Of a stretch of DNA of 64,000 nucleotides, positions 1-64,000 are shown in pieces. Location: NCBI RefSeq assembly GCF_001592735.1, contig NZ_LUKE01000001.1:1647018-1711017 (forward strand), written 5' to 3'. The notes under the pieces are model-generated. The model saw nothing but the letters and a program-made list of their open reading frames with translations. It was not told the DNA's origin and did no database searches. Source of the stretch: Bdellovibrio bacteriovorus (GTDB lineage Bacteria; Bdellovibrionota; Bdellovibrionia; Bdellovibrionales; Bdellovibrionaceae). The translations under genes and the position numbers were made by a program. Position 1 is the stretch's first letter, and each line of letters begins with the position of its first letter.

Positions 1-1956
1 GGGGGATTAAGACGTGAACTTTTTGATTCGCTTCTTTATTGGAATCCTTCTGTAAAACTTAATGCGCAAGGTGAAGCAAAAGTGGAAGTTCCGCTCAATG
101 ATTCCACGACCAGTTTCCGCATTGTGGCGATTGCGACTCAAGGGCTTGATGAATTTGGCACGGGATGGACAAGCATTCAGTCCTCGCAAGATATCATGAT
201 CATGCCGGGTCTTGCCGGGGTCGCACGTCAGGGGGATGATTTTGCCGCGGGATTTACAGTCCGTAATGCCACTAAAGAAAAACAACAGATCGCAGTGTCT
301 TTAAAAACGCTGCCGGATGTTTCGGGCTTTGGTGTGCAAATGGTGTCGCTATCCCCAGGTGAATCAAAGGAAGTTCAGTGGAATATCAAAGTTCCGGTGA
401 CGGCGTCTTTAGATTACATTGTGACCGCAAAAACTCCTCAAGGAAAATTCTTAGACGAAATTAAGAAGGCCCAAAAAGTATTACCGGTCCGTGTTGCTAG
501 GGTTTATCAAAGCGAGTGGGGACAGTGGCCCGAATTTTCGAAGTTGTCATTGCAAGCGCCAGAGGGGGCTTCCCAAAAAAGCCTGGTATTTGAAGTTAGT
601 GAAGGCTTGGGTGGGTCAACGACCGGTTTAAAAGAGTATTGGGAAAATTACTATTACAACTGTCTTGAACAACAAGTTTCTAAAGCGGTGTCCTTAAAAG
701 ATAAAAAATTATGGAGTCAGATTTCTGCGAAGTTTGGATCTTACTTAGATAGTAACGGTTTATTAAAATACTTCCCCTCGTCCACTGAAGGCAGTGTGAT
801 CCTAACCGCTTACGTTTTAAGTGTTGCGAATGAAGCGGGCTTAGAAATAGATGACGGTATCGAAGACCGCATGCTCTATGCTTTAAGCCAGTATGCAGAG
901 GGACGCTTAAAAACAAATGACTTTAGTTATGCTGATGGCAATTTACGTAAGGTGATGGTGTTTGAGGCCTTGTCTCGGCATCGTCGTTTGAATTTGGACC
1001 TGCTCACGTCCATTGAGTATCTGCCATCACAATGGCCACTGCATACTTTAGTTGAATGGTATCAAATCTTGCTTTGGGAAAAGGACGCTCCGAACAGAGC
1101 TAAAGAATTGCAAAACTTAGAAAGCATTTTGCGTAATAAGTTTTATTTCTCTGCCAAGCGTTTGCAACTGCGCGATGAAGGTTTAGAAAAAATGCCGTGG
1201 ATGATGCGTGATACAGAGAGTGCTTTGATTCGTTTGGTGTTAACAACCATGTCTCAAGAAAGCTGGCAAAGTGACGTGCCACGTCTGTATTCTGGCCTGA
1301 TCAGTCGCCAAGAGAATGGAAATTGGCAAACGACCACAAACAATGCTTGGGGTCGGGTTATGATGGATAAGGTGAAGCAAAAGTATTCTAAAGACAAAGT
1401 CGAAGGCAGCTTTAGCTTTAAACTGGGAACGCAAACTGCGACCCATTCATGGGCTAAAGCCCAAGAGGGTGCTTACGAGCTTCCTTGGCAAACTGAAAAT
1501 CTGACCACGTGGAATCAGCAAGGTGCAGGAAAACCTTGGATCACGGTTTCAGTGAAGGCGGCAGTTCCGGTCACCAAACCTATTTTTGCCGGATTTAATG
1601 TTGAAAAGACCATTACACCCGTAAATCAGAAGAAAAAGGGTGCATGGAGTGTCGGGGATGTCGCTAAAGTCACGTTAAAGGTGAAAACGCCAGCCCCTCA
1701 ATCTTGGGTCGTGATCGAAGATCCGGTGCCAGCGGGGGCGAGCATTTTACAAAGCTCGTTTGCAACGGCCACCGAACGCAAAGAAGAGCTTATCCGCAGC
1801 TATTATTCATGGTTTAATAGTGAAGAGACCATGGAGTACACGATTCGTTTTAATCAACCCGGAGCTTTCGTTTTACCGATTTCCAGAGTTGAAGCGATGT
1901 ACAGTCCGGATTTATTTGCGGAACTTCCAGAGTCTCAGTGGGTGATAGAAAAATGA
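1..1956 (+). CDS. Bacterial alpha-2-macroglobulin family protein, C-terminal part (5' end outside window)
   Basis: The reading frame is open from the first base, so this is the 3' part of a longer gene; bacterial alpha-2-macroglobulins are usually about 1500-1900 residues and about 650 are seen here. The strongest evidence is a Cys-Leu-Glu-Gln thioester motif with its Cys codon at 661-663, in the position where these proteins carry the reactive thioester used to trap attacking proteases in the periplasm. The start of the visible part resembles the macroglobulin domain before the thioester domain. The stop overlaps the downstream penicillin-binding protein 1C start by 4 nt (ATGA). Pairing with PBP1C is typical of this family, in which protease trapping is thought to protect a breached envelope. 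The signal peptide or lipobox lies outside the window. Confidence 0.93.
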   Translation, partial: GGLRRELFDSLLYWNPSVKLNAQGEAKVEVPLNDSTTSFRIVAIATQGLDEFGTGWTSIQSSQDIMIMPGLAGVARQGDDFAAGFTVRNATKEKQQIAVSLKTLPDVSGFGVQMVSLSPGESKEVQWNIKVPVTASLDYIVTAKTPQGKFLDEIKKAQKVLPVRVARVYQSEWGQWPEFSKLSLQAPEGASQKSLVFEVSEGLGGSTTGLKEYWENYYYNCLEQQVSKAVSLKDKKLWSQISAKFGSYLDSNGLLKYFPSSTEGSVILTAYVLSVANEAGLEIDDGIEDRMLYALSQYAEGRLKTNDFSYADGNLRKVMVFEALSRHRRLNLDLLTSIEYLPSQWPLHTLVEWYQILLWEKDAPNRAKELQNLESILRNKFYFSAKRLQLRDEGLEKMPWMMRDTESALIRLVLTTMSQESWQSDVPRLYSGLISRQENGNWQTTTNNAWGRVMMDKVKQKYSKDKVEGSFSFKLGTQTATHSWAKAQEGAYELPWQTENLTTWNQQGAGKPWITVSVKAAVPVTKPIFAGFNVEKTITPVNQKKKGAWSVGDVAKVTLKVKTPAPQSWVVIEDPVPAGASILQSSFATATERKEELIRSYYSWFNSEETMEYTIRFNQPGAFVLPISRVEAMYSPDLFAELPESQWVIEK

Positions 1957-3980
1957 AGATAAAGAAGTATCGTTATCTTATGGTAGGCACAATCTTGGTC
2001 GCAGCTTTGGCGGCGGCGGCTTTTGTGGCCTCTGTCGAAAAGCCATTGGGCTTCGAGCAGGTGAAAAGCCAATATAAGATTTCAGAGCTTGTTGTCTTAG
2101 ATTCTAACGGCACGGCCTTACATCGTTGGCGGCAAAACAAACTTCAAAAAACTGTGGCGTGGACGTCTTTATCCAGTATGTCGCCATCTTTACCAAAGGC
2201 CGTTTTAAAGTCAGAGGATCGAAAATTCTATTCTCACTCAGGCGTTGATCTTAAAGCCCTAGGAGCTAGCTTTTATCAGCGTCTGTTCCGTCGGTCCCCA
2301 CGTGGGGCAAGTACCATTTCCATGCAGATGGCTAAACTGATTTCGACACAAAGATCCCAATACGATGGTTATGCGGGAAAAATAAAACAGATCATCGCCG
2401 CTATCAAATTAGAAAATTCATGGACGAAAGATCAAATCTTAGAGGCGTATTTAAATCTGGTCTCTTTTCGCGGCGAGTACCGCGGGATCGCCAGTGTTTC
2501 AGAAGCTTTGTTTGAAAAACGCCCGGCGGGTTTGACGTTAAAAGAATCCACGTTGTTGGCGGTTTTAGTACGTTCACCGAATGCAAACTTGCAGGCCTGG
2601 AGTCAGCGGGCCTGCTGGCAAGAGCGCGCTTATTGTCGTGATATGCATGAATGGATTTATCGAAATTCTAAAAAACCTGCGGGCAATATTTCTGAAAAGA
2701 AAGCCATTCATTTTGCTCAACGTTTGCATAATCAAGGACTCAAGGGCGAAGTAAAAACTTATCTCCATCGTGATGTGCAGCTGTATGCTCAAGAGCTGAT
2801 GCAGTCACACATCAAGGGTTTAAAAGATCGCAACGTCAATGATGCGGCGGTGATGGTGGTGGAAAATAAAACCGGTCAGGTGTGGGCTTATGTGGGTGGC
2901 ACAGGGCTCAGCGAAGAAACTTTGTATGTTGATGGCTTACAATCTTTTCGTCAGGCAGGTTCGACTTTAAAGCCGTTTCTTTATGCCACAGCTTTTGAGC
3001 GCGGTATTTTATCGCCGGATTCTTGGCTTGAAGATTCCGGCGTAGATATTGTTTTTGATAATGGAGTTTACAAGCCGCAGAATCACGACCGTAAGTTTTA
3101 TGGTTGGGTCAAAGCCAAGACGGCATTGGGATCTTCACTTAATGTGCCAGCGGTAAAAGTATTTAAACTTTTAAATGATACGACTTTTTATTCTAAACTT
3201 CAGTCGTTGCATTTTAAAAAATTAGAAGATCCTGAACACTATGGACCTGCCTTGGCTTTGGGGGTCGCGGATGTCACGTTAGAAGATCTTATTCAAAGTT
3301 ATCGCACGCTGGCTAACGGTGGTATGTATTCAACTTTGAACTTTACTCAAGATGACATCTCAAGCACGGAAAAAGTTTTTTCTGAAGAAAGTTCTGCTCA
3401 AGTGACAGAGATCTTAACGGCCAGTGAAAATCGCGCGTTGGGGTTCGGCCTAGATTCTGTGTTGTCTTTACCGGGCGTGGCCGTAAAAACGGGCACCAGC
3501 AAAGATATGCGTGATAATTGGACCGTTGGTTATAACGAACGATTTACCGTAGGCGTTTGGGTCGGAAACTTTAATGGGGCTCCGATGTGGAACGTGATGG
3601 GGGTCACTGGTGCGGCGCCAATTTGGCGCAATATTATGGAATATTTAGAGGAAAAATATCCATCAAAAGTATCAGGGATTCAAAAAACAAAATTGGCCGA
3701 AAGTTCCAAGCCTGAAAGATTTCCGAAAGCGCGCATCGTGTACCCACAAAATGGAATGGTCTTAGCTTTAGATCCCGCGATCCCGAAAAAAAATCAAAGA
3801 ATGCCTTTGATCGCCGAAGCCACCGGTGAAGGTCGTATTGAGTGGAGGATTAACGGCATAAAAAAAGCGGCCTCTCAAAAAGCCGGAACCTTTATGTGGA
3901 CTCCGGTTTTAGGTAAACACCGCTTTGAACTATTTAAGAATGGGCAGCTCGCCCAGTCCGTGGAAGTCTTAGTAAAATAA
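1953..3980 (+). CDS. pbpC: Penicillin-binding protein 1C (bifunctional transglycosylase/transpeptidase)
   Basis: Peptidoglycan synthase anchored in the inner membrane, about 675 residues. An N-terminal membrane helix (about residues 8-28) is followed by a GT51 glycosyltransferase domain with the EDRKFYSHSG motif (catalytic Glu about 88), RGASTISMQ and a GKIKQ..AIKLE-like motif. The transpeptidase domain has STLK (Ser about 337), SLN and KTG (Lys about 512). The C-terminus from about 590 matches the PBP1C C-terminal domain. I chose ATG 1953, which overlaps the macroglobulin stop by 4 nt; an in-frame GTG at 1938 would add five residues. It ends 1 nt before the convergent OsmC gene. Coupling to the macroglobulin gene suggests envelope repair. 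Confidence 0.95.
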   Translation: MKIKKYRYLMVGTILVAALAAAAFVASVEKPLGFEQVKSQYKISELVVLDSNGTALHRWRQNKLQKTVAWTSLSSMSPSLPKAVLKSEDRKFYSHSGVDLKALGASFYQRLFRRSPRGASTISMQMAKLISTQRSQYDGYAGKIKQIIAAIKLENSWTKDQILEAYLNLVSFRGEYRGIASVSEALFEKRPAGLTLKESTLLAVLVRSPNANLQAWSQRACWQERAYCRDMHEWIYRNSKKPAGNISEKKAIHFAQRLHNQGLKGEVKTYLHRDVQLYAQELMQSHIKGLKDRNVNDAAVMVVENKTGQVWAYVGGTGLSEETLYVDGLQSFRQAGSTLKPFLYATAFERGILSPDSWLEDSGVDIVFDNGVYKPQNHDRKFYGWVKAKTALGSSLNVPAVKVFKLLNDTTFYSKLQSLHFKKLEDPEHYGPALALGVADVTLEDLIQSYRTLANGGMYSTLNFTQDDISSTEKVFSEESSAQVTEILTASENRALGFGLDSVLSLPGVAVKTGTSKDMRDNWTVGYNERFTVGVWVGNFNGAPMWNVMGVTGAAPIWRNIMEYLEEKYPSKVSGIQKTKLAESSKPERFPKARIVYPQNGMVLALDPAIPKKNQRMPLIAEATGEGRIEWRINGIKKAASQKAGTFMWTPVLGKHRFELFKNGQLAQSVEVLVK

Positions 3981-3981
3981 A

Positions 3982-4389
3982 TTAGATGTCGTAATGAAAT
4001 GCGACGGGCAATGCGAGATCTGGATGCAAGCTGACCTTTACGGGGCAGTTAAGTGCAAGATCTTCAAGTCTTTTGCGATGCTCGTGCGGAACAGATTGTG
4101 GTAAATGTAAACCCACCGTGAGCTTTGCCACACGACGAGGATTTAAGGCCATTTCTTTATCTACGGTGACGCGCGAGCCTTTAAGATTGATGCCGTCTTT
4201 TTCGGCATGAATAGCCATAGTCGTTAACATACAAGTGCCTGTAGCGACGCCTAAAAGATCTGTCGGAGAGAAAGCTTCACCGCGACCGTTGTTGTCTTTC
4301 GGAGCATCGGTAGAGATGCGCGAATTAGAAGGGCCATGCGTGGCCTCACAACGTTTTTCACCTTGATACAAAGCCGACATTTTAACCAT
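3982..4389 (-). CDS. OsmC/Ohr-family peroxiredoxin-like protein
   Basis: 135-residue protein of the OsmC/Ohr superfamily, which reduces organic or inorganic hydroperoxides with two conserved cysteines. Both are present: Cys53 in the DLLGVATGTCMLT helix and Cys115 in LNCPV. The helix pattern is closer to generic OsmC (YhfA-like) than to true Ohr, which is present separately at 18460. The start at 4389 is supported by AGAGG five bases upstream; a second Met three codons later would be too far from it. It lies 14 nt after the response regulator stop on the same strand, so it could be the last gene of that operon. It is convergent with pbpC. Confidence 0.88.
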   Translation of the reverse strand: MVKMSALYQGEKRCEATHGPSNSRISTDAPKDNNGRGEAFSPTDLLGVATGTCMLTTMAIHAEKDGINLKGSRVTVDKEMALNPRRVAKLTVGLHLPQSVPHEHRKRLEDLALNCPVKVSLHPDLALPVAFHYDI

Positions 4390-4403
4390 GGGAACCTCTG
4401 GAG

Positions 4404-4904
4404 CTAAGAAGACATTCCTTCGATAATTTTGCGTAAGCGCATTTCTGAAGACTTAGACATGTCTGTATAGATTTTACGTAAATGATTAGATCGAACGGGG
4501 TCATTTTTAGAACCCTTCATTTCGCGGCCGAATTTTAAAGCCGCACAAACGCTTTCAATCACTAACTTCTTTTTTGAATCTTTAGTGATGAAATCAAAAG
4601 CACCTAAGGAAAGAGCTTCGAGAGCCCGTGAATGGTCGCCGTGCGCGGTCAAAACCACAAAAGGAGTCATTTGACCCAAAGAGCGAACATAAGCCAAAAA
4701 CTTAAGACCATTCATTTGCGGCATTTCGATATCTGAAAGAATCGTGTCGAATTCTTGTGCTTTTACGAATTCTAAAGCGGCCGTGCCGTCTTCAGCCTCC
4801 ACGATTTCATCCACAAATTCTTTAAGAAAATGTTTAAGAAGCTCGCGAATGTCAGCATCATCTTCTACAATCAGAAGACGGCTTTTTTCTTCTTGAAGCA
4901 TCAA
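4404..4904 (-). CDS. Single-domain response regulator with short basic C-terminal tail
   Basis: 166 residues. The receiver domain (about 8-120) has an acidic pair Glu14/Asp15, phospho-acceptor Asp58 in LSDIEMPQMNG, Thr86 and Lys108. After it comes only a basic tail of about 40 residues with no recognisable DNA-binding or enzymatic domain, so it probably acts by protein contact or as the end of a phosphorelay. It lies 17 nt downstream of the hybrid kinase and is probably co-transcribed with it and the Hpt gene. The likely phosphoryl route is kinase His184 to Asp484, then Hpt His47, then this Asp58; this is inferred from gene order and domain content. Confidence 0.9.
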   Translation of the reverse strand: MMLQEEKSRLLIVEDDADIRELLKHFLKEFVDEIVEAEDGTAALEFVKAQEFDTILSDIEMPQMNGLKFLAYVRSLGQMTPFVVLTAHGDHSRALEALSLGAFDFITKDSKKKLVIESVCAALKFGREMKGSKNDPVRSNHLRKIYTDMSKSSEMRLRKIIEGMSS

Positions 4905-4921
4905 GCTCTCCCACAGTCGGT

Positions 4922-6589
4922 CTATACAGAGTACCGGTTGATGACCTTCACCAGAGTTTCTTTTTTAAACGGTTTAGCAATGTGGTCATTGCATCCTGCC
5001 TGCAAAGATTTCTGGCGATCCTCCGAAAGGGCGTGGGCCGTTAGCGCAATAATCGGAGTGGGGCGGCGATGTTGTTCCGTTTCCCACTCCCGAATAGAGT
5101 GCGTGGCCGCATATCCGTCCAATTCGGGCATTTGCACGTCCATAAAGACGATGTCAAACTCAGTGGACTTTATCTTATCTATGGCCTCAAGTCCATTGTG
5201 CGCTTCAATAATTTCATAGGGCTCGTTTTTTAAATAATGCGTGAAAAGAGTGCGATTGTCCTCGGTGTCGTCGGCCACTAAAATGCGCAAGCGCTTCTCT
5301 GAAGCCTTGGCCGCAACTTCAGAAGTTGGCGCAAAGTCCAAATTCTCGCGTTCCATGGTGAAAGGTTTAATCGCTGGGCTGAGGGTTTGTTCATGATGTG
5401 GCAGGGTGAAATAAAAAGTCGTTCCTCGGCCCTCATGGCTTTTAAACCAGATTTGTCCGCCCATAAGCTCAATAAGACTTTTAGAGATTGCTAAACCCAA
5501 TCCTGTGCCTCCAAAGCGGCGATGGATGGAGTTGTCGGCTTGAGAGAATTTTTGGAAAATCAAACTTTGGCGTTCTGAAGGAATGCCTAATCCAGTATCG
5601 CTGACGCTAAACAGCAAGGTGTCCTTGCGTGACGGGCTTTTGCTAACAGATAAAGTTACCGAACCTTTTTCGGTAAACTTTAAAGCGTTCCCCACAAGAT
5701 TGATTAATACCTGACGCAGCTTGTGGGGGTCCCCACTTAAAGTGGACGCAATTCCATGATGAATGCTGGAAGAATAATTTAGTCCTTTAGTTTGGGCGCG
5801 CGGACGCATGATGTCTTCGACATCCATCAAAAGGGACGTAAGATCAAAGGGAATATTTTCGATAGTGACTTCACCAGCCTCGATTTTTGATAAATCCAAA
5901 ATATCATTTACCAGCGTCAGTAAGACCTCACCGGCTTTACCAAAAATGGTGACGTAGTACTCTTGATCGGCATTGAGCTTGGTGTCTTTTAAAAGATCGG
6001 CCATGCCCAGCATCGCATTCATTGGCGTACGAATTTCATGACTCATCTTTGCTAAGAATTCAGATTTTGCTTGAGAGTTTCTTAAGGCGGCATCTCTTTC
6101 CAGAATCAAATTATTTTCGATGCGACGAAGCTCGCCAATTTTAATTTGGGCTTCTTTGTATAAACCGCGTTGATTGGCCAAGGTTTTTTCAAGCTCTTTG
6201 ATTTGTGCTTCGGTGGTGACTAAGCTATTGCGATAGGTCAGCGTCTGTTTTTCCAGAAGGTCTTTGCTTTCTTTAAGTTCATTCAATGCCTGGGAAAGGC
6301 TGACACAGCCGTCATAGACTTCTTTAAGGCTCCCGCGTGCTTGGGGATGGGCTTTTAAAAATGCGGCATTCCGTGACGTCAGTGTTTTAAGGCTGACAGA
6401 AAGTTCATGTAACGGAATGAAAACATGTCGGCGCAAATAAACGGAAGTAATGACAAAACCGACAAGAAATAAAATAGAAACAAAATAAGAGGTCAGAGAA
6501 ATATAACCAAAGATGGAGGTGACGGAAATAACTCCGACCAACAGCAGAACCGATACGAAAAATAATATTCGGTTCCTGCTGCCGTTCAT
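4922..6589 (-). CDS. Membrane-bound hybrid sensor histidine kinase
   Basis: 555 residues. Two adjacent transmembrane helices (about 9-28 and 34-51) have almost no periplasmic loop, so the sensor may be within the membrane or in the coiled coil that follows (about 90-175). Then come HisKA with phospho-acceptor His184 in [11 protein letters not shown], HATPase_c with N-box Asn301, DTGLGIP and GGTGLGL boxes, and a C-terminal receiver with Asp484 in [11 protein letters not shown]. Kinase and receiver motifs are intact. The gene sits between the Hpt gene (13 nt upstream) and the response regulator (17 nt downstream), giving all four phosphorelay modules in one operon. The signal is unknown. Confidence 0.93.
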
Positions 6590-6601
6590 TGATGTCCTTC
6601 T

Positions 6602-6907
6602 TTACATGTTGACGTATCTTATCTCGATGTTCAGGAAATGCGTTTCCATGCGCTTTACAAGCTCAGGAAGCGGATCATGGTCGTTGCCCTTAGAGGCCTT
6701 TTCCATTTGCGCTGCAAGCTCGCTTAACTCATTAAAACCGTATCCGGCTGCGGCTCCCTTAATCTTGTGGGCAAGTTGGGAAATCGCATTCAGATCATCT
6801 TTTTGCACCAACGCTCGAAGTGTCTCGATGTCTTTTTTTCTATTCTCTACAAATTGAGGCACTAGATCTTGCAAATCGGCGTCGATCTCAACTATCGATT
6901 TTATCAT
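6602..6907 (-). CDS. Hpt (histidine phosphotransfer) domain protein
   Basis: 101-residue single-domain Hpt protein. The phospho-accepting histidine is His47 in AHKIKGAAAGYG, and the surrounding helices match the four-helix Hpt fold. I chose ATG 6907 because AAGGAG lies nine bases upstream; a longer reading from a TTG at 6949 would put this ribosome binding site inside the coding region. It is the first gene of the operon Hpt, hybrid kinase, response regulator (and possibly OsmC) and would shuttle phosphate between the kinase receiver and the stand-alone regulator. Confidence 0.92.
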   Translation of the reverse strand: MIKSIVEIDADLQDLVPQFVENRKKDIETLRALVQKDDLNAISQLAHKIKGAAAGYGFNELSELAAQMEKASKGNDHDPLPELVKRMETHFLNIEIRYVNM

Positions 6908-7013
6908 TTCCTTTGACTCCTTATGCTTGAAGTCTACCGACTTTTTCAATGCATTTTAGAATATAACTTTGTTTATTGCATACTTTTAATTGCTTCAAAA
7001 AGTAGCATTACAA

Positions 7014-7050
7014 TGGACTCAGTTCCCAATGAACATCATTGACGAGTCCA
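7014..7050. other. Two-tier inverted repeat downstream of exported-protein gene
   Basis: Outer arms TGGACTC (7014-7020) and GAGTCCA (7044-7050) enclose inner arms CAATG (7027-7031) and CATTG (7037-7041), giving a possible stem-loop with an asymmetric internal loop. It lies between the minus-strand gene ending at 7083 and the Hpt operon start at 6907. There is no T-tract in either direction, so it is not a standard intrinsic terminator. It could be a 3' end structure or an operator for the Hpt operon. Confidence 0.4.
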
Positions 7051-7082
7051 GTGTCTTTGGTCACGCAATTTAAACGTAAAAT

Positions 7083-7466
7083 TTAGTCGTGAGTTTTATG
7101 GCAAATAAGATTTAGTTTTTCGGTTTTCTTTTTATAAATCGCGTGGAAAGCGCTATTTCCCTGATCATATAAAAGTTGTGCTTCCACGGAAACATCGCTT
7201 CCGTACCAAAGTTGCAGGTAATAATCTTGTTGAAAAATAGGAATTTGGTACACCTTAGTATCTGAACTTTCCAGAACCTCTGCGTTATAAATTCGGTCGA
7301 TCTTCCCCAGGGTCATATTTTGGGCAAGATCAAAATACTGCTTCAGACGTACAACGACCTCACCGCCGGGTTTACTTCCTAAACCGCACAGGTACACCGA
7401 GCTTTCATCCGCGAAGGCCCATGACCAAGAAAATAGAATGCCGATACAAAGGCATTTTAAACGCAT
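7083..7466 (-). CDS. Exported protein of unknown function
   Basis: 127 residues with a clear Sec signal peptide (about 1-19, cleavage near AFA-DES). The mature part is a short beta-rich domain with two cysteines, Cys27 near the start and Cys122 near the end, that could form a disulfide in the periplasm. I do not recognise a family. It is monocistronic, with about 165 bp to the divergent porin gene on one side and 175 bp containing an inverted repeat on the other. Coding status is supported by the signal peptide and genome-like codon use. Confidence 0.75.
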   Translation of the reverse strand: MRLKCLCIGILFSWSWAFADESSVYLCGLGSKPGGEVVVRLKQYFDLAQNMTLGKIDRIYNAEVLESSDTKVYQIPIFQQDYYLQLWYGSDVSVEAQLLYDQGNSAFHAIYKKKTEKLNLICHKTHD

Positions 7467-7631
7467 AGAAACTTATCGAATTAATGATTTCAGAGCTAAA
7501 CGCAACCGGCCTGGTCTTACGCCTAGATTTGAATGTGAGATTGCGAAATTGAAACCTCGTATTTAACGGAATCTCGAAATGATGCGGCAGATTCTTTGGG
7601 CCTCACCGATAAGGACTGCATAGGAGTTGCC

Positions 7632-8906
7632 ATGAAGCTCATCGCGACAATCTTGATTTTTTCTATGTCTGCAATCTCGGTGAGGGCCCAAGCCCAAGAA
7701 GGTGAACAGCGTTCGCCAGCCTCGTATCGTCCAAAAAGTTTAAGCGACGAAGCCGCAGGAAAAGACACTCGGGACCCCTTGCCCACCTTGGTTTCGCCGA
7801 CGGACAAAGATTCCGAATCGGGCGTGGAATTTGGCATCATCTATAAAGGTGAACTGAGCAGCGTCATGCAGGGGGGCTTGGATCAGCAGTCTTCTTATTT
7901 GGAAAATTTAGATGTTCGCCTGATGGTGAATACTGAGAAGTTGTTAGGCTGGAAAGGGGGAAGCCTCTTTTTATACGGTCTCGGGGATCGAGGATCGAGC
8001 GAAACGAATTCTCCCACGGTGAATGTGGGGGATATTCAAGGGACCAGCAATATCCAAACACCTTCCTCGCAGTTCATCTTGTATGAAGCTTGGTACCAGC
8101 AAATGTTCTTTGAAGACAAAGTTTCATTGCTTGTGGGCATGCATGACTTAAACAGTGAGTTTTATGCCGTCGATTCCTCCGCCTTATTTTTTAATGCGAG
8201 CTTCGGGATCGGCAAAGAAATGTCGCAAACAGGCGTGCATGGTCCGTCTATTTTTTCGGTGACGTCTTTGGCGGCTCGTTTGAAAGTGGAGCCTTCGGAA
8301 AATTTTTATATGCAAACGGCCGTCTTCAATGCTCAGGCCGGAGATCCCAATGATCATGAAGCCACCCATATCCGTGGTTTTGGCGATGATGGTTTGCTTT
8401 CTGTGACAGAGGCTGGAGTCCTTAATGTTGGCGGGCGCACATCCAAATTTGCGGTGGGCCTTTGGTCCTATGATCGCACATTTGATTCCCTCGAAGATGC
8501 CAGTCGCCAAGTGGCAAGCAAAGGATCTTACGTGATGGCTGACGTCGAGCTTGTGAAAGATTTAGCGGCCTTTGTTAAATATGGTCGGGCTTCAACAGAA
8601 AGCAATGCAGTGGGGGCTTGTCTGGCGGCGGGAATTCAATGGCAGCATTTGTTTTCAGATTCTTGGAATGACCGCTTAGGCTTGGGAATGGCCAAAGCCT
8701 ATTTAGGGGCAGAGCATTTGCGTTTGCAAGAAGCAGACGGGCTTAATATGGCGGATTCGGAAACGACTTATGAATTGAGTTATCGCTTTGAAGTTTTACC
8801 TTGGCTGGCTTTACAGCCGGACTTTCAATATGTCGTCAACCCCAGCGGCAATCGCGACATCGACGACGCGCAAGTGGGAACTTTGCGCGTAGAAATCAGC
8901 ATGTAA
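7632..8906 (+). CDS. OprB-like carbohydrate-selective porin
   Basis: 424-residue outer-membrane protein with a signal peptide (about 1-20) and a beta-barrel. The middle (TQTGVHGPSIF-type segment, a VGMHDLNSEFY motif and an LFFNASFGIG motif) matches the OprB/carbohydrate-selective porin family, whose members let sugars cross the outer membrane. The ORF can be read from a TTG at 7596, but ATG 7632 is preceded by AGGAG five bases away and starts directly with the signal peptide. It ends 2 nt before the convergent rsmG. No sugar-transport genes are adjacent, so the substrate cannot be inferred. Confidence 0.85.
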   Translation: MKLIATILIFSMSAISVRAQAQEGEQRSPASYRPKSLSDEAAGKDTRDPLPTLVSPTDKDSESGVEFGIIYKGELSSVMQGGLDQQSSYLENLDVRLMVNTEKLLGWKGGSLFLYGLGDRGSSETNSPTVNVGDIQGTSNIQTPSSQFILYEAWYQQMFFEDKVSLLVGMHDLNSEFYAVDSSALFFNASFGIGKEMSQTGVHGPSIFSVTSLAARLKVEPSENFYMQTAVFNAQAGDPNDHEATHIRGFGDDGLLSVTEAGVLNVGGRTSKFAVGLWSYDRTFDSLEDASRQVASKGSYVMADVELVKDLAAFVKYGRASTESNAVGACLAAGIQWQHLFSDSWNDRLGLGMAKAYLGAEHLRLQEADGLNMADSETTYELSYRFEVLPWLALQPDFQYVVNPSGNRDIDDAQVGTLRVEISM

Positions 8907-8908
8907 TT

Positions 8909-9520
8909 TTAAGGAATTAAAACCAGATGGCGCTCGACTTCTAAAAGAGGCGAGTGCAGGGTCTCGATTTGCGCCGTGACCGTTTTAAATTTCTTTTGGG
9001 CTAAAGCCATTTCTTCGTCGATCTTTTCTTTGCGACCTTTTAAAAGAAAATACTTTCCGCCTTTAGCAAAATAGTTCCGGCTCATGTCTAAAATCACATC
9101 AACAGGTTTAAATGCACGCGCACTGACGATTTCAATATCTTTTAAGTCCAAGGGAATTTCGCCGTTCACTTTTAAATTTGGCGCGATCGCTTGGCATTTT
9201 CTTAGGAACTCTTGTTTCTTGGGGCTTTTTTCAAACAGGTGATAAGTGGTTTTAGGAAATTGAATGGCGTAAACCACTCCCGGAAGTCCGCCACCAGAAC
9301 CAAAATCTGCCGCGACTTTCACGTGCGGAAATTTCTTTAAAGGCAAAAGGCAATCTATCAAGTGATTGTCGATCAATTCTTCAAAAGTCATCTTACGGCT
9401 AATAAGATTAAGCTCTTCATTGGAGGCCCAAAGAAGGTCGATATATTTTTTTAGACGAGGAATTTCTGATTCAGAAAAACCAAGCTCAATCATCAAAGGA
9501 ATTCTTTTGTCGAAATGCAT
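8909..9520 (-). CDS. rsmG: 16S rRNA (guanine527-N7)-methyltransferase RsmG
   Basis: 203 residues, the normal RsmG/GidB size. RsmG uses S-adenosylmethionine to methylate N7 of G527 in 16S rRNA; its loss often gives low-level streptomycin resistance. Visible motifs are LNLISRK near residue 38, the SAM-binding DFGSGGGLPG at about 72-81, SARAF about residue 133 and a late FLLKGRK. In many bacteria rsmG neighbours mnmG and parA/parB near the origin, but here it stands alone between a porin gene and a small unknown gene. It is convergent with the porin gene. Confidence 0.93.
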   Translation of the reverse strand: MHFDKRIPLMIELGFSESEIPRLKKYIDLLWASNEELNLISRKMTFEELIDNHLIDCLLPLKKFPHVKVAADFGSGGGLPGVVYAIQFPKTTYHLFEKSPKKQEFLRKCQAIAPNLKVNGEIPLDLKDIEIVSARAFKPVDVILDMSRNYFAKGGKYFLLKGRKEKIDEEMALAQKKFKTVTAQIETLHSPLLEVERHLVLIP

Positions 9521-9686
9521 GACCCACAGATAACCGATTCTGGGGTTAAGGTCAAAAATGAACGGGGATTTCTTCTGGGTTTTGAAGAAAATCTGCCCCG
9601 AAGCGGGCCTGGTAAAGCCTTAAATCTGCCGCCGACCTGGTCCCGCCATTGCTTTAAATACATATGAACAACCTAAAGGGGGTTTT

Positions 9687-9980
9687 ATGAAAAAGACTTC
9701 AGAAACACCAGAAAACCTAAGTCCAGAGCAAACTTTTAACAGCAACTATACGGCAAAGCCTAAGCCACGCATTATTACCCAAGAACTGATTGAACAGGAC
9801 GGCCCACCAGAGAAAATCGATTATGGCACCATGAATTTGGATGATGCCATTGAATCTGGTTACACGGATGAAGAAGGTCATGCGGTTTCCATGGCCAAAC
9901 ATGACGTGGAAGGATCGCCGACCGGGGCTTTTACAGATATCGGTGCGGGACGATCTTCCGTCGTTAAAAAGCATCATTAG
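9687..9980 (+). CDS. Small acidic cytoplasmic protein, unknown function
   Basis: 97 residues, rich in Glu, Asp, Pro and Thr, with no signal peptide or membrane segment and probably largely disordered. A good ribosome binding site (AAAGGGGG, about six bases before ATG) supports translation. No family is recognised. Its last 4 nt overlap the end of the convergent hydrolase gene. The 166-bp region upstream contains a short GC-rich dyad but no gene that I can support. Confidence 0.65.
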   Translation: MKKTSETPENLSPEQTFNSNYTAKPKPRIITQELIEQDGPPEKIDYGTMNLDDAIESGYTDEEGHAVSMAKHDVEGSPTGAFTDIGAGRSSVVKKHH

Positions 9981-11011
9981 TTATTAGCGAAGAACTGCAG
10001 CATTCGTTGCACCACCGGAGTGCGGATGGAATCAACCTCCATCAGCATTTCGTGGCGTGATCCACGAACGCGTTCAATGCGGCATTTGCTAGGTCCCATG
10101 CGCTGGCAAATCGGTGGATGACCTGAATTGTCTACGACCAATTCGTCATCTGCTTGAAGAATCAAAAATGGCGAGCGGATCGTTCCTAAACGATTGATGT
10201 CGCGACGTTTGATATTGGCTTGCACGGTTTCGCGAACCCAGCGGATAGTTGGAGAACCTAATTGCAAGGCCGGCCATTTTCTCCATAAGTGATCGCGATA
10301 ATCAAAACGCACGCGACTGTGGGTGACGTCATTCGTTTCAAAATTGCGATCTTCCCAACGGAAAGGTCCTCCGTTTGGAATATAGTCATTGCACCGGAAC
10401 TGCACATAACACGCCAAAAAAGTATCGCGCAGCAGATTTTCTTCCGTGTCATTGGGGATTTTATATAACGGCGCACTCATGGCCACTGCTTTAAACGGTG
10501 AACGATAGTTCATCGAATAATCCGTGATCACGGCACCACCTAACGAGTGGGCCACACCATAAAGGCGTTTTATATCGATTTTTTTATCTGCCACCACAAA
10601 ATCCATAAATTGCGCAAAGTCTTTGGCGTAATCCACATAATCTTCCACATGACCTTTTTGCGGATCACTGAGCATACGACCCGAAAGTCCTTGCCCGCGA
10701 TGATTGATCACGTAAACAGGGGAATATCCAGCTTGAATAAAGTCATAAGCGGTTTCGACATATTTTAAAGAGGATTCGGTACGTCCGGGTGAAATCACCA
10801 AGCTGCCTTTGGCACCTTGAGTAGTTCCGAATTTTGTAAAAACAATTTTGACGTTTTTCTGACCTATAAAATAATAGTGCTGATAAAAACTGCCACGTCC
10901 ATTATCGACAAGGTTATAGATTTGGCCGTAATCAGATTCTGAAACGGCGAAACTTAACAGAGGAAACAGAAGTACCGTTGCGCCGAGAAGCTTTAAGAAA
11001 AGGCTTTTCAT
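9977..11011 (-). CDS. Secreted alpha/beta hydrolase (monoacylglycerol lipase/lysophospholipase-like)
   Basis: 344 residues with an N-terminal signal peptide (about 1-22). The fold is the alpha/beta hydrolase of the PldB/Hydrolase_4 group: an NHRGQGLSGR motif near 103, nucleophile Ser156 in VAHSLGG, acid Asp288 or Asp289 in LQADDELV, and His320 in SRHEML. The lid region has extra cysteines (about 201, 207, 302, 310), consistent with a disulfide-stabilised periplasmic or secreted enzyme. Lysophospholipid or monoacylglycerol hydrolysis is inferred from family resemblance. In a predator it could act on prey lipids, which is speculation. The ATG has AAGAGGTGT-like Shine-Dalgarno sequence upstream. 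Confidence 0.86.
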   Translation of the reverse strand: MKSLFLKLLGATVLLFPLLSFAVSESDYGQIYNLVDNGRGSFYQHYYFIGQKNVKIVFTKFGTTQGAKGSLVISPGRTESSLKYVETAYDFIQAGYSPVYVINHRGQGLSGRMLSDPQKGHVEDYVDYAKDFAQFMDFVVADKKIDIKRLYGVAHSLGGAVITDYSMNYRSPFKAVAMSAPLYKIPNDTEENLLRDTFLACYVQFRCNDYIPNGGPFRWEDRNFETNDVTHSRVRFDYRDHLWRKWPALQLGSPTIRWVRETVQANIKRRDINRLGTIRSPFLILQADDELVVDNSGHPPICQRMGPSKCRIERVRGSRHEMLMEVDSIRTPVVQRMLQFFANN

Positions 11012-11110
11012 AAGACACCTCTTTTTTGGGTATCTTTTAAGTCTATTTTCTAAGCATCTTGTGGCAACTCTTTCATGATTGTTTAGACGTAAGTGTTAGT
11101 GTCATAAATG

Positions 11111-11143
11111 AAAAAGCCGACCTTGGTAAGAGGTCGGCTTTTT
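11111..11143 (-). terminator. Intrinsic terminator downstream of sodB
   Basis: Perfect 13-bp stem: AAAAAGCCGACCT (11111-11123) pairs with AGGTCGGCTTTTT (11131-11143) around a 7-nt loop. Read on the minus strand it lies about 22 bases after the sodB stop and ends in five Ts. The A/T flanks are symmetric, so it would also stop plus-strand transcription. Confidence 0.9.
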
Positions 11144-11164
11144 AAATTAAAGCAGTCGTCGGGA

Positions 11165-11752
11165 CTATTTTGCGTTGCTAAAGTTTTTCGACACGAATTC
11201 CCAGTTAACTAGCTTCCAGAAAGCACCTAAGAAATCAGGGCGTTTATTGCGGTAATCGATGTAGTACGCATGTTCCCACACGTCACAAGTCATCAACGGA
11301 GTTTTTCCATCTGTCATCGGGTTGCCCGCGTTTGATGTCGAAAGGATTTCTAATTTTCCTTCTTTAGTTTTTACTAACCAGCCCCAGCCTGAAGCAAATT
11401 GCTTCACTGAAGTGTCAGAGAATTTTTCTTTAAACGCATCAAATGAACCGAAGTTCGCATTGATTGCTTCCGCCAAAGCACCGGTGGGTTGGCCGCCACC
11501 TTTTGGTGAAAGACAGTTCCAAAAGAAAGTGTGATTCCAGATTTGCGCGCCGTTATTAAAGATCGGACCAGTTGCTTTTTTAGTGATCTCTTCTAAAGAT
11601 TTGCCTTCCCATTCAGTACCGGGAACAAGTTTGTTTAAGTTATCAACGTAAGTTTTGTGATGCTTTCCATAGTGGTACTCCAAAGTCTCTTTCGACATAT
11701 GGGGCTCAAGAGCATTCATTTCATAAGGTAATGGTGGTAGTTCATAAGGCAT
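11165..11752 (-). CDS. sodB: Superoxide dismutase, iron type
   Basis: 195 residues. Converts superoxide to oxygen and hydrogen peroxide. Metal ligands are visible as His27, His74 (in AQIWNHTFFW), Asp157 and His161 (in DVWEHAYYIDY). Gln70 just before His74, and the overall pattern, favour the iron rather than the manganese type, though cambialistic use cannot be excluded. There is no signal peptide, so it is cytoplasmic. AAGGAG lies about eight bases before the ATG. The gene is monocistronic, bounded by a strong terminator downstream and a 147-bp divergent region shared with the XRE-cupin regulator. Confidence 0.96.
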   Translation of the reverse strand: MPYELPPLPYEMNALEPHMSKETLEYHYGKHHKTYVDNLNKLVPGTEWEGKSLEEITKKATGPIFNNGAQIWNHTFFWNCLSPKGGGQPTGALAEAINANFGSFDAFKEKFSDTSVKQFASGWGWLVKTKEGKLEILSTSNAGNPMTDGKTPLMTCDVWEHAYYIDYRNKRPDFLGAFWKLVNWEFVSKNFSNAK

Positions 11753-11864
11753 GAGATTTCTCCTTCATTTAGCTTTCATTTATGAATCTACTATTAGCCA
11801 TCCCCACCGGCCGTGGTAGCTGTTTGTTGATATATTGGCAAGAATTTGAAATTTGGACGGTTTA

Positions 11865-11893
11865 TTGACGGATAGGGCGAGGGATGACATAGT
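11865..11893 (+). promoter_or_regulatory. Predicted sigma-70 promoter for the XRE-cupin regulator, possibly leaderless
   Basis: TTGACG (11865-11870), a 17-bp spacer and CATAGT (11888-11893) with an extended TG at 11885-11886. A start seven bases after the -10 would fall at 11900, which is the A of the ATG, so the mRNA may have no leader. There is no Shine-Dalgarno close to this ATG, which agrees. Confidence 0.5.
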
Positions 11894-11899
11894 GCTTTG

Positions 11900-12469
11900 A
11901 TGCAAGACGTAACTCTCGACCTGCTTTCCCAGAATTTATCCATCAACATCGTCAACTTGCGTAAAAAACGCAAGATGACCCAGTCCGCGCTGGCGAAGAT
12001 CTCGGGCATTCCGCGATCCACTTTGGCTAGCATGGAATGTGGGATGGGAAATCCTTCACTGCAAAACTTAGCCAAGGTGTGCGAAGCCCTGCATGTGTCT
12101 TTTGAAGAGCTGCTAGCGACCCCCAGATCTTCGGTAAAATTAATACGTAAAGAAGACATTCCTACCAATCGGCGGGCCAAAGGAAACGTCCTGGTTTACA
12201 AATTACTTCCCGACGCCATCCCAGGGATGGCGATTGATCGCATCGAGCTTGAGGCGGGTGCACGCATGGGCGGTATTCCGCATTCCACCGGAACAAAAGA
12301 ATATCTTCATTGCGTGGAAGGCCACATCACAGTGGCGGTGAATGGAGTGACTTTCGAACTTCGCACGGGCGATGTTTTAGCTTTCCCCGGAGAGTCCGCG
12401 CATTCCTATTTAAATCACGGATCCAAAAAAGCCGTTGGGATCAGTGTTGTTACTTTATCAACGTTGTGA
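11900..12469 (+). CDS. XRE-family regulator with C-terminal cupin domain
   Basis: 189 residues. An N-terminal helix-turn-helix of the XRE/Cro type spans about 18-72 (MTQSALAKISGIPRSTLASME), followed by a cupin_2 domain at about 105-180 with HSTGTKEYLHCVEG and GDVLAFPGESAH motifs. Members of this group sense a small ligand or metal in the cupin barrel and control neighbouring genes. The start is ATG 11900; an in-frame TTG just before it is less likely. It is followed after 12 nt by the methyltransferase gene, suggesting an operon, and is divergent from sodB. Confidence 0.9.
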   Translation: MQDVTLDLLSQNLSINIVNLRKKRKMTQSALAKISGIPRSTLASMECGMGNPSLQNLAKVCEALHVSFEELLATPRSSVKLIRKEDIPTNRRAKGNVLVYKLLPDAIPGMAIDRIELEAGARMGGIPHSTGTKEYLHCVEGHITVAVNGVTFELRTGDVLAFPGESAHSYLNHGSKKAVGISVVTLSTL

Positions 12470-12481
12470 TGGGATGGGCTT

Positions 12482-13489
12482 ATGAATCTTTTTGCTGATA
12501 AGATTGTCGATTTTAAGAATGCTTCCTCCACCGAAATGGCTCACGCATTCGTGGACATCGCTTTTCTGGATACCGCGCTCACTTACCTTTTAGATGAACA
12601 GTGGCTGCATAAAGATCAAGAGCTTGCAGAGATCGTCACCTCACTCTTTGCTCGCGAGCTGGCCTCTTTAGATCATTTAAGGTCGCAGTTAGATTTAAGT
12701 TCCAAAAAATCGATAAGGGCTGCGCAAGCTGAAGCCTTAAAGACCCAAGAAGATTTATTGCTTTTTATTAAAATCCGCGCTGATCAAGAACAAAAAATAT
12801 TTCTAAGGGAAGCCCTGCAAAAAATGTCAGGGCTTTTTAGTTTCGAAACCTTGTTGCAAAATGAACGCAAAGTTAAAAACGAACACTTGGGATTTTCGCT
12901 GTATCGCACATTTGACGGCTTAGATAAAATTTTTGATCTTGATTACGAGGCTGATATTGGGATGAAGCAAGATCTTGCGGTGAAAGAACGTCTTTATGAA
13001 GGCGCCGGTGTTGGGGTGCAGTCTGGATATTCCACGGTCTTAACGGCCTTAAAAAATTTAAATCTCAAGGCCGGGGATCGCTTCATTGATTTAGGTTCCG
13101 GGTATGGACGTGTGGGCTTGGTCGTGGGATTGATGCATCCCGAAGTGGACTTTATCGGATACGAATATGTTCCTCACCGTGTGGACATTTCTAAGCACAC
13201 GACCGAGCGTTTAGAGATGACAAATCACGTTCACTTTCAAACGCAAGATTTATCACTGAAAGAATTCCACATCCCGGAAGCGGAAATCTATTATATGTAT
13301 GATCCGTTTTCTGAAGAAACCTATGGGCACGTTCTTTCCCAGCTGATTAAATTTTCTAAATACCGCAAAATCACCATCATCACCAAAGGCAACGCCCGCG
13401 GGTGGTTGCTAGATGTCGTTCGTAAAGAAGGCTGGCTTTCGCCACAAGAATTCGATAGTGGCAACCTGTGCCTGTTCACCAGTCGGTAG
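12482..13489 (+). CDS. SAM-dependent methyltransferase-like protein with helical N-terminal region (DOT1-like fold suspected)
   Basis: 335 residues. About 190 residues of helical N-terminal sequence precede a Rossmann-type methyltransferase domain with motif I FIDLGSGYGRVG around residue 202, then an acidic residue in FIGYEYVP and a motif IV-like YYMYDPFSEE. The DLGSG-x-G-x-V pattern and following helix recall DOT1-like methyltransferases and various class I small-molecule enzymes; I cannot tell which. The substrate is unknown. It is translationally close to the XRE-cupin regulator (12-nt gap, GGGATGGG before the ATG), so it may be co-regulated. The end is convergent with TetR, 42 nt away. 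Confidence 0.72.
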   Translation: MNLFADKIVDFKNASSTEMAHAFVDIAFLDTALTYLLDEQWLHKDQELAEIVTSLFARELASLDHLRSQLDLSSKKSIRAAQAEALKTQEDLLLFIKIRADQEQKIFLREALQKMSGLFSFETLLQNERKVKNEHLGFSLYRTFDGLDKIFDLDYEADIGMKQDLAVKERLYEGAGVGVQSGYSTVLTALKNLNLKAGDRFIDLGSGYGRVGLVVGLMHPEVDFIGYEYVPHRVDISKHTTERLEMTNHVHFQTQDLSLKEFHIPEAEIYYMYDPFSEETYGHVLSQLIKFSKYRKITIITKGNARGWLLDVVRKEGWLSPQEFDSGNLCLFTSR

Positions 13490-13531
13490 ACGGCGCGTTG
13501 CTCGGATAACATTTAGTTTGAACAACGATTT

Positions 13532-14101
13532 TCATTTAAACGATTCTTTTCTTTGCATTGCGCTTAGAAATTCCTTCCCCATAGTTGCTGCGAAACCAGA
13601 TGCTCGCTTTGGCGCGAAGGCTCCAAAGACGAGTGCGCCCAAAACAAATGAAAGCACGGCACTACTTTCTTCGACATTCAGGCTGCCGGAAGATAGAGCC
13701 TCGATGGAGTTAATTTCTGTATCAAGATAATGCTTAATTTTATCCATTAAACTTTTGTCTCGCAGTCCTTCTGCCAAAATGCCAACCCAACATTTTGCGG
13801 CGATAGTATTGGCTTTTTCATCTAGCTTTAGAGCCGCATCGATATAACTCTCTAGATTGGGAGCTTTTTCTGAGCTTCGTTCTTTCAAGTTTCTTCTGAA
13901 GTCTATTAGTAAGGTATTGAGTAGTTCGAGAAGCATTTCTTTCTTATCGCTAAAGTGATGATGAAGAAGCCCTGGGGACAGATTAGCTTCCTCGGCTACG
14001 GCTAAAATGGTCGCTCCCGCATACCCATGCTGAGCCAAAACTCTGGCAAAAGCTCTTATTATTTCAGCGCGGCGTTCGTTTTTGAGACTTTTTCTTCCCA
14101 T
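13532..14101 (-). CDS. TetR-family transcriptional regulator
   Basis: 189 residues. The N-terminal TetR DNA-binding domain (about 8-55) has the typical pattern ending in NLSPGLLHHHFSDKKEML. The ligand-binding part resembles the BetI-like C-terminal group. I chose the ATG at 14101; a TTG at 14116 would add five residues. A 26-bp palindrome covers this start, so autoregulation and control of the divergent HD gene are likely. No good Shine-Dalgarno precedes either start, so translation may be weak. The gene and its divergent neighbour look more AT-rich than the surrounding genes. Confidence 0.9.
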   Translation of the reverse strand: MGRKSLKNERRAEIIRAFARVLAQHGYAGATILAVAEEANLSPGLLHHHFSDKKEMLLELLNTLLIDFRRNLKERSSEKAPNLESYIDAALKLDEKANTIAAKCWVGILAEGLRDKSLMDKIKHYLDTEINSIEALSSGSLNVEESSAVLSFVLGALVFGAFAPKRASGFAATMGKEFLSAMQRKESFK

Positions 14102-14125
14102 AGATTGGTTGTACAACCAATCTAT
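14100..14125. promoter_or_regulatory. 26-bp perfect palindrome, predicted TetR operator
   Basis: Each half-site is ATAGATTGGTTGT read inward, meeting at a TAC/GTA centre; all 26 bases are self-complementary. It overlaps the tetR start codon and lies about 32 bp upstream of the HD gene start, so one bound repressor could silence both divergent genes. Perfect symmetry of this length beside a TetR gene is strong evidence for an operator. Confidence 0.85.
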
Positions 14126-14156
14126 ATCTTCGACAATTAAATTGCGAGGAGGACAT

Positions 14157-15080
14157 ATGGAAAGGAAATATACCGATTTAAAACCTGAGGAAGTAGACTA
14201 TATCCTAGTGAAGACTACGTCAGGTGGCCCTTTCAGCGAAGATGTTTTTTTTCTGATATTTTCAAAAGCCACTGATAGCTATTGGAAAATACCTCAGTCT
14301 TCGGACAAAAACTTTCTTGATTGGCTAAAGCAGTTTCCGGACGTGAATATGGAGCAATTCATCAAGAGCATGGGCTGTACAGAAGATAGGATTTTTATTT
14401 TGTATCGAGGCCTCGACTATCCTGTTCTGAGCGAACACAAAAAAGAAACTCTCAAAAATAGACTACTAAAGGTTCTTTCCGGAAACTTTGATGCCTCTCC
14501 AGAAGTTTTATACAAAATTGTCGACGACGTTTTTAATTGTTACCAAGAGAGTTCTCGTCACTATCATAACTTAGAGCATATTCAGAATTGTCTATGGGAA
14601 CTTGATCAGTTGCAGGAGCCTGGAATCGACAAAGTAAGTATCGAATTGGCAATTTGGTACCATGACGTGATTTACTCGCAACTTTCAAAGACAAATGAAC
14701 TCAAAAGCGCAAAAAAATTGAAAGAGACACTTGGGCGATTCAAATCGAAGGTAAGTCTTGATGATGCCTATCAAATGATTGTCGCATCGCCAAAAAACGG
14801 CCATGAGTTAACAAAAACAGCAAAGTATTTTATGGATATTGATTTTTCAATCCTTGGCCAAAGAGAACTCGAATACATGGCGTACAAACAAAATGTTCGC
14901 TTGGAATACCATCTTATTCCTACATTGATGTATAACTTCAAGCGCAAGGCTTTTTTGAAGAGTATACTCAAGCGAGGTGTTTTTTTGACCAAAGAATTTC
15001 GTGATAGGTACGAAGAGCAAGCGATCAAGAATATTAAATCTGAATTATCAAAGATGCCTCGTCTTTTTTATGTTATATAG
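14157..15080 (+). CDS. HD-superfamily metal-dependent phosphohydrolase (COG4339-like) with extra N-terminal region
   Basis: 307 residues. Residues about 105-307 match predicted HD phosphohydrolases of the COG4339 type: RHYHNLEH at 134-141 and the HD pair His169/Asp170 in IWYHDVIY, followed by a conserved helical segment. The first 100 residues are not part of that family and I do not recognise them. The substrate is unknown; related HD proteins hydrolyse nucleotides. ATG 14157 is preceded by AGGAGGA. The gene is divergent from tetR with the operator between them. Its last 13 bp overlap the convergent LysR gene. Base composition is AT-rich compared with neighbours, consistent with acquisition of the pair. 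Confidence 0.85.
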   Translation: MERKYTDLKPEEVDYILVKTTSGGPFSEDVFFLIFSKATDSYWKIPQSSDKNFLDWLKQFPDVNMEQFIKSMGCTEDRIFILYRGLDYPVLSEHKKETLKNRLLKVLSGNFDASPEVLYKIVDDVFNCYQESSRHYHNLEHIQNCLWELDQLQEPGIDKVSIELAIWYHDVIYSQLSKTNELKSAKKLKETLGRFKSKVSLDDAYQMIVASPKNGHELTKTAKYFMDIDFSILGQRELEYMAYKQNVRLEYHLIPTLMYNFKRKAFLKSILKRGVFLTKEFRDRYEEQAIKNIKSELSKMPRLFYVI

Positions 15081-15967
15081 TCCTTCATGATCTTTTCAAC
15101 CCACTCCATGAATATCTGCACCCGTCGAGCAAGGTTTCGTCGGTGCGGATAAAGCAGGGACACGGGCATGGCTTCGGCGCGCAGCTTGGGCAAAACTTCG
15201 ATAAGCTTTCCTTCGTCCATGTATGACTGCATACCCACAAGTGGAGTTTGAATAATTCCTAAGCCCGCAAGGCAAGCGGCCGTATACGCTTCTGAGTTAT
15301 TCACAGTCACCGGGCCAGCGACCGCGCGGCTGACGTATTTCTCTCCGTCAAAGTATTCAAAACCAAACGGCTTCATGCCCAATGTGGGTGAATAGTGAAC
15401 CATTTGGTGTTCGTCTAAATCTTCAATTTTTTTCGGACGACCAAACTTTTTGATGTATTCGGGGCTAGCGACATTCACTAACGTTAGATTACCAAGGTGT
15501 CGCGCAATCAATCCGGAGTCCTCCAGTGTTCCTACCCGGATCACACAATCAAAACCTTCACGGATTAAATCCACTTTGCGATCGGTCGAACTGACTTCGA
15601 CTTGCACGCCCGGGAATTCTTTTAAAAATTCGGGTAAGCGGGGAAGGACTAATGATTTCGCCATCCCGGCTGACATATCCACACGGATGCGGCCGGTGAT
15701 ATTCGTGGTGCCTTGGACGAACATGGTTTCAATGTCTTCAACATCCGATAAAAGATCTTTACAGCGTTCAAAAAAAATCGTTCCGTCTTGGGTCAATTGA
15801 ACTTTTCTGGTGGTGCGATGAAAAAGCCTGGTGCCCAAAGAGGACTCTAATTCTTGCACGGCCGAAGATATTGTGGCCTTGGGCAAGCCCAATCCTTCCG
15901 CGGCGCGGGTGAAGCTTGCGGCCTCGGCCACGCGGACAAAAACTTTCATGGTTTGCAATTTATCCAT
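15068..15967 (-). CDS. LysR-family transcriptional regulator
   Basis: 299 residues. An N-terminal winged helix (about 1-60) with SFTRAAEGLGLPKATISSAVQELESSLG and LFHRTTRKVQLT is followed by a periplasmic-binding-like effector domain. The sequence is of the group that regulates neighbouring oxidoreductases. I chose ATG 15967 because GAGG lies eight bases upstream; an upstream Met at 15988 lies beyond this site. It is divergent from an SDR gene over about 120 bp, the classic arrangement for a LysR regulator and its target. The effector is unknown. Confidence 0.92.
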   Translation of the reverse strand: MDKLQTMKVFVRVAEAASFTRAAEGLGLPKATISSAVQELESSLGTRLFHRTTRKVQLTQDGTIFFERCKDLLSDVEDIETMFVQGTTNITGRIRVDMSAGMAKSLVLPRLPEFLKEFPGVQVEVSSTDRKVDLIREGFDCVIRVGTLEDSGLIARHLGNLTLVNVASPEYIKKFGRPKKIEDLDEHQMVHYSPTLGMKPFGFEYFDGEKYVSRAVAGPVTVNNSEAYTAACLAGLGIIQTPLVGMQSYMDEGKLIEVLPKLRAEAMPVSLLYPHRRNLARRVQIFMEWVEKIMKDYIT

Positions 15968-16088
15968 ACTACAGTCCTCATTGTTCAAAAATCACGAACA
16001 GTATGTCCATAATAGGCATCTTTATTCAAGGCTAGAAAAGGCCTAATCTTAATTCATAAGGTTCATAATTTTTTAAAAAGGAGCATAT

Positions 16089-16841
16089 ATGAAAATCGCA
16101 TTAATCACCGGTGGCAGTCGTGGACTTGGAAAAAATATGGCGACTCATTTGGCGAAAGATGGAACAGCCGTTATTTTTACTTATCACAGCAATGTGAAAG
16201 AAGCGCAAAACGTGGTGGCCGAAGTTGAAAAAAATAGGGGACGTGCTCATGCGTTGCAATTAGACGTTAGTAAAAGCAGCACCTTTGCAAAGTTCGCGGA
16301 AGATTTGCGCGCGGTTTTGAAAGATAAATTTAATACCGACTCTTTTGATTTCTTGGTGAATAACGCCGGTACAGGTTTAAATGCACCGGTCACAAGTACC
16401 ACCGAAGAACAATTTGATGAATTGATGAACATCCACTTAAAAGGTCCCTACTTTTTAACGCAAAAACTTTTGCCGCTAATGAAAGACGGTGGTCGTATTT
16501 TAAATGTGTCCTCGGGGTTGGCGCGTTTTGCGGTTCCGGGTTATTCTGCTTATGCCTCGATGAAAGGTGGCATTGAAGTTTACACTCGCTATTTAGCCAA
16601 AGAATTAGGACCCAGAAAAATTTCCGTGAACGTTTTGGCTCCTGGCGCTATTGAAACTGATTTTGGGGGCGGGCACACGCGAGATAATCCGCAAGCTAAT
16701 GCATTTGTTTCTTCGGTGACGGCGTTGGGTCGAGCGGGATTGCCTGATGACATCGGACCGGTTGTGGTCGCATTACTTTCGGAAGGCACTGCTTGGATTA
16801 ATGGACAACGCATTGAAGCTTCCGGCGGAATGTTTATTTAA
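16089..16841 (+). CDS. Short-chain dehydrogenase/reductase
   Basis: 250 residues of the classical SDR type. The nucleotide-binding TGGSRGLG motif is at about 7-14, NNAG at 91-94, catalytic Ser141 or Ser142, Tyr155 and Lys159 in the YxxxK arrangement. It catalyses NAD(P)-dependent oxidation or reduction of an alcohol or carbonyl; the substrate cannot be told. Shine-Dalgarno AAGGAG lies five bases before ATG. The divergent LysR gene is its probable regulator. A terminator-like hairpin follows about 28 bases after the stop. Confidence 0.92.
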   Translation: MKIALITGGSRGLGKNMATHLAKDGTAVIFTYHSNVKEAQNVVAEVEKNRGRAHALQLDVSKSSTFAKFAEDLRAVLKDKFNTDSFDFLVNNAGTGLNAPVTSTTEEQFDELMNIHLKGPYFLTQKLLPLMKDGGRILNVSSGLARFAVPGYSAYASMKGGIEVYTRYLAKELGPRKISVNVLAPGAIETDFGGGHTRDNPQANAFVSSVTALGRAGLPDDIGPVVVALLSEGTAWINGQRIEASGGMFI

Positions 16842-16869
16842 TAACTGAAGATTTAAATTTTTGTAAATG

Positions 16870-16927
16870 AATCCTCTCGTGATAGCCTGGGTAAAATCTT
16901 AGCCCCTATCACGAGAGGATTTTTTTT
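16870..16927 (+). terminator. 16-bp terminator-like hairpin that masks the next gene's ribosome binding site
   Basis: AATCCTCTCGTGATAG (16870-16885) pairs perfectly with CTATCACGAGAGGATT (16906-16921), followed by Ts up to 16927. It is a convincing terminator for the SDR gene. The only Shine-Dalgarno for the VOC gene (AGAGG, 16914-16918, nine bases before ATG 16928) is inside the 3' arm. No room is left for a promoter between hairpin and ATG. A weak -10-like TAAAAT lies in the loop (16892-16897). Confidence 0.85.
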
Positions 16928-17359
16928 ATGGAAACACAAGAGCTTCATCGCGGACGTTTGATTGATCACATTCAACTTGTAGTTAAAGATCTTGCCGCAA
17001 GTAAAAAATTTTATTCTGCAGCTTTGAAATCTTTAGATGTGCCAATGGGTGGGGAGGGGCCGGGATTTTTTTGGTTTGATGAAGTTTTTGTTTCCGAACT
17101 TGAAAGCCCAGCTTCATCGATGGGGAAGTTAACAGGCCGTACCCATCTAGCCTTTCAGGCCCGTGATCAAAAAATGGTCGAAGCTTTTTATAAAGCCACG
17201 CTTGAAGCGGGGGGAAAAGATAACGGGGCTCCGGGTATTCGCCAGTATCACCCGGGTTATTATGCGGCTTTCGTGATTGATCCGGATGGAAATAATATCG
17301 AAGTGGTCTTTCATGGTCCCGCTAAAAGATCTGCGAGCTCAGTGAAGATTGAGTTTTAA
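16928..17359 (+). CDS. VOC-family (glyoxalase/dioxygenase fold) protein
   Basis: 143 residues of the vicinal-oxygen-chelate superfamily, close to the glyoxalase/bleomycin-resistance group. Metal-ligand candidates are visible in DHIQLVVKD near the N-terminus, THLAFQA in the middle and FVIDPDGNNIEVV near the end. The reaction is unknown; relatives include lyases, dioxygenases and drug-binding proteins. A related VOC gene lies at 24938 (shared GGKDNG.PG and YYAAF.IDPDG signatures), so the two are probably paralogues. Its start codon directly follows the T-tract of the hairpin described at 16870. Confidence 0.88.
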   Translation: METQELHRGRLIDHIQLVVKDLAASKKFYSAALKSLDVPMGGEGPGFFWFDEVFVSELESPASSMGKLTGRTHLAFQARDQKMVEAFYKATLEAGGKDNGAPGIRQYHPGYYAAFVIDPDGNNIEVVFHGPAKRSASSVKIEF

Positions 17360-17395
17360 TGCTATGAAAAATTAAGTAATTTCATATACTTAATT

Positions 17396-17459
17396 AAAGA
17401 TAAAAATTATCCTTGATATCCTCCTAATTAAAGATATAAAATATCCTTAATTAGGAGGA
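17396..17459 (+). promoter_or_regulatory. Promoter with tandem Rrf2-type operators
   Basis: Two near-identical 19-bp dyads, AAAGATAAAAATTATCCTT (17396-17414) and AAAGATATAAAATATCCTT (17430-17448), lie 34 bp apart. A promoter TTGATA (17413-17418), 16-bp spacer and TATAAA (17435-17440) is interleaved with them, so a bound repressor would block it. The second site is the core of a longer inverted repeat (17419-17437 with 17441-17459, 18 of 19 matched) that includes the ribosome binding site AGGAGG. A third dyad, ATTAAGTA and TACTTAAT, lies at 17371-17394. Confidence 0.7.
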
Positions 17460-17462
17460 GTC

Positions 17463-17942
17463 ATGAGTACTCGCATTAACTATAACAAACACGCCCCAAA
17501 ACAAGTTGAAGCTTTAATGGCCTTAGAAAGCGCTATTGCTGCTTCGGATATCGATAAAAATTTGAAAGACCTTATTAAGCTGCGCGCGTCTCAGTTAAAC
17601 GGCTGCCTGTTCTGCATGGACATGCATTCCAAAGAAGCCATTAAACACGAAGAGCGCTTGCTTCGTTTAATCCACCTTCCCGGATGGCGTGAATCCAGCC
17701 TTTTCACTGATAAAGAAAAAGCGGCCTTAGAGTGGACAGAGCTTTTAACTAAAATCGGTGCGCACGGCGCTGAAGACGAAGATTTCAAAAAAATCTCGGC
17801 TCATTTTTCAGAAAAAGAAGTTGTGGATTTGACTATGGCGATCGCGGCGATTAATGCTTGGAACCGTCTGGGCGTTGCCTTCCGCAGTGAACCGGGCACT
17901 TTTGATAAATTCTTTGGTTTGGATAAATTAGGATTGTCTTAG
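17463..17942 (+). CDS. AhpD-like alkylhydroperoxidase (carboxymuconolactone decarboxylase family)
   Basis: 159 residues. The AhpD/CMD signature is present: Cys48-x-x-Cys51 followed by His55 in GCLFCMDMHSKEA. The cysteine pair reduces peroxides and is recycled by a thiol system; an acidic residue upstream completes the usual relay. Length and pattern fit the YciW/AhpD-core group. It is the first gene of a three-gene operon with Rrf2 and Ohr, no gap to the Rrf2 start, and is preceded by a strong AGGAGG. The tandem Rrf2-like operators upstream suggest redox-controlled expression. Confidence 0.9.
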   Translation: MSTRINYNKHAPKQVEALMALESAIAASDIDKNLKDLIKLRASQLNGCLFCMDMHSKEAIKHEERLLRLIHLPGWRESSLFTDKEKAALEWTELLTKIGAHGAEDEDFKKISAHFSEKEVVDLTMAIAAINAWNRLGVAFRSEPGTFDKFFGLDKLGLS

Positions 17943-18428
17943 ATGTTATTAAGAAACCAGGTCGAGTGGGCCATCCATTGTTGTGCAGTTCTTGGGTCTT
18001 TGCCGCCGGATCGTTATCTAGCGACAAAAACTTTGGCAGAATTTCATGGAGTGCCTAAAGAGTATCTTTCAAAAGCCCTGCAGGCCTTAGCGCAAGCAGG
18101 GGTTCTTGTCGGGACTCTTGGTCCCACGGGAGGCTATCGCCTGGCAAAAGAAGCAAAAGATATCACCTTCTTAGATATCGTAGAAGCCATCGAAGGAAAA
18201 AAGAAAACCTTTGAGTGCGAAGAGATTCGTAACAACACGCCTTGTCTTAAGGGTAAGAAAAAATCGACGGGCGTGTGCGCCGTCGCCAGAGTCATGTATC
18301 GTGCTGACGAAGCCTGGCGAAAAGAGTTGCGTTCTAAGAGTCTTGCGGAACTCATCCAGGACGTCATAGATCAAGTTCCTGCGGACCTTTTAAAAGCCAA
18401 CGCGGAATGGCTGATGGATCCAAAATAA
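17943..18428 (+). CDS. Rrf2-family transcriptional regulator, probable Fe-S or thiol sensor
   Basis: 161 residues. Winged-helix domain at about 1-75 with YLSKALQALAQAGVL and GPTGGYRLA motifs typical of Rrf2. The cysteine cluster expected for Fe-S binding is present as Cys92, Cys101 and Cys112. Two further cysteines are at 13-14. It begins right after the AhpD-like stop and is translated from within the operon. It most likely represses this operon through the tandem dyads at 17396-17448 and is released by oxidation of its cluster or thiols, which is inference. Confidence 0.9.
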   Translation: MLLRNQVEWAIHCCAVLGSLPPDRYLATKTLAEFHGVPKEYLSKALQALAQAGVLVGTLGPTGGYRLAKEAKDITFLDIVEAIEGKKKTFECEEIRNNTPCLKGKKKSTGVCAVARVMYRADEAWRKELRSKSLAELIQDVIDQVPADLLKANAEWLMDPK

Positions 18429-18459
18429 ATATAAATAATTAATAATCTAAGGAGATGAC

Positions 18460-18888
18460 ATGTCTAAAGTAGAAAAAGTTCTATACAAAGCAGAAGCCAC
18501 TTCAACTGGAGGCCGTGAAGGCCGTTCGGTATCAAGTAACGGAGTTCTTGATGTTAAATTGACTACGCCAAAAGAACTTGGTGGTATGGGCGAGCAAGGA
18601 ACTAATCCAGAACAGCTTTTTGCTGCGGGTTATTCGGCCTGCTTTTTAGGTGCCATGAAATTTGTGGCGTCTAAAGAAAAAGTCACCCTTCCCGCCGAAA
18701 CTAGCATCAAAGCTATCGTGGGTATTGGTCCAATCCCAACAGGATTTGGTATCGAAGCTGAGTTGCAAATCACAGTACCGGGAGTAGACCGCGCTGTTGT
18801 GCAAGGGATTGTGGAAAAAGCCCACATCGTGTGCCCCTATTCAAATGCCACTCGCGGAAATATCAACGTCACTTTGACCGTGAACTAG
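18460..18888 (+). CDS. ohr: Organic hydroperoxide resistance protein Ohr
   Basis: 142 residues. Ohr reduces organic and fatty-acid hydroperoxides using a cysteine pair: Cys61 in [13 protein letters not shown] and Cys125 in [12 protein letters not shown]. The catalytic Arg around residue 20 (GGREGRS) and Glu51 are also in place, which separates true Ohr from general OsmC. It lies 31 nt after rrf2 with its own AAGGAG ribosome binding site. In most bacteria ohr is controlled by OhrR of the MarR family; here the linked regulator is Rrf2. A bidirectional terminator follows. Confidence 0.95.
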
Positions 18889-18907
18889 TTTTCATTGTTT
18901 GAAAAAT

Positions 18908-18940
18908 AAAAAACGACGCCTTATCGGGGCGTCGTTTTTA
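18908..18940. terminator. Bidirectional intrinsic terminator between ohr and the coiled-coil gene
   Basis: AAAAACGACGCC (18909-18920) pairs with GGCGTCGTTTTT (18928-18939) around a 7-nt loop. It follows the ohr stop on the plus strand and the stop of the minus-strand gene at 18965, with A/T tracts on both sides, so it can serve both. Confidence 0.9.
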
Positions 18941-18964
18941 TTTTTAGATCTACAAAAAACTGAA

Positions 18965-21010
18965 TTAGAAGCTTCCGATGGTATTCATCCAGGTCGCAGC
19001 CTGTACGGGGGCGATCCATGTTTCATAAGTACGCTGATATCGTGCCTTCCCATCATCAAAAGTAACAACCAATTCATTGATTGTCTGCACAAGCGCGGCT
19101 TCTTGCGCACGGAATGGCTTTAGCGCCTCTTGGATAGAGGCTAGCTTTTGTGCCGCCTGGTCACGCTTAAGTGTTTTTGCCGCAAGATCTTTAGTAAGCT
19201 CCTCAATTACGGGTTTGATTTTTTTTAAACTCGATTCAGTGCTAACAATCGTACTTTTTGATTTTGCAATCGCTTTTTCAAGATCACTTAACTGCGCGGC
19301 CGCGGCTTTGTACTCTCCTTCGATGCGATCAAAATCAAGTTGTATGCGTGCCGTATCTCTTTTTTGAATTGAATCCGCCAAAGCGGCTTCTAAAGAAGGC
19401 CTTTGCGCTTGCAGTTTCGGCACCTGATCTCGACTGTAGCTGAGCTCATTACGCAAATCCGGAAGAATATTGCTGATTTGGTTGTGACGATTCTGCAAAG
19501 AATCCAAATCCGACTGTAAAGAGCGGTATCTTCTTTCCGCATCATCAGCGTCGCTTTCTAAGCTGCGTTTTTTTCTTTCAATTTCAGACATAATACTGCG
19601 AGCACGGCTTTCCGCTTCTCTTTGGGCGTTATTGGCATTGTTAATGGCACTTCGAGAACGTTGCTCTGCTTGGCTGGCTTGATTTTCATGTTGGCGAATC
19701 TCGTTTTGGATTGAATCACAGTTTTGCGGTGGATTTTGGTTTTGGCAATGGTTTAAGCGAGCTTGGGCTGCTTGTTGAGCGGTGCGGGAGTTGCGCGCCT
19801 CATTGGCGTAACGGTTTCCTTCGTCACGGTATCTTTCGGCATCCCGTAATCTATTGCTATAAGTAAAGTCGCTGCGCAATTCACGATCGTATTCCCAACG
19901 AACGTTATAGCGATCAGCCTCGCTTTGTTTTGATTGATAATTGCTGCGCGCACGGTCCACATCATAACTTAAGCTGCTTATACGCGAAGCAAGATTGCTT
20001 TGCTCATTGCGTAGGCGCGGGATTTCGCTTTCAAGGTCTGAAATGCGGCTTTGGTAGTTTCGGGTGTCGCGGATATTTTTATTTAATGCCGATTGCTTGG
20101 TGTCAACGTCGGCAACATAAGAGGCAAACTGTTTACGAAGGGGCTCGTAAATAGCTTGTTTGTTTTTGGCGTTTTCTTGAGTTGCCGGCAGGGCCGTTTG
20201 CTGGCTTTGGAGTTCACCCGTTGTTTGCGCCAGGGTTTGTTGCAGTTGGGCTTGGGTTGCTAGTTGTGTTTTAAGGGCGGCGTCCCCGCTGTCCCATCTT
20301 TTTTGGGCCGTGTTAAAAGTGTTCAAAGCCTCGGTTTCCTGGGCTAAAATTTTTGCTGAACCTTTGCGAAGGTCGGTAAGCTCTTTTGTTTTTAAAAGAC
20401 CCGTGCGATACGCTTCAAAAGTCTTTTCATTTCCTAAGATCATTTCATCAACGGATGCATAATTTGCGGCGGCACCTTCTGTTTTTGCGTTTAGTTTTTT
20501 AAGGAAATCAAGTGGTAGGATTTCGCTTGCCTTAAGGCATGTCGCTGTTCTTTGTAAAGAAACCGAGGAACCCTTAAGCGAGATAATCACATGGGTCGAT
20601 GCCCCTTGAACAGTCAGCGTGTTGGCGGCAGCAATATAATCAGCTAGCGGTGACCAACCGATCGGAGCATACCAATAAATAGAAGGCTGATCTGGCTGGG
20701 TTGAAGCTTTCCATAAGAAGAGGGGATAACTGACCTTGGATGAAACCTTGATAAGAAGCTGTGATTCAGGAGTTGCTTGGTCCCAAACTTTCAAAAGAAG
20801 TTGGGGCACAGTCGCGCGATCCTTGGTAAAGGATAGCAAAAGCTGGGTGCGATTTGTCCCTGCGGCTACATTCGTCGCGGCTTGGCAGGAGTCTTTCGCG
20901 AAGATCTCGTCGGTACCTTCTTGGACCATCCAGTCTTTATAAGCAATAGGCTCGGCCCAAGCAAAAGAGCTGCTTAGTAATGCCGCAAGAACAAACTTCA
21001 GTGGTTTCAT
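18965..21010 (-). CDS. Exported long coiled-coil protein of unknown function
   Basis: 681 residues with a Sec signal peptide (about 1-19). Residues about 20-170 form a probable globular domain with cysteines near 42 and 158. From about 200 to 650 there is a long coiled coil rich in Gln, Arg, Ser and Asn, with heptad-like patterning and no Pro except a short hinge (NPPQN, between two cysteines near 423 and 432). It resembles periplasmic coiled-coil scaffolds in shape but I do not recognise a family. AAGGAGA lies upstream of the ATG. It is monocistronic, convergent with ohr and ends at a shared terminator. Confidence 0.8.
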   Translation of the reverse strand: MKPLKFVLAALLSSSFAWAEPIAYKDWMVQEGTDEIFAKDSCQAATNVAAGTNRTQLLLSFTKDRATVPQLLLKVWDQATPESQLLIKVSSKVSYPLFLWKASTQPDQPSIYWYAPIGWSPLADYIAAANTLTVQGASTHVIISLKGSSVSLQRTATCLKASEILPLDFLKKLNAKTEGAAANYASVDEMILGNEKTFEAYRTGLLKTKELTDLRKGSAKILAQETEALNTFNTAQKRWDSGDAALKTQLATQAQLQQTLAQTTGELQSQQTALPATQENAKNKQAIYEPLRKQFASYVADVDTKQSALNKNIRDTRNYQSRISDLESEIPRLRNEQSNLASRISSLSYDVDRARSNYQSKQSEADRYNVRWEYDRELRSDFTYSNRLRDAERYRDEGNRYANEARNSRTAQQAAQARLNHCQNQNPPQNCDSIQNEIRQHENQASQAEQRSRSAINNANNAQREAESRARSIMSEIERKKRSLESDADDAERRYRSLQSDLDSLQNRHNQISNILPDLRNELSYSRDQVPKLQAQRPSLEAALADSIQKRDTARIQLDFDRIEGEYKAAAAQLSDLEKAIAKSKSTIVSTESSLKKIKPVIEELTKDLAAKTLKRDQAAQKLASIQEALKPFRAQEAALVQTINELVVTFDDGKARYQRTYETWIAPVQAATWMNTIGSF

Positions 21011-21328
21011 TTTGTCTCCTTAAATTAATGACAGAAGACGTATTTACAAAACGAGTGCCAAGTTTTGTGATCTGTCACCCCCTGAACAGGGGGTATAAGA
21101 AAATATATCGAGGACAAGAATAAAATTTGAAGGTTTGATATTGATACTTAGTCAAAGCCTTGCTGTGCGAGAATTTTAAAACAAACATGAATATACTTGC
21201 GGACAGAACTTTTTTATCTGTGTCATGTGAACGATCTTAAATTTTAAAAATAATTGACCTCAATAAAGCTGATTTGCTGAAGTTTTTGTTCATAGACAAA
21301 GTTTTTAAACAACAACATGAGGTCATTG
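21011..21328. promoter_or_regulatory. Divergent intergenic region with a GC-rich palindrome and a long-range inverted repeat
   Basis: 318 bp without a gene. It holds ACCCCCTG-AA-CAGGGGGT at 21077-21094, an isolated GC palindrome in AT-rich sequence, suited to an operator or a 5' hairpin for the minus-strand gene. TGACCTCA (21255-21262) is perfectly complementary to TGAGGTCA (21318-21325), which contains the Shine-Dalgarno GAGG of the beta-barrel gene. I could not place a convincing -35/-10 pair. Confidence 0.5.
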
Positions 21329-22345
21329 ATGAAAAAGTTTGTATTGGTATCTGTCCTTTCTTTAATCGCGGCCACTCAGGCTCACGCTTCTAAAGCTCGT
21401 ATCCAAGCTCTGCAAAAAGCGGAGTTCCTAAAAGATTCACAAACCGTGTTTGAAAATCCGGCACACGTAAATTCTTTGGGAAAATATCTGACGATGGAAA
21501 TGGGTGGAACCACAAACACGTCAGCGCCTAAAGCGGAGGGTGGATTGTTTGCCGATGAGTTTGGCGCAAACATGGGTGTCTATGTGGGTCACTTAAGCCC
21601 GATTCAACAAAGCTTGCGCGCAGGAGCTACAGCCTCTGAAGGACAAAACAATCCAGTTGAAGTCTTTTACGCAAAAGACGGCTGGGGTGCTTCAGTAGCT
21701 CTTTCTAACTTTGAAGATAAAACAACAGACGTAAAAGAACAGTACCTAGCTCTTCGGTACGGTATCGATAAAGATGGCATGGAGCTTTCGGCAACTGTTG
21801 AAGCGATCGCAGTTTCAGAAACAGCGACAGATAAAACGGTCGGTGCTCCTTACGTGACTGTGAACTATGAAAGAGAAATGGGCACAAGCTATTTCTTCAG
21901 CAAATTGGCATGGGGTTCAGGTAAAAGAGAAGCGGCGGCTGGCGACACAAACGTAAACGATATTGGCGCTGAAGTGGGTATCTTAAGCCGTAAAATCAAA
22001 AACGTGTATTATGGCGCTTCTTTGTCTTATGCAAAACGTGAGATCGGTAAAGACATCACGGCGATGAATCTTCCGATTTTTGCGGGTGTTGAGGCTGATT
22101 TGACTTCTTGGTCGGTGGTCCGCGCATCAATTTCTCAAAGCTTCCTTCTAAGCAACACGCAAGACAAAAACCAAACAGCACCTGCTGATGCCGTTATCAC
22201 AAATAAAAACGATACGACAGTGGCTGCGGGTCTTGGTTTGAAATACAACAACTTTGCTCTTGATGGTGTTGTGGCGGGTTCTACAACAGGTTCAATCAAC
22301 GGTAACGACGTTCTAACTCAAGCATCTATTACTTATAACTTCTAA
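21329..22345 (+). CDS. Outer-membrane beta-barrel protein
   Basis: 338 residues with a signal peptide (about 1-20, cleavage near AHA-SKA). The mature protein has alternating amphipathic strands, many Gly and aromatic girdle residues, and ends in ITYNF, the C-terminal aromatic signature recognised by the BAM machinery. Pattern and size suggest a porin or OmpF-like major barrel of this lineage; pore function is not shown. ATG 21329 has GAGG six bases upstream; an upstream ATG at 21317 overlaps that ribosome binding site. It is followed after 39 nt by a lipoprotein gene with its own AAGGAG. Confidence 0.85.
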   Translation: MKKFVLVSVLSLIAATQAHASKARIQALQKAEFLKDSQTVFENPAHVNSLGKYLTMEMGGTTNTSAPKAEGGLFADEFGANMGVYVGHLSPIQQSLRAGATASEGQNNPVEVFYAKDGWGASVALSNFEDKTTDVKEQYLALRYGIDKDGMELSATVEAIAVSETATDKTVGAPYVTVNYEREMGTSYFFSKLAWGSGKREAAAGDTNVNDIGAEVGILSRKIKNVYYGASLSYAKREIGKDITAMNLPIFAGVEADLTSWSVVRASISQSFLLSNTQDKNQTAPADAVITNKNDTTVAAGLGLKYNNFALDGVVAGSTTGSINGNDVLTQASITYNF

Positions 22346-22384
22346 CCTTTGGGCTTTAAGACTCAAAAATAGAAGGAGTTAAAG

Positions 22385-23299
22385 ATGAAAAAAATTATTC
22401 TAACGGCAGCAAGCATTAGTTTGCTGCTAGGTGGATGCGGTGGCAAAGGTGGAAAGCTATCGGCAGCTGGGGGCACGGTTACTCAAGCTCAAGCGCTGGC
22501 GATTTTTTCTAATCAAAACATTTCGGTTGCGATGCAAAGCTTGGTTCCAAGCGGTAATCCAAATGCGCCGATTCAAATGCCGATCAACTTTGCCGGCATG
22601 TTTGATTCATGCACGACCAAGAATCCAGAAACACCAGTAGATAACGACGGTGATGGCATCCCGTTATCGCTTCAGGTGAAGTATGCTTGTAACGGTATTA
22701 ACGAAGGTGCATCCACGTTAAATCGTAAAGGCACCTACAAAATTGTCGACTTTAACGATGAATCGGGAAATGAAAACATGGGTTGGGGCGGTGGATATCG
22801 CTATGACTTTGATTTTTCAAATCAGTACGTCGCCGGCCATGAGGAATTCAAAGACACTTATGACGGATTTTTTGAAGTAAAGAAGACTTCTTCAGCGATT
22901 CGTTATTCTTCAGGATACACAGGGACTGTTGATGGCTTTAATAAAAATCCGAAGTACTTTGAATGGAATTGGAACTGGCAAAGTCAGTGGGACAATGTTT
23001 ACATCCCGGACGACATGAGCCAACCCTATCAAAAAGGAAGCGCCAAGTTTGATGGTTTTTTTGCGGTGACCGGGACCATGGAGCCGGATCAGAGCAATCA
23101 ACAAACGAAAGTGAAAGTGGTCTTTAAGCTTAAATCAACGGGCTTAAAATATGACCGCTCTTGCTCTCAGCATTGGAGCGAAGGCAGCATTATATTCTTA
23201 GATGGATCTAACAATGAGATCCGTTATGAATATTCATGCAGCGGTTCTAAAGCTTATTTTAATGGAACAGAAGTAACGAATTCTCTTGTGCGTTTGTAA
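22385..23299 (+). CDS. Lipoprotein of unknown function with a calcium-binding-like loop
   Basis: 304 residues. A type II signal with lipobox LLGGC puts the lipidated Cys at residue 18, followed by Gly-rich linker sequence. Around residue 82 is DNDGDGIP, which matches the Asp-rich calcium-binding loop of thrombospondin type 3 repeats, present here as a single copy. The rest is rich in Tyr, Trp, Asn and Phe and probably beta-structured, with cysteine pairs near the start and end. No family is recognised. It lies 39 nt after the beta-barrel gene and may be co-transcribed with it. Confidence 0.78.
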   Translation: MKKIILTAASISLLLGGCGGKGGKLSAAGGTVTQAQALAIFSNQNISVAMQSLVPSGNPNAPIQMPINFAGMFDSCTTKNPETPVDNDGDGIPLSLQVKYACNGINEGASTLNRKGTYKIVDFNDESGNENMGWGGGYRYDFDFSNQYVAGHEEFKDTYDGFFEVKKTSSAIRYSSGYTGTVDGFNKNPKYFEWNWNWQSQWDNVYIPDDMSQPYQKGSAKFDGFFAVTGTMEPDQSNQQTKVKVVFKLKSTGLKYDRSCSQHWSEGSIIFLDGSNNEIRYEYSCSGSKAYFNGTEVTNSLVRL

Positions 23300-23334
23300 T
23301 TGCATCCTATAGATGCGCAAGATTATGTGTTCAC

Positions 23335-23367
23335 AGCCCCACGGGCCGATCCAAAGGCCGTGGGGCT
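23335..23367 (+). other. GC-rich hairpin after the lipoprotein gene
   Basis: AGCCCCACGG (23335-23344) pairs with CCGTGGGGCT (23358-23367), with a further two pairs inside. It lies about 36 bases after the stop codon but lacks a T-tract, so it is a poor intrinsic terminator and may instead stabilise the mRNA 3' end. Confidence 0.5.
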
Positions 23368-23511
23368 CACTAAGTCCAATTTTCGTCTCAAACTGAGACA
23401 GTCAAAGTTTCAAACAACTGGTGCCTGAAAAGCGCCTGGGGGCACTTTGTCCTACCTTAAAATCAAAATAATTGCAGTTAGATAGGTAAGGTTTTTGAAT
23501 TACCAGGGTTT

Positions 23512-24561
23512 ATGGTGAAATGCCTATCTCTCTGCTTAAAGTTGACGACACTCCTGGTGGGAACGCTAGCAAGTGCCTCCGTGGCTCTTGCCGACGTTAC
23601 TCTGTATGCTTGGGAAAGGGGTCACAAGGCGCCTGCGATTATTATCCCCGTGAGAGAGGGACAAAGCCCTCTTGAAGTTTGGGAAAGCTACGTTGAGAAT
23701 TTAAAGACCCACGCTGATCTGAATAGCTTTACTCCCCCAGCAGATTTAGAAAAACCAACGGAGCAAAGTTTTAAAAAATTAAGTTATGAGCCAGAAAAGC
23801 ATTCCTTACTTTTAGCTAATACCAAGAATGATTTATCTCCCGCTCAAACGCGCCCCACGAACTGGACAAAGCTGATGTTGGATCGCGGGATTAAAAACTT
23901 TGTTTTGCCGCCAGCAGTGGGGTCGGTATTGTCTAAAAATCATCGTGATCTTTTTCATAAAGAAGTAGCGGCTCACTTTTCAATTTTATTTCCCTTAGGG
24001 GGCGCTGATGTAGATCCGCATATATATGGGGATATCCCAAATGGGGCGCGAGGCTATAACGGCGTTTTAGATATTTATGAAAAAGAATTGATTCAGAAAT
24101 ACATTCAGTCAGAAAAAGGTTTTGTATACGCGACTTGCCGAGGGGCTCAGATGACTGCGGCATCAATGGGTTATAAAATCGTGCAAGACGTCCCTTCGCA
24201 AGTAAAGACCGCCCATGAACATTGGGATGTGGGACATGACGTGATTATTGATTCTAAGAATGAGCTGATGGCCAAGATCTGGAAGGGCTTAGAAAAAATA
24301 TTTATTTATTCTTACCATCATCAGGCCATCGACTATAAACCTATTGGCCCTTTGACGTTAGCGGGTGTCGCGGCGGATGGAATCCCAGAAATTTTAGTTT
24401 TTAAAAATGGTCGTGGTCTTTTGATGCAAGGTCATCCTGAATTGACATTAGGTGGTCGTCAAAACATCGGTGATCTTGATGCCGCAAGAAAACTATTTGA
24501 TGGCTTTGTCTTAGAAGCCAGGAACAAGGTACGCTTTACTTGCGGCAAAATTCTTCTTTAA
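23512..24561 (+). CDS. Exported class I glutamine-amidotransferase-like hydrolase (peptidase C26/PuuD-like)
   Basis: 349 residues with a signal peptide (about 1-27). The catalytic module resembles gamma-glutamyl-GABA hydrolase: PLGGADVDPHIYG, nucleophile elbow with Cys209 in YATCRGAQ, and His308/Glu310 in QGHPEL; YHHQAID around 269 is another family motif. Family members cleave gamma-glutamyl bonds and are normally cytoplasmic; the signal peptide here implies a periplasmic or secreted enzyme, perhaps acting on gamma-glutamyl peptides from peptidoglycan or prey, which is inference. An AGGG-type ribosome binding site precedes ATG. It overlaps the convergent DoxX gene by 4 nt. Confidence 0.83.
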   Translation: MVKCLSLCLKLTTLLVGTLASASVALADVTLYAWERGHKAPAIIIPVREGQSPLEVWESYVENLKTHADLNSFTPPADLEKPTEQSFKKLSYEPEKHSLLLANTKNDLSPAQTRPTNWTKLMLDRGIKNFVLPPAVGSVLSKNHRDLFHKEVAAHFSILFPLGGADVDPHIYGDIPNGARGYNGVLDIYEKELIQKYIQSEKGFVYATCRGAQMTAASMGYKIVQDVPSQVKTAHEHWDVGHDVIIDSKNELMAKIWKGLEKIFIYSYHHQAIDYKPIGPLTLAGVAADGIPEILVFKNGRGLLMQGHPELTLGGRQNIGDLDAARKLFDGFVLEARNKVRFTCGKILL

Positions 24562-24926
24562 GGGAAGATCTTTCTTAATTTGGCATCTCTTAAGTAAAGT
24601 CCTAACCAAACAAAAGCAGCCACATAAATAGGGAACAGAGTGTGGGTGAAAAGGGGATTGCTAACACGCACGTGACTTGCCACAGCTCCACCAAGATAAC
24701 CTGTTAAAAGAACGGCCCCTAGAAGTGACGTGCGCGGAATTGCATAAAGCAAAGTGCAAATAAGTAAGATCGTACCCACAGTCGGCATTAATTCGACAGG
24801 CCATTGCAGGACCGCACCAGCTTCTAAGGCTTCAGGTGGAAGTTTATCCATGAAAAATTTCATGATCCCATCAAATAGCAAGAAGGCGATCGCTAATCCA
24901 CTTAAAACACGTCCGGTCCACATCAT
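24558..24926 (-). CDS. DoxX-like integral membrane protein
   Basis: 122 residues with four predicted membrane helices and the charged N-terminal segment (GRVLSGLAIAFLLFDGIMKF) typical of the DoxX/DoxD-like family. Some relatives take part in thiol and redox homeostasis at the membrane; the function here is unknown. AAGGAG precedes the paired ATGs at 24926. It is 11 nt downstream of a VOC-family gene, so the two are probably co-translated, a common pairing for small DoxX proteins. Confidence 0.85.
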   Translation of the reverse strand: MMWTGRVLSGLAIAFLLFDGIMKFFMDKLPPEALEAGAVLQWPVELMPTVGTILLICTLLYAIPRTSLLGAVLLTGYLGGAVASHVRVSNPLFTHTLFPIYVAAFVWLGLYLRDAKLRKIFP

Positions 24927-24937
24927 AGGGGTCTCCT

Positions 24938-25318
24938 TTAAACAAATAACTTTACTTCTATTTCATACCCATCAGGGTCAATTAGAAAAGCCGCATAGTA
25001 TCGCGGCCCGTATTCCGGTCGTGGTCCTGGCTGACCATTATCTTTACCACCATATTTTAGGCCCGCTTCAAAGAAGGCATGAACATCGCTTTGAGTTTTG
25101 GCGTGAAAAGCTAAATGAAATCCCCGGCTCGGCGGATGGGCCTGGTGGACTCTTTTTTTAATGGCAAACTTCTCATTGCCTTGAGCATCCCCCCAACCGG
25201 CGGCAGTATCGCCAGTGTAAACGCGGGGGTATCCCAAGATGCCAAGGACGGCATCGTAAAACTCGGAAGATCTTTTAAGATCAGAGACTGACAAAGAAAT
25301 GTGGCTAAGCATATCCAT
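24938..25318 (-). CDS. VOC-family protein, paralogue of the gene at 16928
   Basis: 126 residues of the vicinal-oxygen-chelate fold. Conserved positions include SHISLSVSDL at the N-terminus, FHLAFHA in the middle and FLIDPDGYEIEVK at the end, giving His, His and Glu as possible metal ligands. It shares the GGKDNG and YYAAF signatures with the plus-strand VOC gene at 16928. The reaction is unknown. It is first in a two-gene unit with DoxX. Confidence 0.88.
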   Translation of the reverse strand: MDMLSHISLSVSDLKRSSEFYDAVLGILGYPRVYTGDTAAGWGDAQGNEKFAIKKRVHQAHPPSRGFHLAFHAKTQSDVHAFFEAGLKYGGKDNGQPGPRPEYGPRYYAAFLIDPDGYEIEVKLFV

Positions 25319-25367
25319 GAGGTTATTTAAAAATGAAAACCCGTAAATGTATACTTCTTGTTTTAAC

Positions 25368-26264
25368 TTATCGTTTAAGGTACTGCCGTAAGATCTCTAA
25401 TCCTTCCGGAGTCAGGTGCTGTTGAAGCTCAACGGCCGTGGCCCACGGAAGTATCACCTCATTGGAATTTTCTTGAGGTCCCCGATTGGTGAACCAACCG
25501 GCCTCTAGGTTGACTTGGTAATTTTTTAAATTTTTATCGATATTTTCACACATCATTTGGTGCGGACGTCCGTATTCAAGGTCGGTTAAGGCTTGATCCA
25601 TGCAAGATTGATATTCATTTATCAGTCTTGTGATGGGTGTCAGAAGATTTGCCTCTAATTTTAAAGTGAGCTGAATCGTATCTTCGATTTTTTGAGAATA
25701 GTCAGCAAGAAGGGGCCATTTAAAAGCTGCGGCCTTTGTTTTAAATTTTTGAATAGCCTCTAAAGACAACTTTAAGTCATTGGCACTTTTGAAGCTTTGG
25801 ATACGCGGTATTTCATTAAGGATCGGTTTTGCCTGAACGACAAAAAGATCTTCCTTGGGCATCATACTTTCTTCGATGACGCTCATTTTCTTTTGGATGT
25901 AGGCGTGAATATCCGGTCCTGAAGTAGGTTTTTTTAGAATTCCGGAAGCACCGTGGGTGACGGCAATAATAAGGCTATTGCTGTCATATTCTGACGTAAG
26001 AAAGAAGACTGGTAAATGATGATAAGCGGGATCTGATTTAAGCAAACAAAGGAATTGCAAGCCACTTTTACCGTTCATAAGCCAATCGGTAAGGATAATG
26101 TCGAATTTCTGCCCTGAAGCCATCAGATGAAGGGCTTCGTCGACGGATTCAACTTGGGTGAGCTCGTAATGTTCTTTGAAAGGTTCTAAGCCGCGCGCGA
26201 TAGTCTTACGCAATACGGATGAATCATCAACGTGCAAGAGTTGGAGAGGTTTCTTTACGTACAT
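25368..26264 (-). CDS. Response regulator with a C-terminal helical domain of unknown type
   Basis: 298 residues. The receiver domain (about 7-130) has the acidic pair in HVDDSS, phospho-acceptor Asp in ILTDWLMNGKSG (about residue 60), a Thr/Ser switch in FLTSEYD and Lys in ILKKPTS. The following 165 residues are mostly helical and match no output domain I know; they end in a short Trp- and Leu-rich helix. It could be a scaffold or a phosphatase-like module. No kinase is adjacent. The spacing of about 49 nt to the VOC gene leaves it possibly independent. Confidence 0.85.
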   Translation of the reverse strand: MYVKKPLQLLHVDDSSVLRKTIARGLEPFKEHYELTQVESVDEALHLMASGQKFDIILTDWLMNGKSGLQFLCLLKSDPAYHHLPVFFLTSEYDSNSLIIAVTHGASGILKKPTSGPDIHAYIQKKMSVIEESMMPKEDLFVVQAKPILNEIPRIQSFKSANDLKLSLEAIQKFKTKAAAFKWPLLADYSQKIEDTIQLTLKLEANLLTPITRLINEYQSCMDQALTDLEYGRPHQMMCENIDKNLKNYQVNLEAGWFTNRGPQENSNEVILPWATAVELQQHLTPEGLEILRQYLKR

Positions 26265-26401
26265 ATCGCTCCACTAGATAATCTCTGATTAACTTATCGA
26301 TGTGTTAAGGTCTGGACTGAAGTGCCGGGGATTAAACTCAAGTAAGCTTTACACGAATCTCATTATGAGACACGATATCGAGGGCGACAGGCAGTTGAGC
26401 T

Positions 26402-26806
26402 TTATTTGTTGTGAAACACACCGCTATTGGCGGCGCAGTCCGCAGCGGCACTCGCTGCTGAATATTGCGGAGGATAATAAGTCGCATGGGCTTCGTTAGA
26501 ACGTCCTCTTTGTACCGCACAGGTGCCTACGCTTTGGGTGTGATCGCAATTCGCAGTTGAAAAAACTCCGCCTGTGGCCTCGCAATTTTCTTTTAGGACC
26601 GCTAGATATTCAACATCGTTGTAATCATCGCCAACCACTTCAGTGCAAAGATTGATAAGGCTTACAGATTGTCGATTGCAAGTTCCAATGGATTTTACGC
26701 TTTGGCTATCAAATGAAGCTTCTCCCGCGGAAAGGGGAGTGAACTGCTCACATCCCATAAGACCTGAAGAAATCGTAAGTAGTAAAAATATAAAAAGTTT
26801 ATTCAT
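26402..26806 (-). CDS. Small cysteine-rich lipoprotein
   Basis: 134 residues. Lipobox LMGC places the lipidated Cys at residue 19. The mature part has six further cysteines and two related short motifs (C-x-x-TGGVF and C-x-x-NSGVF), suggesting a small disulfide-bonded repeat. The ATG at 26806 is chosen because the signal peptide begins there; a longer reading to 26848 would overlap the upstream gene. It lies 23 nt downstream of the VWA lipoprotein gene on the same strand, so the two lipoproteins are probably made together. Function is unknown. Confidence 0.75.
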   Translation of the reverse strand: MNKLFIFLLLTISSGLMGCEQFTPLSAGEASFDSQSVKSIGTCNRQSVSLINLCTEVVGDDYNDVEYLAVLKENCEATGGVFSTANCDHTQSVGTCAVQRGRSNEAHATYYPPQYSAASAAADCAANSGVFHNK

Positions 26807-26829
26807 AAGATGATCCAAGCATGCATCCT

Positions 26830-27912
26830 TTATGTTCCGTCTAAGCAAGTGAATTTTGCTTTGATCAGGCTTCCTAACGGTGGGGCGTTTTGCAGCACAA
26901 TTTTGTTGGGCGCAATAAAGGTTGAGGGCACTTTGACTAAGGCTCCGCCTAAGGCTTGTTCATAGGCTTCGGCAGAGTTTTCCACGATCTTTTCGCACGG
27001 TAAGGTGTAAGTCTTAGCTTCATTGACGATCTTAGCGGCAAGCGAGCTGAGTTGTTCTTGATAGGTTTGTTTTAAAGCGCAGATGTCTCCAATGATCCCG
27101 TTCGTTAAATTAGAAAGATTCATGTACATCGTACCCATCGAAACTCCAGGGCCATCAAGGCACTCTTGGGTGCTAGTAACGATCGAATGAAAACTGATGG
27201 TTTTCGGGATAGAGCTGACTTGATCTAAGGCATGAATCGCGGGAACAAAGTTTGCCGGCAGATCGATTGCTTCCGGAGCCGTATAATCGGCAGAGTTTGG
27301 ATCTTGGGAACTGCGCTCATCTTCGTCAGATAAAACGATGACGGAAAAAGAAGTGTCGGGGCGAATAAATCCACGACTGGTGCTAGGGTTAAATTCTCTT
27401 TCAGCTGTTAATCTGGCAGCGGCAATCCCACGTTCATCCGCACTTCCACCGATACCTAAAACCACGGACGCTTGAAAGGCTGCATTGGCTTGATCGGTAC
27501 TTATAGATGTATCTAAATAATAGGTATTCGCCGGCATATTTTGAAACGCCACCAAGGCCCCTTGTTTGCCCGAGCCCGAAGTTGCAATATCTGTCGATGT
27601 GATAGCCACATGCCAATCTAAAGTTCCGCTGCTGTATGCGTTTAAAGCAGAGGTGAAAGATGGAAAGCCGTTTTTTAAAAGGTCTTGCTCTTCGGCCATT
27701 GAATTGGAAGTGTCTATAACAAATAGGATGTCAGCAGAACGTTTCACGAAAAAGTAATAATTTTTAGTCACTCCGCCAGAGGGAGTTTCTGATCCCAGTG
27801 AGTCCTGATTATTATCCGTGACGTTAACGCCCACCTTTGAGCACGCGGGCATTAAGGTGAGTATTACCCAAAGACCTAAGAATTTTCTAAGTTTACGTCC
27901 GTGGCAAATCAT
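26830..27912 (-). CDS. Lipoprotein with von Willebrand factor A domain
   Basis: 360 residues. A signal with lipobox LMPAC directs lipidation near residue 24. The VWA domain (about 60-290) has a MIDAS motif DTSNS in ILFVIDTSNSMAEEQ, a downstream Thr and the acidic VLSDEDERS loop. VWA domains bind proteins or surfaces in a metal-dependent way. About 75 residues follow, ending at a conserved-looking FTCLDG. I chose ATG 27912 with AGAGG eight bases upstream; the GTG at 27921 overlaps that site. It is the first gene of a pair with the Cys-rich lipoprotein, suggesting a surface complex. Confidence 0.88.
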   Translation of the reverse strand: MICHGRKLRKFLGLWVILTLMPACSKVGVNVTDNNQDSLGSETPSGGVTKNYYFFVKRSADILFVIDTSNSMAEEQDLLKNGFPSFTSALNAYSSGTLDWHVAITSTDIATSGSGKQGALVAFQNMPANTYYLDTSISTDQANAAFQASVVLGIGGSADERGIAAARLTAEREFNPSTSRGFIRPDTSFSVIVLSDEDERSSQDPNSADYTAPEAIDLPANFVPAIHALDQVSSIPKTISFHSIVTSTQECLDGPGVSMGTMYMNLSNLTNGIIGDICALKQTYQEQLSSLAAKIVNEAKTYTLPCEKIVENSAEAYEQALGGALVKVPSTFIAPNKIVLQNAPPLGSLIKAKFTCLDGT

Positions 27913-27992
27913 CCTGATCACCTCTAAAAAGGATGGAAGCAGAATTCATGCCGCAAATGTGGATTAGAATGAGAAGCCCCTTAAGGAGCTAA

Positions 27993-28359
27993 CTAATTGA
28001 GAAACCTAAACACTCCCGAAATTCCAAGAATGGGATTGTCCAAAATTTCGTCTATACCGAATCGAAGGATATATTTTCGACACTATCTGATGATTTTTCG
28101 TTACATTTGGTCCAACCATGCGGCGGCTGATGAAAATAGCGTTTTTCAAAGGCAAGGAAGCATGGGATCCGACGATTCTGCGAATAAAACTGATTATACG
28201 ACATCGACTCTTGGGGGACTTGTGGGGTATCGAATCAACAAGTTCGACATTTGAGCCGGCTATGGTTTTAGTTCTAAAAAGAACAATAAAATAATTTACC
28301 ACGCAGCTGAAATTTGTTCGGTGAGGCCGTATTACAAAATCAATACTCCCGCGCGTTAG
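27993..28359 (+). pseudogene. Probable remnant of an envelope-protein gene
   Basis: A stretch of about 370 bp has protein-like pieces in two frames. Bases 27993-28130 read as 45 codons before a stop. Another frame (27997 on) runs to a TGA at 28252-28254 and continues open for 34 codons to 28357-28359, with Gly- and aromatic-rich strands (LGGLVGYR, then AGYGFSS) of beta-barrel type around the stop. This fits a frameshifted and interrupted outer-membrane protein gene. A short intact ORF (27997-28254, TTG start with AAGGAG eight bases upstream) is the alternative. Confidence 0.4.
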
Positions 28360-28437
28360 GACCTCTTGAGGATTTACATTTTTCTTGGTGAATCTACCAT
28401 CTGAATCTTCGATGCCAAATTATATCAAGGAGGAATT

Positions 28438-31362
28438 ATGAGGCTCGCTGGTTGGTTTTTTTCTTTTCTGCTCTGCAGTTTAATGTCTTGGGCGCATGCC
28501 CAGTCATCACCTTATCCCATCACGATTTCCGCAAATAAGCGGCATTTCGTGAATGCTCAAGGACAGCCGTACTTAATGGTTGCTGATACGGCTTGGTCCA
28601 TCTTAGCTGAGTTAACTCAATCTGAAATCATCGACTATTTAGATGATCGACAGGCGCGAGGCGTGAATACCATTTTGATTAACTTGATTGAACATAGCTT
28701 CACATCAAACACTCCCAAGTGGGTGACACGCACGGGGATTTCTCCGTTTTCAAACGTGAATGATATGTCCACTTATAATTCTGCCTATTTTGATTTTGCA
28801 GAGTGGTTCATCCAGGAGGCGTTAGAGCGCGATATTCTGGTTATCGTGACTCCTTCTTATTATGGTGCGGGTTGCAGCAGTGATGGCTGGTGTACAAAGA
28901 TGCGCACGACGGGGGCGACGAAGCTTCAGCAGTATGGTCAATACATCGGGGCAAAGTTTGCCTCTTATCCCAATATTATTTGGTCTGCGTCGGGGGATGC
29001 GACACCTGGCCCTTCAGATATGTTGCTGGTTAATGCGGTCATGAATGGGATCGTGGCCGGTGAGGGCAGTGGTGGAGTTCACTATCACGTGGCTCACTGG
29101 GATCGAGACACTTCGGGTGCGGAAATTCCAGGAATCTCTCGTTTAGATATTGATACGACTTACACTTATGAAGGCCCCGAAAACTATTCAAGACTTCTAG
29201 CTCGCTGGGCGGACAATGAAGGTGTCAGACCTCATATCTTTTTTGAAGGTGAGTATGAGAATGAGCACAACTCTGACAGTCTGGTGTGGAGATCTCAGAT
29301 TTACATGCCAATGGTGACGGGTTCTACGGGTTTTATCTTCGGAAATAATCCTATATGGTATTTTGCGGATCCAGGCGATCCCCAGGACACTTTCGGAAAC
29401 GGAGGCTTTCCCGGTGGTTGGACGACGGCGATGAACAGTCCTGGAATTCAAACTCTGACTCATGCACGCAATTTTTTTAGTCCCATTGCCTGGCACACTT
29501 TAAGTCCTGACGTAAATCATACATTTATGACTTCAGGATATTTGGGATCGACGCCAGAAAACTACGTTCAAGCGTCGATAAATTCTGCGGGAACATTGGC
29601 GGTGATGTATTATCAAAACCACTTGCGCAATCCGACTTTTGATATGTCGAAGATGGCAGGTCCGGTGACCGCTAGGTGGTATGATCCATCCAACGGAACT
29701 TACACCGCGATTTCCGGAAGTCCGTTTGCTAATTCGGGAACGCGGCAGTTTATGCCTCCTTCTCTGAATTATGAAGGACAAACCGATTGGGTTCTTCTTT
29801 TAGAAACGACTCCGGAAAACAACGACAATCCCATTGCATATGTTCAAAACTCAGAACAAGCCGTGACGGCCAACACGGACTCCATTTCTACGCCATCATT
29901 TGTAACCAATCCTGTTGCTGGCAATTTAATGGTCTGCGCGATTGCCTACAATAGCACTTCGCCGGTATCTGCGGTTTCGGACACAGCAGGGAATTCATAT
30001 ACTAAAGCCGTCGGACCCGTTGGCACCTCAGGTGCTTTAGCGGGCTGGGGATTAGAAATATGGTACAAAAATAATCTTGTCAGTGGATCTAGTTTTGTAA
30101 CGACGGCGACGTTCCCTTCGGCATTTGATGGATATAAACGCATCAGTTGTCATGAATACTCAGGCATTGCGGCAAGTAATGCTTTAGATCAAGTGATTGG
30201 CGACTCAGGGTATGGAGCCACCGGAAGTGTGGGCCCCGTGACTACGACTCAAGATAAAGAGTTGTTATTTATGGCCGGAGCGGTTGCGAGTGGTTCTTCA
30301 GCGGCGGGTTCTGGGTTTACTCAACGTTCAACTTTAGATAATGACACGATCGCTGATCGTATCGTCAGTACTGCTGGTGATTATTCTGCGACCATGTCGC
30401 CGACCGGTGATGAATGGCAGATGGCCTTTGTTACTTTCAAAGCGGCGGGGGAAGCGGTTCCCCCTACGGTAGCGATCACGGCGCCGTCAAACAGTGATGT
30501 GGTCCCTACTTCAAGCACCGTGGCTATTAATGTGACAGCCTCTGACAACGTCGGCGTATCGAACCTAAAAATCTATGTGAATGGAAATCTTTTGTGTACG
30601 GATACGACAACACCTTATTCATGTAATTGGAGTGTTCCGGCGACCGCAGGCAGTTTCTCAATTCAAGCAGTGGCGGTGGATGCGGCAGGAAATAGCGCCA
30701 ACCATACAATTGCTGTGACTTCGGCATCGGCAATTCCGATTTCGTATGTGCAAAATTCCGAGCAGTCTATCACCGCAAATTCTAGTTCGGTGGCAACTCC
30801 GGCATTTAGCTCGTCTTTGACGGCCGGAAACTTGATGGTGTGTGCAATTGTTTACAACAGCAATTCGATTCAAGTGACATCCGTGTCGGACACTGCGGGA
30901 AATTCTTATGCTAAGGCTGTCGGCCCCGTCACGAGTCCGTCGGGTTTGATGGCCGACTGGAGAGCTGAAGTTTGGTATAAAGAAAATCTTGCAACCGGAA
31001 CTAGTGTCACGGTTTCAGCTAACTTTGGATCTACTTTCAACGCATACAAGCGTATTAGTTGCCATGAATATGCGGGAATTAAAACCTCGGGCGCTTTGGA
31101 CCAATCCACAAGTGCGGTGGGGACGACCTCTATCGGCAGCGTAGGTCCGATTACTACGACCCAAGCCAATGAGCTTTTATTTGTGGCCGGCGCTGTCGGT
31201 GGCGGAAATTCTATGGCGGGTTCTGGATTTACTCAGCGTTCGACTTTAGATAATGATACGGTCGCTGATCGTATCGTCAGTAGCACCGGAAGTTATTCTG
31301 CAACGATGTCGCCGACGGGCGATGACTGGCAGATGATACTGGTCAGCTTTAAAGGACTTTAG
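28438..31362 (+). CDS. Secreted GH140-like (DUF4038) glycoside hydrolase with duplicated C-terminal module
   Basis: 974 residues with a signal peptide (about 1-22). Residues about 28-450 match the DUF4038 apiosidase-like TIM barrel and its small C-terminal collagenase-associated domain. Candidate catalytic acids are Asp187 in WSASGDATPG and Glu270 or Glu272 in FFEGEYEN. Then come module A (465-about 668), a bacterial Ig-like domain (about 672-765) and module B (767-974). Modules A and B are closely similar to each other and resemble a jelly-roll-type repeat seen in bacterial secreted proteins; sugar binding is possible. GH140 enzymes attack apiose in plant pectin; the substrate here is unknown. 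AAGGAGG precedes ATG. A terminator follows. Confidence 0.85.
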   Translation: MRLAGWFFSFLLCSLMSWAHAQSSPYPITISANKRHFVNAQGQPYLMVADTAWSILAELTQSEIIDYLDDRQARGVNTILINLIEHSFTSNTPKWVTRTGISPFSNVNDMSTYNSAYFDFAEWFIQEALERDILVIVTPSYYGAGCSSDGWCTKMRTTGATKLQQYGQYIGAKFASYPNIIWSASGDATPGPSDMLLVNAVMNGIVAGEGSGGVHYHVAHWDRDTSGAEIPGISRLDIDTTYTYEGPENYSRLLARWADNEGVRPHIFFEGEYENEHNSDSLVWRSQIYMPMVTGSTGFIFGNNPIWYFADPGDPQDTFGNGGFPGGWTTAMNSPGIQTLTHARNFFSPIAWHTLSPDVNHTFMTSGYLGSTPENYVQASINSAGTLAVMYYQNHLRNPTFDMSKMAGPVTARWYDPSNGTYTAISGSPFANSGTRQFMPPSLNYEGQTDWVLLLETTPENNDNPIAYVQNSEQAVTANTDSISTPSFVTNPVAGNLMVCAIAYNSTSPVSAVSDTAGNSYTKAVGPVGTSGALAGWGLEIWYKNNLVSGSSFVTTATFPSAFDGYKRISCHEYSGIAASNALDQVIGDSGYGATGSVGPVTTTQDKELLFMAGAVASGSSAAGSGFTQRSTLDNDTIADRIVSTAGDYSATMSPTGDEWQMAFVTFKAAGEAVPPTVAITAPSNSDVVPTSSTVAINVTASDNVGVSNLKIYVNGNLLCTDTTTPYSCNWSVPATAGSFSIQAVAVDAAGNSANHTIAVTSASAIPISYVQNSEQSITANSSSVATPAFSSSLTAGNLMVCAIVYNSNSIQVTSVSDTAGNSYAKAVGPVTSPSGLMADWRAEVWYKENLATGTSVTVSANFGSTFNAYKRISCHEYAGIKTSGALDQSTSAVGTTSIGSVGPITTTQANELLFVAGAVGGGNSMAGSGFTQRSTLDNDTVADRIVSSTGSYSATMSPTGDDWQMILVSFKGL
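29830..30441 (+). repeat. Intragenic repeat, copy A
   Basis: Encodes residues about 465-668 of the GH140-like protein. Its closing segment (GSGFTQRSTLDNDT, then ADRIVS and SATMSPTGD) is nearly identical, also at DNA level, to copy B. An Ig-like domain separates the copies. Confidence 0.85.
30736..31359 (+). repeat. Intragenic repeat, copy B
   Basis: Encodes residues 767-974 of the GH140-like protein. It shares the opening YVQNSEQ, the AGNLMVCAI and SDTAGNSY motifs and the closing GSGFTQRS segment with copy A, indicating an internal duplication. Confidence 0.85.
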
Positions 31363-31371
31363 TTGTTTGCA

Positions 31372-31402
31372 AAAAAAGGGCTCGGGATTCCGGGCCTTTT
31401 TT
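31372..31402 (+). terminator. Intrinsic terminator of the GH140-like gene
   Basis: Six As plus GG (31372-31379) pair with CC plus six Ts (31395-31402), and CTCGG (31381-31385) with CCGGG (31390-31394) around a GATT loop, with one bulged G. It begins 9 bases after the stop and ends in six Ts. Confidence 0.85.
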
Positions 31403-31456
31403 ATTTCTATTACAAAATCTGAGTCTTTTATATTGAATCTCGCTCGTGTGGATAGA

Positions 31457-32374
31457 TTAGTAGTTGAAGCAGTTGTAGTAGCTGGCATTATCAGCCGGAA
31501 ATTGAGACCACTGTTGATCTGCTTTAATATTTCCAATAGCGCAATACTCTTTTCCACCGCGATACTTGATGGTCAGATTACTGCGGTAACGGTTTGTCCG
31601 ATATTGCTTTCCGGAATAGCTGTAAAAGCCACCGCTCCAAGCATGTGTGATGGGCAATAAAAAATTGTCCCAATCTTGCTTGTCGGCACGCTCCAGAATA
31701 AGAATTTGGTAATCTTTGGTCTTATCCGTTTTGTGCTTAACTGTATTTCTTAAAAGTGGGAACGAGTTAGAACCATCAGCGGCGATAAATTTCTCGATGG
31801 TCTGCGTGCCCTCAACGTCTTTACCTGCAATGCTATAATTCTTTGTGTACTCGGAAGAGTAGATGTTTCCATTTTGGTCTAAGGAAGTGATGCCGTATTC
31901 CAATAGCTCGCCTGTTTTCTTATAGAATGACAAAGATTGGATTTCTACAATTCGGTAACTGCTATCAACGAAATAGTTTGAGATTACTTCTCGTCCAAAA
32001 TCTTGACCTTCCAGTTGAAGAACAAACGCATAAGGAAATCCGAAATTAGACGTGCCTGAAACATTCTGAACAAAGTTTTTACGAATACCGTATTGCCCAC
32101 CACACATTGAATTGTAGGTAGAGCCACCTTCGAATATCACTTCAAATGGGTCGACTTTGTAGTTTGCGCTGATTTTTGACTTAGCATCTTCGCATTCATC
32201 TTTGCTGATTTTCGTTCCTTTTTTTAGAACGAGCGGTTTCATCCTTGCCGCTTTATCAAATTCTTTCGTCGCATTAGCAATAACGCCACTGAACGATTGC
32301 TTAAGTTGGTCCAAGCCTTGGTCTGCAAAAGCAGTTGAAACGCTAAATAAAATAAGCAAAGATATAACTCTCAT
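31457..32374 (-). CDS. Exported protein of unknown function
   Basis: 305 residues with a signal peptide (about 1-17). The mature protein is beta-rich with many Tyr, Asn and Lys; cysteines occur near 61, 91, 281 and 300 and could form two disulfides. No family is recognised. The gene is AT-rich compared with the core genes around it. It is divergent from the TIGR02147 regulator over about 115 bp that contains an inverted repeat, which suggests that the regulator controls it. That link is inference from layout. Confidence 0.75.
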   Translation of the reverse strand: MRVISLLILFSVSTAFADQGLDQLKQSFSGVIANATKEFDKAARMKPLVLKKGTKISKDECEDAKSKISANYKVDPFEVIFEGGSTYNSMCGGQYGIRKNFVQNVSGTSNFGFPYAFVLQLEGQDFGREVISNYFVDSSYRIVEIQSLSFYKKTGELLEYGITSLDQNGNIYSSEYTKNYSIAGKDVEGTQTIEKFIAADGSNSFPLLRNTVKHKTDKTKDYQILILERADKQDWDNFLLPITHAWSGGFYSYSGKQYRTNRYRSNLTIKYRGGKEYCAIGNIKADQQWSQFPADNASYYNCFNY

Positions 32375-32440
32375 CTAATACCCCTTCGTCGATTCGCCGT
32401 CTACGAATATAGTTGTTTTTAGTAAACGGGATATTTTTAG

Positions 32441-32476
32441 CGTGATGGTGTCGTAGAGTAAAGCCGCTCCATCACG
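32441..32476. promoter_or_regulatory. Inverted repeat in the divergent promoter region of the TIGR02147 regulator
   Basis: CGTGATGG (32441-32448) and CCATCACG (32469-32476) are perfect inverted copies 20 bp apart, spanning 36 bp. The right arm ends just before the ribosome binding site GGAG (32480-32483) of the regulator. It may be an operator for autoregulation and for the divergent exported-protein gene, or a 5' hairpin. Confidence 0.5.
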
Positions 32477-32489
32477 ATTGGAGCAGTTT

Positions 32490-33263
32490 ATGATTTTAGA
32501 CGAACAACAGCACATTCGCCAAGTCCTCACAGACTACTTTGTTAGGGCTTCTCAGAAGAACCCAAGTTTTTCACTCAGGGCATTCGCAAAGAAACTGGAA
32601 ATTTCATCATCTGCCCTATCGGAAATCATGCGAGGCAAAAGAAAAATCTCGCTTTCTAAAGCCCTTATTTTAGCCAGTAAGATTGGCCTGAGTGACAAGG
32701 AGATTCAAAAAATTAGAAGCATCTTTGAACGAAAGAGCAGTATTGATAAATTAACAAAATTGTCCAATCCCTTTCGGGAAGTCATTCTTAAGCCCAATGA
32801 GTTTGATTTGCTTGCTGACTGGAAATTCTTCGCCATCGTGGCCTTGATGAGAACCAAAGGATTTAAATCAGAAAATAGCTGGATTGCTAAAAGACTCTCA
32901 TTAACTGAAGCCGAGGTAGCTCAGTCACTTCAACGATTGATTGATTTGGGAATTGTTCAAAAAGATAGGCGTGGAAACTTATCTGAACAGAAATGTAGCT
33001 ACAGAACTTCGGAAGATTATCCTGATGAACTCATCCGCAGTCGCCAAGTAGAAGGACTTTCTGCGGCGATTAAATCCATTCAGTCTGCCGCCAAAGGACA
33101 GATGGGCTTCTACTCCACGATTTCCGCTGACATAAGAAACATTGATAAAGCCCCCGATATGATTGAAGAGTTCCTAAAAAAATTTAGCATCTTCCTTCAC
33201 GAAGGCGATCCCTCGGAGGTTTTTGAATTTCATATTCAACTATTTCCGAGAACACGGATTTAG
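32490..33263 (+). CDS. TIGR02147-family regulator-like protein
   Basis: 257 residues. The N-terminal segment (about 10-65) is a helix-turn-helix of XRE type (FSLRAFAKKLEISSSALSEIMRGKRKIS), followed by the winged-helix-like middle and C-terminal segments characteristic of the TIGR02147 family. This family is known mostly from Fibrobacter and Bdellovibrio, where it occurs in many copies with unknown targets. The ATG at 32490 has GGAG six bases upstream; a TTG four codons earlier is less likely. It is divergent from an exported-protein gene and precedes tRNA-Ser. Sequence is AT-rich. Confidence 0.85.
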   Translation: MILDEQQHIRQVLTDYFVRASQKNPSFSLRAFAKKLEISSSALSEIMRGKRKISLSKALILASKIGLSDKEIQKIRSIFERKSSIDKLTKLSNPFREVILKPNEFDLLADWKFFAIVALMRTKGFKSENSWIAKRLSLTEAEVAQSLQRLIDLGIVQKDRRGNLSEQKCSYRTSEDYPDELIRSRQVEGLSAAIKSIQSAAKGQMGFYSTISADIRNIDKAPDMIEEFLKKFSIFLHEGDPSEVFEFHIQLFPRTRI

Positions 33264-33299
33264 AAATAATCTTGTAATGAGATATATCGCAGTAAAATT

Positions 33300-33390
33300 T
33301 GGCGGAGGATGCGAGATTCGAACTCGCGTTACGCTTTTGGCGTAAACTCGCTTTCCAAGCGAGCGCCTTCAGCCACTCGGCCAACCCTCC
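33300..33390 (-). tRNA. tRNA-Ser (anticodon GGA)
   Basis: 91 nt with encoded CCA at 33300-33302. The acceptor GGAGGGT pairs with ATCCTCC (one G-U), discriminator G, D-arm GCCGAGTGGCTGAAGGC, anticodon stem CTCGC/GCGAG around TTGGAAA giving GGA, a long class II variable arm (19 nt, paired TTACGC/GCGTAA) and T-arm GCGAG-TTCGAAT-CTCGC. It reads UCC and UCU. An accessory-looking block ends at its 3' side. Confidence 0.96.
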
Positions 33391-33499
33391 GCTACTTGGG
33401 AACTTTTCTGAAGGGCTAACATAGCATCGTGCGACGCGGCAATGCAAGGTGGTTGATGAGTAAGTTTGTCAGTGGTGAGATGAAAAGGCGGAGGTGCTT

Positions 33500-33745
33500 A
33501 TGGGCATAATCGGAACCATTATTATTGGATTTTTAGTAGGGCTTGTGGCCCGTTTTATCAAACCTGGAAGCGATAAGTTGGGTTTTATCCTGACAACTAT
33601 CTTAGGAATTCTAGGGGCTTTCGTCGGTGGTTATTTAGGGCAAGTCCTTGGTATTTATGAAGTCGGTGAGCCGGCGGGATTCATCGGCTCGGTCATTGGG
33701 GCTGTCATTCTGTTGGCCCTTTTAAAGGCCGTTGCGAAAAAATAA
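33500..33745 (+). CDS. GlsB/YeaQ/YmgE-family membrane protein
   Basis: 81 residues with three Gly-rich hydrophobic helices (about 2-18, 28-46 and 58-76) and the conserved GLVARFIKPG segment after the first helix. Formerly called transglycosylase-associated proteins, these are small inner-membrane proteins often induced by general stress; their molecular role is unclear. The ATG at 33500 has GGAGG five bases upstream, better than the GTG at 33494. It lies between the tRNA and the convergent MFS gene, 6 nt away. Confidence 0.9.
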   Translation: MGIIGTIIIGFLVGLVARFIKPGSDKLGFILTTILGILGAFVGGYLGQVLGIYEVGEPAGFIGSVIGAVILLALLKAVAKK

Positions 33746-33751
33746 ATTCTA

Positions 33752-34984
33752 TTAGTGCGCGATGGTCGCGGCGTCGTGAGAGGTCGTGACCACGTTTTTG
33801 ATGCGACGACTTCCAAAAGTTAAAACGGCTAAGGCCACGATAGACGAACCCATAAAGATCGCGGCAATCGGAAGTAACTGCTGGGCTTTCAGAACCCCGA
33901 CGATGACTGAAGCAATCGCCCCAATCGCCATTTGTAAAAAGCCAATGAGGGCGGCGGCACTTCCTGCGTTTTTTGCAAAAGGGGCAAGCGCTAAGGCTGC
34001 CGCATTGGGGTTCGAGATGCCCACGCAAGCCAAATACAAAAAGATCACGGCAATGGTTCCGACTAAACCGTAAATGCCGTAAAAAGTGCCAATGAAAAAG
34101 ATAGATCCCATCACCACAAGACTTGTCAGGCCTGCGCGCAAAATACCTTCGTTGGAAAAGCGCTTTAATAAAAAGACATTCAACTGAGTCGCCCCAATAA
34201 GTCCCGAAGCTAGCAGCGCAAAGATCCAGCCGTAAGTTTGTTCGTTGACTTGAAAGATCTCCATAAAAATAATCGGCGAAGCCGCCAAGTAAACGAAAAG
34301 TCCCGAAAAGCCGATGGCCCCCGCTAATGAATAAGAATAAAATTGGGGATTTTTAAAAATCTGCCAATAGTTTTTCGCAATTAAGACCGGATGCAAAGAG
34401 TGAGCTTTGTCGGGCTCATACACGGAAGGTAACAGAAACACGGCTAAGGATAAAACAAAGGCGCCTAGTGCTCCCAGGGCAATAAACACCGACTGCCATC
34501 CAAAATGGGACGTCAGAAAACTTCCCGCCGTCGGGGCAAGTAAGGGAGATACACCTAAAATTAAAACTAGCAGCGATAAAATCTTAGCACTTTCTTTGGG
34601 CGTGAAATAATCGCGCACCATGGCCATAGCGGTTACGCTGGCCGCGCAGCCACCGACGGCTTGAATAAATCGGAAAACAATCAGCGATTCGACAGACTTA
34701 GAAAAAAGACAACCGATGGTTGCTAAAATAAAAATAATCAAACCAATGTACAAAGGCGACTTGCGCCCGAAACGATCTAAAAGTGGACCATAGAACAACT
34801 GCCCTGCTGCAAGACCAATAAAGTAACTTGAAAGTGACATTGAAACTTGAGGCACGGTCGTTCCTAAGCCTTCAGCCATCTTCGGAAATGCAGGTAAGTA
34901 CATGTCGATCGCAAAGGGGCTAAGCGCAGTAAGTGAACCTAAAACTAAAATTAAAGAACGTTTGCTAGATTTACTGTCAGACAC
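33752..34984 (-). CDS. Bcr/CflA-family multidrug MFS transporter
   Basis: 410 residues with twelve membrane helices. Features of the Bcr/CflA group are the AIDMYLPAFP segment in helix 1, GQLFYGPLLDRFGRKSPLYIG (loop 2-3 motif A) and the RFIQAVGG segment in helix 4, followed by VRDYF. It exports small drugs or dipeptides by proton antiport; the substrate is unknown. It is monocistronic, with a 110-bp upstream region that also contains the terminator of the next gene. Confidence 0.93.
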   Translation of the reverse strand: MSDSKSSKRSLILVLGSLTALSPFAIDMYLPAFPKMAEGLGTTVPQVSMSLSSYFIGLAAGQLFYGPLLDRFGRKSPLYIGLIIFILATIGCLFSKSVESLIVFRFIQAVGGCAASVTAMAMVRDYFTPKESAKILSLLVLILGVSPLLAPTAGSFLTSHFGWQSVFIALGALGAFVLSLAVFLLPSVYEPDKAHSLHPVLIAKNYWQIFKNPQFYSYSLAGAIGFSGLFVYLAASPIIFMEIFQVNEQTYGWIFALLASGLIGATQLNVFLLKRFSNEGILRAGLTSLVVMGSIFFIGTFYGIYGLVGTIAVIFLYLACVGISNPNAAALALAPFAKNAGSAAALIGFLQMAIGAIASVIVGVLKAQQLLPIAAIFMGSSIVALAVLTFGSRRIKNVVTTSHDAATIAH

Positions 34985-35064
34985 GGAGAGCCTCGAAGGA
35001 AGAGAGAATTAATGTGACCATGTCTAATACATTAAAAAATGTCAATACAGAGTTTGGCAAAGAA

Positions 35065-35090
35065 AAAGGGCCTCTTTCTAGAGGCCCTTT
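35065..35090 (-). terminator. Intrinsic terminator of the exported-protein gene at 35095
   Basis: AAAGGGCCTC (35065-35074) pairs with GAGGCCCTTT (35081-35090) around a 6-nt loop. On the minus strand it begins 5 bases after the stop codon and is followed by TTCTTT. Confidence 0.88.
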
Positions 35091-35094
35091 AAAA

Positions 35095-35574
35095 CTACTT
35101 AATGTCAGATTTCAAAACTTTGCAGTGTCCCAGCTCACCGTCACCAATCGTGGCAACCGGAATAGCTATCAATGCGTCTTTAGGGCCTTGTCGGATTTCA
35201 AAGATCACGCCGTATTCGTTGTCTCCAGGATAGCTCGCCACAATCGCAAATTGGCGTCGGTAAGAATTAGGAGTGAAATAAGTGATGTATCCGTCCGATT
35301 TTACGAAATCCAAAAGCTGTTCGCTTTCGCTCTCTGGTTCGCCGATAGAATAACTGTCGATGATCATTTGGCGCTCTAAATCGGTAAGACCTTTAAGGCG
35401 TTGTGGGCTAGATAATTCGATGGTTTCACCGTGGTACCAAAGTTTACCGGATGCTTCACTAGTGATCTCTTCTTTCAATTCCCAAGAGTCTTCGCCAAAT
35501 GCGCATTGGTTGTCAGCGTGTGCAAAAGAAGTCATGGTTAAAGTCGTCGTTAAGACAAGGATAAGGGCTTTCAT
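35095..35574 (-). CDS. Exported protein of unknown function
   Basis: 159 residues with a signal peptide (about 1-20). The mature part has two cysteines, near the start (DNQCAFGE) and near the end (GHCKVL), likely forming a disulfide, and a mixed alpha/beta pattern. No family is recognised. It is a single gene closed by a strong terminator. Function cannot be inferred from the neighbours, an MFS exporter and NDH-2. Confidence 0.78.
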   Translation of the reverse strand: MKALILVLTTTLTMTSFAHADNQCAFGEDSWELKEEITSEASGKLWYHGETIELSSPQRLKGLTDLERQMIIDSYSIGEPESESEQLLDFVKSDGYITYFTPNSYRRQFAIVASYPGDNEYGVIFEIRQGPKDALIAIPVATIGDGELGHCKVLKSDIK

Positions 35575-35696
35575 AAAATCTCCGTGAGGTTTGTTATGTA
35601 TTTATGAACGCAATATGCCAGCGCAGACATCGGGAATCCAATGCCCGTTTGAAACGTTAATATGCGAAATATGGATATAAAGGCTTAATGTAATTC

Positions 35697-36965
35697 TTAC
35701 TGCGTTTCTTTGGGTTGGGAGCGCCATTCCTTATCCACAATTAAACGAGCTCCGCGTTTGAAAGTCAGATAAGCGTAAGCCCACTGCCAGATAACGAAGA
35801 ACTTATTTTTAAATCCGATCAAATAGTAAACGTGAATGAAAAGCCAAATAAGCCAAGCAAGAAAGCCTCCCATCTTAAAGCTTCCGATTTGCACGATGGC
35901 TTTACGGCGACCGATGGTGGCCATTTGACCTTTATCAAAATATTTAAACTCTTTTCGTGGCTGGCCTTTAATTTCGCCCAAAATTTCTTTGGCAACATGA
36001 AGTCCTTGTTGCATAGCCACCGGACCCAATCCGGGAAGACCACGGCCATCTTCTGTCGGAAAATAAGCCTGATCACCCACTACAAATGCTTCGGGATGGC
36101 CTTTGATGCTAAGATCTTTTTCGACAATCACTCGGCCTGAACGATCTAACGGAACCCCCAGAGTTTTATTTAAGCTGGATGGTTGAACGCCCGCCGCCCA
36201 CAGAATGGTAGAGGCCTTGATCACTTCATCACCTAGTACTACGGAATTACTACGCACATCGGTCACGCGCGTATTAGTCCAAATCTGCACACCTAAATCT
36301 TCAAGATCCCGAGCCGCCCGACGAGAAAGTGTGGGATCAAAGGCAGCCAGAATTCTTGGCCCCGCTTCAATTAATAAAACACGCGTGCGCGAAGGATCGA
36401 TATGACGGAAATCCTCCATCAAAGTATGACGGCTGATTTCTGCAATTGCGCCCGCAAGCTCGACACCTGTAGGCCCGCCACCGACGATGACAAAAGTCAG
36501 ATGCTGTTTTTGAATTTCCGCATTGGCTTCAGTTTCCGCACGCTCAAAAGCGACAAGCAAGCGACGGCGAATTTCCGTGGCTTGTTCTAAAGTTTTTAGA
36601 CCCGGAGCATTTTCTTCCCATTCTGGATGGGCGAAATAACTGTGCTTAGCGCCGCAAGCAAGCATTAGATAATCGTAAGAGATTTCTTTGGTAGTTGTTT
36701 TTAATTTACGATTAGCAAGATCCACACCTTGTACATTATCAAGATAGACAGAAATGTTCTGATATCTTGATAAGATCCCGCGGATAGGGCCCGAGATTTC
36801 AGCGGGCGATAAGCCCGCCGTAGCCACTTGATATAAAAGAGGTTGGAAAAGATGGTAATTACGTCGATCAATTAAAATGACTTCGACGTCTTTTTTATTT
36901 CCCAGTTCACGTGCTGCTTTGATGCCGGCAAATCCACCGCCGACAATAACTACTTTTTTTGCCAT
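35697..36965 (-). CDS. ndh: Type II NADH:quinone oxidoreductase (NDH-2)
   Basis: 422 residues. Non-proton-pumping NADH dehydrogenase. FAD-binding GGGFAGIKAARELG is at about 8-21, the NADH-binding VIVGGGPTGVELAGAIAEI near 165-183, a second FAD motif VGDQA near 300, and a hydrophobic C-terminal anchor (AWLIWLFIHVYYLIGF) that is usual in bacterial NDH-2. I chose ATG 36965 with GAGG five bases upstream; the ORF is open 26 codons further but without such a site. It is divergent from the ABC pair over about 98 bp. Confidence 0.93.
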   Translation of the reverse strand: MAKKVVIVGGGFAGIKAARELGNKKDVEVILIDRRNYHLFQPLLYQVATAGLSPAEISGPIRGILSRYQNISVYLDNVQGVDLANRKLKTTTKEISYDYLMLACGAKHSYFAHPEWEENAPGLKTLEQATEIRRRLLVAFERAETEANAEIQKQHLTFVIVGGGPTGVELAGAIAEISRHTLMEDFRHIDPSRTRVLLIEAGPRILAAFDPTLSRRAARDLEDLGVQIWTNTRVTDVRSNSVVLGDEVIKASTILWAAGVQPSSLNKTLGVPLDRSGRVIVEKDLSIKGHPEAFVVGDQAYFPTEDGRGLPGLGPVAMQQGLHVAKEILGEIKGQPRKEFKYFDKGQMATIGRRKAIVQIGSFKMGGFLAWLIWLFIHVYYLIGFKNKFFVIWQWAYAYLTFKRGARLIVDKEWRSQPKETQ

Positions 36966-37063
36966 AGGATCCTCACGGAATAAGAAGACTTTATCATCAT
37001 TTCGCGGGGAAGGATAATTGAAACTCTGTTGCTTTTTGCACACGTAAGTGAAAGTCTTTATGT

Positions 37064-37681
37064 ATGTTGGATATCACTTTAAAAAATATTCAGGTGAATC
37101 TTCCTGATAAATCAAAGCTTTTTCATGTCGATCATCTGCATATTCCCTTTGGGGAGCACGTCCTGGTAAAGGGGAAAAGTGGCCAAGGCAAAACCACCTT
37201 ATTGCATTTAATCGCCGGACTTTTAAAGCCCGATCAGGGCGAGCTGAAAATTGGTTCAGAGAGCTTAATAAACCTCAATGACAATCAACTGTGTCAAATG
37301 CGCCGTGAAAAAATTGGAGTTATTTTTCAGAAACTCAATTTATTAGATCACTTGACGGTAAAAGAGAATGTGCTGCTCAGTTCACAAAACGTGGGGTCTG
37401 TGTTGGATGACGTGGGTCTTGCTCAATGTGCTGACACGCGCTGTTCAGTTTTAAGTCTGGGCGAACAACAGCGAGTTGCGGTGGCACGCATCTTAGCGCA
37501 AAAGCTAGATATCATTCTGGCGGATGAGCCGACCTCAAGCTTAGATGAAGAAAATACTCAATTTGTTATCAACGCATTAAAGAAAAAAGCCGCAGGCAAA
37601 ACTTTGGTTGTTGTGAGCCACGATGATCGCTTGACTCCGTATTTTGACCGTGTGTTGCAGTTTTCTGAGGTGATTCGATGA
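37064..37681 (+). CDS. ABC transporter ATP-binding protein (LolD/MacB-like)
   Basis: 205 residues. Walker A GKSGQGKT is at 37-44, a Q-loop at about 88, signature LSLGEQQR near 130, Walker B IILADEPTSSLDE and the H-loop VVSHDD. The size and LolD-type pattern fit ATPases that work with FtsX-like permeases. It overlaps the permease gene by 4 nt (ATGA), so they form one unit. No good Shine-Dalgarno is seen before ATG 37064. The substrate may be a lipoprotein or an exported peptide. Confidence 0.93.
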   Translation: MLDITLKNIQVNLPDKSKLFHVDHLHIPFGEHVLVKGKSGQGKTTLLHLIAGLLKPDQGELKIGSESLINLNDNQLCQMRREKIGVIFQKLNLLDHLTVKENVLLSSQNVGSVLDDVGLAQCADTRCSVLSLGEQQRVAVARILAQKLDIILADEPTSSLDEENTQFVINALKKKAAGKTLVVVSHDDRLTPYFDRVLQFSEVIR

Positions 37682-38913
37682 GTCCGCTAAAACTTGCGAC
37701 TTTGAATCTGTGGCGCAGAAAAATTCCCACCTTCTTAGCGGTTGGAGCCATTGCCGTCGCTGTGGCGTGCAGTGGAATTTTATGGCGAATAAATATTTTG
37801 GCGAGCTCTAGATTTGAGAGCTTAGGCAAAGGACCCGAAGCCGTTATCGGCGCGAAAAGTGGCGGAATTGATATCTTGTTAGGGTCGCTTAATGGGGAAG
37901 GATCTTATCCTGGATTTTTGCCGAAAAAATTATTTGATAGCTTACGTTCGGCCCAAACGGTTCAGTTTGAAGACGGAGCGCAAAGCCAAACAAAATATAT
38001 CCGTGCGATAGTTCCATTTTTATATTTTGCAAAATTCAAAGAAGCCCGTGTGGTGGCCACAGATGAAAGTTTCTTTGGTCAACCGCTAGATAATGAGCGC
38101 ATGCAATTTGAAAGTGGCTCGTGGACCGGAAACCCCAATGAGGCTGTCATTGGTGCTGATATCGCGACCCATTCTGGATTGAACGTCGGGGATTCTTTCA
38201 CCGCGAATGCGTGGTTTGGTGAAGATATCTTTTCGCCGACGCAAGTTTCTTTAAAAGTTGCGGGCATCTTAAAATCGACCTCTTCGACATGGGACCGATT
38301 GATTTACACGGACCTTGCTTCCGCCCAAGAGATTTTAAAACGCACGGATTTAAGAACAAAATCGATTTGGGGAGCGGATGTATTAAATTATTTTTTGGTA
38401 CGCCTTGAACCCAATGGGCTTCAGCCTTTGCAGGCCTTAGTTAACAGCCGCACTGTAGGGCAAGTGATTGATGTACAAACGGAAAAAACAAGACTGGAAG
38501 AACTTGTCGGCTCAGGAAAAAACTTGGGTCTTTTGTTGGCGATTCTGGTTTTAATACAAGGTGGTCTTTGTATGGCCTCGATGTTGATCACAAGATTTGA
38601 AGCGATGAGTATGCAGCTTGCGGTCTTGCGAGCCATCGGTTACCAAAAGAATCAGTTAGGAACATGGTTGGTGTTTGAAGGATTGATCATCGGGCTTTGT
38701 GCGGCGGTGATAGGGGGAATACTTGATTACGCTTTCTTCCCTTTTATTTGTCATCTTTTAGGATCTTCGCTGCCATCATTGGAATTAGGGGGAGTGATGA
38801 TTTTTGCCAGTTGGCCGGTATGGTTTATGACTTTGTTATCCACCACATTGGCGGTGATAGTTCCGCTTTACCGGGTCTATCACCAAGATGTGCATTTTTC
38901 TTTAAGAGGATAA
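37678..38913 (+). CDS. FtsX-like ABC transporter permease
   Basis: 411 residues. A membrane helix near the N-terminus (about 17-40) precedes a large periplasmic MacB-type domain (about 45-265), and three further helices are at about 280-305, 325-350 and 370-395 in the FtsX domain. This is the usual four-helix topology of LolE/MacB-type mechanotransmission permeases. No outer-membrane or adaptor gene is next to it. It overlaps the convergent ampG-like gene by 12 bp. Confidence 0.9.
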   Translation: MSPLKLATLNLWRRKIPTFLAVGAIAVAVACSGILWRINILASSRFESLGKGPEAVIGAKSGGIDILLGSLNGEGSYPGFLPKKLFDSLRSAQTVQFEDGAQSQTKYIRAIVPFLYFAKFKEARVVATDESFFGQPLDNERMQFESGSWTGNPNEAVIGADIATHSGLNVGDSFTANAWFGEDIFSPTQVSLKVAGILKSTSSTWDRLIYTDLASAQEILKRTDLRTKSIWGADVLNYFLVRLEPNGLQPLQALVNSRTVGQVIDVQTEKTRLEELVGSGKNLGLLLAILVLIQGGLCMASMLITRFEAMSMQLAVLRAIGYQKNQLGTWLVFEGLIIGLCAAVIGGILDYAFFPFICHLLGSSLPSLELGGVMIFASWPVWFMTLLSTTLAVIVPLYRVYHQDVHFSLRG

Positions 38914-40233
38914 TTTTTTATTACTGCGAACAAGCAGAATACAAAGTAACAAGGCCGGAATTCCCACAAGGGCCGTGCTGACAAAAAATAAAGCATACCC
39001 TTCCATCAGTGTGCGTCCTTCGGCAAAGCTTTGCACCATAACGCCTGAAAAACCCTTTAAAGACTTGCCTAAAAGCGCATAGAACGAACTTAAAAGGGCA
39101 TACTGAGTCGCCGTATAGCCAAGGCTTGTCAGACTTGACATATAACCAACAAGGGCGGTGCCCGCAAAGCCGGATGCAAAGTTATCAATCACCATCGCTG
39201 TGGTAAAAATCTCATTACTTGGTCCGACCATCGCCAAAAGTGAAAAGCCCAAGTTCGAAGCCGGGCCAATCACCGCACCAATCATTAATGTTGCGACAAA
39301 GCCCCAGCGAACCGCCGCTAAGCCACCAGCAGCTACACCCACAACCGAAGCGATCAGACCCACGGATCCACGAACCGCACCCACGGTTTCTTTAGTAATT
39401 CCGATATCGGCATAAAAAGGATTGGCCATGGGGCCCATCATAAAATCTGAAAGGCGATACAGGCTAACAGCGGCCAGGATCAATATTGCCTTTTGACCGT
39501 GTTGTTTGAAAAAATCAATAAACGGACCTGCGACGGCATCAAATACTCCGCGCAAGCTGTTCATGGAAGATTCCGCCCTGTCCGCGAGGTTGCGACCTGG
39601 TTCTACCGCAATAAAGGTGGCAGCAATACCCACGGCCATCAAGGCTCCCATCACGGAATAAGAAAGCGACCAGCCAACGGCACCGGCCACAATCAGGATC
39701 AAGGCATCAGTTAGTAGCAAAGAAGCACGGTATCCCAATTGATACGCCGAGGAAAGCAGGGCCATATCTTCACTGGCATCAGAAACCTCAATCCTCCATG
39801 CATCAACAACGATATCTTGCGTGGCCGAAGCAAAGGCAACCAACAAGGCTAAAGAAATAAACGGCATCAAGCCGCCTTCAGGTTTTACAATCGACATGCC
39901 GATCAGGCCGATCGCAACCAAAACCTGAGAAATCAGCATCCAACCGCGACGACGACCGAGCCATTTACCGACAATAGGTGCGTTAACTTTATCGATCAAC
40001 GGCGCCCATAAAAACTTTAATGAATACGCTAAACCCACCCAAGAAGCAAAACCGATAGTCGCAAGTTCAATTCCACCTTCGCGCAACCAAAAACCTAATG
40101 TGTTTCCGGTAAGCATGAATGGAAGGCCCGAAGAAAATCCTAGGGCCAACATGATGGCCACTTTGGGGCGGGTGATCGCGCGAAGAGTTTGAGTCCAAGA
40201 CGGCTTTGATTTTTTTGCGGTTGTTGCAGCCAC
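38902..40233 (-). CDS. ampG: AmpG-like muropeptide permease (MFS)
   Basis: 443 residues with about twelve membrane helices. The N-terminal LGFSSGLPFMLTGNTLGFWLREGG segment and DAWRIEVSD loop match AmpG, which imports anhydromuropeptides by proton symport. In a predator it may also take up prey wall fragments (inference). The start is a GTG that shares a base with the upstream stop (TAGTG), so translation is coupled to the adenosine-deaminase-like gene. It overlaps the ABC permease by 12 bp at its end. Substrate range within the PAT/AmpG family is not certain. Confidence 0.88.
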   Translation of the reverse strand: MAATTAKKSKPSWTQTLRAITRPKVAIMLALGFSSGLPFMLTGNTLGFWLREGGIELATIGFASWVGLAYSLKFLWAPLIDKVNAPIVGKWLGRRRGWMLISQVLVAIGLIGMSIVKPEGGLMPFISLALLVAFASATQDIVVDAWRIEVSDASEDMALLSSAYQLGYRASLLLTDALILIVAGAVGWSLSYSVMGALMAVGIAATFIAVEPGRNLADRAESSMNSLRGVFDAVAGPFIDFFKQHGQKAILILAAVSLYRLSDFMMGPMANPFYADIGITKETVGAVRGSVGLIASVVGVAAGGLAAVRWGFVATLMIGAVIGPASNLGFSLLAMVGPSNEIFTTAMVIDNFASGFAGTALVGYMSSLTSLGYTATQYALLSSFYALLGKSLKGFSGVMVQSFAEGRTLMEGYALFFVSTALVGIPALLLCILLVRSNKKLSS

Positions 40234-41870
40234 TAGTTGTTCTTTCTAAGTTTTTTTCTCATCGTCCACAGAAGATGACTGATATAAGGACGGCGAGTTT
40301 CCCCGGTCGTCACCATAAGTAACTTGGTAATTTTAAGATTTACTGAATCGGTGTAAAGCAAAATAAGCATCTCGAAGATGAAATTGGTGTTCAAAGTGAT
40401 ATGGTTGTCGGTACCAACGCCTAATTGAACGCCCTTTTTTTCCCACCAAGAAAACGGATGATCTTTATAGTCTTCAAATTTTCCGGTTAATTTGTTATTC
40501 GAAGAAGGAAGAGAAATCAGAGTCACACCTTTTTGAATCATACGATTTAAAACGTCATGCTGATAATGCTCAACTTCACGGGCGGTGTGGAACTTTGCTT
40601 TAACGAATAAAATATCTTCTGCTTCCGTAAGCTTTTCCCCCTTAGTTAGCTTGCTTAAGACATTTCGATTTGTGCCCCAATCAAGCTCTGTCAATTCACG
40701 ATAAAGGGGGTCTTTTTCGGTGATAGGTTGGCTGTTTTGATTCTTCTCGTGAATATTTTGATAAATATGATGGAAGTATTTATTGGGATTGATCCCCAAG
40801 CTGATTCCGTGCTCTAAAGTATCGATGTGCCAGATATTCATGGCGTTATCGACGGCTTGGATTCCTTTTTTTAGGGTGTGCCATGTTTCGCCGTGATGCG
40901 ATCGGATTTTAAATCCGCGATATTGTAATTTTCTAAAGCCCGCTTGCATTTCGTTGAAGTGCTCTTTGCGATAAAGATCTCTTTCGTCACCCACGGTATC
41001 CACATCTGTCATGTGCTTAGTTAAAAAAGGATATTTATCTAACATGCGCACGATTTCATTAATCTGTGCCATAAAGTGGGCTTGGCGATTTGGATAGTTT
41101 GCCGAATCAAAGTGATTGGCTTCTTTTCTGAAGGAAGGTGAAAGAATGAAATCAAAATCGGGATGCTTTTCTTGGAACTTCTTAAATCCTTCATAAAGTC
41201 CCAAGACCACGTCATCCGAAGTTACATCATCAATGCCCGGAATTTGTTCAGACGAACTTGCGGTGGATCGAGATAGCGAAAATTTCAAACGAATACGACC
41301 GATATTAAATTTATAATAAAGCTCTTCGGCCATATGATAAGCAGCCTCATTATGAGCTTCGCGCGAAACAAAAATTAATTTCGGAAGATAGAGAATTTTA
41401 AGATAGCGCGAAAAGCCTTCGTTTTCTTGTAAAGAAATCAGGCGCTCAACATCGGCCACCGAATTAATGGGCAAAGCTTTGTCGCCATAAACTTCTTTGA
41501 TCTTCTGTTCGTAAATAGCCTTGTCGGGGCCTTCTAATAATTTTTTTAAACGTGGAAAAATAAATTCTGCATTGATCGCGCCCGTCAGATGGATGTGTTC
41601 TTCGCGATATTTTAGCGGAAAATTTTTAAAGAACTCAAAAAGGGCGGCAGAGATCGGGTGTTTTAAAAGATCCGTGATCGAGGCTTGATTGATCTGAAAG
41701 CGATTTAGCAAATTGTGAAAATCAGAAACCTGATTGTAAGCATCAGGATGTTTTTGTTTTAAGTCAGAAGTTAATAACAGATCAATTGTGTCCGCAAGTG
41801 AAAGACCATTGGTCTCACTGATGATGGTTGTCAGCGCTGACACAAGATGCTGGTGAACGTCCTTATTCAC
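40233..41870 (-). CDS. Adenosine deaminase-superfamily amidohydrolase, enlarged
   Basis: 545 residues, far longer than the usual 330-370. All catalytic motifs are visible: His92-x-His94 in EHIHLTGAI, H-x-GE (His325/His326, Glu328), EHG with His354, SSNNKL near 456 and Asp488 in GVGTDN. This supports zinc-dependent deamination of adenosine or a related purine. Extra sequence lies before residue 90 and in an insert of about 100 residues between the first two motifs. No signal peptide, so cytoplasmic. It is coupled to the AmpG-like permease by a TAGTG overlap. A role in salvaging prey nucleosides is inference. Confidence 0.88.
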   Translation of the reverse strand: MNKDVHQHLVSALTTIISETNGLSLADTIDLLLTSDLKQKHPDAYNQVSDFHNLLNRFQINQASITDLLKHPISAALFEFFKNFPLKYREEHIHLTGAINAEFIFPRLKKLLEGPDKAIYEQKIKEVYGDKALPINSVADVERLISLQENEGFSRYLKILYLPKLIFVSREAHNEAAYHMAEELYYKFNIGRIRLKFSLSRSTASSSEQIPGIDDVTSDDVVLGLYEGFKKFQEKHPDFDFILSPSFRKEANHFDSANYPNRQAHFMAQINEIVRMLDKYPFLTKHMTDVDTVGDERDLYRKEHFNEMQAGFRKLQYRGFKIRSHHGETWHTLKKGIQAVDNAMNIWHIDTLEHGISLGINPNKYFHHIYQNIHEKNQNSQPITEKDPLYRELTELDWGTNRNVLSKLTKGEKLTEAEDILFVKAKFHTAREVEHYQHDVLNRMIQKGVTLISLPSSNNKLTGKFEDYKDHPFSWWEKKGVQLGVGTDNHITLNTNFIFEMLILLYTDSVNLKITKLLMVTTGETRRPYISHLLWTMRKKLRKNN

Positions 41871-41902
41871 TCGAAATCCCCTTGTAAAATCTGACTCAAA
41901 GT

Positions 41903-42352
41903 TTATCGGGGATCGAATCTCTTGTACATGACTTTATGGGGACCGATCTGGGGCAAGTCGAACATGGGTCCATAGAGAGTAAAGCCCAGGCTTTCATAGA
42001 AGGGAAATGCGACTTCCCTTGCGTTAAACCATATAAAGTCACATTCCAGTGTCGTTAAATGTTCGATGCCTTTTGCAAGCAACTTTTTTCCAAGACCTTG
42101 ACCCTGCAAATCTTTGTCTACGGCCATCCCGCGCAAGCGATAGGGAGTGCGGGCGGGAAAATCGGGATGTTCTTGCTGAATAAATGTCGAAACACCCTTG
42201 ATGTCTCCATCAAGGAAAAGGGCAAAGTGAAATGTAGTTGGATAATTATCATCAGGATAGGCGCACTCCGCTTCGCTGGCGAAGGGCTTTAAGATTTTTT
42301 GTCGAAGCGGCAAAGTCTCAAAGCCTTTCACCAAACGAATTTCAAAAGACAC
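41903..42352 (-). CDS. GNAT-family N-acetyltransferase
   Basis: 149 residues. The acetyl-CoA-binding motif A is LRGMAVDKDLQGQGLGKKLL (about 73-92), followed by a C-terminal segment with FYESLGF. The target is unknown; the pattern resembles YjdJ/ElaA-type small GNATs. It lies 4 nt after the HNH endonuclease stop on the same strand and may share its transcript. Confidence 0.9.
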   Translation of the reverse strand: MSFEIRLVKGFETLPLRQKILKPFASEAECAYPDDNYPTTFHFALFLDGDIKGVSTFIQQEHPDFPARTPYRLRGMAVDKDLQGQGLGKKLLAKGIEHLTTLECDFIWFNAREVAFPFYESLGFTLYGPMFDLPQIGPHKVMYKRFDPR

Positions 42353-42356
42353 TTTT

Positions 42357-42890
42357 TTACCCCGTACTTAATCGAAGATACGGACTCCAATCGGGAGGCA
42401 CATGGTCTTCGCCGATTTCTAAAGCTAGAGTCGGCAGCCAGTTTGGCGCTTTAGGCTCATTCAGTAAAGGCATATTTGCCGTTCGCGGAGTGCGGTTGGC
42501 TTTTTTCTGATTGCAAGCGCGGCAAGCAGAAACCACATTTGTCCAATTTTTGGGGCCGTTATGTGAAGCAGGTACGACGTGATCAAGAGTGAGCTGTTTT
42601 GCGGGAAGTTTTGTGGCGCAGTATTGGCAGGTGTATTGATCGCGGATATAGACATTTTCGCGACAGAATCGCACGGCGTTGGAACTCCGTGGTCGCACAT
42701 ATGTCTTGAGGCGCAAGACACTGGGGAGCTGGAATCTCCGTTGGACGGACCGGGCGAAGGCAGAGTGATATTCCAGTATCTCTACCTTACCTTGAAACCA
42801 TAAAACCAAGGCCTTTTGCCAACTTACGACCCTCATCGGCTCGTAACTAGAGTTGAGCAGCAAGGACCTCAGTGAGGACATGTGCATCAT
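42357..42890 (-). CDS. HNH endonuclease-family protein
   Basis: 177 residues. The HNH module (about 85-140) has two zinc-binding Cys pairs, CQYC and CRAC, around LTLDHVVPASHNGPKNWTNVV, which supplies the His and Asn of the active site. The N-terminal LLNSSYEPMRVVSWQKALVLW is typical of the widespread chromosomal HNH family of unknown role, not of a homing or restriction enzyme. GGGAG lies seven bases before ATG. It is followed by the GNAT gene. Confidence 0.9.
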   Translation of the reverse strand: MMHMSSLRSLLLNSSYEPMRVVSWQKALVLWFQGKVEILEYHSAFARSVQRRFQLPSVLRLKTYVRPRSSNAVRFCRENVYIRDQYTCQYCATKLPAKQLTLDHVVPASHNGPKNWTNVVSACRACNQKKANRTPRTANMPLLNEPKAPNWLPTLALEIGEDHVPPDWSPYLRLSTG

Positions 42891-43001
42891 GCGTTGTCTC
42901 CCTCTGCAGGCGTCTGTTTAAGTATATCTGAGTCGATGTGTTAAAAACAAGCCCCCCTCTTAAATATCCAGAAATACAGGCTGTTTTAGATTGAAAAAGG
43001 T

Positions 43002-43033
43002 GTCTATTAGTGGGATACCGAGCCCCAATAGAC
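43002..43033 (+). promoter_or_regulatory. Leader hairpin upstream of slyD
   Basis: GTCTATT (43002-43008) pairs with AATAGAC (43027-43033), with additional G-C pairs inside. It ends five bases before the slyD ribosome binding site (GGGAGG, 43038-43043). It could be an operator or a 5' stabilising stem. Confidence 0.4.
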
Positions 43034-43048
43034 GCTTGGGAGGTCCAG

Positions 43049-43528
43049 ATGAAACGAGTTTTAGCTTTTAATTATGTCCTTAAAGGTCCTGATGGAACTG
43101 TTTTGGATGCTTCAGAGCGTGGTCAGCCGCTTCCATTTCTTGAAGGTACTGGCCAAATTATTCCTAAACTTGAAGACGAAATTAAAGACCTTAAAGAAGG
43201 CGACAAAAAAATTGTTAAAATCAAAGCGGCTGATGCTTACGGCGAAGTGAAAGACAATATGTTCATGGAAGTTCCGAAAGAAGAACTTGCGCACTTGCCA
43301 CAGCTTGATATCGGCGCTCACTTGCGTTTGGAATTGCCCCAAGGAGCTCACATCGTGAAAGTTTCTAAAATCAGCGACACGCATGTAACTCTCGATGGAA
43401 ATCATCCTTTAGCAGGACAAGATTTAGAATTCGATATCGAAATGGTTCTGATCCGCGAAGCAACAACTGACGAAGTCTTGCACGGTCACCCGCACGGCCT
43501 TCACGGCAATGCAGGGCACGGCCATTAA
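43049..43528 (+). CDS. slyD: FKBP-type peptidyl-prolyl isomerase SlyD-like
   Basis: 159 residues. SlyD-like chaperone and prolyl isomerase: an FKBP part split by an IF (insert-in-flap) domain at about 70-125, with YVLKGPDGTVLDAS at the start and PLAGQDLEFDIE before the tail. The C-terminal tail is rich in His and Gly (GHPHGLHGNAGHGH) and could bind nickel or other metals as in E. coli SlyD. I chose ATG 43049, which has GGGAGG five bases upstream, over an in-frame GTG at 43010. It is 15 nt before yajQ. Confidence 0.94.
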   Translation: MKRVLAFNYVLKGPDGTVLDASERGQPLPFLEGTGQIIPKLEDEIKDLKEGDKKIVKIKAADAYGEVKDNMFMEVPKEELAHLPQLDIGAHLRLELPQGAHIVKVSKISDTHVTLDGNHPLAGQDLEFDIEMVLIREATTDEVLHGHPHGLHGNAGHGH

Positions 43529-43543
43529 TTAGGAGTTTTCTGA

Positions 43544-44029
43544 ATGCCATCATTTGATATTGTTTCTGAACTAGATGTCCAAGAAGTTGATAATGCTATC
43601 AACCAAGCTCGCAAGGAAGTCGAAGGTCGTTACGATTTTAAAGGAAGTAAATCAGAGATTCAGTGGGATAAAAAAGAAATCACCTTATTGGCTGAAGACG
43701 ATTACAAAGTCGAGGCCATGGGTGGAATCCTGCAAACCAAACTTCATCGACGCGGTATAGATATTAAGGCGGTGAAGTTTGAGAAACCTGAACCAGCTGG
43801 TGGCAAAATGCTCCGCCAAAAGGTCACTTTGGTCCAGGGTATTGACCGCGAGGTCGCCAAAGACATTTTAAAGCTTATTAAAGATTCTAAATTAAAGGTT
43901 CAACCAAGTATTGCTGACGATAAAGTCAAAGTTTCGTCAAAAAGTATCGATGAACTTCAGGAGTGCATTGCATTGGTTAAGGGCGGAAGTTTTGCTGTTC
44001 CCTTACAATTTAATAATATGCGTTCATAG
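43544..44029 (+). CDS. yajQ: YajQ-family nucleotide-binding protein
   Basis: 161 residues, normal YajQ length. The conserved MPSFDIVSELD start and YDFKGSKSEI, then HRRGIDIK and KLKVQPSI segments identify the family. Some members bind cyclic di-GMP and act with transcription factors; others bind GTP or RNA-like ligands. It probably shares a transcript with slyD (15-nt gap, TTAGGAG before the ATG). Confidence 0.95.
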   Translation: MPSFDIVSELDVQEVDNAINQARKEVEGRYDFKGSKSEIQWDKKEITLLAEDDYKVEAMGGILQTKLHRRGIDIKAVKFEKPEPAGGKMLRQKVTLVQGIDREVAKDILKLIKDSKLKVQPSIADDKVKVSSKSIDELQECIALVKGGSFAVPLQFNNMRS

Positions 44030-44041
44030 AAAAGTTTGAGC

Positions 44042-44069
44042 TTGCACAGTATTTGGGCTGTGCTAATTT
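44042..44069 (+). promoter_or_regulatory. Candidate promoter of the RRM gene
   Basis: TTGCAC (44042-44047), 16-bp spacer and TAATTT (44064-44069) preceded by TG at 44061-44062 (extended -10). It would leave a leader of about 83 nt before GTG 44159. A 6-bp dyad (GCACAG/CTGTGC) overlaps it. Confidence 0.35.
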
Positions 44070-44158
44070 GTATATGTATTTAAGTTCCCGTGTGAGTGGT
44101 CTCGATTTTATGCTGTTCGAAGGCGTCCCGGGGTCTAGCCGACCATAAGGAGGTCTTT

Positions 44159-44539
44159 GTGGCTAAAAAATTATATGTAGGAAACTTGCCGTACTCAGTT
44201 GATGACGAGGCACTTCACCAACACTTTGCTCAATTCGGAGCAGTTGATTCAGCAAAAGTTATCATGGACAGAGAAACGGGCCGTTCAAAAGGTTTCGGTT
44301 TCGTAGAGATGGCTGACGATTCAGCAGCTGACCAAGCTATTGAGCGTGGTAACGGCGTTGAGCTTAACGGTCGCGCGATCAACGTATCTGAAGCTCGTCC
44401 ACAAGCTCCTCGCGAAGGCGGCGGTGGTCGTGGCGGCGGTCGCGGTGGTTTCGGCGGTGGTGGCGGTGGCCCACGTCGTTCTGGTGGCGGCTTCGGCGGC
44501 GGACGCGGTGGTTCTGGCGGTGGCGGATCTCGCTACTAA
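44159..44539 (+). CDS. Glycine-rich RNA-binding protein with RRM domain
   Basis: 126 residues. A single RRM occupies about 3-80 with RNP2 LYVGNL and RNP1 KGFGFVEM intact. The rest is a glycine/arginine-rich tail with RGG-like repeats. Such bacterial RRM proteins are often cold-induced RNA chaperones. The start is GTG 44159, with AAGGAGG five bases upstream, and begins directly with the RRM; upstream codons are open but not supported. A strong terminator-like hairpin follows 45 bases after the stop and runs into tesA. Confidence 0.93.
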   Translation: MAKKLYVGNLPYSVDDEALHQHFAQFGAVDSAKVIMDRETGRSKGFGFVEMADDSAADQAIERGNGVELNGRAINVSEARPQAPREGGGGRGGGRGGFGGGGGGPRRSGGGFGGGRGGSGGGGSRY

Positions 44540-44584
44540 GACCCCATAAGTTTGACTTAGTCAGACTTGTTAAAAAGGTTTTTC

Positions 44585-44622
44585 AAAGGTCTCATAGGAA
44601 ACTATGAGACCTTTTTTATTTT
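44585..44622 (+). terminator. Terminator-like hairpin overlapping the tesA start codon
   Basis: AAAGGTCTCATAG (44585-44597) and CTATGAGACCTTT (44602-44614) form a perfect 13-bp stem with a GAAA tetraloop, followed by TTTATTTT. It is placed as the terminator of the RRM gene. The tesA ATG (44604-44606) lies inside the 3' arm, and the U-tract encodes the first residues of the TesA signal peptide. Confidence 0.88.
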
Positions 44623-45218
44623 TCATCTCAGCACTCATTTCATTTTCCCTTTTATCTGCAAATGCCTTCGCCGAAAAAAAATTAGTCGTCCTTGGTGATT
44701 CCATCACTGAAGGTTATGGCGTGGCAAAGTCGGCAGCGTATCCCACATTGCTGGAAAAAAAACTTCATGAAGCCGGCAAAAAAGAATGGACCGTGATTAA
44801 TTCTGGCGTCAGTGGATCAACCACGGCTTCAGGATTGTCGCGCATGAAATGGCTATTTAAAAGCAAGCCCGATGCCGTGCTTTTAGTCTTAGGTGCCAAT
44901 GATGGTTTGCGTGGCTTAAAAGTCGAAGCCAGTCAAAAAAACCTGGCGGATGCCATTGAGTACGCCCAATCGCAAAAAGTGAAAGTCATCTTGGGTGGTC
45001 TTTATATGCCGCCGAATTATGGTAAAGACTATACAGATCAGTTTAAAAAAATGTATTCGGATCTGGCGGCGAAATACAAAGTCACTTTGATTCCATTCAT
45101 TCTTGATAAAGTGGGCGGTGATCCCAAATACAATCTTGCTGATGGTATTCATCCAAACGAAGAAGGACATAAAATTATCGCGGATACGATTTTCAAGGTC
45201 CTAAAGGGGGCCTTGTGA
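44604..45218 (+). CDS. tesA: GDSL-type esterase/thioesterase TesA, exported
   Basis: 204 residues with a signal peptide (about 1-23). SGNH hydrolase motifs: GDSIT (Ser about 32), a Gly block, GAND (about 97-100) and DGIHPN with Asp and His near 188-191. TesA-type enzymes are periplasmic acyl-CoA thioesterases and lysophospholipases. No alternative start would keep the signal peptide, so ATG 44604 stands even though it sits in a hairpin. The stop overlaps the ybbA-like start by 4 nt. In E. coli tesA is divergent from ybbAP; here they are one operon. Confidence 0.93.
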   Translation: MRPFLFFISALISFSLLSANAFAEKKLVVLGDSITEGYGVAKSAAYPTLLEKKLHEAGKKEWTVINSGVSGSTTASGLSRMKWLFKSKPDAVLLVLGANDGLRGLKVEASQKNLADAIEYAQSQKVKVILGGLYMPPNYGKDYTDQFKKMYSDLAAKYKVTLIPFILDKVGGDPKYNLADGIHPNEEGHKIIADTIFKVLKGAL

Positions 45219-45880
45219 GTCTTATCTTAAAGTCCGTAAAAAAAGGTTTTCACCAAGGTGACACCGAGATCAATGTGCTTAACGGCTTAAACGCCATTAT
45301 CGAACCCGGACAAGTCGTATCGATCGTGGGGCAATCCGGCAGTGGTAAATCGACATTGTTATCCCTGTTGGCGGGCCTAGAGCGTGCAGACACAGGGCAA
45401 ATTTTAGTGGATGGTGTAGATCTTGTTCCGTTGACTGAACAAGAGATGACTTTGTTTCGCGCTCAAAATATCGCGATCGTTTTTCAACAGTATCATTTGA
45501 TTGCGCATCTAACGGCGTTGGAAAATGTGATGTTGGGGTTAGAGATTTTAAAAATCGATAACGCTAAAGAAAAAGCGGAAACGGCCTTAAAAGAGCTTGG
45601 GTTAGGACATCGTTTAAACCACTTCCCAAGTCAGTTAAGTGGCGGGGAATCCCAGCGCGTGGCAATTGCGCGCGCCTTGGTGGTCCAGCCTAAAATTCTT
45701 TTGGCCGATGAGCCTAGCGGAAACTTAGACACGCATACTGGTGATAAAGTGATGGATGTGTTTTTTGAAGTGGTTCGTAAATATAAAATCACCACTATTT
45801 TAGTGACCCACAGTGAAGGCTTGGCTCAACGTTGCGAGCGCACCTTGCGCTTGCAAGAAGGTCAGTTGAGGGAAGTCTAA
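45215..45880 (+). CDS. ybbA: ABC transporter ATP-binding protein YbbA-like
   Basis: 221 residues. Walker A GQSGSGKST (about 39-47), signature LSGGESQRVAIARAL, Walker B ILLADEPSGNLD and H-loop VTHSE are intact. It belongs to the LolD/YbbA group. The GTG start overlaps the tesA stop (GTGA) and AAAGGGGG provides the ribosome binding site. It works with the YbbP-like permease that follows immediately. In other bacteria this pair has been linked to lipid or envelope homeostasis; its substrate is not established. Confidence 0.94.
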   Translation: MSLILKSVKKGFHQGDTEINVLNGLNAIIEPGQVVSIVGQSGSGKSTLLSLLAGLERADTGQILVDGVDLVPLTEQEMTLFRAQNIAIVFQQYHLIAHLTALENVMLGLEILKIDNAKEKAETALKELGLGHRLNHFPSQLSGGESQRVAIARALVVQPKILLADEPSGNLDTHTGDKVMDVFFEVVRKYKITTILVTHSEGLAQRCERTLRLQEGQLREV

Positions 45881-48424
45881 ATGTTATTTCGATTAGCCTT
45901 TCGCGAATTGCGGCGCAGCTGGCGCTTTGGTTTGTTTTTCATTTTTAATTTAAGCTTGGGTCTTACCGGATTTGTCGCCCTTCAAGCATTTAATTCCGCT
46001 TTAAATGCGCAGATCAAAGCCAACGCCAAATCCATTCTTTCGGCGGACTTGGCAATTTCCGCCCGTCGTGAACTGACGGAAGACGAACTTAAAAAAACGC
46101 GTGCGGTTTATCCCGCGGGCACAGAAGAAAGTAAAATGTATGAATTCTTTGCCATGATGAATTCGGCAAAGGGTTCGCGTCTGGTGATGATTAAGGCTAT
46201 TGATGGGTCGTATCCGATTTATGGCAGTCTGGATTTAGAATCAGGTACTTCCATCGTTCAGGGATCAAAAAAAGATATCATCGAAAATAAAACGGCTTGG
46301 ATTTATCCCGAACTGCGAGCGCAGTTGGGGCTGGAAGTGGGCGATGAAATTCAGTTGGGATCTTTAAAATTAAAAATCTCTGAAGTGATCCAAAAAGACG
46401 CGACCCAAACTTTCCGGATGGCTTCATTAGCACCCAGAGTTTATATCAATCGCGCCTACTTGCCTCAATCGGGGCTTCTGCAATTTGGAAGTACATTTTC
46501 TTTAGCTTATCTTTTAAAAATTCCTGAAAAAGTACCGATGGCGCCCCTTCAGGACGAGCTTTATAAAGCGTTGTCTGATCCTGCCGTTCGGGTTGAAACC
46601 CCAGACAGTGCGGGTGAAGATTCGGGTCGTCAGTTAGGATATCTGTCAGATTATTTAGGCCTGGTTTCGATCATTGCACTTTTTATGTCAGCCTTAGGGG
46701 CGGCCTACATTTATCGTCTGTTCCTTTCTTCGCGCATGAAAGAAATTGCGATCTTAAGGACCCTAGGATTGCAAAGCTGGGAAGCAGTGGGCGTGTACGT
46801 CATTCAAGCATCTCTCTTAGGTTTGCTAGCAACGGTGCCGACACTGCTTTTTAGTCATTTGGTTTTGCCGTTATTAAGTAAACTCCTGGCAAGCTTTACC
46901 CCATTTGATTTACAACCCAGCATCAGCCTAGAGGCTATTATTGTCTGTTTGGTGATGGCGGTGTTTGGCAGCTTTGTTGTGAGCATGCCGTTTTTGATGA
47001 AGATTTTTGATCTTCGCGCCGCCAAATTATTTAGCGAAGAAAAATTTGCGGTCGGTGATGGGGTTCGTCGTTATTGGACGTTCTTACCACCAGTGATGTT
47101 GTTTTATTTTTTATCGGTGTATCAGGCTCATTCGTGGAGGATTGGCTCTTTATTCGTGGGTTCAATGGTCGCTGTCATCATTCTTTTAACCGTGATCGGC
47201 TATGTGGCGGTAAAAGGCGCGGGATTGCTGACCGGATTTAAGACGTGGTTCTTGCGTTTTAGTTTCTTAAGTCTCTCACGTCGTGCGATTGCCAGCTTAG
47301 CCGTTTTTGTGGCTTTGGGTTTAGGGGCGTTGTTAATTAATATCTTACCGCAGTTAAAAAACTCGTTGCAGTCTGAATTTCGATTTGAAGGGCGATCTAA
47401 AATTCCTTCATTATTTATTTTTGATATTCAAGATGAACAGCTGCCGGGAATTCAGAAGGTCCTAGAAAATAATCAGCTAAAGCCATTGGGGCTTTCTCCC
47501 TTGGTTCGAGCTAGAATTTTAAAAGTTAATGATCAAGATTATGAACGAAAGCTTGAGGGAGAAGGTTTTAAAACCCGCGAAGAGGAAAACGAAGCGCGTT
47601 TTCGTAACCGGGGAGTGAACCTTTCTTACCGTGAAGGTCTTTCTGATTCAGAAACTTTGATTGAAGGTCGTCCTTTTTCGGGCGATTTTAAGCCAGATCA
47701 AAAAGTAGCCGAGCTTTCAGTTGAGATGCGTTTTGCAGATCGCATGGGCTTTAAAATTGGCGATAAGTTGCTCTTTGACGTGCAAGGTGTTGAGGTCGAA
47801 GGTGAGATCATTAACTTAAGAAAAGTAAAATGGACAAGTTTTCAACCTAACTTCTTTATTTTGGTTCAAAATGGCGTTTTAAATGAGGCGCCGAAAACCT
47901 ATATCGCAGCCATTCCGTCAATTGCTGAAAACCGCCGCGTGGAACTGCAAAACCAAGTGGTGAAGGAATTCCCGAATATTTCGGTGATCGACGTCGTTCG
48001 GGCGGTGGATGATGTCTTAAAAACGGCAGAGAAAATGAGTTGGTCCTTAGAGCTCATGGCAGCATTAGCTCTGATTACGGGTTACATCGTTTTGTTTTCA
48101 ATTGTACGTAGCCAGATTAAGCTGCGCCGTTGGGAATTGAATATGCTTAAAATTCTGGGGGCATCGGGCCAGGAAGTGGCGAGCTTCATTTTGGTTGAAT
48201 TTGCCTTTTTATCTTTCTTGGCAGCCACCGCGGGTTCATTTTTAAGCATTCTTGTGAGTTTTTCTTTAAATACCTTTATTTTTGAAAGTGAATTCACCCT
48301 GTCTTGGCTGCAACCCATGGTTTCGGTGGTCATCATCACGGCAATTAGTTTGCTTGTCTCTTTCCTTGCGAGCCTGGATATTGTAAAAGAAAGTGCTTTA
48401 AGTATCCTGCGCGAGGAAAAATAA
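45881..48424 (+). CDS. ybbP: YbbP-like FtsX-domain ABC permease
   Basis: 847 residues, the typical YbbP length. A helix near the N-terminus (about 16-36) is followed by a periplasmic MacB-like domain, two FtsX domains (helix groups at about 255-380 and 725-835), a central helix block (about 405-490) and a second periplasmic domain. It forms the membrane part of the transporter with the YbbA-like ATPase. It starts right after the ybbA stop and ends directly before the tsaC start. Its close link to tesA suggests processing of lipid-derived products. Confidence 0.93.
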   Translation: MLFRLAFRELRRSWRFGLFFIFNLSLGLTGFVALQAFNSALNAQIKANAKSILSADLAISARRELTEDELKKTRAVYPAGTEESKMYEFFAMMNSAKGSRLVMIKAIDGSYPIYGSLDLESGTSIVQGSKKDIIENKTAWIYPELRAQLGLEVGDEIQLGSLKLKISEVIQKDATQTFRMASLAPRVYINRAYLPQSGLLQFGSTFSLAYLLKIPEKVPMAPLQDELYKALSDPAVRVETPDSAGEDSGRQLGYLSDYLGLVSIIALFMSALGAAYIYRLFLSSRMKEIAILRTLGLQSWEAVGVYVIQASLLGLLATVPTLLFSHLVLPLLSKLLASFTPFDLQPSISLEAIIVCLVMAVFGSFVVSMPFLMKIFDLRAAKLFSEEKFAVGDGVRRYWTFLPPVMLFYFLSVYQAHSWRIGSLFVGSMVAVIILLTVIGYVAVKGAGLLTGFKTWFLRFSFLSLSRRAIASLAVFVALGLGALLINILPQLKNSLQSEFRFEGRSKIPSLFIFDIQDEQLPGIQKVLENNQLKPLGLSPLVRARILKVNDQDYERKLEGEGFKTREEENEARFRNRGVNLSYREGLSDSETLIEGRPFSGDFKPDQKVAELSVEMRFADRMGFKIGDKLLFDVQGVEVEGEIINLRKVKWTSFQPNFFILVQNGVLNEAPKTYIAAIPSIAENRRVELQNQVVKEFPNISVIDVVRAVDDVLKTAEKMSWSLELMAALALITGYIVLFSIVRSQIKLRRWELNMLKILGASGQEVASFILVEFAFLSFLAATAGSFLSILVSFSLNTFIFESEFTLSWLQPMVSVVIITAISLLVSFLASLDIVKESALSILREEK

Positions 48425-49441
48425 ATGGGAATGACCCAAGATATTGCCAAAGCAAAAAACATTCTGGATGAGGGAGGCGTTATCGGCCTTCCCACCGAAA
48501 CCGTTTATGGCTTGGCCGCGCGTATCGACATTCCCTCGGCCATCGAAAAGATCTTTAAAACCAAAGAACGACCTTTTTTTGATCCCTTGATTGTGCACGT
48601 TTCATCCATGGCTCAAGCCCAAAAAGTGGCCGCTTACTGGGGGCCGGTGACGGAAATCTTGGCGCAAGCTTTTTGGCCGGGTCCTTTGACGCTTGTTTTA
48701 CCTAAAGGATCGTCGGTAAACCCCATGATCACCTCAGGCCTTGAAAGTGTTGGTATTCGCATGCCCGCGCACCCGGTGGCTTTAGAGATTTTAAACAAAG
48801 TCGGAACACCGCTGGCGGCTCCAAGTGCGAATAAGTTTGGTAAAACTTCGCCAACATCTGCGGCCCATGTACGAACGGAATTTGGAAAAGAAGATGTTTT
48901 TGTCGTCAATGGCGGGGATTGCAATATCGGGATTGAGTCCACTGTATTGTCCGTTAAAGAAAATGGGCGTGAAGCTGTGCTTTCCATTTTACGCAAAGGT
49001 CATATCTTAAGATCTGATCTTGAAAAGGTCTTAAACACTAAGAACATTTCTTATCAATTTGTGGAAACGACAGACAAAAAGGAATCCCCCGGCCATATGA
49101 AGCATCATTATATGCCGCCGGTGCCTTTTATCGTCTGTAAGGATTCAAAGCGTCCGTTAGCAAGCATCCTGCAAGAAGTGAATCAACAGTTGGCAAAGCT
49201 GCCAGATGAAATCGAAAGTATTAAAATCGTAAAGCCTAAAGAAGGTTTAAAAACAATCACCGCTTTAAAGCTGGATAACGATCCGGTTCTCGCGTCTAGG
49301 GAATTTTACGCCAAACTTCGTGAAGCGGCCGCCGCTGGAAGTGATGGCATTCTATTTTACCAAGAGTCCTTTCATGATGGGGAACGATGGGAACCCCTGT
49401 TTGATCGCTTAAATAAAGCGGCGTCCTTGATTTTGAACTAG
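48425..49441 (+). CDS. tsaC: Threonylcarbamoyl-AMP synthase (Sua5-type TsaC)
   Basis: 338 residues. The N-terminal YrdC domain (about 8-200) has GLPTETVYGLAA, then KTKERP, PGPLTLVLP, GIRMPAHP and APSANKFGKTSPT. The C-terminal Sua5 domain (about 230-338) is joined by an SPGHMKHHYMP linker, the feature that separates Sua5 from short YrdC/TsaC. It makes threonylcarbamoyl-AMP for the t6A37 modification of ANN-decoding tRNAs. The ATG follows the ybbP stop with no gap, so it is translated as the last gene of the tesA operon. Confidence 0.95.
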   Translation: MGMTQDIAKAKNILDEGGVIGLPTETVYGLAARIDIPSAIEKIFKTKERPFFDPLIVHVSSMAQAQKVAAYWGPVTEILAQAFWPGPLTLVLPKGSSVNPMITSGLESVGIRMPAHPVALEILNKVGTPLAAPSANKFGKTSPTSAAHVRTEFGKEDVFVVNGGDCNIGIESTVLSVKENGREAVLSILRKGHILRSDLEKVLNTKNISYQFVETTDKKESPGHMKHHYMPPVPFIVCKDSKRPLASILQEVNQQLAKLPDEIESIKIVKPKEGLKTITALKLDNDPVLASREFYAKLREAAAAGSDGILFYQESFHDGERWEPLFDRLNKAASLILN

Positions 49442-49543
49442 ACCTTTTCAATTATCCTCACAAAGACTCGACAGAATCTTAAGACTCTTCTGACAATTTC
49501 GTTTCGAAAATATCGTTAGACTTGAGGTCACAAGGGGGACTTC

Positions 49544-50401
49544 ATGATTAACGCCATTGCTTCAGCCAGCGGTCGAGTGTCTTCAAATATCCAGTCATTT
49601 TACCAACTGCGCTCCAATCGTATTCATAAGTTTAAGGCGAAGATTGAAATTCAATCCGAGGTTGGGCCTTTTGAAATTAAGACCGCGACGAATGTGGATG
49701 AGCTTAAAGAAGCCTTGGCTCTTCGTTACGAAGTTTTTCACCGCGAGATGCAAGGCAAAACCCGACTGCGCGGCTTTGATGTGGATAAGTATGACTTTGA
49801 CTGTGATCACTTAATTATCAAAGAAAAGCGCACCAATCAAATCATCGGTACTTACCGATTGAACTGCTCTTTATTCACGGACAGCTTTTATACTTCTAAA
49901 GAGTTTTTGATGAATGAGATTCTTCAGCAGCCGGGCGTAAAGCTTGAGCTGGGGCGTGCTTGCATTCATAAAGATTTCCGTCGCGGGGTTTTGGTTTCCT
50001 TATTATGGCGCGGAATTGCGGAATACATGGCCGCTAGTGACGCCAAAATGCTATTTGGTTGTGCCACTGTAATGACGGATGATCCCCGAGATGCTGCTTT
50101 ATTAACTCGCTATTTCGAAGAAGAAAACAGAATCATGGCGGGATTGCGTACTCGCCCTACGTTGGCTTATACGATGCCCATGCTAAATTATTTTATGAAC
50201 GAAATTCGCAGCCCTCTCACGGAGACTCAGAGAGCGGAAGCGGAAAATCTTTTACCACCGTTATGTCGGGCTTACGTTAAAATAGGCGCCGCCATCGGGG
50301 GCGAGCCAGCATGGGATCAAGAATTTCAATGTATTGATTTCCTGACTATCTTACAGCGTGAAGATCTCAACCGAACGCTGTGGAAAAAATTTAAACTTTA
50401 G
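49544..50401 (+). CDS. OlsB-like GNAT N-acyltransferase (hemolysin-like)
   Basis: 285 residues. It resembles the acyl-ACP-dependent N-acyltransferases of the OlsB group, which acylate ornithine as the first step of ornithine-lipid synthesis. Conserved segments are LRYEVFHREM, DKYDFDCDHLIIKE, GTYRL, LELGRACIHKDFRRG and MLFGCATV. No OlsA-like gene is adjacent, although a PlsC-type acyltransferase lies at 56297. Ornithine lipid or another aminolipid as product is inference. AAGGGGG precedes ATG. A hairpin terminator follows. Confidence 0.85.
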   Translation: MINAIASASGRVSSNIQSFYQLRSNRIHKFKAKIEIQSEVGPFEIKTATNVDELKEALALRYEVFHREMQGKTRLRGFDVDKYDFDCDHLIIKEKRTNQIIGTYRLNCSLFTDSFYTSKEFLMNEILQQPGVKLELGRACIHKDFRRGVLVSLLWRGIAEYMAASDAKMLFGCATVMTDDPRDAALLTRYFEEENRIMAGLRTRPTLAYTMPMLNYFMNEIRSPLTETQRAEAENLLPPLCRAYVKIGAAIGGEPAWDQEFQCIDFLTILQREDLNRTLWKKFKL

Positions 50402-50427
50402 TAAACTTAAGGCCAGTCTTTGACAGA

Positions 50428-50451
50428 TCACACGGTCTACCGTGTGAGTTT
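50428..50451 (+). terminator. Probable terminator of the OlsB-like gene
   Basis: TCACACGG (50428-50435) pairs with CCGTGTGA (50440-50447) around a TCTA loop, followed by GTTTTG. It starts 27 bases after the stop. The T-tract is short, so termination may be partial. Confidence 0.65.
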
Positions 50452-50531
50452 TGTCATTATCCGCACGTTTTTTTGGAAGCATGGTATGAAGCAGTCTACT
50501 TTGTTAAGAGCAAAGGAAGTAGGAGGCGACC

Positions 50532-51389
50532 ATGCGATCAAATATCTGGAAGGGCTCCATCAGCTTTGGCCTTTTAAATATCCCCGTCAGTCTGCAATCA
50601 GCGCAACAAGATAAAGACCTTCATTTTTCGATGTTAGATTCGAAAGATATGGCCCATATAAAATACAAAAAAGTGAACGCCAAAACGGGTCGCGAAGTTC
50701 AACAAAAACAAATCGTAAAGGGTTATGAATATAAGCCCGGTCAATATGTGACCATCACCGATGCAGACTTTGAAAAGGCGAACACCAAAGCCACCAAAAC
50801 CATCGATATCGAAGATTTTGTTCTATTAGAAGAAATCGACACCATGATGTTTGAAAAGCCTTATTACATTGCGCCTCAAAAAGGCGCAGAAAAAGGATAT
50901 TTCCTTTTAAGAGACGCCTTAGAGAAAACCAAAAAAGTCGCTATTGCTAAAATCGTGATCCGCACTAAACAGCATTTAGCGGCCATTTTGTCTAAGGGTG
51001 ATTACCTAGTTTTAGAACTTTTGCGTTTCGCCCATGAAATGAAAGATGTAAATGAAGTAAATTATCTTTCAGAGGTTAATAAGCGCGTTCGCTTTTCGGA
51101 GCGTGAGCTAAAAATGGCCGAAGACCTGATCAAAGGAATGACGGCTAAGTGGAAGCCCGACAAATATAAGGACACCTATTACGACGACATGATGAAACGA
51201 ATCAAAGCCAAAGTAAAACAAGGCCGCGGTCAAAAAGTCGAAGAAGTCGAGGAGGTGGAAGATATCGAAGAATCATCCAATGTGGTGGATTTATTGCCAC
51301 TGCTACGTAAAAGTCTGCAAGAGCGCGAGGGTGGCGGAAGAAAAAAAGCCTCTACTCGTCGTAAAGCCCCTGCGCAAAGGAGAGCTTAA
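50532..51389 (+). CDS. ku: Non-homologous end-joining protein Ku
   Basis: 285 residues. The Ku core (about 1-215) begins with the typical IWKGSISFGLLNIPV and contains the bridge and pillar segments LLEEIDTMMFEKPYYIAP and GYFLLRDALEKTKKVAIAK. A basic, Lys/Arg-rich C-terminal extension with an acidic stretch follows. Ku encircles broken DNA ends as a homodimer and recruits LigD. AGGAGG stands six bases upstream of ATG 50532. Its stop shares one base with the ligD start (TAATG), so the two are coupled. A terminator-like hairpin precedes the gene. Confidence 0.96.
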   Translation: MRSNIWKGSISFGLLNIPVSLQSAQQDKDLHFSMLDSKDMAHIKYKKVNAKTGREVQQKQIVKGYEYKPGQYVTITDADFEKANTKATKTIDIEDFVLLEEIDTMMFEKPYYIAPQKGAEKGYFLLRDALEKTKKVAIAKIVIRTKQHLAAILSKGDYLVLELLRFAHEMKDVNEVNYLSEVNKRVRFSERELKMAEDLIKGMTAKWKPDKYKDTYYDDMMKRIKAKVKQGRGQKVEEVEEVEDIEESSNVVDLLPLLRKSLQEREGGGRKKASTRRKAPAQRRA

Positions 51390-53932
51390 TGCCGATTCAG
51401 GAATATAATCGCAAAAGAAATTTCAAGGCGACCCCCGAACCTAAGGGCGGAACAAAGTCAAAAAAGAATGCCCGGAAGGAAACTCCAAGAATGTTTGTGG
51501 TGCAAGAACACCATGCCTCACACCTGCATTATGATTTCAGGCTGGAATTAAATGGCGTTTTAAAAAGTTGGGCAGTACCGAAGGGCCCCTCTTTGGATCC
51601 AAAAACAAAACGCCTGGCCGTGGAGGTCGAAGATCATCCTTTAGAATACGGATCATTTGAAGGAATTATTCCCGAGGGAAATTATGGTGCGGGTCATGTG
51701 CATATCTGGGATACCGGAGTTTGGACGCCGGTGGGAAGTCCGCGTGCGGGTTTAGCCAAAGGACATTTAGAATTTGAATTAAAGGGAAAAAAGCTGCACG
51801 GACGGTGGATGCTACTTCGTACCAATCGCGGTGGCAGTAAGGCACAGTGGTTGCTGGTGAAGCGCACCGACGAATATGCTCAAGCGGGGCACGAGGTTGA
51901 ACCCATCGCTACGGACGACGATGCTGGGAATCTGGATCAAGTCTGGCAAAGCAACCGTAAAGCAAAAGGATCAAAAAAAGTTCAAGCGTCGGCTAAGCCC
52001 AAAAAGGCGGTCCAAAAAAAGTCGGGGGCGCGAAAAGCGCCTCCCAAATTCATCGATCCTCAGCTCGCGGTCCTCGTTAAAGAAGTTCCCCAAGGTGAAA
52101 AATGGGTTCATGAAACAAAGTTTGATGGCTATCGCACGCAAGCTCGCGTGCAAGGGGAGGATATATCTCTTTACAGTCGCAGTGGTCTTAATTGGACAAA
52201 TAAATATCCACGTATCGCCAAGGCCCTAGAAAATTTGGCTGCGGACAATGCCGTTTTAGACGGTGAAATCGTGTGGGTGGAAGAAACAGGGCGTACCGAC
52301 TTTCAAAAATTGCAAAATGCGCTAAAGACCTCGGACACAAGCCGTATCGTTTATTATATTTTTGATTTACTTTTTGTGGACGGCGAAGACTTGCGAGATA
52401 AACCTCTTTGGGAGCGGAAAGAAAAACTAAAAACGCTGCTTGGTGAAACTAAGAGTTCCCTTTTAAGGATGAGTGACCATATCGAAGGACACGGCCAAGA
52501 ACTTTTAGATGCCGCCTGCGAACATCATCTTGAAGGAATCATTTCCAAAAATATCGACAGCACCTATGTCTCTGCCCGCACCAGTGATTGGGTGAAAGTA
52601 AAATGTCATAAGCAGCAAGAATTTGTGATCGGCGGATTTTCCGCTGGTGAGGGTTCGCGTGGCGCTCTGGGTTCCCTCTTGCTAGGAGTCTACGAAGGAA
52701 AAAAACTTCGTTACGCGGGTAAGGTCGGAACAGGCTTTACCGAAACCTCGTTGAATGATGTCTATAAAAAATTGAAGAAACGTGAAATTAAAGAGTCCCC
52801 TTTTGATTTAAAATCACCGCGAGAAAGAAATCTGCACTGGGTAAAACCAGAACTGGTCGCCGAGGTGACCTTCGCCAATTGGACCAGTGATGAAGTTTTA
52901 CGACAAGCCGTCTTTCACGGACTCAGAGAGGATAAAAACCCTGTGGAAATTCATGTGGAAAAAGAAAAGGTCGCGCCGAAACTTTTAGCGAAAACAAAGG
53001 GATCAAAAAAAGAAGTAAGTACAAAAAAGGCGAAAACGGCGAAAAAGACAATAGCGCCAGCGGAAGATGTCGCCATCACCAATCCAGAAAAAATAGTCTT
53101 TAGAAAAGAAAAGATCACCAAGCGGGATCTGGCGGAGTACTACCAAATGATCACTCCGTTGATTTTGCCTTACGTCGAAGACCGTCCCTTAAATCTTTTG
53201 CGCTGTCCGGACGAGGCCGGCAAAAACTGCTTTTTTCAAAAACATATGACTGGCAAGGCCACCGACAATATGATCCCGGTACGTATTAAAGAAAAAAGCG
53301 GAACGAAAACATATCTGACGGTAGAAACGGCAGAGGGGATTGCGGACCTGGTACAAATGCGCGCCTTTGAAATTCACGTCTGGGGGTCTAAGGCCGGTCA
53401 TTTAGAGCATCCCGACCAGATCGTGATGGATTTTGACCCGGGCCCGGGCACTTCCTGGAAAGATACGGTCAAGGCGGCTTTTGATCTAAAAAAAATACTG
53501 GATAAATTAGATCTGAAAAGCTTCGTGAAAGTTTCTGGTGGTAAGGGAATTCACGTGCAAGTACCCATTGCACCGATTTATTCTTGGGATCAGGTCAAAG
53601 ATTTTTCCAAGGCTTTAGGTGAAGAAATGGCCCGTCGCGACGACATCTATACGGTGTCGATCGCTAAAGCCAACCGGAATGGAAAGATCTTTGTGGATTA
53701 TCTTCGTAACGGCCGCGGTGCCACGGCAGTGGCCCCTTATGCTGTGCGGATGCGAGAACAAAGTGCGGTGGCGATGCCGATAAGCTGGGATGAACTTAAA
53801 AAGCTTAAAGCAGCTAATTTCTTTGATCTTAAGACGGCAATAACATTTTTGAAAAAACGTAAAAAAGACCCTTGGCAAGGTTATACTGACCTTCAACAAA
53901 AGATCTCGATTCTTAAACCGAATGTGAGATAG
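51389..53932 (+). CDS. ligD: Multifunctional DNA ligase D
   Basis: 847 residues in the order phosphoesterase, ligase, polymerase. The phosphoesterase (about 30-165) has HHASHLHYDFRLE and EGNYGAGHVHIWD. A Lys-rich linker (about 190-215) follows. The ATP-dependent ligase has nucleotidyl-accepting Lys244 in ETKFDGYR. The polymerase domain has catalytic Asp681 and Asp683 in VMDFDPG. A second Lys-rich linker (about 525-555) separates it. Domain order matches the Pseudomonas type rather than the mycobacterial polymerase-first type in phosphoesterase position. It performs end processing, gap fill-in and ligation with Ku. Confidence 0.96.
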   Translation: MPIQEYNRKRNFKATPEPKGGTKSKKNARKETPRMFVVQEHHASHLHYDFRLELNGVLKSWAVPKGPSLDPKTKRLAVEVEDHPLEYGSFEGIIPEGNYGAGHVHIWDTGVWTPVGSPRAGLAKGHLEFELKGKKLHGRWMLLRTNRGGSKAQWLLVKRTDEYAQAGHEVEPIATDDDAGNLDQVWQSNRKAKGSKKVQASAKPKKAVQKKSGARKAPPKFIDPQLAVLVKEVPQGEKWVHETKFDGYRTQARVQGEDISLYSRSGLNWTNKYPRIAKALENLAADNAVLDGEIVWVEETGRTDFQKLQNALKTSDTSRIVYYIFDLLFVDGEDLRDKPLWERKEKLKTLLGETKSSLLRMSDHIEGHGQELLDAACEHHLEGIISKNIDSTYVSARTSDWVKVKCHKQQEFVIGGFSAGEGSRGALGSLLLGVYEGKKLRYAGKVGTGFTETSLNDVYKKLKKREIKESPFDLKSPRERNLHWVKPELVAEVTFANWTSDEVLRQAVFHGLREDKNPVEIHVEKEKVAPKLLAKTKGSKKEVSTKKAKTAKKTIAPAEDVAITNPEKIVFRKEKITKRDLAEYYQMITPLILPYVEDRPLNLLRCPDEAGKNCFFQKHMTGKATDNMIPVRIKEKSGTKTYLTVETAEGIADLVQMRAFEIHVWGSKAGHLEHPDQIVMDFDPGPGTSWKDTVKAAFDLKKILDKLDLKSFVKVSGGKGIHVQVPIAPIYSWDQVKDFSKALGEEMARRDDIYTVSIAKANRNGKIFVDYLRNGRGATAVAPYAVRMREQSAVAMPISWDELKKLKAANFFDLKTAITFLKKRKKDPWQGYTDLQQKISILKPNVR

Positions 53933-53939
53933 TGGGGGA

Positions 53940-56276
53940 ATGGAAAAAACGCTTTCAAAAGAGTTAACGGGTTTAGTGGACTGGGCGGTCACCGCTTTGG
54001 GTGATATTATTCGCATTGAGTTGGGCGAACGAGGATTTCAAAGAATAGAAAAAATCAGGAAGTTCGTTAAATCTTCTGAAGGACAAAAGCTTCGGGGACT
54101 GATGAAGCTTAAAAAGGATTTAGATAAACTAAGCGCCGCTGAAAGATTTCATATCGCTCATTCCTTTGCGTTGATGTTAGAAATAATTAACTGTTGTGAA
54201 GCGGCTTATCGTACCTATCGTTTAAAACAAGAAGAATATCAAATAGACCGCGAGTCTCATCGATTTGGCCGAATCATTCATGTTCTTACCGCGCATCCCA
54301 CCGAATCGCGAAGTGCCGATGCGATTTATTATTTTCGAAAAATCCAAGAGCTTTTAGAAAGACGCCTAGAAAAAGCGCAAGATCAAGATTTAGAAGAATT
54401 GAAATCTTATCTAAGTTGGTCATGGCGCCTGCCGATGTCTAAGCAGCGAAAGCCCAGCGTTATGGATGAGGCGGAATACATTTATTCCTTGGCCTTAGAT
54501 AAAGATGTCGTGGATCTTTATATCGAACAGTATAAAAGTGGCCAGCCATTTTATATTCGCACATGGGTGGGCGGCGATAAAGATGGTCATCCGGGTGTGG
54601 ATGAAAAGTCCATGCTGGGCAGCCTGCGTTTGTCCCGATTAAGCATCATCCGCTGGATGGAAAATAAGTGGGATGCGTTACAACAAGATATCGTCCCCCT
54701 TGCGCATACCAGCCATCAGGACCGAAAAAAAACGCAAAGTCTGCTTAAAGAAATTGCCAAGGCAAAAGCAGAGTTAAAAAAATTAAAAGCACTGAAGATG
54801 GGGGATGCCCAGCGAGTGCAAAAGTGGGTCAAAGGCGTTGACGATATTCAAAAATCTTACACTTTAAATTTCCGTCAGAAATCAGCTCTTTTAAATGATA
54901 TTGTCACTTGCGCGAAGGTATTTCCTGGTTTGGTGGTTCCCTTAGAAATTCGTGAAGACAGTAATCTTGTTCATCAAGCACTTAAAGCGAGCCCCGCATC
55001 TTTTGCTATTTCCAGAATGCTAAAAACTTTGGATAAGATTTCACCCAACCATGATCCAAGATTTTATGTGCGCGGATTTATTTTAAGCCAAACAGAATCA
55101 GAAAACGACATAATCGCGGGGATTCAATTGGTTAAAAGGTATATGCGTGAGCCTCGCTTGCCGGTGGTGCCGTTATTCGAAAGTGCGCATTCGCTGGAAA
55201 ACAGCGAAGATATCATCACGGCCCTGTTAAAAGATGTGCGCCGCCGGGCCTTGATTAAAAAATATTGGTCATCGAAAATTGAAATCATGGTGGGGTATTC
55301 AGACTCGGCTAAAGAAAATGGTTCTTGGCCTTCGCGCTATCTTATTGCCACCGGTATTCGCGGGTTAGAAAAACTAATTCAATCTAAAAAGTTCATTCCG
55401 ATTTTTTTCCACGGTTCTGGGGGAAGTATTGAACGGGGAGGAGGCTCTGTCCAAGAGCAAACCGAGTGGTGGCCACTAACGGCGTTAGAAACGGTTAAGA
55501 TGACTGTCCAAGGTGAAACCATTTATCGGAATTACGCAGCGTCTGAAATTCTTAAACGGCAATTGCAAAGATTTGCCGAAGCTCGTGACAATCAAAAAAA
55601 GACGACGATGTCGCGAGGAGCGGAAACTCATTTGCATCGTCTGGCAATGTCGGTACAAAACTCGTATCGAAGCATTTTGCAGGAACCGAATTTTTTAGAA
55701 CTGATCGAATTGGCGACACCATATACTTTTATGAAAGATTTGCGTTTGGGATCACGGCCCGCAAAACGCCAGGGAACGGTGGATTTAAAAAGTCTGCGTG
55801 CGATTCCCTGGGTGATGTGCTGGACCCAGACACGATCTCTTTTTCCCACCTGGTGGGGAGTAGGGTCTTTTTGGGATGGGCTGAGCCGCAAAGAAAAAGC
55901 TCAATTTCGAAAGATCTTTAAAGAGTCCTCGCTATTTAGAACATATATTAAGGCACTGGGATTCACGTTAGAAAAAGTTGAAATCGACGTCTTTGGGCTT
56001 TATCTTTTTGAATCGAAACTTCCGCAAGACGTGGCGCAGGATTTTTATGACCGATTTAAAAAGGAACTGAGTCTTTGTCGTAAAGCGATGAAAGAGATCA
56101 CGGGGGCAGAAAGTTTACTTTGGTACAGGCCTTGGCTAGAGACCAGTATTTCACTGCGATCGCCGCTGATCCACCCCTTGAACGTATTGCAATTACTGGC
56201 TTTGCGGGATCATGACGTGCCCTTGTTGCGTGAGTCTGTAACGGGTATTGCCAGTGGAATGTTGACCACAGGCTGA
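53940..56276 (+). CDS. ppc: Phosphoenolpyruvate carboxylase
   Basis: 778 residues, shorter than the 880-residue E. coli enzyme. It carboxylates phosphoenolpyruvate to oxaloacetate. Visible active-site motifs: His119 in VLTAHPTES, GGDKDGHPGV near 212, Lys458 in MVGYSDSAKENG, HGSGGSIERGGG with His491 and Arg499, and the C-terminal segment GIASGMLTTG in place of the usual NTG ending. It lies 7 nt after ligD and is probably in the same transcript; the metabolic gene between repair genes is unusual. GGGGGA precedes ATG. Confidence 0.94.
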   Translation: MEKTLSKELTGLVDWAVTALGDIIRIELGERGFQRIEKIRKFVKSSEGQKLRGLMKLKKDLDKLSAAERFHIAHSFALMLEIINCCEAAYRTYRLKQEEYQIDRESHRFGRIIHVLTAHPTESRSADAIYYFRKIQELLERRLEKAQDQDLEELKSYLSWSWRLPMSKQRKPSVMDEAEYIYSLALDKDVVDLYIEQYKSGQPFYIRTWVGGDKDGHPGVDEKSMLGSLRLSRLSIIRWMENKWDALQQDIVPLAHTSHQDRKKTQSLLKEIAKAKAELKKLKALKMGDAQRVQKWVKGVDDIQKSYTLNFRQKSALLNDIVTCAKVFPGLVVPLEIREDSNLVHQALKASPASFAISRMLKTLDKISPNHDPRFYVRGFILSQTESENDIIAGIQLVKRYMREPRLPVVPLFESAHSLENSEDIITALLKDVRRRALIKKYWSSKIEIMVGYSDSAKENGSWPSRYLIATGIRGLEKLIQSKKFIPIFFHGSGGSIERGGGSVQEQTEWWPLTALETVKMTVQGETIYRNYAASEILKRQLQRFAEARDNQKKTTMSRGAETHLHRLAMSVQNSYRSILQEPNFLELIELATPYTFMKDLRLGSRPAKRQGTVDLKSLRAIPWVMCWTQTRSLFPTWWGVGSFWDGLSRKEKAQFRKIFKESSLFRTYIKALGFTLEKVEIDVFGLYLFESKLPQDVAQDFYDRFKKELSLCRKAMKEITGAESLLWYRPWLETSISLRSPLIHPLNVLQLLALRDHDVPLLRESVTGIASGMLTTG

Positions 56277-56296
56277 TTTCAGACTTTAATATTTGT

Positions 56297-57133
56297 GTGA
56301 CCACAATCTTCGACACATTGCGGGGGATTCTCCGCCTTATTCTTTTTATCTGCACTGTTATCATTTTTCTGATTTGCGCATTCAGTTTCCATCTTATCAC
56401 GCGCGATCCAGATAAGCGCTTGAAGCGTTTTTCATCCACAGCTTGTTATTTCTGCGGGTGGTTGGTCACGATTCTGAACGCAGAAGTTAAAGTCACAAAT
56501 CCCCCGACGGAGTCTGAGAAATATCTTTTAGTCAGCAATCACATGGGCTTTTTGGATATTTTGCTCTTAGCTTCGACGCGTTCGATGGTATTTGTAACCT
56601 CCAATGAAATGAGAGAAACCCCGTTCTTGGGCCTTTTATGCGAAATGGGTGGTTGTATTTTTGTTGAGCGCCGCAGTCGCACAAAAATTTTGGATGAGAT
56701 GAAGGGCATCGTGGAAGTTCTTAAGAAAGGCTTCCGCGTCGTTCTTTATCCTGAAGCGACTTCCACCAATGGCGAAAAAGTATGGCCATTTAAAAGGACC
56801 TTGATGATGGCCGCGGCTCACGCCGAAGTTCCGATTCAACCCGTGGTTATCAATTATCGCAAAATCAATGGCGATGATTTCAATTTGAAATGGCGTGATC
56901 ATGTCTGCTGGTATGGGGACACTCCTTTTGCGGTGGCAATGTGGAAGACCTTAACCTTAAGATCGGTGAAAGCCGAAATTGAATTTTTAGAACAGATTCA
57001 CTCTAAGCCTGAAGACGATCGCGGCCTGGTGGCAGACAAAGCCCATGCGTTGATCGCGGCAAAATTTATTCCCGTCAAAGGGGCAAAGGAGGCTGCCTCG
57101 GCCTCGATCGAGTTTGAAACAGATCCGACTTGA
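56297..57133 (+). CDS. plsC: 1-acyl-sn-glycerol-3-phosphate acyltransferase (PlsC-like)
   Basis: 278 residues. An N-terminal membrane helix (about 11-31) is followed by the acyltransferase domain with block I NHMGFLD (HX4D) near 81-86, the block III segment LYPEATSTNG and PFKRTLMMAA. PlsC esterifies lysophosphatidate in the inner membrane; related enzymes act on other acyl acceptors. The start is GTG 56297, 20 nt after ppc. It ends 32 nt before dinB. A link to the OlsB-like gene, for example as an OlsA-type enzyme, is possible but not shown. Confidence 0.9.
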   Translation: MTTIFDTLRGILRLILFICTVIIFLICAFSFHLITRDPDKRLKRFSSTACYFCGWLVTILNAEVKVTNPPTESEKYLLVSNHMGFLDILLLASTRSMVFVTSNEMRETPFLGLLCEMGGCIFVERRSRTKILDEMKGIVEVLKKGFRVVLYPEATSTNGEKVWPFKRTLMMAAAHAEVPIQPVVINYRKINGDDFNLKWRDHVCWYGDTPFAVAMWKTLTLRSVKAEIEFLEQIHSKPEDDRGLVADKAHALIAAKFIPVKGAKEAASASIEFETDPT

Positions 57134-57157
57134 TTTCCGCTAAATTATATGTAAATA
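57130..57157 (+). promoter_or_regulatory. Possible promoter of dinB
   Basis: TTGATT (57130-57135), 16-bp spacer and TAAATA (57152-57157). The start would fall at about 57164-57166, on or next to the dinB ATG. No Shine-Dalgarno precedes this ATG; instead a tandem TATGTAAAT repeat does. Confidence 0.3.
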
Positions 57158-57165
57158 ATATGTAA

Positions 57166-58239
57166 ATGAGGAAGATCATTCACATTGATATGGACTGCTT
57201 TTATGCCGCGGTGGAAGTGAAGTTCCGTCCGGAGCTCAAAGGAAAACCTTTGGGTATTGGCGGTCCCGCAAATTCTAGAAGCGTGCTGTGCACGGCCAGC
57301 TATGAGGCTCGCAAGTTTGGCGTGCGTTCGGCGATGTCTTCCTCTCAAGCCGTTCGCTTGTGTCCTGAGTTGATTTTAATTCCTCCGCATTTCAGTTTAT
57401 ACAAAGAAGAAAGCCGCAAAGTCCGCGAAATTCTTGAGAGGTTTACAAACAAGATTGAGCCTTTGTCTTTAGATGAAGCTTATCTGGACGTGACCGACTG
57501 TCCTCTTTTTGGGGGGAGTGCTACCTTGATCGCCCAAGAAATTCGTCGCCTTATTTACACTGAATTAAATTTAACGGCCTCTGCTGGCGTGGCGCCCAAT
57601 AAGTTTTTAGCCAAAGTGGCTAGTGACTGGAAAAAACCCAATGGTCAGTTTGTGATCCGCCCCCAAGACGTGGAGGGTTTTGTAAAGGACCTGCCGGTGG
57701 AAAAAATTTTTGGTGTGGGTAAAGTGACAGCTCGCAAGATGCATGAGTTAGGCCTAAAAAAGTGCAGCGATATTCAAAAGCGCAGTTTAACAGAGCTGCA
57801 TCAGTGGTTTGGATCTTGGGCGCAAAGTCTGCACAACTATTCCCATGGCATCGACAATAGAGCTGTCAGCACAAGTTGGGAAAGAAAATCCCTGACGGTG
57901 GAAGAAACCTATAATCAGGATCTGCAATCATTGGCCGCCTGCCTCAAAGTCGTTCCTGAATTGTACGAAGATTTTCATAATCGCTTAGAAAAGGGCGAAT
58001 ACAAAACGCGCGTAAAAGGTATTGTGGTGAAATTAAAATTTCGCGACTTTAAACAAACAACCCATGAAGAAATCTTTCAAGGCGTTCCGAAGATCGAAGA
58101 CTTTGAACGTCTGGTAGAAAAAGCTTGGTCTCGCCGTATGTCGCCGGTGCGTTTGGTGGGGCTGGGTGTGCGCTTAGAAACGGAAAAAAAATCCTCCACC
58201 GAAGTGAAGGATACTTTACAGATGAAATTTGCGATTTAG
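57166..58239 (+). CDS. dinB: DNA polymerase IV (Y family)
   Basis: 357 residues. Translesion polymerase with catalytic Asp8 in HIDMDCFYAAVE and Asp103/Glu104 in LSLDEAYLD, fingers motif YEARKFGVRSAM, and a little-finger domain at about 245-345. The C-terminal sequence has no clear beta-clamp-binding motif (MKFAI is the end). The start agrees with the usual family N-terminus, though there is no ribosome binding site. It is the last gene of the ku-ligD-ppc-plsC-dinB string and overlaps the convergent kinase by 4 nt. I saw no TTAC-N3-GTAA LexA box upstream. Confidence 0.95.
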   Translation: MRKIIHIDMDCFYAAVEVKFRPELKGKPLGIGGPANSRSVLCTASYEARKFGVRSAMSSSQAVRLCPELILIPPHFSLYKEESRKVREILERFTNKIEPLSLDEAYLDVTDCPLFGGSATLIAQEIRRLIYTELNLTASAGVAPNKFLAKVASDWKKPNGQFVIRPQDVEGFVKDLPVEKIFGVGKVTARKMHELGLKKCSDIQKRSLTELHQWFGSWAQSLHNYSHGIDNRAVSTSWERKSLTVEETYNQDLQSLAACLKVVPELYEDFHNRLEKGEYKTRVKGIVVKLKFRDFKQTTHEEIFQGVPKIEDFERLVEKAWSRRMSPVRLVGLGVRLETEKKSSTEVKDTLQMKFAI

Positions 58240-59855
58240 TGAACGTTAAGAACTTCAGAGATTCGCGCCATTAAATCTTGACGACGAGCGGGTTTTGTTA
58301 ATACCGCCGTGCATCCCGCATCTAGGCACTTTTCGCCTTCCTCTTTCATTGCGTGAGCGGTTAAAGCGATGATCGGTTTAGTGAAACCTTGCTCGCGAAT
58401 ACGACGAACTGTTTCGTAACCATCCATCTCTGGCATCTGGATATCCATAAGAATTAAATCTGGATTATTCTTTGAAGTGATTTCAATGGCATCAAGCCCA
58501 TTTGAAGCTAAGATGATTTCGGCTTGAGTAGCTTGCATATAGCGTTCAATCAAAAGACGATTGTCGCTGACGTCATCGACAACCAAGATCGTTTTGCCGG
58601 AAAGATTTAACTTTTTTGTCGGAGCTTCCGATTTTTTTTCGGCCTTTGGCGACTCGACATTTCGGCCATGTTCAAATTCCATTGAGATTTCAAAGAACGA
58701 GCCTTTGCCGAATTCAGAAGAAATAAGTTTTAAATCCCCGTTAAGGGATCTTGCTAATTGGCGAGAAATCACCAGACCTAAACCCGTACCGCCAAAGCGT
58801 TTCCGTGTCGACAGATCTGCTTGAGAAAAGGGTTGGAAAAGCTTTTGCCCTTGTTCTTGGGAAATCCCAATTCCGGTATCGACGACTTCAAAGACCAAGC
58901 GATCCACTTTTGTATCAGAAGTGCCTTTAGCCGCCGAAACAAAAAGTTGTACGGTCACCGAACCCTTGTCGGTAAATTTAATCGCGTTCCCGATGACATT
59001 CAGTAAGATCTGTTTTACGCGCGCAAAGTCCGAATTGTAAACACGGTCTAAGTTCGCCGAAGTTTCGATGATCAGATCAATACCTTTATCGTTAGCTTTT
59101 AAGCTTAAGGTTGATTCTACATCCGCGATCAACTCACCCAAAACAAAATCAGAGCGCATAAAGTGCAACTGATGAGCTTCGATTTTAGAAAGATCCAAAA
59201 TATCGTCAATCAACCGCAATAACAGTTCCCCATTACGACGAATCGCTGAAACTGAGTCACGACGTTCCTGTTCGTCTAAGTCATCTTGAGTAAGAACATC
59301 TGAAAAACCTAAAACCGACGCCAGCGGCGTGCGAATTTCATGGGACATGTTCGCTAAGAACTGGCTTTTCGCCATATTTGCTTGCTCCGCTTTTTGGCGC
59401 AAGAACTCCACCTCGTCCATTTTTGCTTTGAGCAATTTATTTTGCTTATCAAGCTCAATGAAGGTGCGTACTTTGCTGCGAACGATGTGCGGATCTAAGG
59501 GCTTAAAAAGTAAATCAACCGCGCCACTTTCATAACCTTGGAACAAAATACTTTGATCTTGTTGCTGAGCAGTTACAAAGATCACCGGTAAGTGACGTGT
59601 TTTATGAACGCCACGGATAAGTTGGGCTAATTCAAAGCCGGTGATTTCTGGCATTTGCACATCTAAAAGGGCCAAGGCGAAGTCATGATCTAAAAGATGA
59701 GCTAAAGCGTCTTCTGGACGTTGAGCAGTTAATATCTCAAGATCAGGATTGGCGATAAGTTCAGACAGAGCCAGAATATTCTCTTTGTGATCGTCGACGA
59801 TGAGGATCTTTGTTTTTTCCAAGAATAAACTCTCTTTCACTATTTCCATCATCAT
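58236..59855 (-). CDS. Soluble hybrid histidine kinase (REC-HisKA-HATPase-REC)
   Basis: 539 residues without membrane segments. First receiver about 15-130 with Asp65 in LLDVQMPE; HisKA with His172 in [11 protein letters not shown] after a coiled coil (135-165); HATPase with N290, DTGIGIS and GGTGLGL; second receiver about 420-535 with Asp471 in LMDIQMPEMDG. Both receivers have intact Lys and Thr. A response-regulator-fused kinase suggests phosphate input from another kinase, likely the large one at 60692. The ATG lies 3 nt after cheR. It overlaps dinB by 4 nt at its end. Confidence 0.93.
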   Translation of the reverse strand: MMMEIVKESLFLEKTKILIVDDHKENILALSELIANPDLEILTAQRPEDALAHLLDHDFALALLDVQMPEITGFELAQLIRGVHKTRHLPVIFVTAQQQDQSILFQGYESGAVDLLFKPLDPHIVRSKVRTFIELDKQNKLLKAKMDEVEFLRQKAEQANMAKSQFLANMSHEIRTPLASVLGFSDVLTQDDLDEQERRDSVSAIRRNGELLLRLIDDILDLSKIEAHQLHFMRSDFVLGELIADVESTLSLKANDKGIDLIIETSANLDRVYNSDFARVKQILLNVIGNAIKFTDKGSVTVQLFVSAAKGTSDTKVDRLVFEVVDTGIGISQEQGQKLFQPFSQADLSTRKRFGGTGLGLVISRQLARSLNGDLKLISSEFGKGSFFEISMEFEHGRNVESPKAEKKSEAPTKKLNLSGKTILVVDDVSDNRLLIERYMQATQAEIILASNGLDAIEITSKNNPDLILMDIQMPEMDGYETVRRIREQGFTKPIIALTAHAMKEEGEKCLDAGCTAVLTKPARRQDLMARISEVLNVH

Positions 59856-59858
59856 GGC

Positions 59859-60695
59859 TTAATTAACTCCGTTTTTAGTTTGAAGCCAATTTTTTTGGTA
59901 AATCTTGTTCTCTTTATCAAGGCAGTTGAAATTGTCAGCAAATTCCGAAAAACGCGTTGTTTCTTTGCTCCCCAAAGCTAGAAAACAGCGCGGAGCCAAA
60001 GATTGATGGAATAAGCTCATGGCTCTATCTTGCAATTCTCGGTTGAAATAAATCAAGACATTGCGACATAAAATTAGATTTGCCTCAATAAAAACGCCGT
60101 CCGTTGCTAAGTTGTGTTCCGCAAAGACCACGTTTTCACGCAAAAAGCTTCTCATACGGGCACGGTTATATTCTACGGTATAATAATCTGAAGGACTGCC
60201 TTTGCCGCCCGCGGCCACGTAATTTCGGGTGAAGTCTTTGATGCTATCAATATTGTAAATGCCTTCTTTAGCCATTTTCAGTGCGTGGGTGTTGATATCG
60301 GTGGCAAAAATCGTTGAGCGCTCTAAAAGACCTTCTTCGTTTAATAAAATAGCCAGGCTGTGGACTTCTTCGCCTGTACTGCAACCCGCAATCCAGATAT
60401 TCAGATTGGCGTAAGTCTTTAAAATCGGGACGATGTTTTGTCTTAACGACAAAAAGAACGTGGGATCCCGAAACATTTCGCTAGTGGTGATCGTAAAAGT
60501 TGGCAAAATCCTATGGAAAATTTCAAAATCTTTTAAAACGATCGCTAGTAAATCAACTTCGCTTTGAATTCCCAGAGACTTCATAATCTGATCAATACGA
60601 CGATTTAAGGCGACTTCCGAATATTGTCGAAAATCGTAGCCATATTTCAGATAAATACCTTCTAAAAGAAGATGTCTTTCGACGGATTCGATCAC
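59859..60695 (-). CDS. cheR: CheR-type protein-glutamate methyltransferase
   Basis: 278 residues. The N-terminal CheR_N helical domain (about 10-65) precedes the SAM-binding domain with WIAGCSTGEEVHSLAI (about 101-116) and LILCRNVLIYF near 210. TTSEMFRD is the usual substrate-side motif. It normally methylates chemoreceptors, but no chemoreceptor or CheB is nearby; the two flanking hybrid kinases are the likely partners. The start overlaps the upstream kinase stop by 4 nt and the downstream kinase starts 3 nt after its stop, so all three genes are tightly coupled. Confidence 0.93.
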   Translation of the reverse strand: MIESVERHLLLEGIYLKYGYDFRQYSEVALNRRIDQIMKSLGIQSEVDLLAIVLKDFEIFHRILPTFTITTSEMFRDPTFFLSLRQNIVPILKTYANLNIWIAGCSTGEEVHSLAILLNEEGLLERSTIFATDINTHALKMAKEGIYNIDSIKDFTRNYVAAGGKGSPSDYYTVEYNRARMRSFLRENVVFAEHNLATDGVFIEANLILCRNVLIYFNRELQDRAMSLFHQSLAPRCFLALGSKETTRFSEFADNFNCLDKENKIYQKNWLQTKNGVN

Positions 60696-63600
60696 GCAAA
60701 GATCTCTTTTTCTTTAACCCAAACTTTTAATACGGTCATGAGACTCGCAATATTGATTGGCTTTGGTAAGTAGTCATTGGCGCCCGCCTCCAGGGCCTTT
60801 TCGTGATCACCTTTCATGGCTTTGGCAGTTAAAGCAATGATCGGGGTGGCTTTACGGAAATCCAACTCACGAATCTGCGCCATGGCCTGAAAGCCATCCA
60901 TACGTGGCATCATTAAATCCATTAAGATGACGTCATAACGGTCTGGTTTGTTGCAGGCTTCAACCGCTTCAACTCCGTCACGGGCGACGACAACCTGAAA
61001 TCCTTTGCTTTCAAGAACATGGGTCAAAGCAAAAACATTGCGAAGATCATCGTCCACTAAGAGGGCTCTTTTGCCTCTGAATAGGTTTTCTGAAAGACGC
61101 AAGCTTCTTAAAATTTCACGTTGTGAGTCATGCAAGCCATCTTCCACGCGATGCAGGAATAAATTCACCTCATCTAAAAGACGCTCTGGTGAACGAGCCC
61201 CTTTTAGAATGATACTTTCAGAATATTTTCTTAAGTATTCTTCCTCGCGACGAGAAAGATCTTTACCGGTATAAACAATCACTGGCGGCAAAGGAATGTT
61301 CATTTCGTCGAGTTTTTCTAAGAACTCTTTTCCCGTCATATCCGGCAGAGCTAAATCAAGAACGATACAGTCATAGCGTTTGGCGCGAACGGCTTGTAAG
61401 GCAAGCTCTCCGGTGCCTACGGCATCAAGCTTGATGTCTGGTCCATTTAAGAGCTGTTCAATTGCTTCACGTTGAGTAACGTTATCTTCGACGACTAAAA
61501 GATTGCGCGTAGATTCGGTTGCTTTTAAGTCAAGCTGGCTAAGGGCATCGCGAAGCTTATCAATGCTGACTGGTTTGCCAAGAAATCCCATCGCTCCCAT
61601 ACGCAAAGTATAGCGCGAATAATCCATCGCGGAGATCATGTGAACCGGGATGTGTCTGAGGTGGGGCATTTCTTTGATAGTTTCTAAAATACCAAAGCCA
61701 CTAATGCCAGGAAGTTTAATATCAAGCATGATTGCCGTCGGCGTAAAGCGTTCTAGCAATTGTAGCCCCATTTCACCGGTGTTGGCTTCCAATGCCGTGA
61801 AACCATAAGTTTCAGCCGTTTCGGCAACGAGGTGAGAAAAAACTTGATCGTCTTCAATAATAAGCAAAGTCTTTTTTGCTGCGTTAGCTTTGGCCAAAAG
61901 AGATAGAATCTCTGGACTGGCATCTTCTGATTTAATAGGGGTGGGGACAGGGCGCGCGATTTCTGGGCCGGGACGATCCTCCGTAAAATGCAAAGATTGG
62001 TTTGGAATATTTACGGGTATACGCAAAGTGAACTCGCTGCCGCGACCTTCTTCAGATTGGACGGAAATTTCACCACCTAAAAGCAGACTGAGTTCCCGTG
62101 AAATTGTCAGACCTAAACCAGTGCCGCCAAATTTTCGCGAAATAGAACTGTCACCTTGTTCAAAGGCATTAAAGATCAGGTCTTGTTGAGCCTTCGGAAT
62201 TCCGATGCCGGAATCGCGAACGCGGATATCGATATATTCTTTGTTATTTAAAGATCTAGCTACGCGAACGTCGATAGAGCCTTTTTCCGTGAACTTTATT
62301 GCGTTTGAAATAAAGTTGCGCAGGATTTGGCTGATACGTTGCGGATCGCTATTGATGATTAAATTTTGGATGTCGGGTTCAATCTGAAAATTGAAATCTA
62401 AGTTTTTCTTAGAGATTTGTGGCATGAACGTGGATTGAAGCTGCGCCATCAAAGTCTGCAGAGAGAAAGCTTCCGCGCGAATGCTCAAGCGACGAGCTTC
62501 AATCTTAGAAAGATCTAAAATATCATTAATAAGTGAAAGGAGATCATTTCCGGAGTCATAAATCGTGCTCGCAAAAGTTTTTTGCTGCTCATTCAGATTG
62601 CCTTCTTTATTTTCACGCAACAAGGTCGCTAAGATTAGCAGACTATTCAGTGGTGTTCTTAGTTCATGCGACATTTTGGCTAAGAAATCAGACTTATATT
62701 GATTCAAACGTTCAAGTTCAGAATTGCGTGAATTCAACGTCTCTTGTTGAACCTCAAGTTGGCGGGCTTGTTCTTCAAGTTCCTCATTGGATACGCGAAG
62801 TTCTTCTTGTTGAACTTGCAGTTCTTCGGCTTGTTGTTGAGTTTTTTCTAACAACGCTTGTAGGCGGAAGCGGCTTTCTGAAGAGTGAACCCCGTTGGCG
62901 ATAACCTCACGAACTTTTTCAAAAAGTTCCATCGTTTCTTTGTTGGGTTCTTCAAAAAGAGCCATCTCGATGATGGCCACGTTTTTGCCGAAATGGCTTA
63001 GTGGCATCATTAATAGCGAACGAGGTTGTTTTTGACCTAAACTGGACCCCACCCAGAAATAGTCTTGAGGCAGTTCATTGATCACGGTCATTTTTTTATT
63101 GCGAATAGCTTGTCCTAAAAGACCATCACCCATTGGAATGATCGAAGCAACGCGGCTGTATTCCCCGGACACACGCCCATAGTTTGCCGCCAGACGCAGT
63201 TGATTGCCCTCAGCCACATATAAAGTGGCAGCGGGAATATTAAAATGTGTGGCGAAGAATTCTAAAGTGGCGTTTGAAAGGGACTGAGTATCGGTGTCGC
63301 CAGCGACGAACTGAGACAGCTCTGTCAGGCGCTCCTGAGACCAAAGCTGGAGTTTTTGCAATTCCGACTCTATCAGGGCCGCAATATTAGCGCGACGGAT
63401 GAAGTAGTAGGCTGCCGCAGACAGTAGCAGGTTAATAATCGTCGCGGCGATGATAGACCAATATCCTAAGGACTGGCTGTTGCGGGTTTGTTCAGATCGA
63501 ACTGCCAACAGGCGACGCTCTTGTGACTTCATTTCATCCACAAGCTTACGAAGGGCATCCATCGTAGATTTGCCCTCGTTCAAAGTGCCTTTGCGGGAAA

Positions 63601-64000
63601 GAATTCCGCTTGTAGCAGGGGCGGCCATGGCCGCAGAGGTTCCTTTGATTGCGTCGGCTAAGATTTGGAGGCGCTTTTGAATGATGTCTTGCAAAGCGGC
63701 CAAGCTGTCCTGCTGAGCGCGGTTGTCGCCAGTAAGCTGTTTAGCTAAGCGAAAGTGCGCCCACACTTCGGTGGTACCTTCATAATACGGCTCCAGGTAA
63801 CTCGAGTCGCCGGTCAAAAGGTAACCCCGCATCCCTGTTTCAGCGTCCTTGACCGATGACAGGATAAGTTCCAGTTCTGACAAAACATCATTGCTGTGCT
63901 GCAGCCAAGCTTCGTTTTCACGAGCCTTCTGGAAAGAAGAAAAAAGATAGGCTGAGTTAAGGACCATCAAGAAAGTGGCCGCCACAAAAAAGACATTCAA
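60692..64000 (-). CDS. Large hybrid histidine kinase, CHASE3-GAF-HisKA-HATPase-three receivers (5' end outside window)
   Basis: 1102 residues are visible; the gene continues past the window edge, as the frame is open to the last base, though the first membrane helix is already present. Order: membrane helix (about 2-20), CHASE3 periplasmic sensor (25-165), second helix (179-200), GAF (225-375), Gln/Glu coiled coil (380-435), HisKA with His445, HATPase (550-665) and three receivers with phospho-acceptors Asp760, Asp882 and Asp1028. All three keep their Lys and Thr/Ser. It leads an operon with cheR and the second kinase. Numbering is from the window edge. Confidence 0.93.
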   Translation of the reverse strand: MNVFFVAATFLMVLNSAYLFSSFQKARENEAWLQHSNDVLSELELILSSVKDAETGMRGYLLTGDSSYLEPYYEGTTEVWAHFRLAKQLTGDNRAQQDSLAALQDIIQKRLQILADAIKGTSAAMAAPATSGILSRKGTLNEGKSTMDALRKLVDEMKSQERRLLAVRSEQTRNSQSLGYWSIIAATIINLLLSAAAYYFIRRANIAALIESELQKLQLWSQERLTELSQFVAGDTDTQSLSNATLEFFATHFNIPAATLYVAEGNQLRLAANYGRVSGEYSRVASIIPMGDGLLGQAIRNKKMTVINELPQDYFWVGSSLGQKQPRSLLMMPLSHFGKNVAIIEMALFEEPNKETMELFEKVREVIANGVHSSESRFRLQALLEKTQQQAEELQVQQEELRVSNEELEEQARQLEVQQETLNSRNSELERLNQYKSDFLAKMSHELRTPLNSLLILATLLRENKEGNLNEQQKTFASTIYDSGNDLLSLINDILDLSKIEARRLSIRAEAFSLQTLMAQLQSTFMPQISKKNLDFNFQIEPDIQNLIINSDPQRISQILRNFISNAIKFTEKGSIDVRVARSLNNKEYIDIRVRDSGIGIPKAQQDLIFNAFEQGDSSISRKFGGTGLGLTISRELSLLLGGEISVQSEEGRGSEFTLRIPVNIPNQSLHFTEDRPGPEIARPVPTPIKSEDASPEILSLLAKANAAKKTLLIIEDDQVFSHLVAETAETYGFTALEANTGEMGLQLLERFTPTAIMLDIKLPGISGFGILETIKEMPHLRHIPVHMISAMDYSRYTLRMGAMGFLGKPVSIDKLRDALSQLDLKATESTRNLLVVEDNVTQREAIEQLLNGPDIKLDAVGTGELALQAVRAKRYDCIVLDLALPDMTGKEFLEKLDEMNIPLPPVIVYTGKDLSRREEEYLRKYSESIILKGARSPERLLDEVNLFLHRVEDGLHDSQREILRSLRLSENLFRGKRALLVDDDLRNVFALTHVLESKGFQVVVARDGVEAVEACNKPDRYDVILMDLMMPRMDGFQAMAQIRELDFRKATPIIALTAKAMKGDHEKALEAGANDYLPKPINIASLMTVLKVWVKEKEIFA

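Follow-up and report, generated by a model that had tools for sequence, protein, structure and literature searches.

How can a gene be expressed when its start codon lies inside what appears to be the terminator of the gene before it? This question is raised by a locus in the window, a stretch of 64,000 nucleotides from Bdellovibrio bacteriovorus, where a gene for a glycine-rich protein with an RNA recognition motif (RRM) precedes tesA (Table 1). The latter encodes a TesA-like secreted GDSL esterase and is the first gene of tesA-ybbA-ybbP-tsaC; the three genes after it (for an ABC ATPase, an FtsX-type permease, and a TsaC/Sua5 protein) abut or overlap. An earlier note, written from the sequence alone, had assigned three roles to a single sequence (terminator, start site, and signal-peptide code) and had proposed that expression of tesA may depend on read-through, an internal start, or the RRM protein.

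Table 1. Features of the RRM-tesA locus (positions in the window)
Feature	Position	Strand	Basis
RRM glycine-rich protein gene; source of the terminated transcript	44159..44539	+	Pfam RRM_1, E 3e-23; ORF
Proposed tesA -35 (TTGTTA; GnCTTG core at 44564-44569)	44567..44572	+	Conservation, fixed spacing
Terminator 5' arm	44585..44597	+	Fold; pairing kept with double changes
Proposed tesA -10 (TCTCAT; alternative register CATAGG at 44593-44598), in the 5' arm	44590..44595	+	Conservation, positional scores
GAAA loop	44598..44601	+	Sequence and fold
Terminator 3' arm, with the tesA ATG (44604-44606) inside	44602..44614	+	Sequence, ORF
Predicted start of tesA transcription (leader 0-2 nt), 7-9 nt past the -10 hexamer	44602..44604	+	Inferred from promoter geometry
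tesA-like secreted GDSL esterase gene, first of tesA-ybbA-ybbP-tsaC	44604..45218	+	Pfam Lipase_GDSL_2, E 6e-30
T-tract; tesA codons 4-7 (signal peptide F-L-F-F); expected end of the RRM transcript	44615..44623	+	Sequence, ORF

The hairpin is as the earlier note had described it. Its arms, AAAGGTCTCATAG and CTATGAGACCTTT, form 13 perfect base pairs, begin 45 bases after the RRM stop codon, and are followed directly by the T-tract TTTATTTTT. The RNA fold of 44585-44622 has an energy of -19.4 kcal/mol, compared with -4.9 ± 1.9 kcal/mol for shuffled sequences (z = -7.5), and none of 200 shuffles was as stable. We thus find a stable G+C-containing stem with an adjoining T-tract downstream of a gene stop, and its pairing is maintained in relatives; together these features suggest that the RRM gene has its intrinsic terminator at 44585-44623, where RNA polymerase would stop. 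Its length and energy are close to those typical of mapped intrinsic terminators, which have stems of about 11 bp and about -17 kcal/mol (PMC7566282). Unlike in ordinary terminators, however, the start codon of the next gene lies within these bases, as do codons of its signal peptide and, as we argue below, probably its -10 element.

An in-frame TAG in the 5' arm (44595-44597) lies just before the tesA ATG, so no longer reading frame is available here. In support of this start, the encoded signal peptide is an ordinary one, and the protein shares 70-84% identity with its counterparts in the other 23 members of the genus. Codons 3 to 7 (CCT TTT TTA TTT TTC) read Pro-Phe-Leu-Phe-Phe, which bears out the claim that the U-tract is also signal-peptide code. 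Codons 2 to 4 are almost always AGA CCT TTT in the genus, while those from codon 7 onward vary freely.

We inspected the RRM-tesA interval at every locus and scored its terminators, with 24 genomes of the genus included. RRM precedes tesA in almost every genus member, and many other genera of the family share this gene order. In 19 of the 24 genus members, the tesA ATG lies within a terminator hairpin with the same core, TCTCATAG-N4-5-CTATGAGA being nearly invariant. Across the family, the start codon is held by a hairpin at 31 of 47 RRM-tesA loci, and eight other genera show the overlap, for nine in total; it is not a chance of one genome. At a locus of another genus (L027), three stem pairs are changed on both sides with the pairing, ATG, and T-tract retained. 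Quite different stems, such as AATAGCAGCC/GGCTGCTATT and AAGATCCTAAG/CTTAGGATCTT, occur at 11 loci of other genera (L031, L091, L095, L098, L099, L101, L103, L107, L108, L110, and L114), where the ATG sits in the loop or the 3' arm and the T-tract codes for a hydrophobic, mostly Phe-rich signal peptide. When 13 hairpins were aligned (the genus plus g9 and g10), 97% of the cells paired and 4 of 13 pairs were changed on both sides, versus none or one in a control with slid partners. Conservation of pairing, T-tract, ATG, and codons 2 to 4 thus supports the view that a single sequence serves all three functions.

The hairpin at the ATG is absent from five genus members (L013, L014, L017, L018, and L020) and from 11 other loci, and at most loci without the overlap a distinct terminator follows the RRM stop. 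On the TesA tree, the overlap state must change 12 times, and well-supported branches force at least 7 of these changes. These replacements and repeated changes indicate that the hairpin serves as the RRM terminator and that the overlap has been repeatedly gained and lost. Loss of pairing despite an unchanged gene order, which the earlier note would have taken as a refutation, is thus seen in 5 genus members, with pairing preserved in 19. Since those five carry a separate terminator upstream, the loss favors a role as terminator and speaks against an AUG-hiding switch being obligatory.

We also determined how common this geometry is in the same genome, using a 464-kb sample (L121-L140 and the window). 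It contains 192 terminator-like hairpins, about 145 of them outside genes, and only the tesA hairpin and one other among the latter clearly hold a gene start, or about 1-2% of terminators. Set against this background, 31 of 47 RRM-tesA loci means that something favors the overlap here. The second case (L126:7892-7918; C1:447892-447918 in genome coordinates) is a gene for a DUF4105-like secreted protein that follows a gene for a small secreted protein, both named by resemblance; its start codon lies in the upstream terminator hairpin, AAAAGCCCCATGGAAATGGGGCTTTT plus a T-tract. This arrangement occurs in at least four genomes, including three relatives (L142, L143, and L144), and others have a separate terminator; in L153 and L155, the T-tract runs directly up to the ATG.

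If the hairpin ends RRM transcripts, where would tesA transcripts begin? Of 25 loci in the genus and L027, 24 have a GnCTTG motif exactly 17 or 18 nt before TCTnATrG; the exception, L021, has TTTCTT. Over the 25 loci, the five columns of GnCTTG other than n each carry 1.8-2.0 bits, compared with a nearly random 0.56 bits in spacer columns 1-12. The distance from the RRM stop to the ATG varies from 64 to 142 nt while the spacing between the two motifs is fixed. This arrangement, GnCTTG-N17/18-TCTnATrG, is consistent with a sigma-70-type promoter that would initiate 0-3 nt before the AUG. Because the 5' arm is also constrained by pairing, conservation of the -10 taken by itself is confounded at overlap loci; the five genus members whose pairing is broken nevertheless keep the element, which pairing therefore does not explain. 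The case for a promoter is therefore carried by the -35 box, the fixed spacing, and this subclade.

Positional scores point to the same place. In 20 of 24 genus members, sigma-70-type scores are highest for a -10 that starts at -15 to -11 relative to the tesA ATG. Scores peak there, too, across 19 clusters of loci outside the genus (P = 0.0002), and across the 8 of these clusters that have the overlap (P = 0.0036). The scoring matrix is approximate, and clustering partly handles the nonindependence of related genomes. A scan of the region with a strict sigma-70 consensus returned no promoter-like site, so the claim rests on comparison rather than on consensus; TCTCAT itself does not have the usual A at position 2 and matches the consensus weakly. 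About 15 bp upstream is a second box, TTGAC (44553-44558), accompanied by a second score peak at -32 to -30, which in some genus members could direct initiation ahead of the hairpin. It is missing from L013-L020-type loci and altered in L009, L015, L022, and L027.

Two other readings of the element were rejected. E. coli sigma-E promoters have a spacing of about 16 nt, whereas GGACTT...TCTGAT, read as an ECF/RpoE-type promoter, would be spaced about 21 nt from its -10. The pattern CTTG-N19/20-TCTSATRG occurs once in the genome, with 0-1 occurrences expected from a control; hence there is no dedicated regulon of exact matches. As a separate observation, an inverted repeat containing the TTGAC box, AAGTTTGACTTAGTCAGACTT (44549-44570), is partly conserved in the genus and could be the -35 of the second promoter or a regulator site overlapping the tesA -35.

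A Shine-Dalgarno (SD) sequence is not conserved at tesA in the genus, although the window and a few relatives have AGGA at close spacing. The SD and the promoter peak exclude each other: the peak is found in 0 of 5 SD clusters and in 11 of 14 clusters without one (P = 0.005). The same division is seen in the B. bacteriovorus genome sample, where the top promoter falls at -15 to -11 from the ATG in 46 of 161 genes without an SD (15 expected), about a quarter, but in only 7 of 176 SD genes (16 expected). The peak of the former group, at -12, corresponds to the published signature of leaderless genes, TANNNT about 12 bp before the start (PMC3160421, PMC12340547). Leaderless genes were reported in 8 of 33 deltaproteobacterial genomes, with Bdellovibrio unnamed in the main text (PMC3160421). 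A published Bdellovibrio start map lists attack-phase promoters (PMC3627812). Our counts indicate that a sizeable class of leaderless genes exists in this genome and, more broadly, that Bdellovibrio-type bacteria use many leaderless mRNAs.

tesA resembles this class in having a -10-type element about 12 bp before the start codon, with the promoter peak at -15 to -11, and no conserved SD, and RNA starting at its AUG is not unusually structured. We infer that tesA mRNA is leaderless or nearly so, with a predicted leader of 0-3 nt and without the 5' arm. Yet it departs from TANNNT genes in two respects: its -10 in the genus (TCTCAT or CATAGG) does not fit that motif and lies inside a terminator, and in many members it sits 8-9 nt from the ATG rather than 6.

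Taken together, the hairpin and its conservation, the position of the ATG, the promoter-like element, and the leaderless class, all of them read from sequence, make it probable that the tesA operon promoter is nested in the intrinsic terminator of the RRM gene and yields a leaderless or near-leaderless mRNA. Under this model, the -35 would lie upstream of the stem and the -10 within the DNA that encodes the 5' arm; transcription would begin at the loop or 3' arm, at the AUG or up to 3 nt before it. RRM RNA would contain both arms and end in the U-tract, while tesA RNA would begin between the arms and carry only the 3' one. Lacking the 5' arm, the latter could neither form the terminator nor hide its own AUG, and the two transcripts would share no hairpin; the overlap probably works because the second gene's RNA starts so close to its own start codon that the stop hairpin is always left out. 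Translation would then be of the leaderless or near-leaderless type. Polymerase arriving from RRM would likely cross the tesA promoter and might damp it. The self-termination and concealed AUG that the earlier note foresaw for a transcript with the whole hairpin would not apply to the predicted tesA RNA.

A simpler scenario is that the start codon drifted into the terminator in a short intergenic space, signal peptides being permissive to Phe and Leu codons, with no functional coupling. We regard this as a possible but not the favored account. The changes forced on the TesA tree and the second such gene in the genome agree with it, and it fits the origin of the overlap well. It leaves the expression of tesA unexplained, however, and sits poorly with the contrast between RRM-tesA loci and the genome sample. 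Drift of this kind is compatible with the nested promoter, as its evolutionary route.

Read-through attenuation, in which tesA would be expressed only from transcripts that start at RRM, or just upstream of the stem, and run past the terminator, after which ribosomes, an RNA chaperone, or the RRM protein would open the AUG, seems unlikely. It follows naturally from a hairpin that would both terminate a transcript and mask the AUG, and the TTGAC box could supply a start near the 5' arm, but that box is absent or changed at the loci named above. Moreover, no SD is conserved in the genus, and a leaderless-type promoter is present in most relatives without an SD, even those without the hairpin overlap or an RRM neighbor; it also persists where the subclade has dismantled the hairpin. 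RRM still adjoins tesA where the overlap is gone, so nothing ties its protein to the hairpin. Among the routes listed in the earlier note, an internal start is therefore favored, and neither read-through nor RRM-controlled anti-termination is needed to explain tesA expression. Read-through fits best in two other genera: L031 and L101 have a good SD (AAGGAG and GAGGAG) in the loop or the 5' arm of the hairpin but no scoring promoter close to the ATG, which makes them candidates for possible control of tesA by attenuation or read-through.

The tesA hairpin resembles attenuators and riboswitch expression platforms in placing a terminator able to sequester the AUG at the 5' end of a gene. In contrast to these systems, we found no anti-terminator, leader peptide, or known RNA family at the tesA start, nor an alternative structure or a ligand or leader-peptide sensor upstream, and the predicted transcript does not include the hairpin. 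An Rfam search gave chance-level matches only, none near threshold. A candidate hairpin upstream, AAGTTTGAC...GTCAGACTT, was rejected as a conserved RNA element since it is unpaired in several relatives.

It is quite improbable that the palindrome is mainly a DNA site for a tesA regulator and its terminator look secondary: although its core is nearly invariant in the genus and is left almost intact in the subclade with a relocated terminator, the T-tract and full-length stem are retained alongside it and are lost together once a separate terminator appears, other genera hold a hairpin plus T-tract on unrelated stem sequences, and the compensatory changes fit RNA pairing.

Every component of the nested promoter is of a known kind, and compact tandem genes with an upstream terminator overlapping a downstream promoter likewise share regulatory DNA. 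Among the papers that our literature search found, none describes a single terminator that encloses a promoter, start site, start codon, and signal peptide and that recurs on unrelated stems; the overlap itself is confirmed and unusually recurrent. We tentatively extend the nested promoter to a recurrent module of the Bdellovibrio family, evolved repeatedly on unrelated stems, in which the hairpin might act as a terminator for transcription from upstream and as a promoter and leaderless start from within. Transcription of the upstream gene and of the tesA operon would then be mutually exclusive, and hiding of the AUG would silence read-through RNA. With a leaderless second mRNA, two transcription units can use the same set of about 40 bases and not conflict, and genome annotation would overlook this way of compacting a genome. 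With its many natural variants (overlap, separate terminator, and SD type), the RRM-tesA pair offers a testable case of transcriptional insulation and interference at overlapping signals.

Two minor observations concern related geometries. At L140:16024-16051, a terminator-like hairpin plus T-tract lies inside the first 15 codons of a lipoprotein gene. In the window, a possible RRM promoter, TTGCAC-N16-TAATTT (44042-44069), overlaps a weak terminator-like hairpin (44044-44063) directly after a DUF520 (YajQ-type) gene, perhaps a promoter-in-terminator layout again, one gene upstream.
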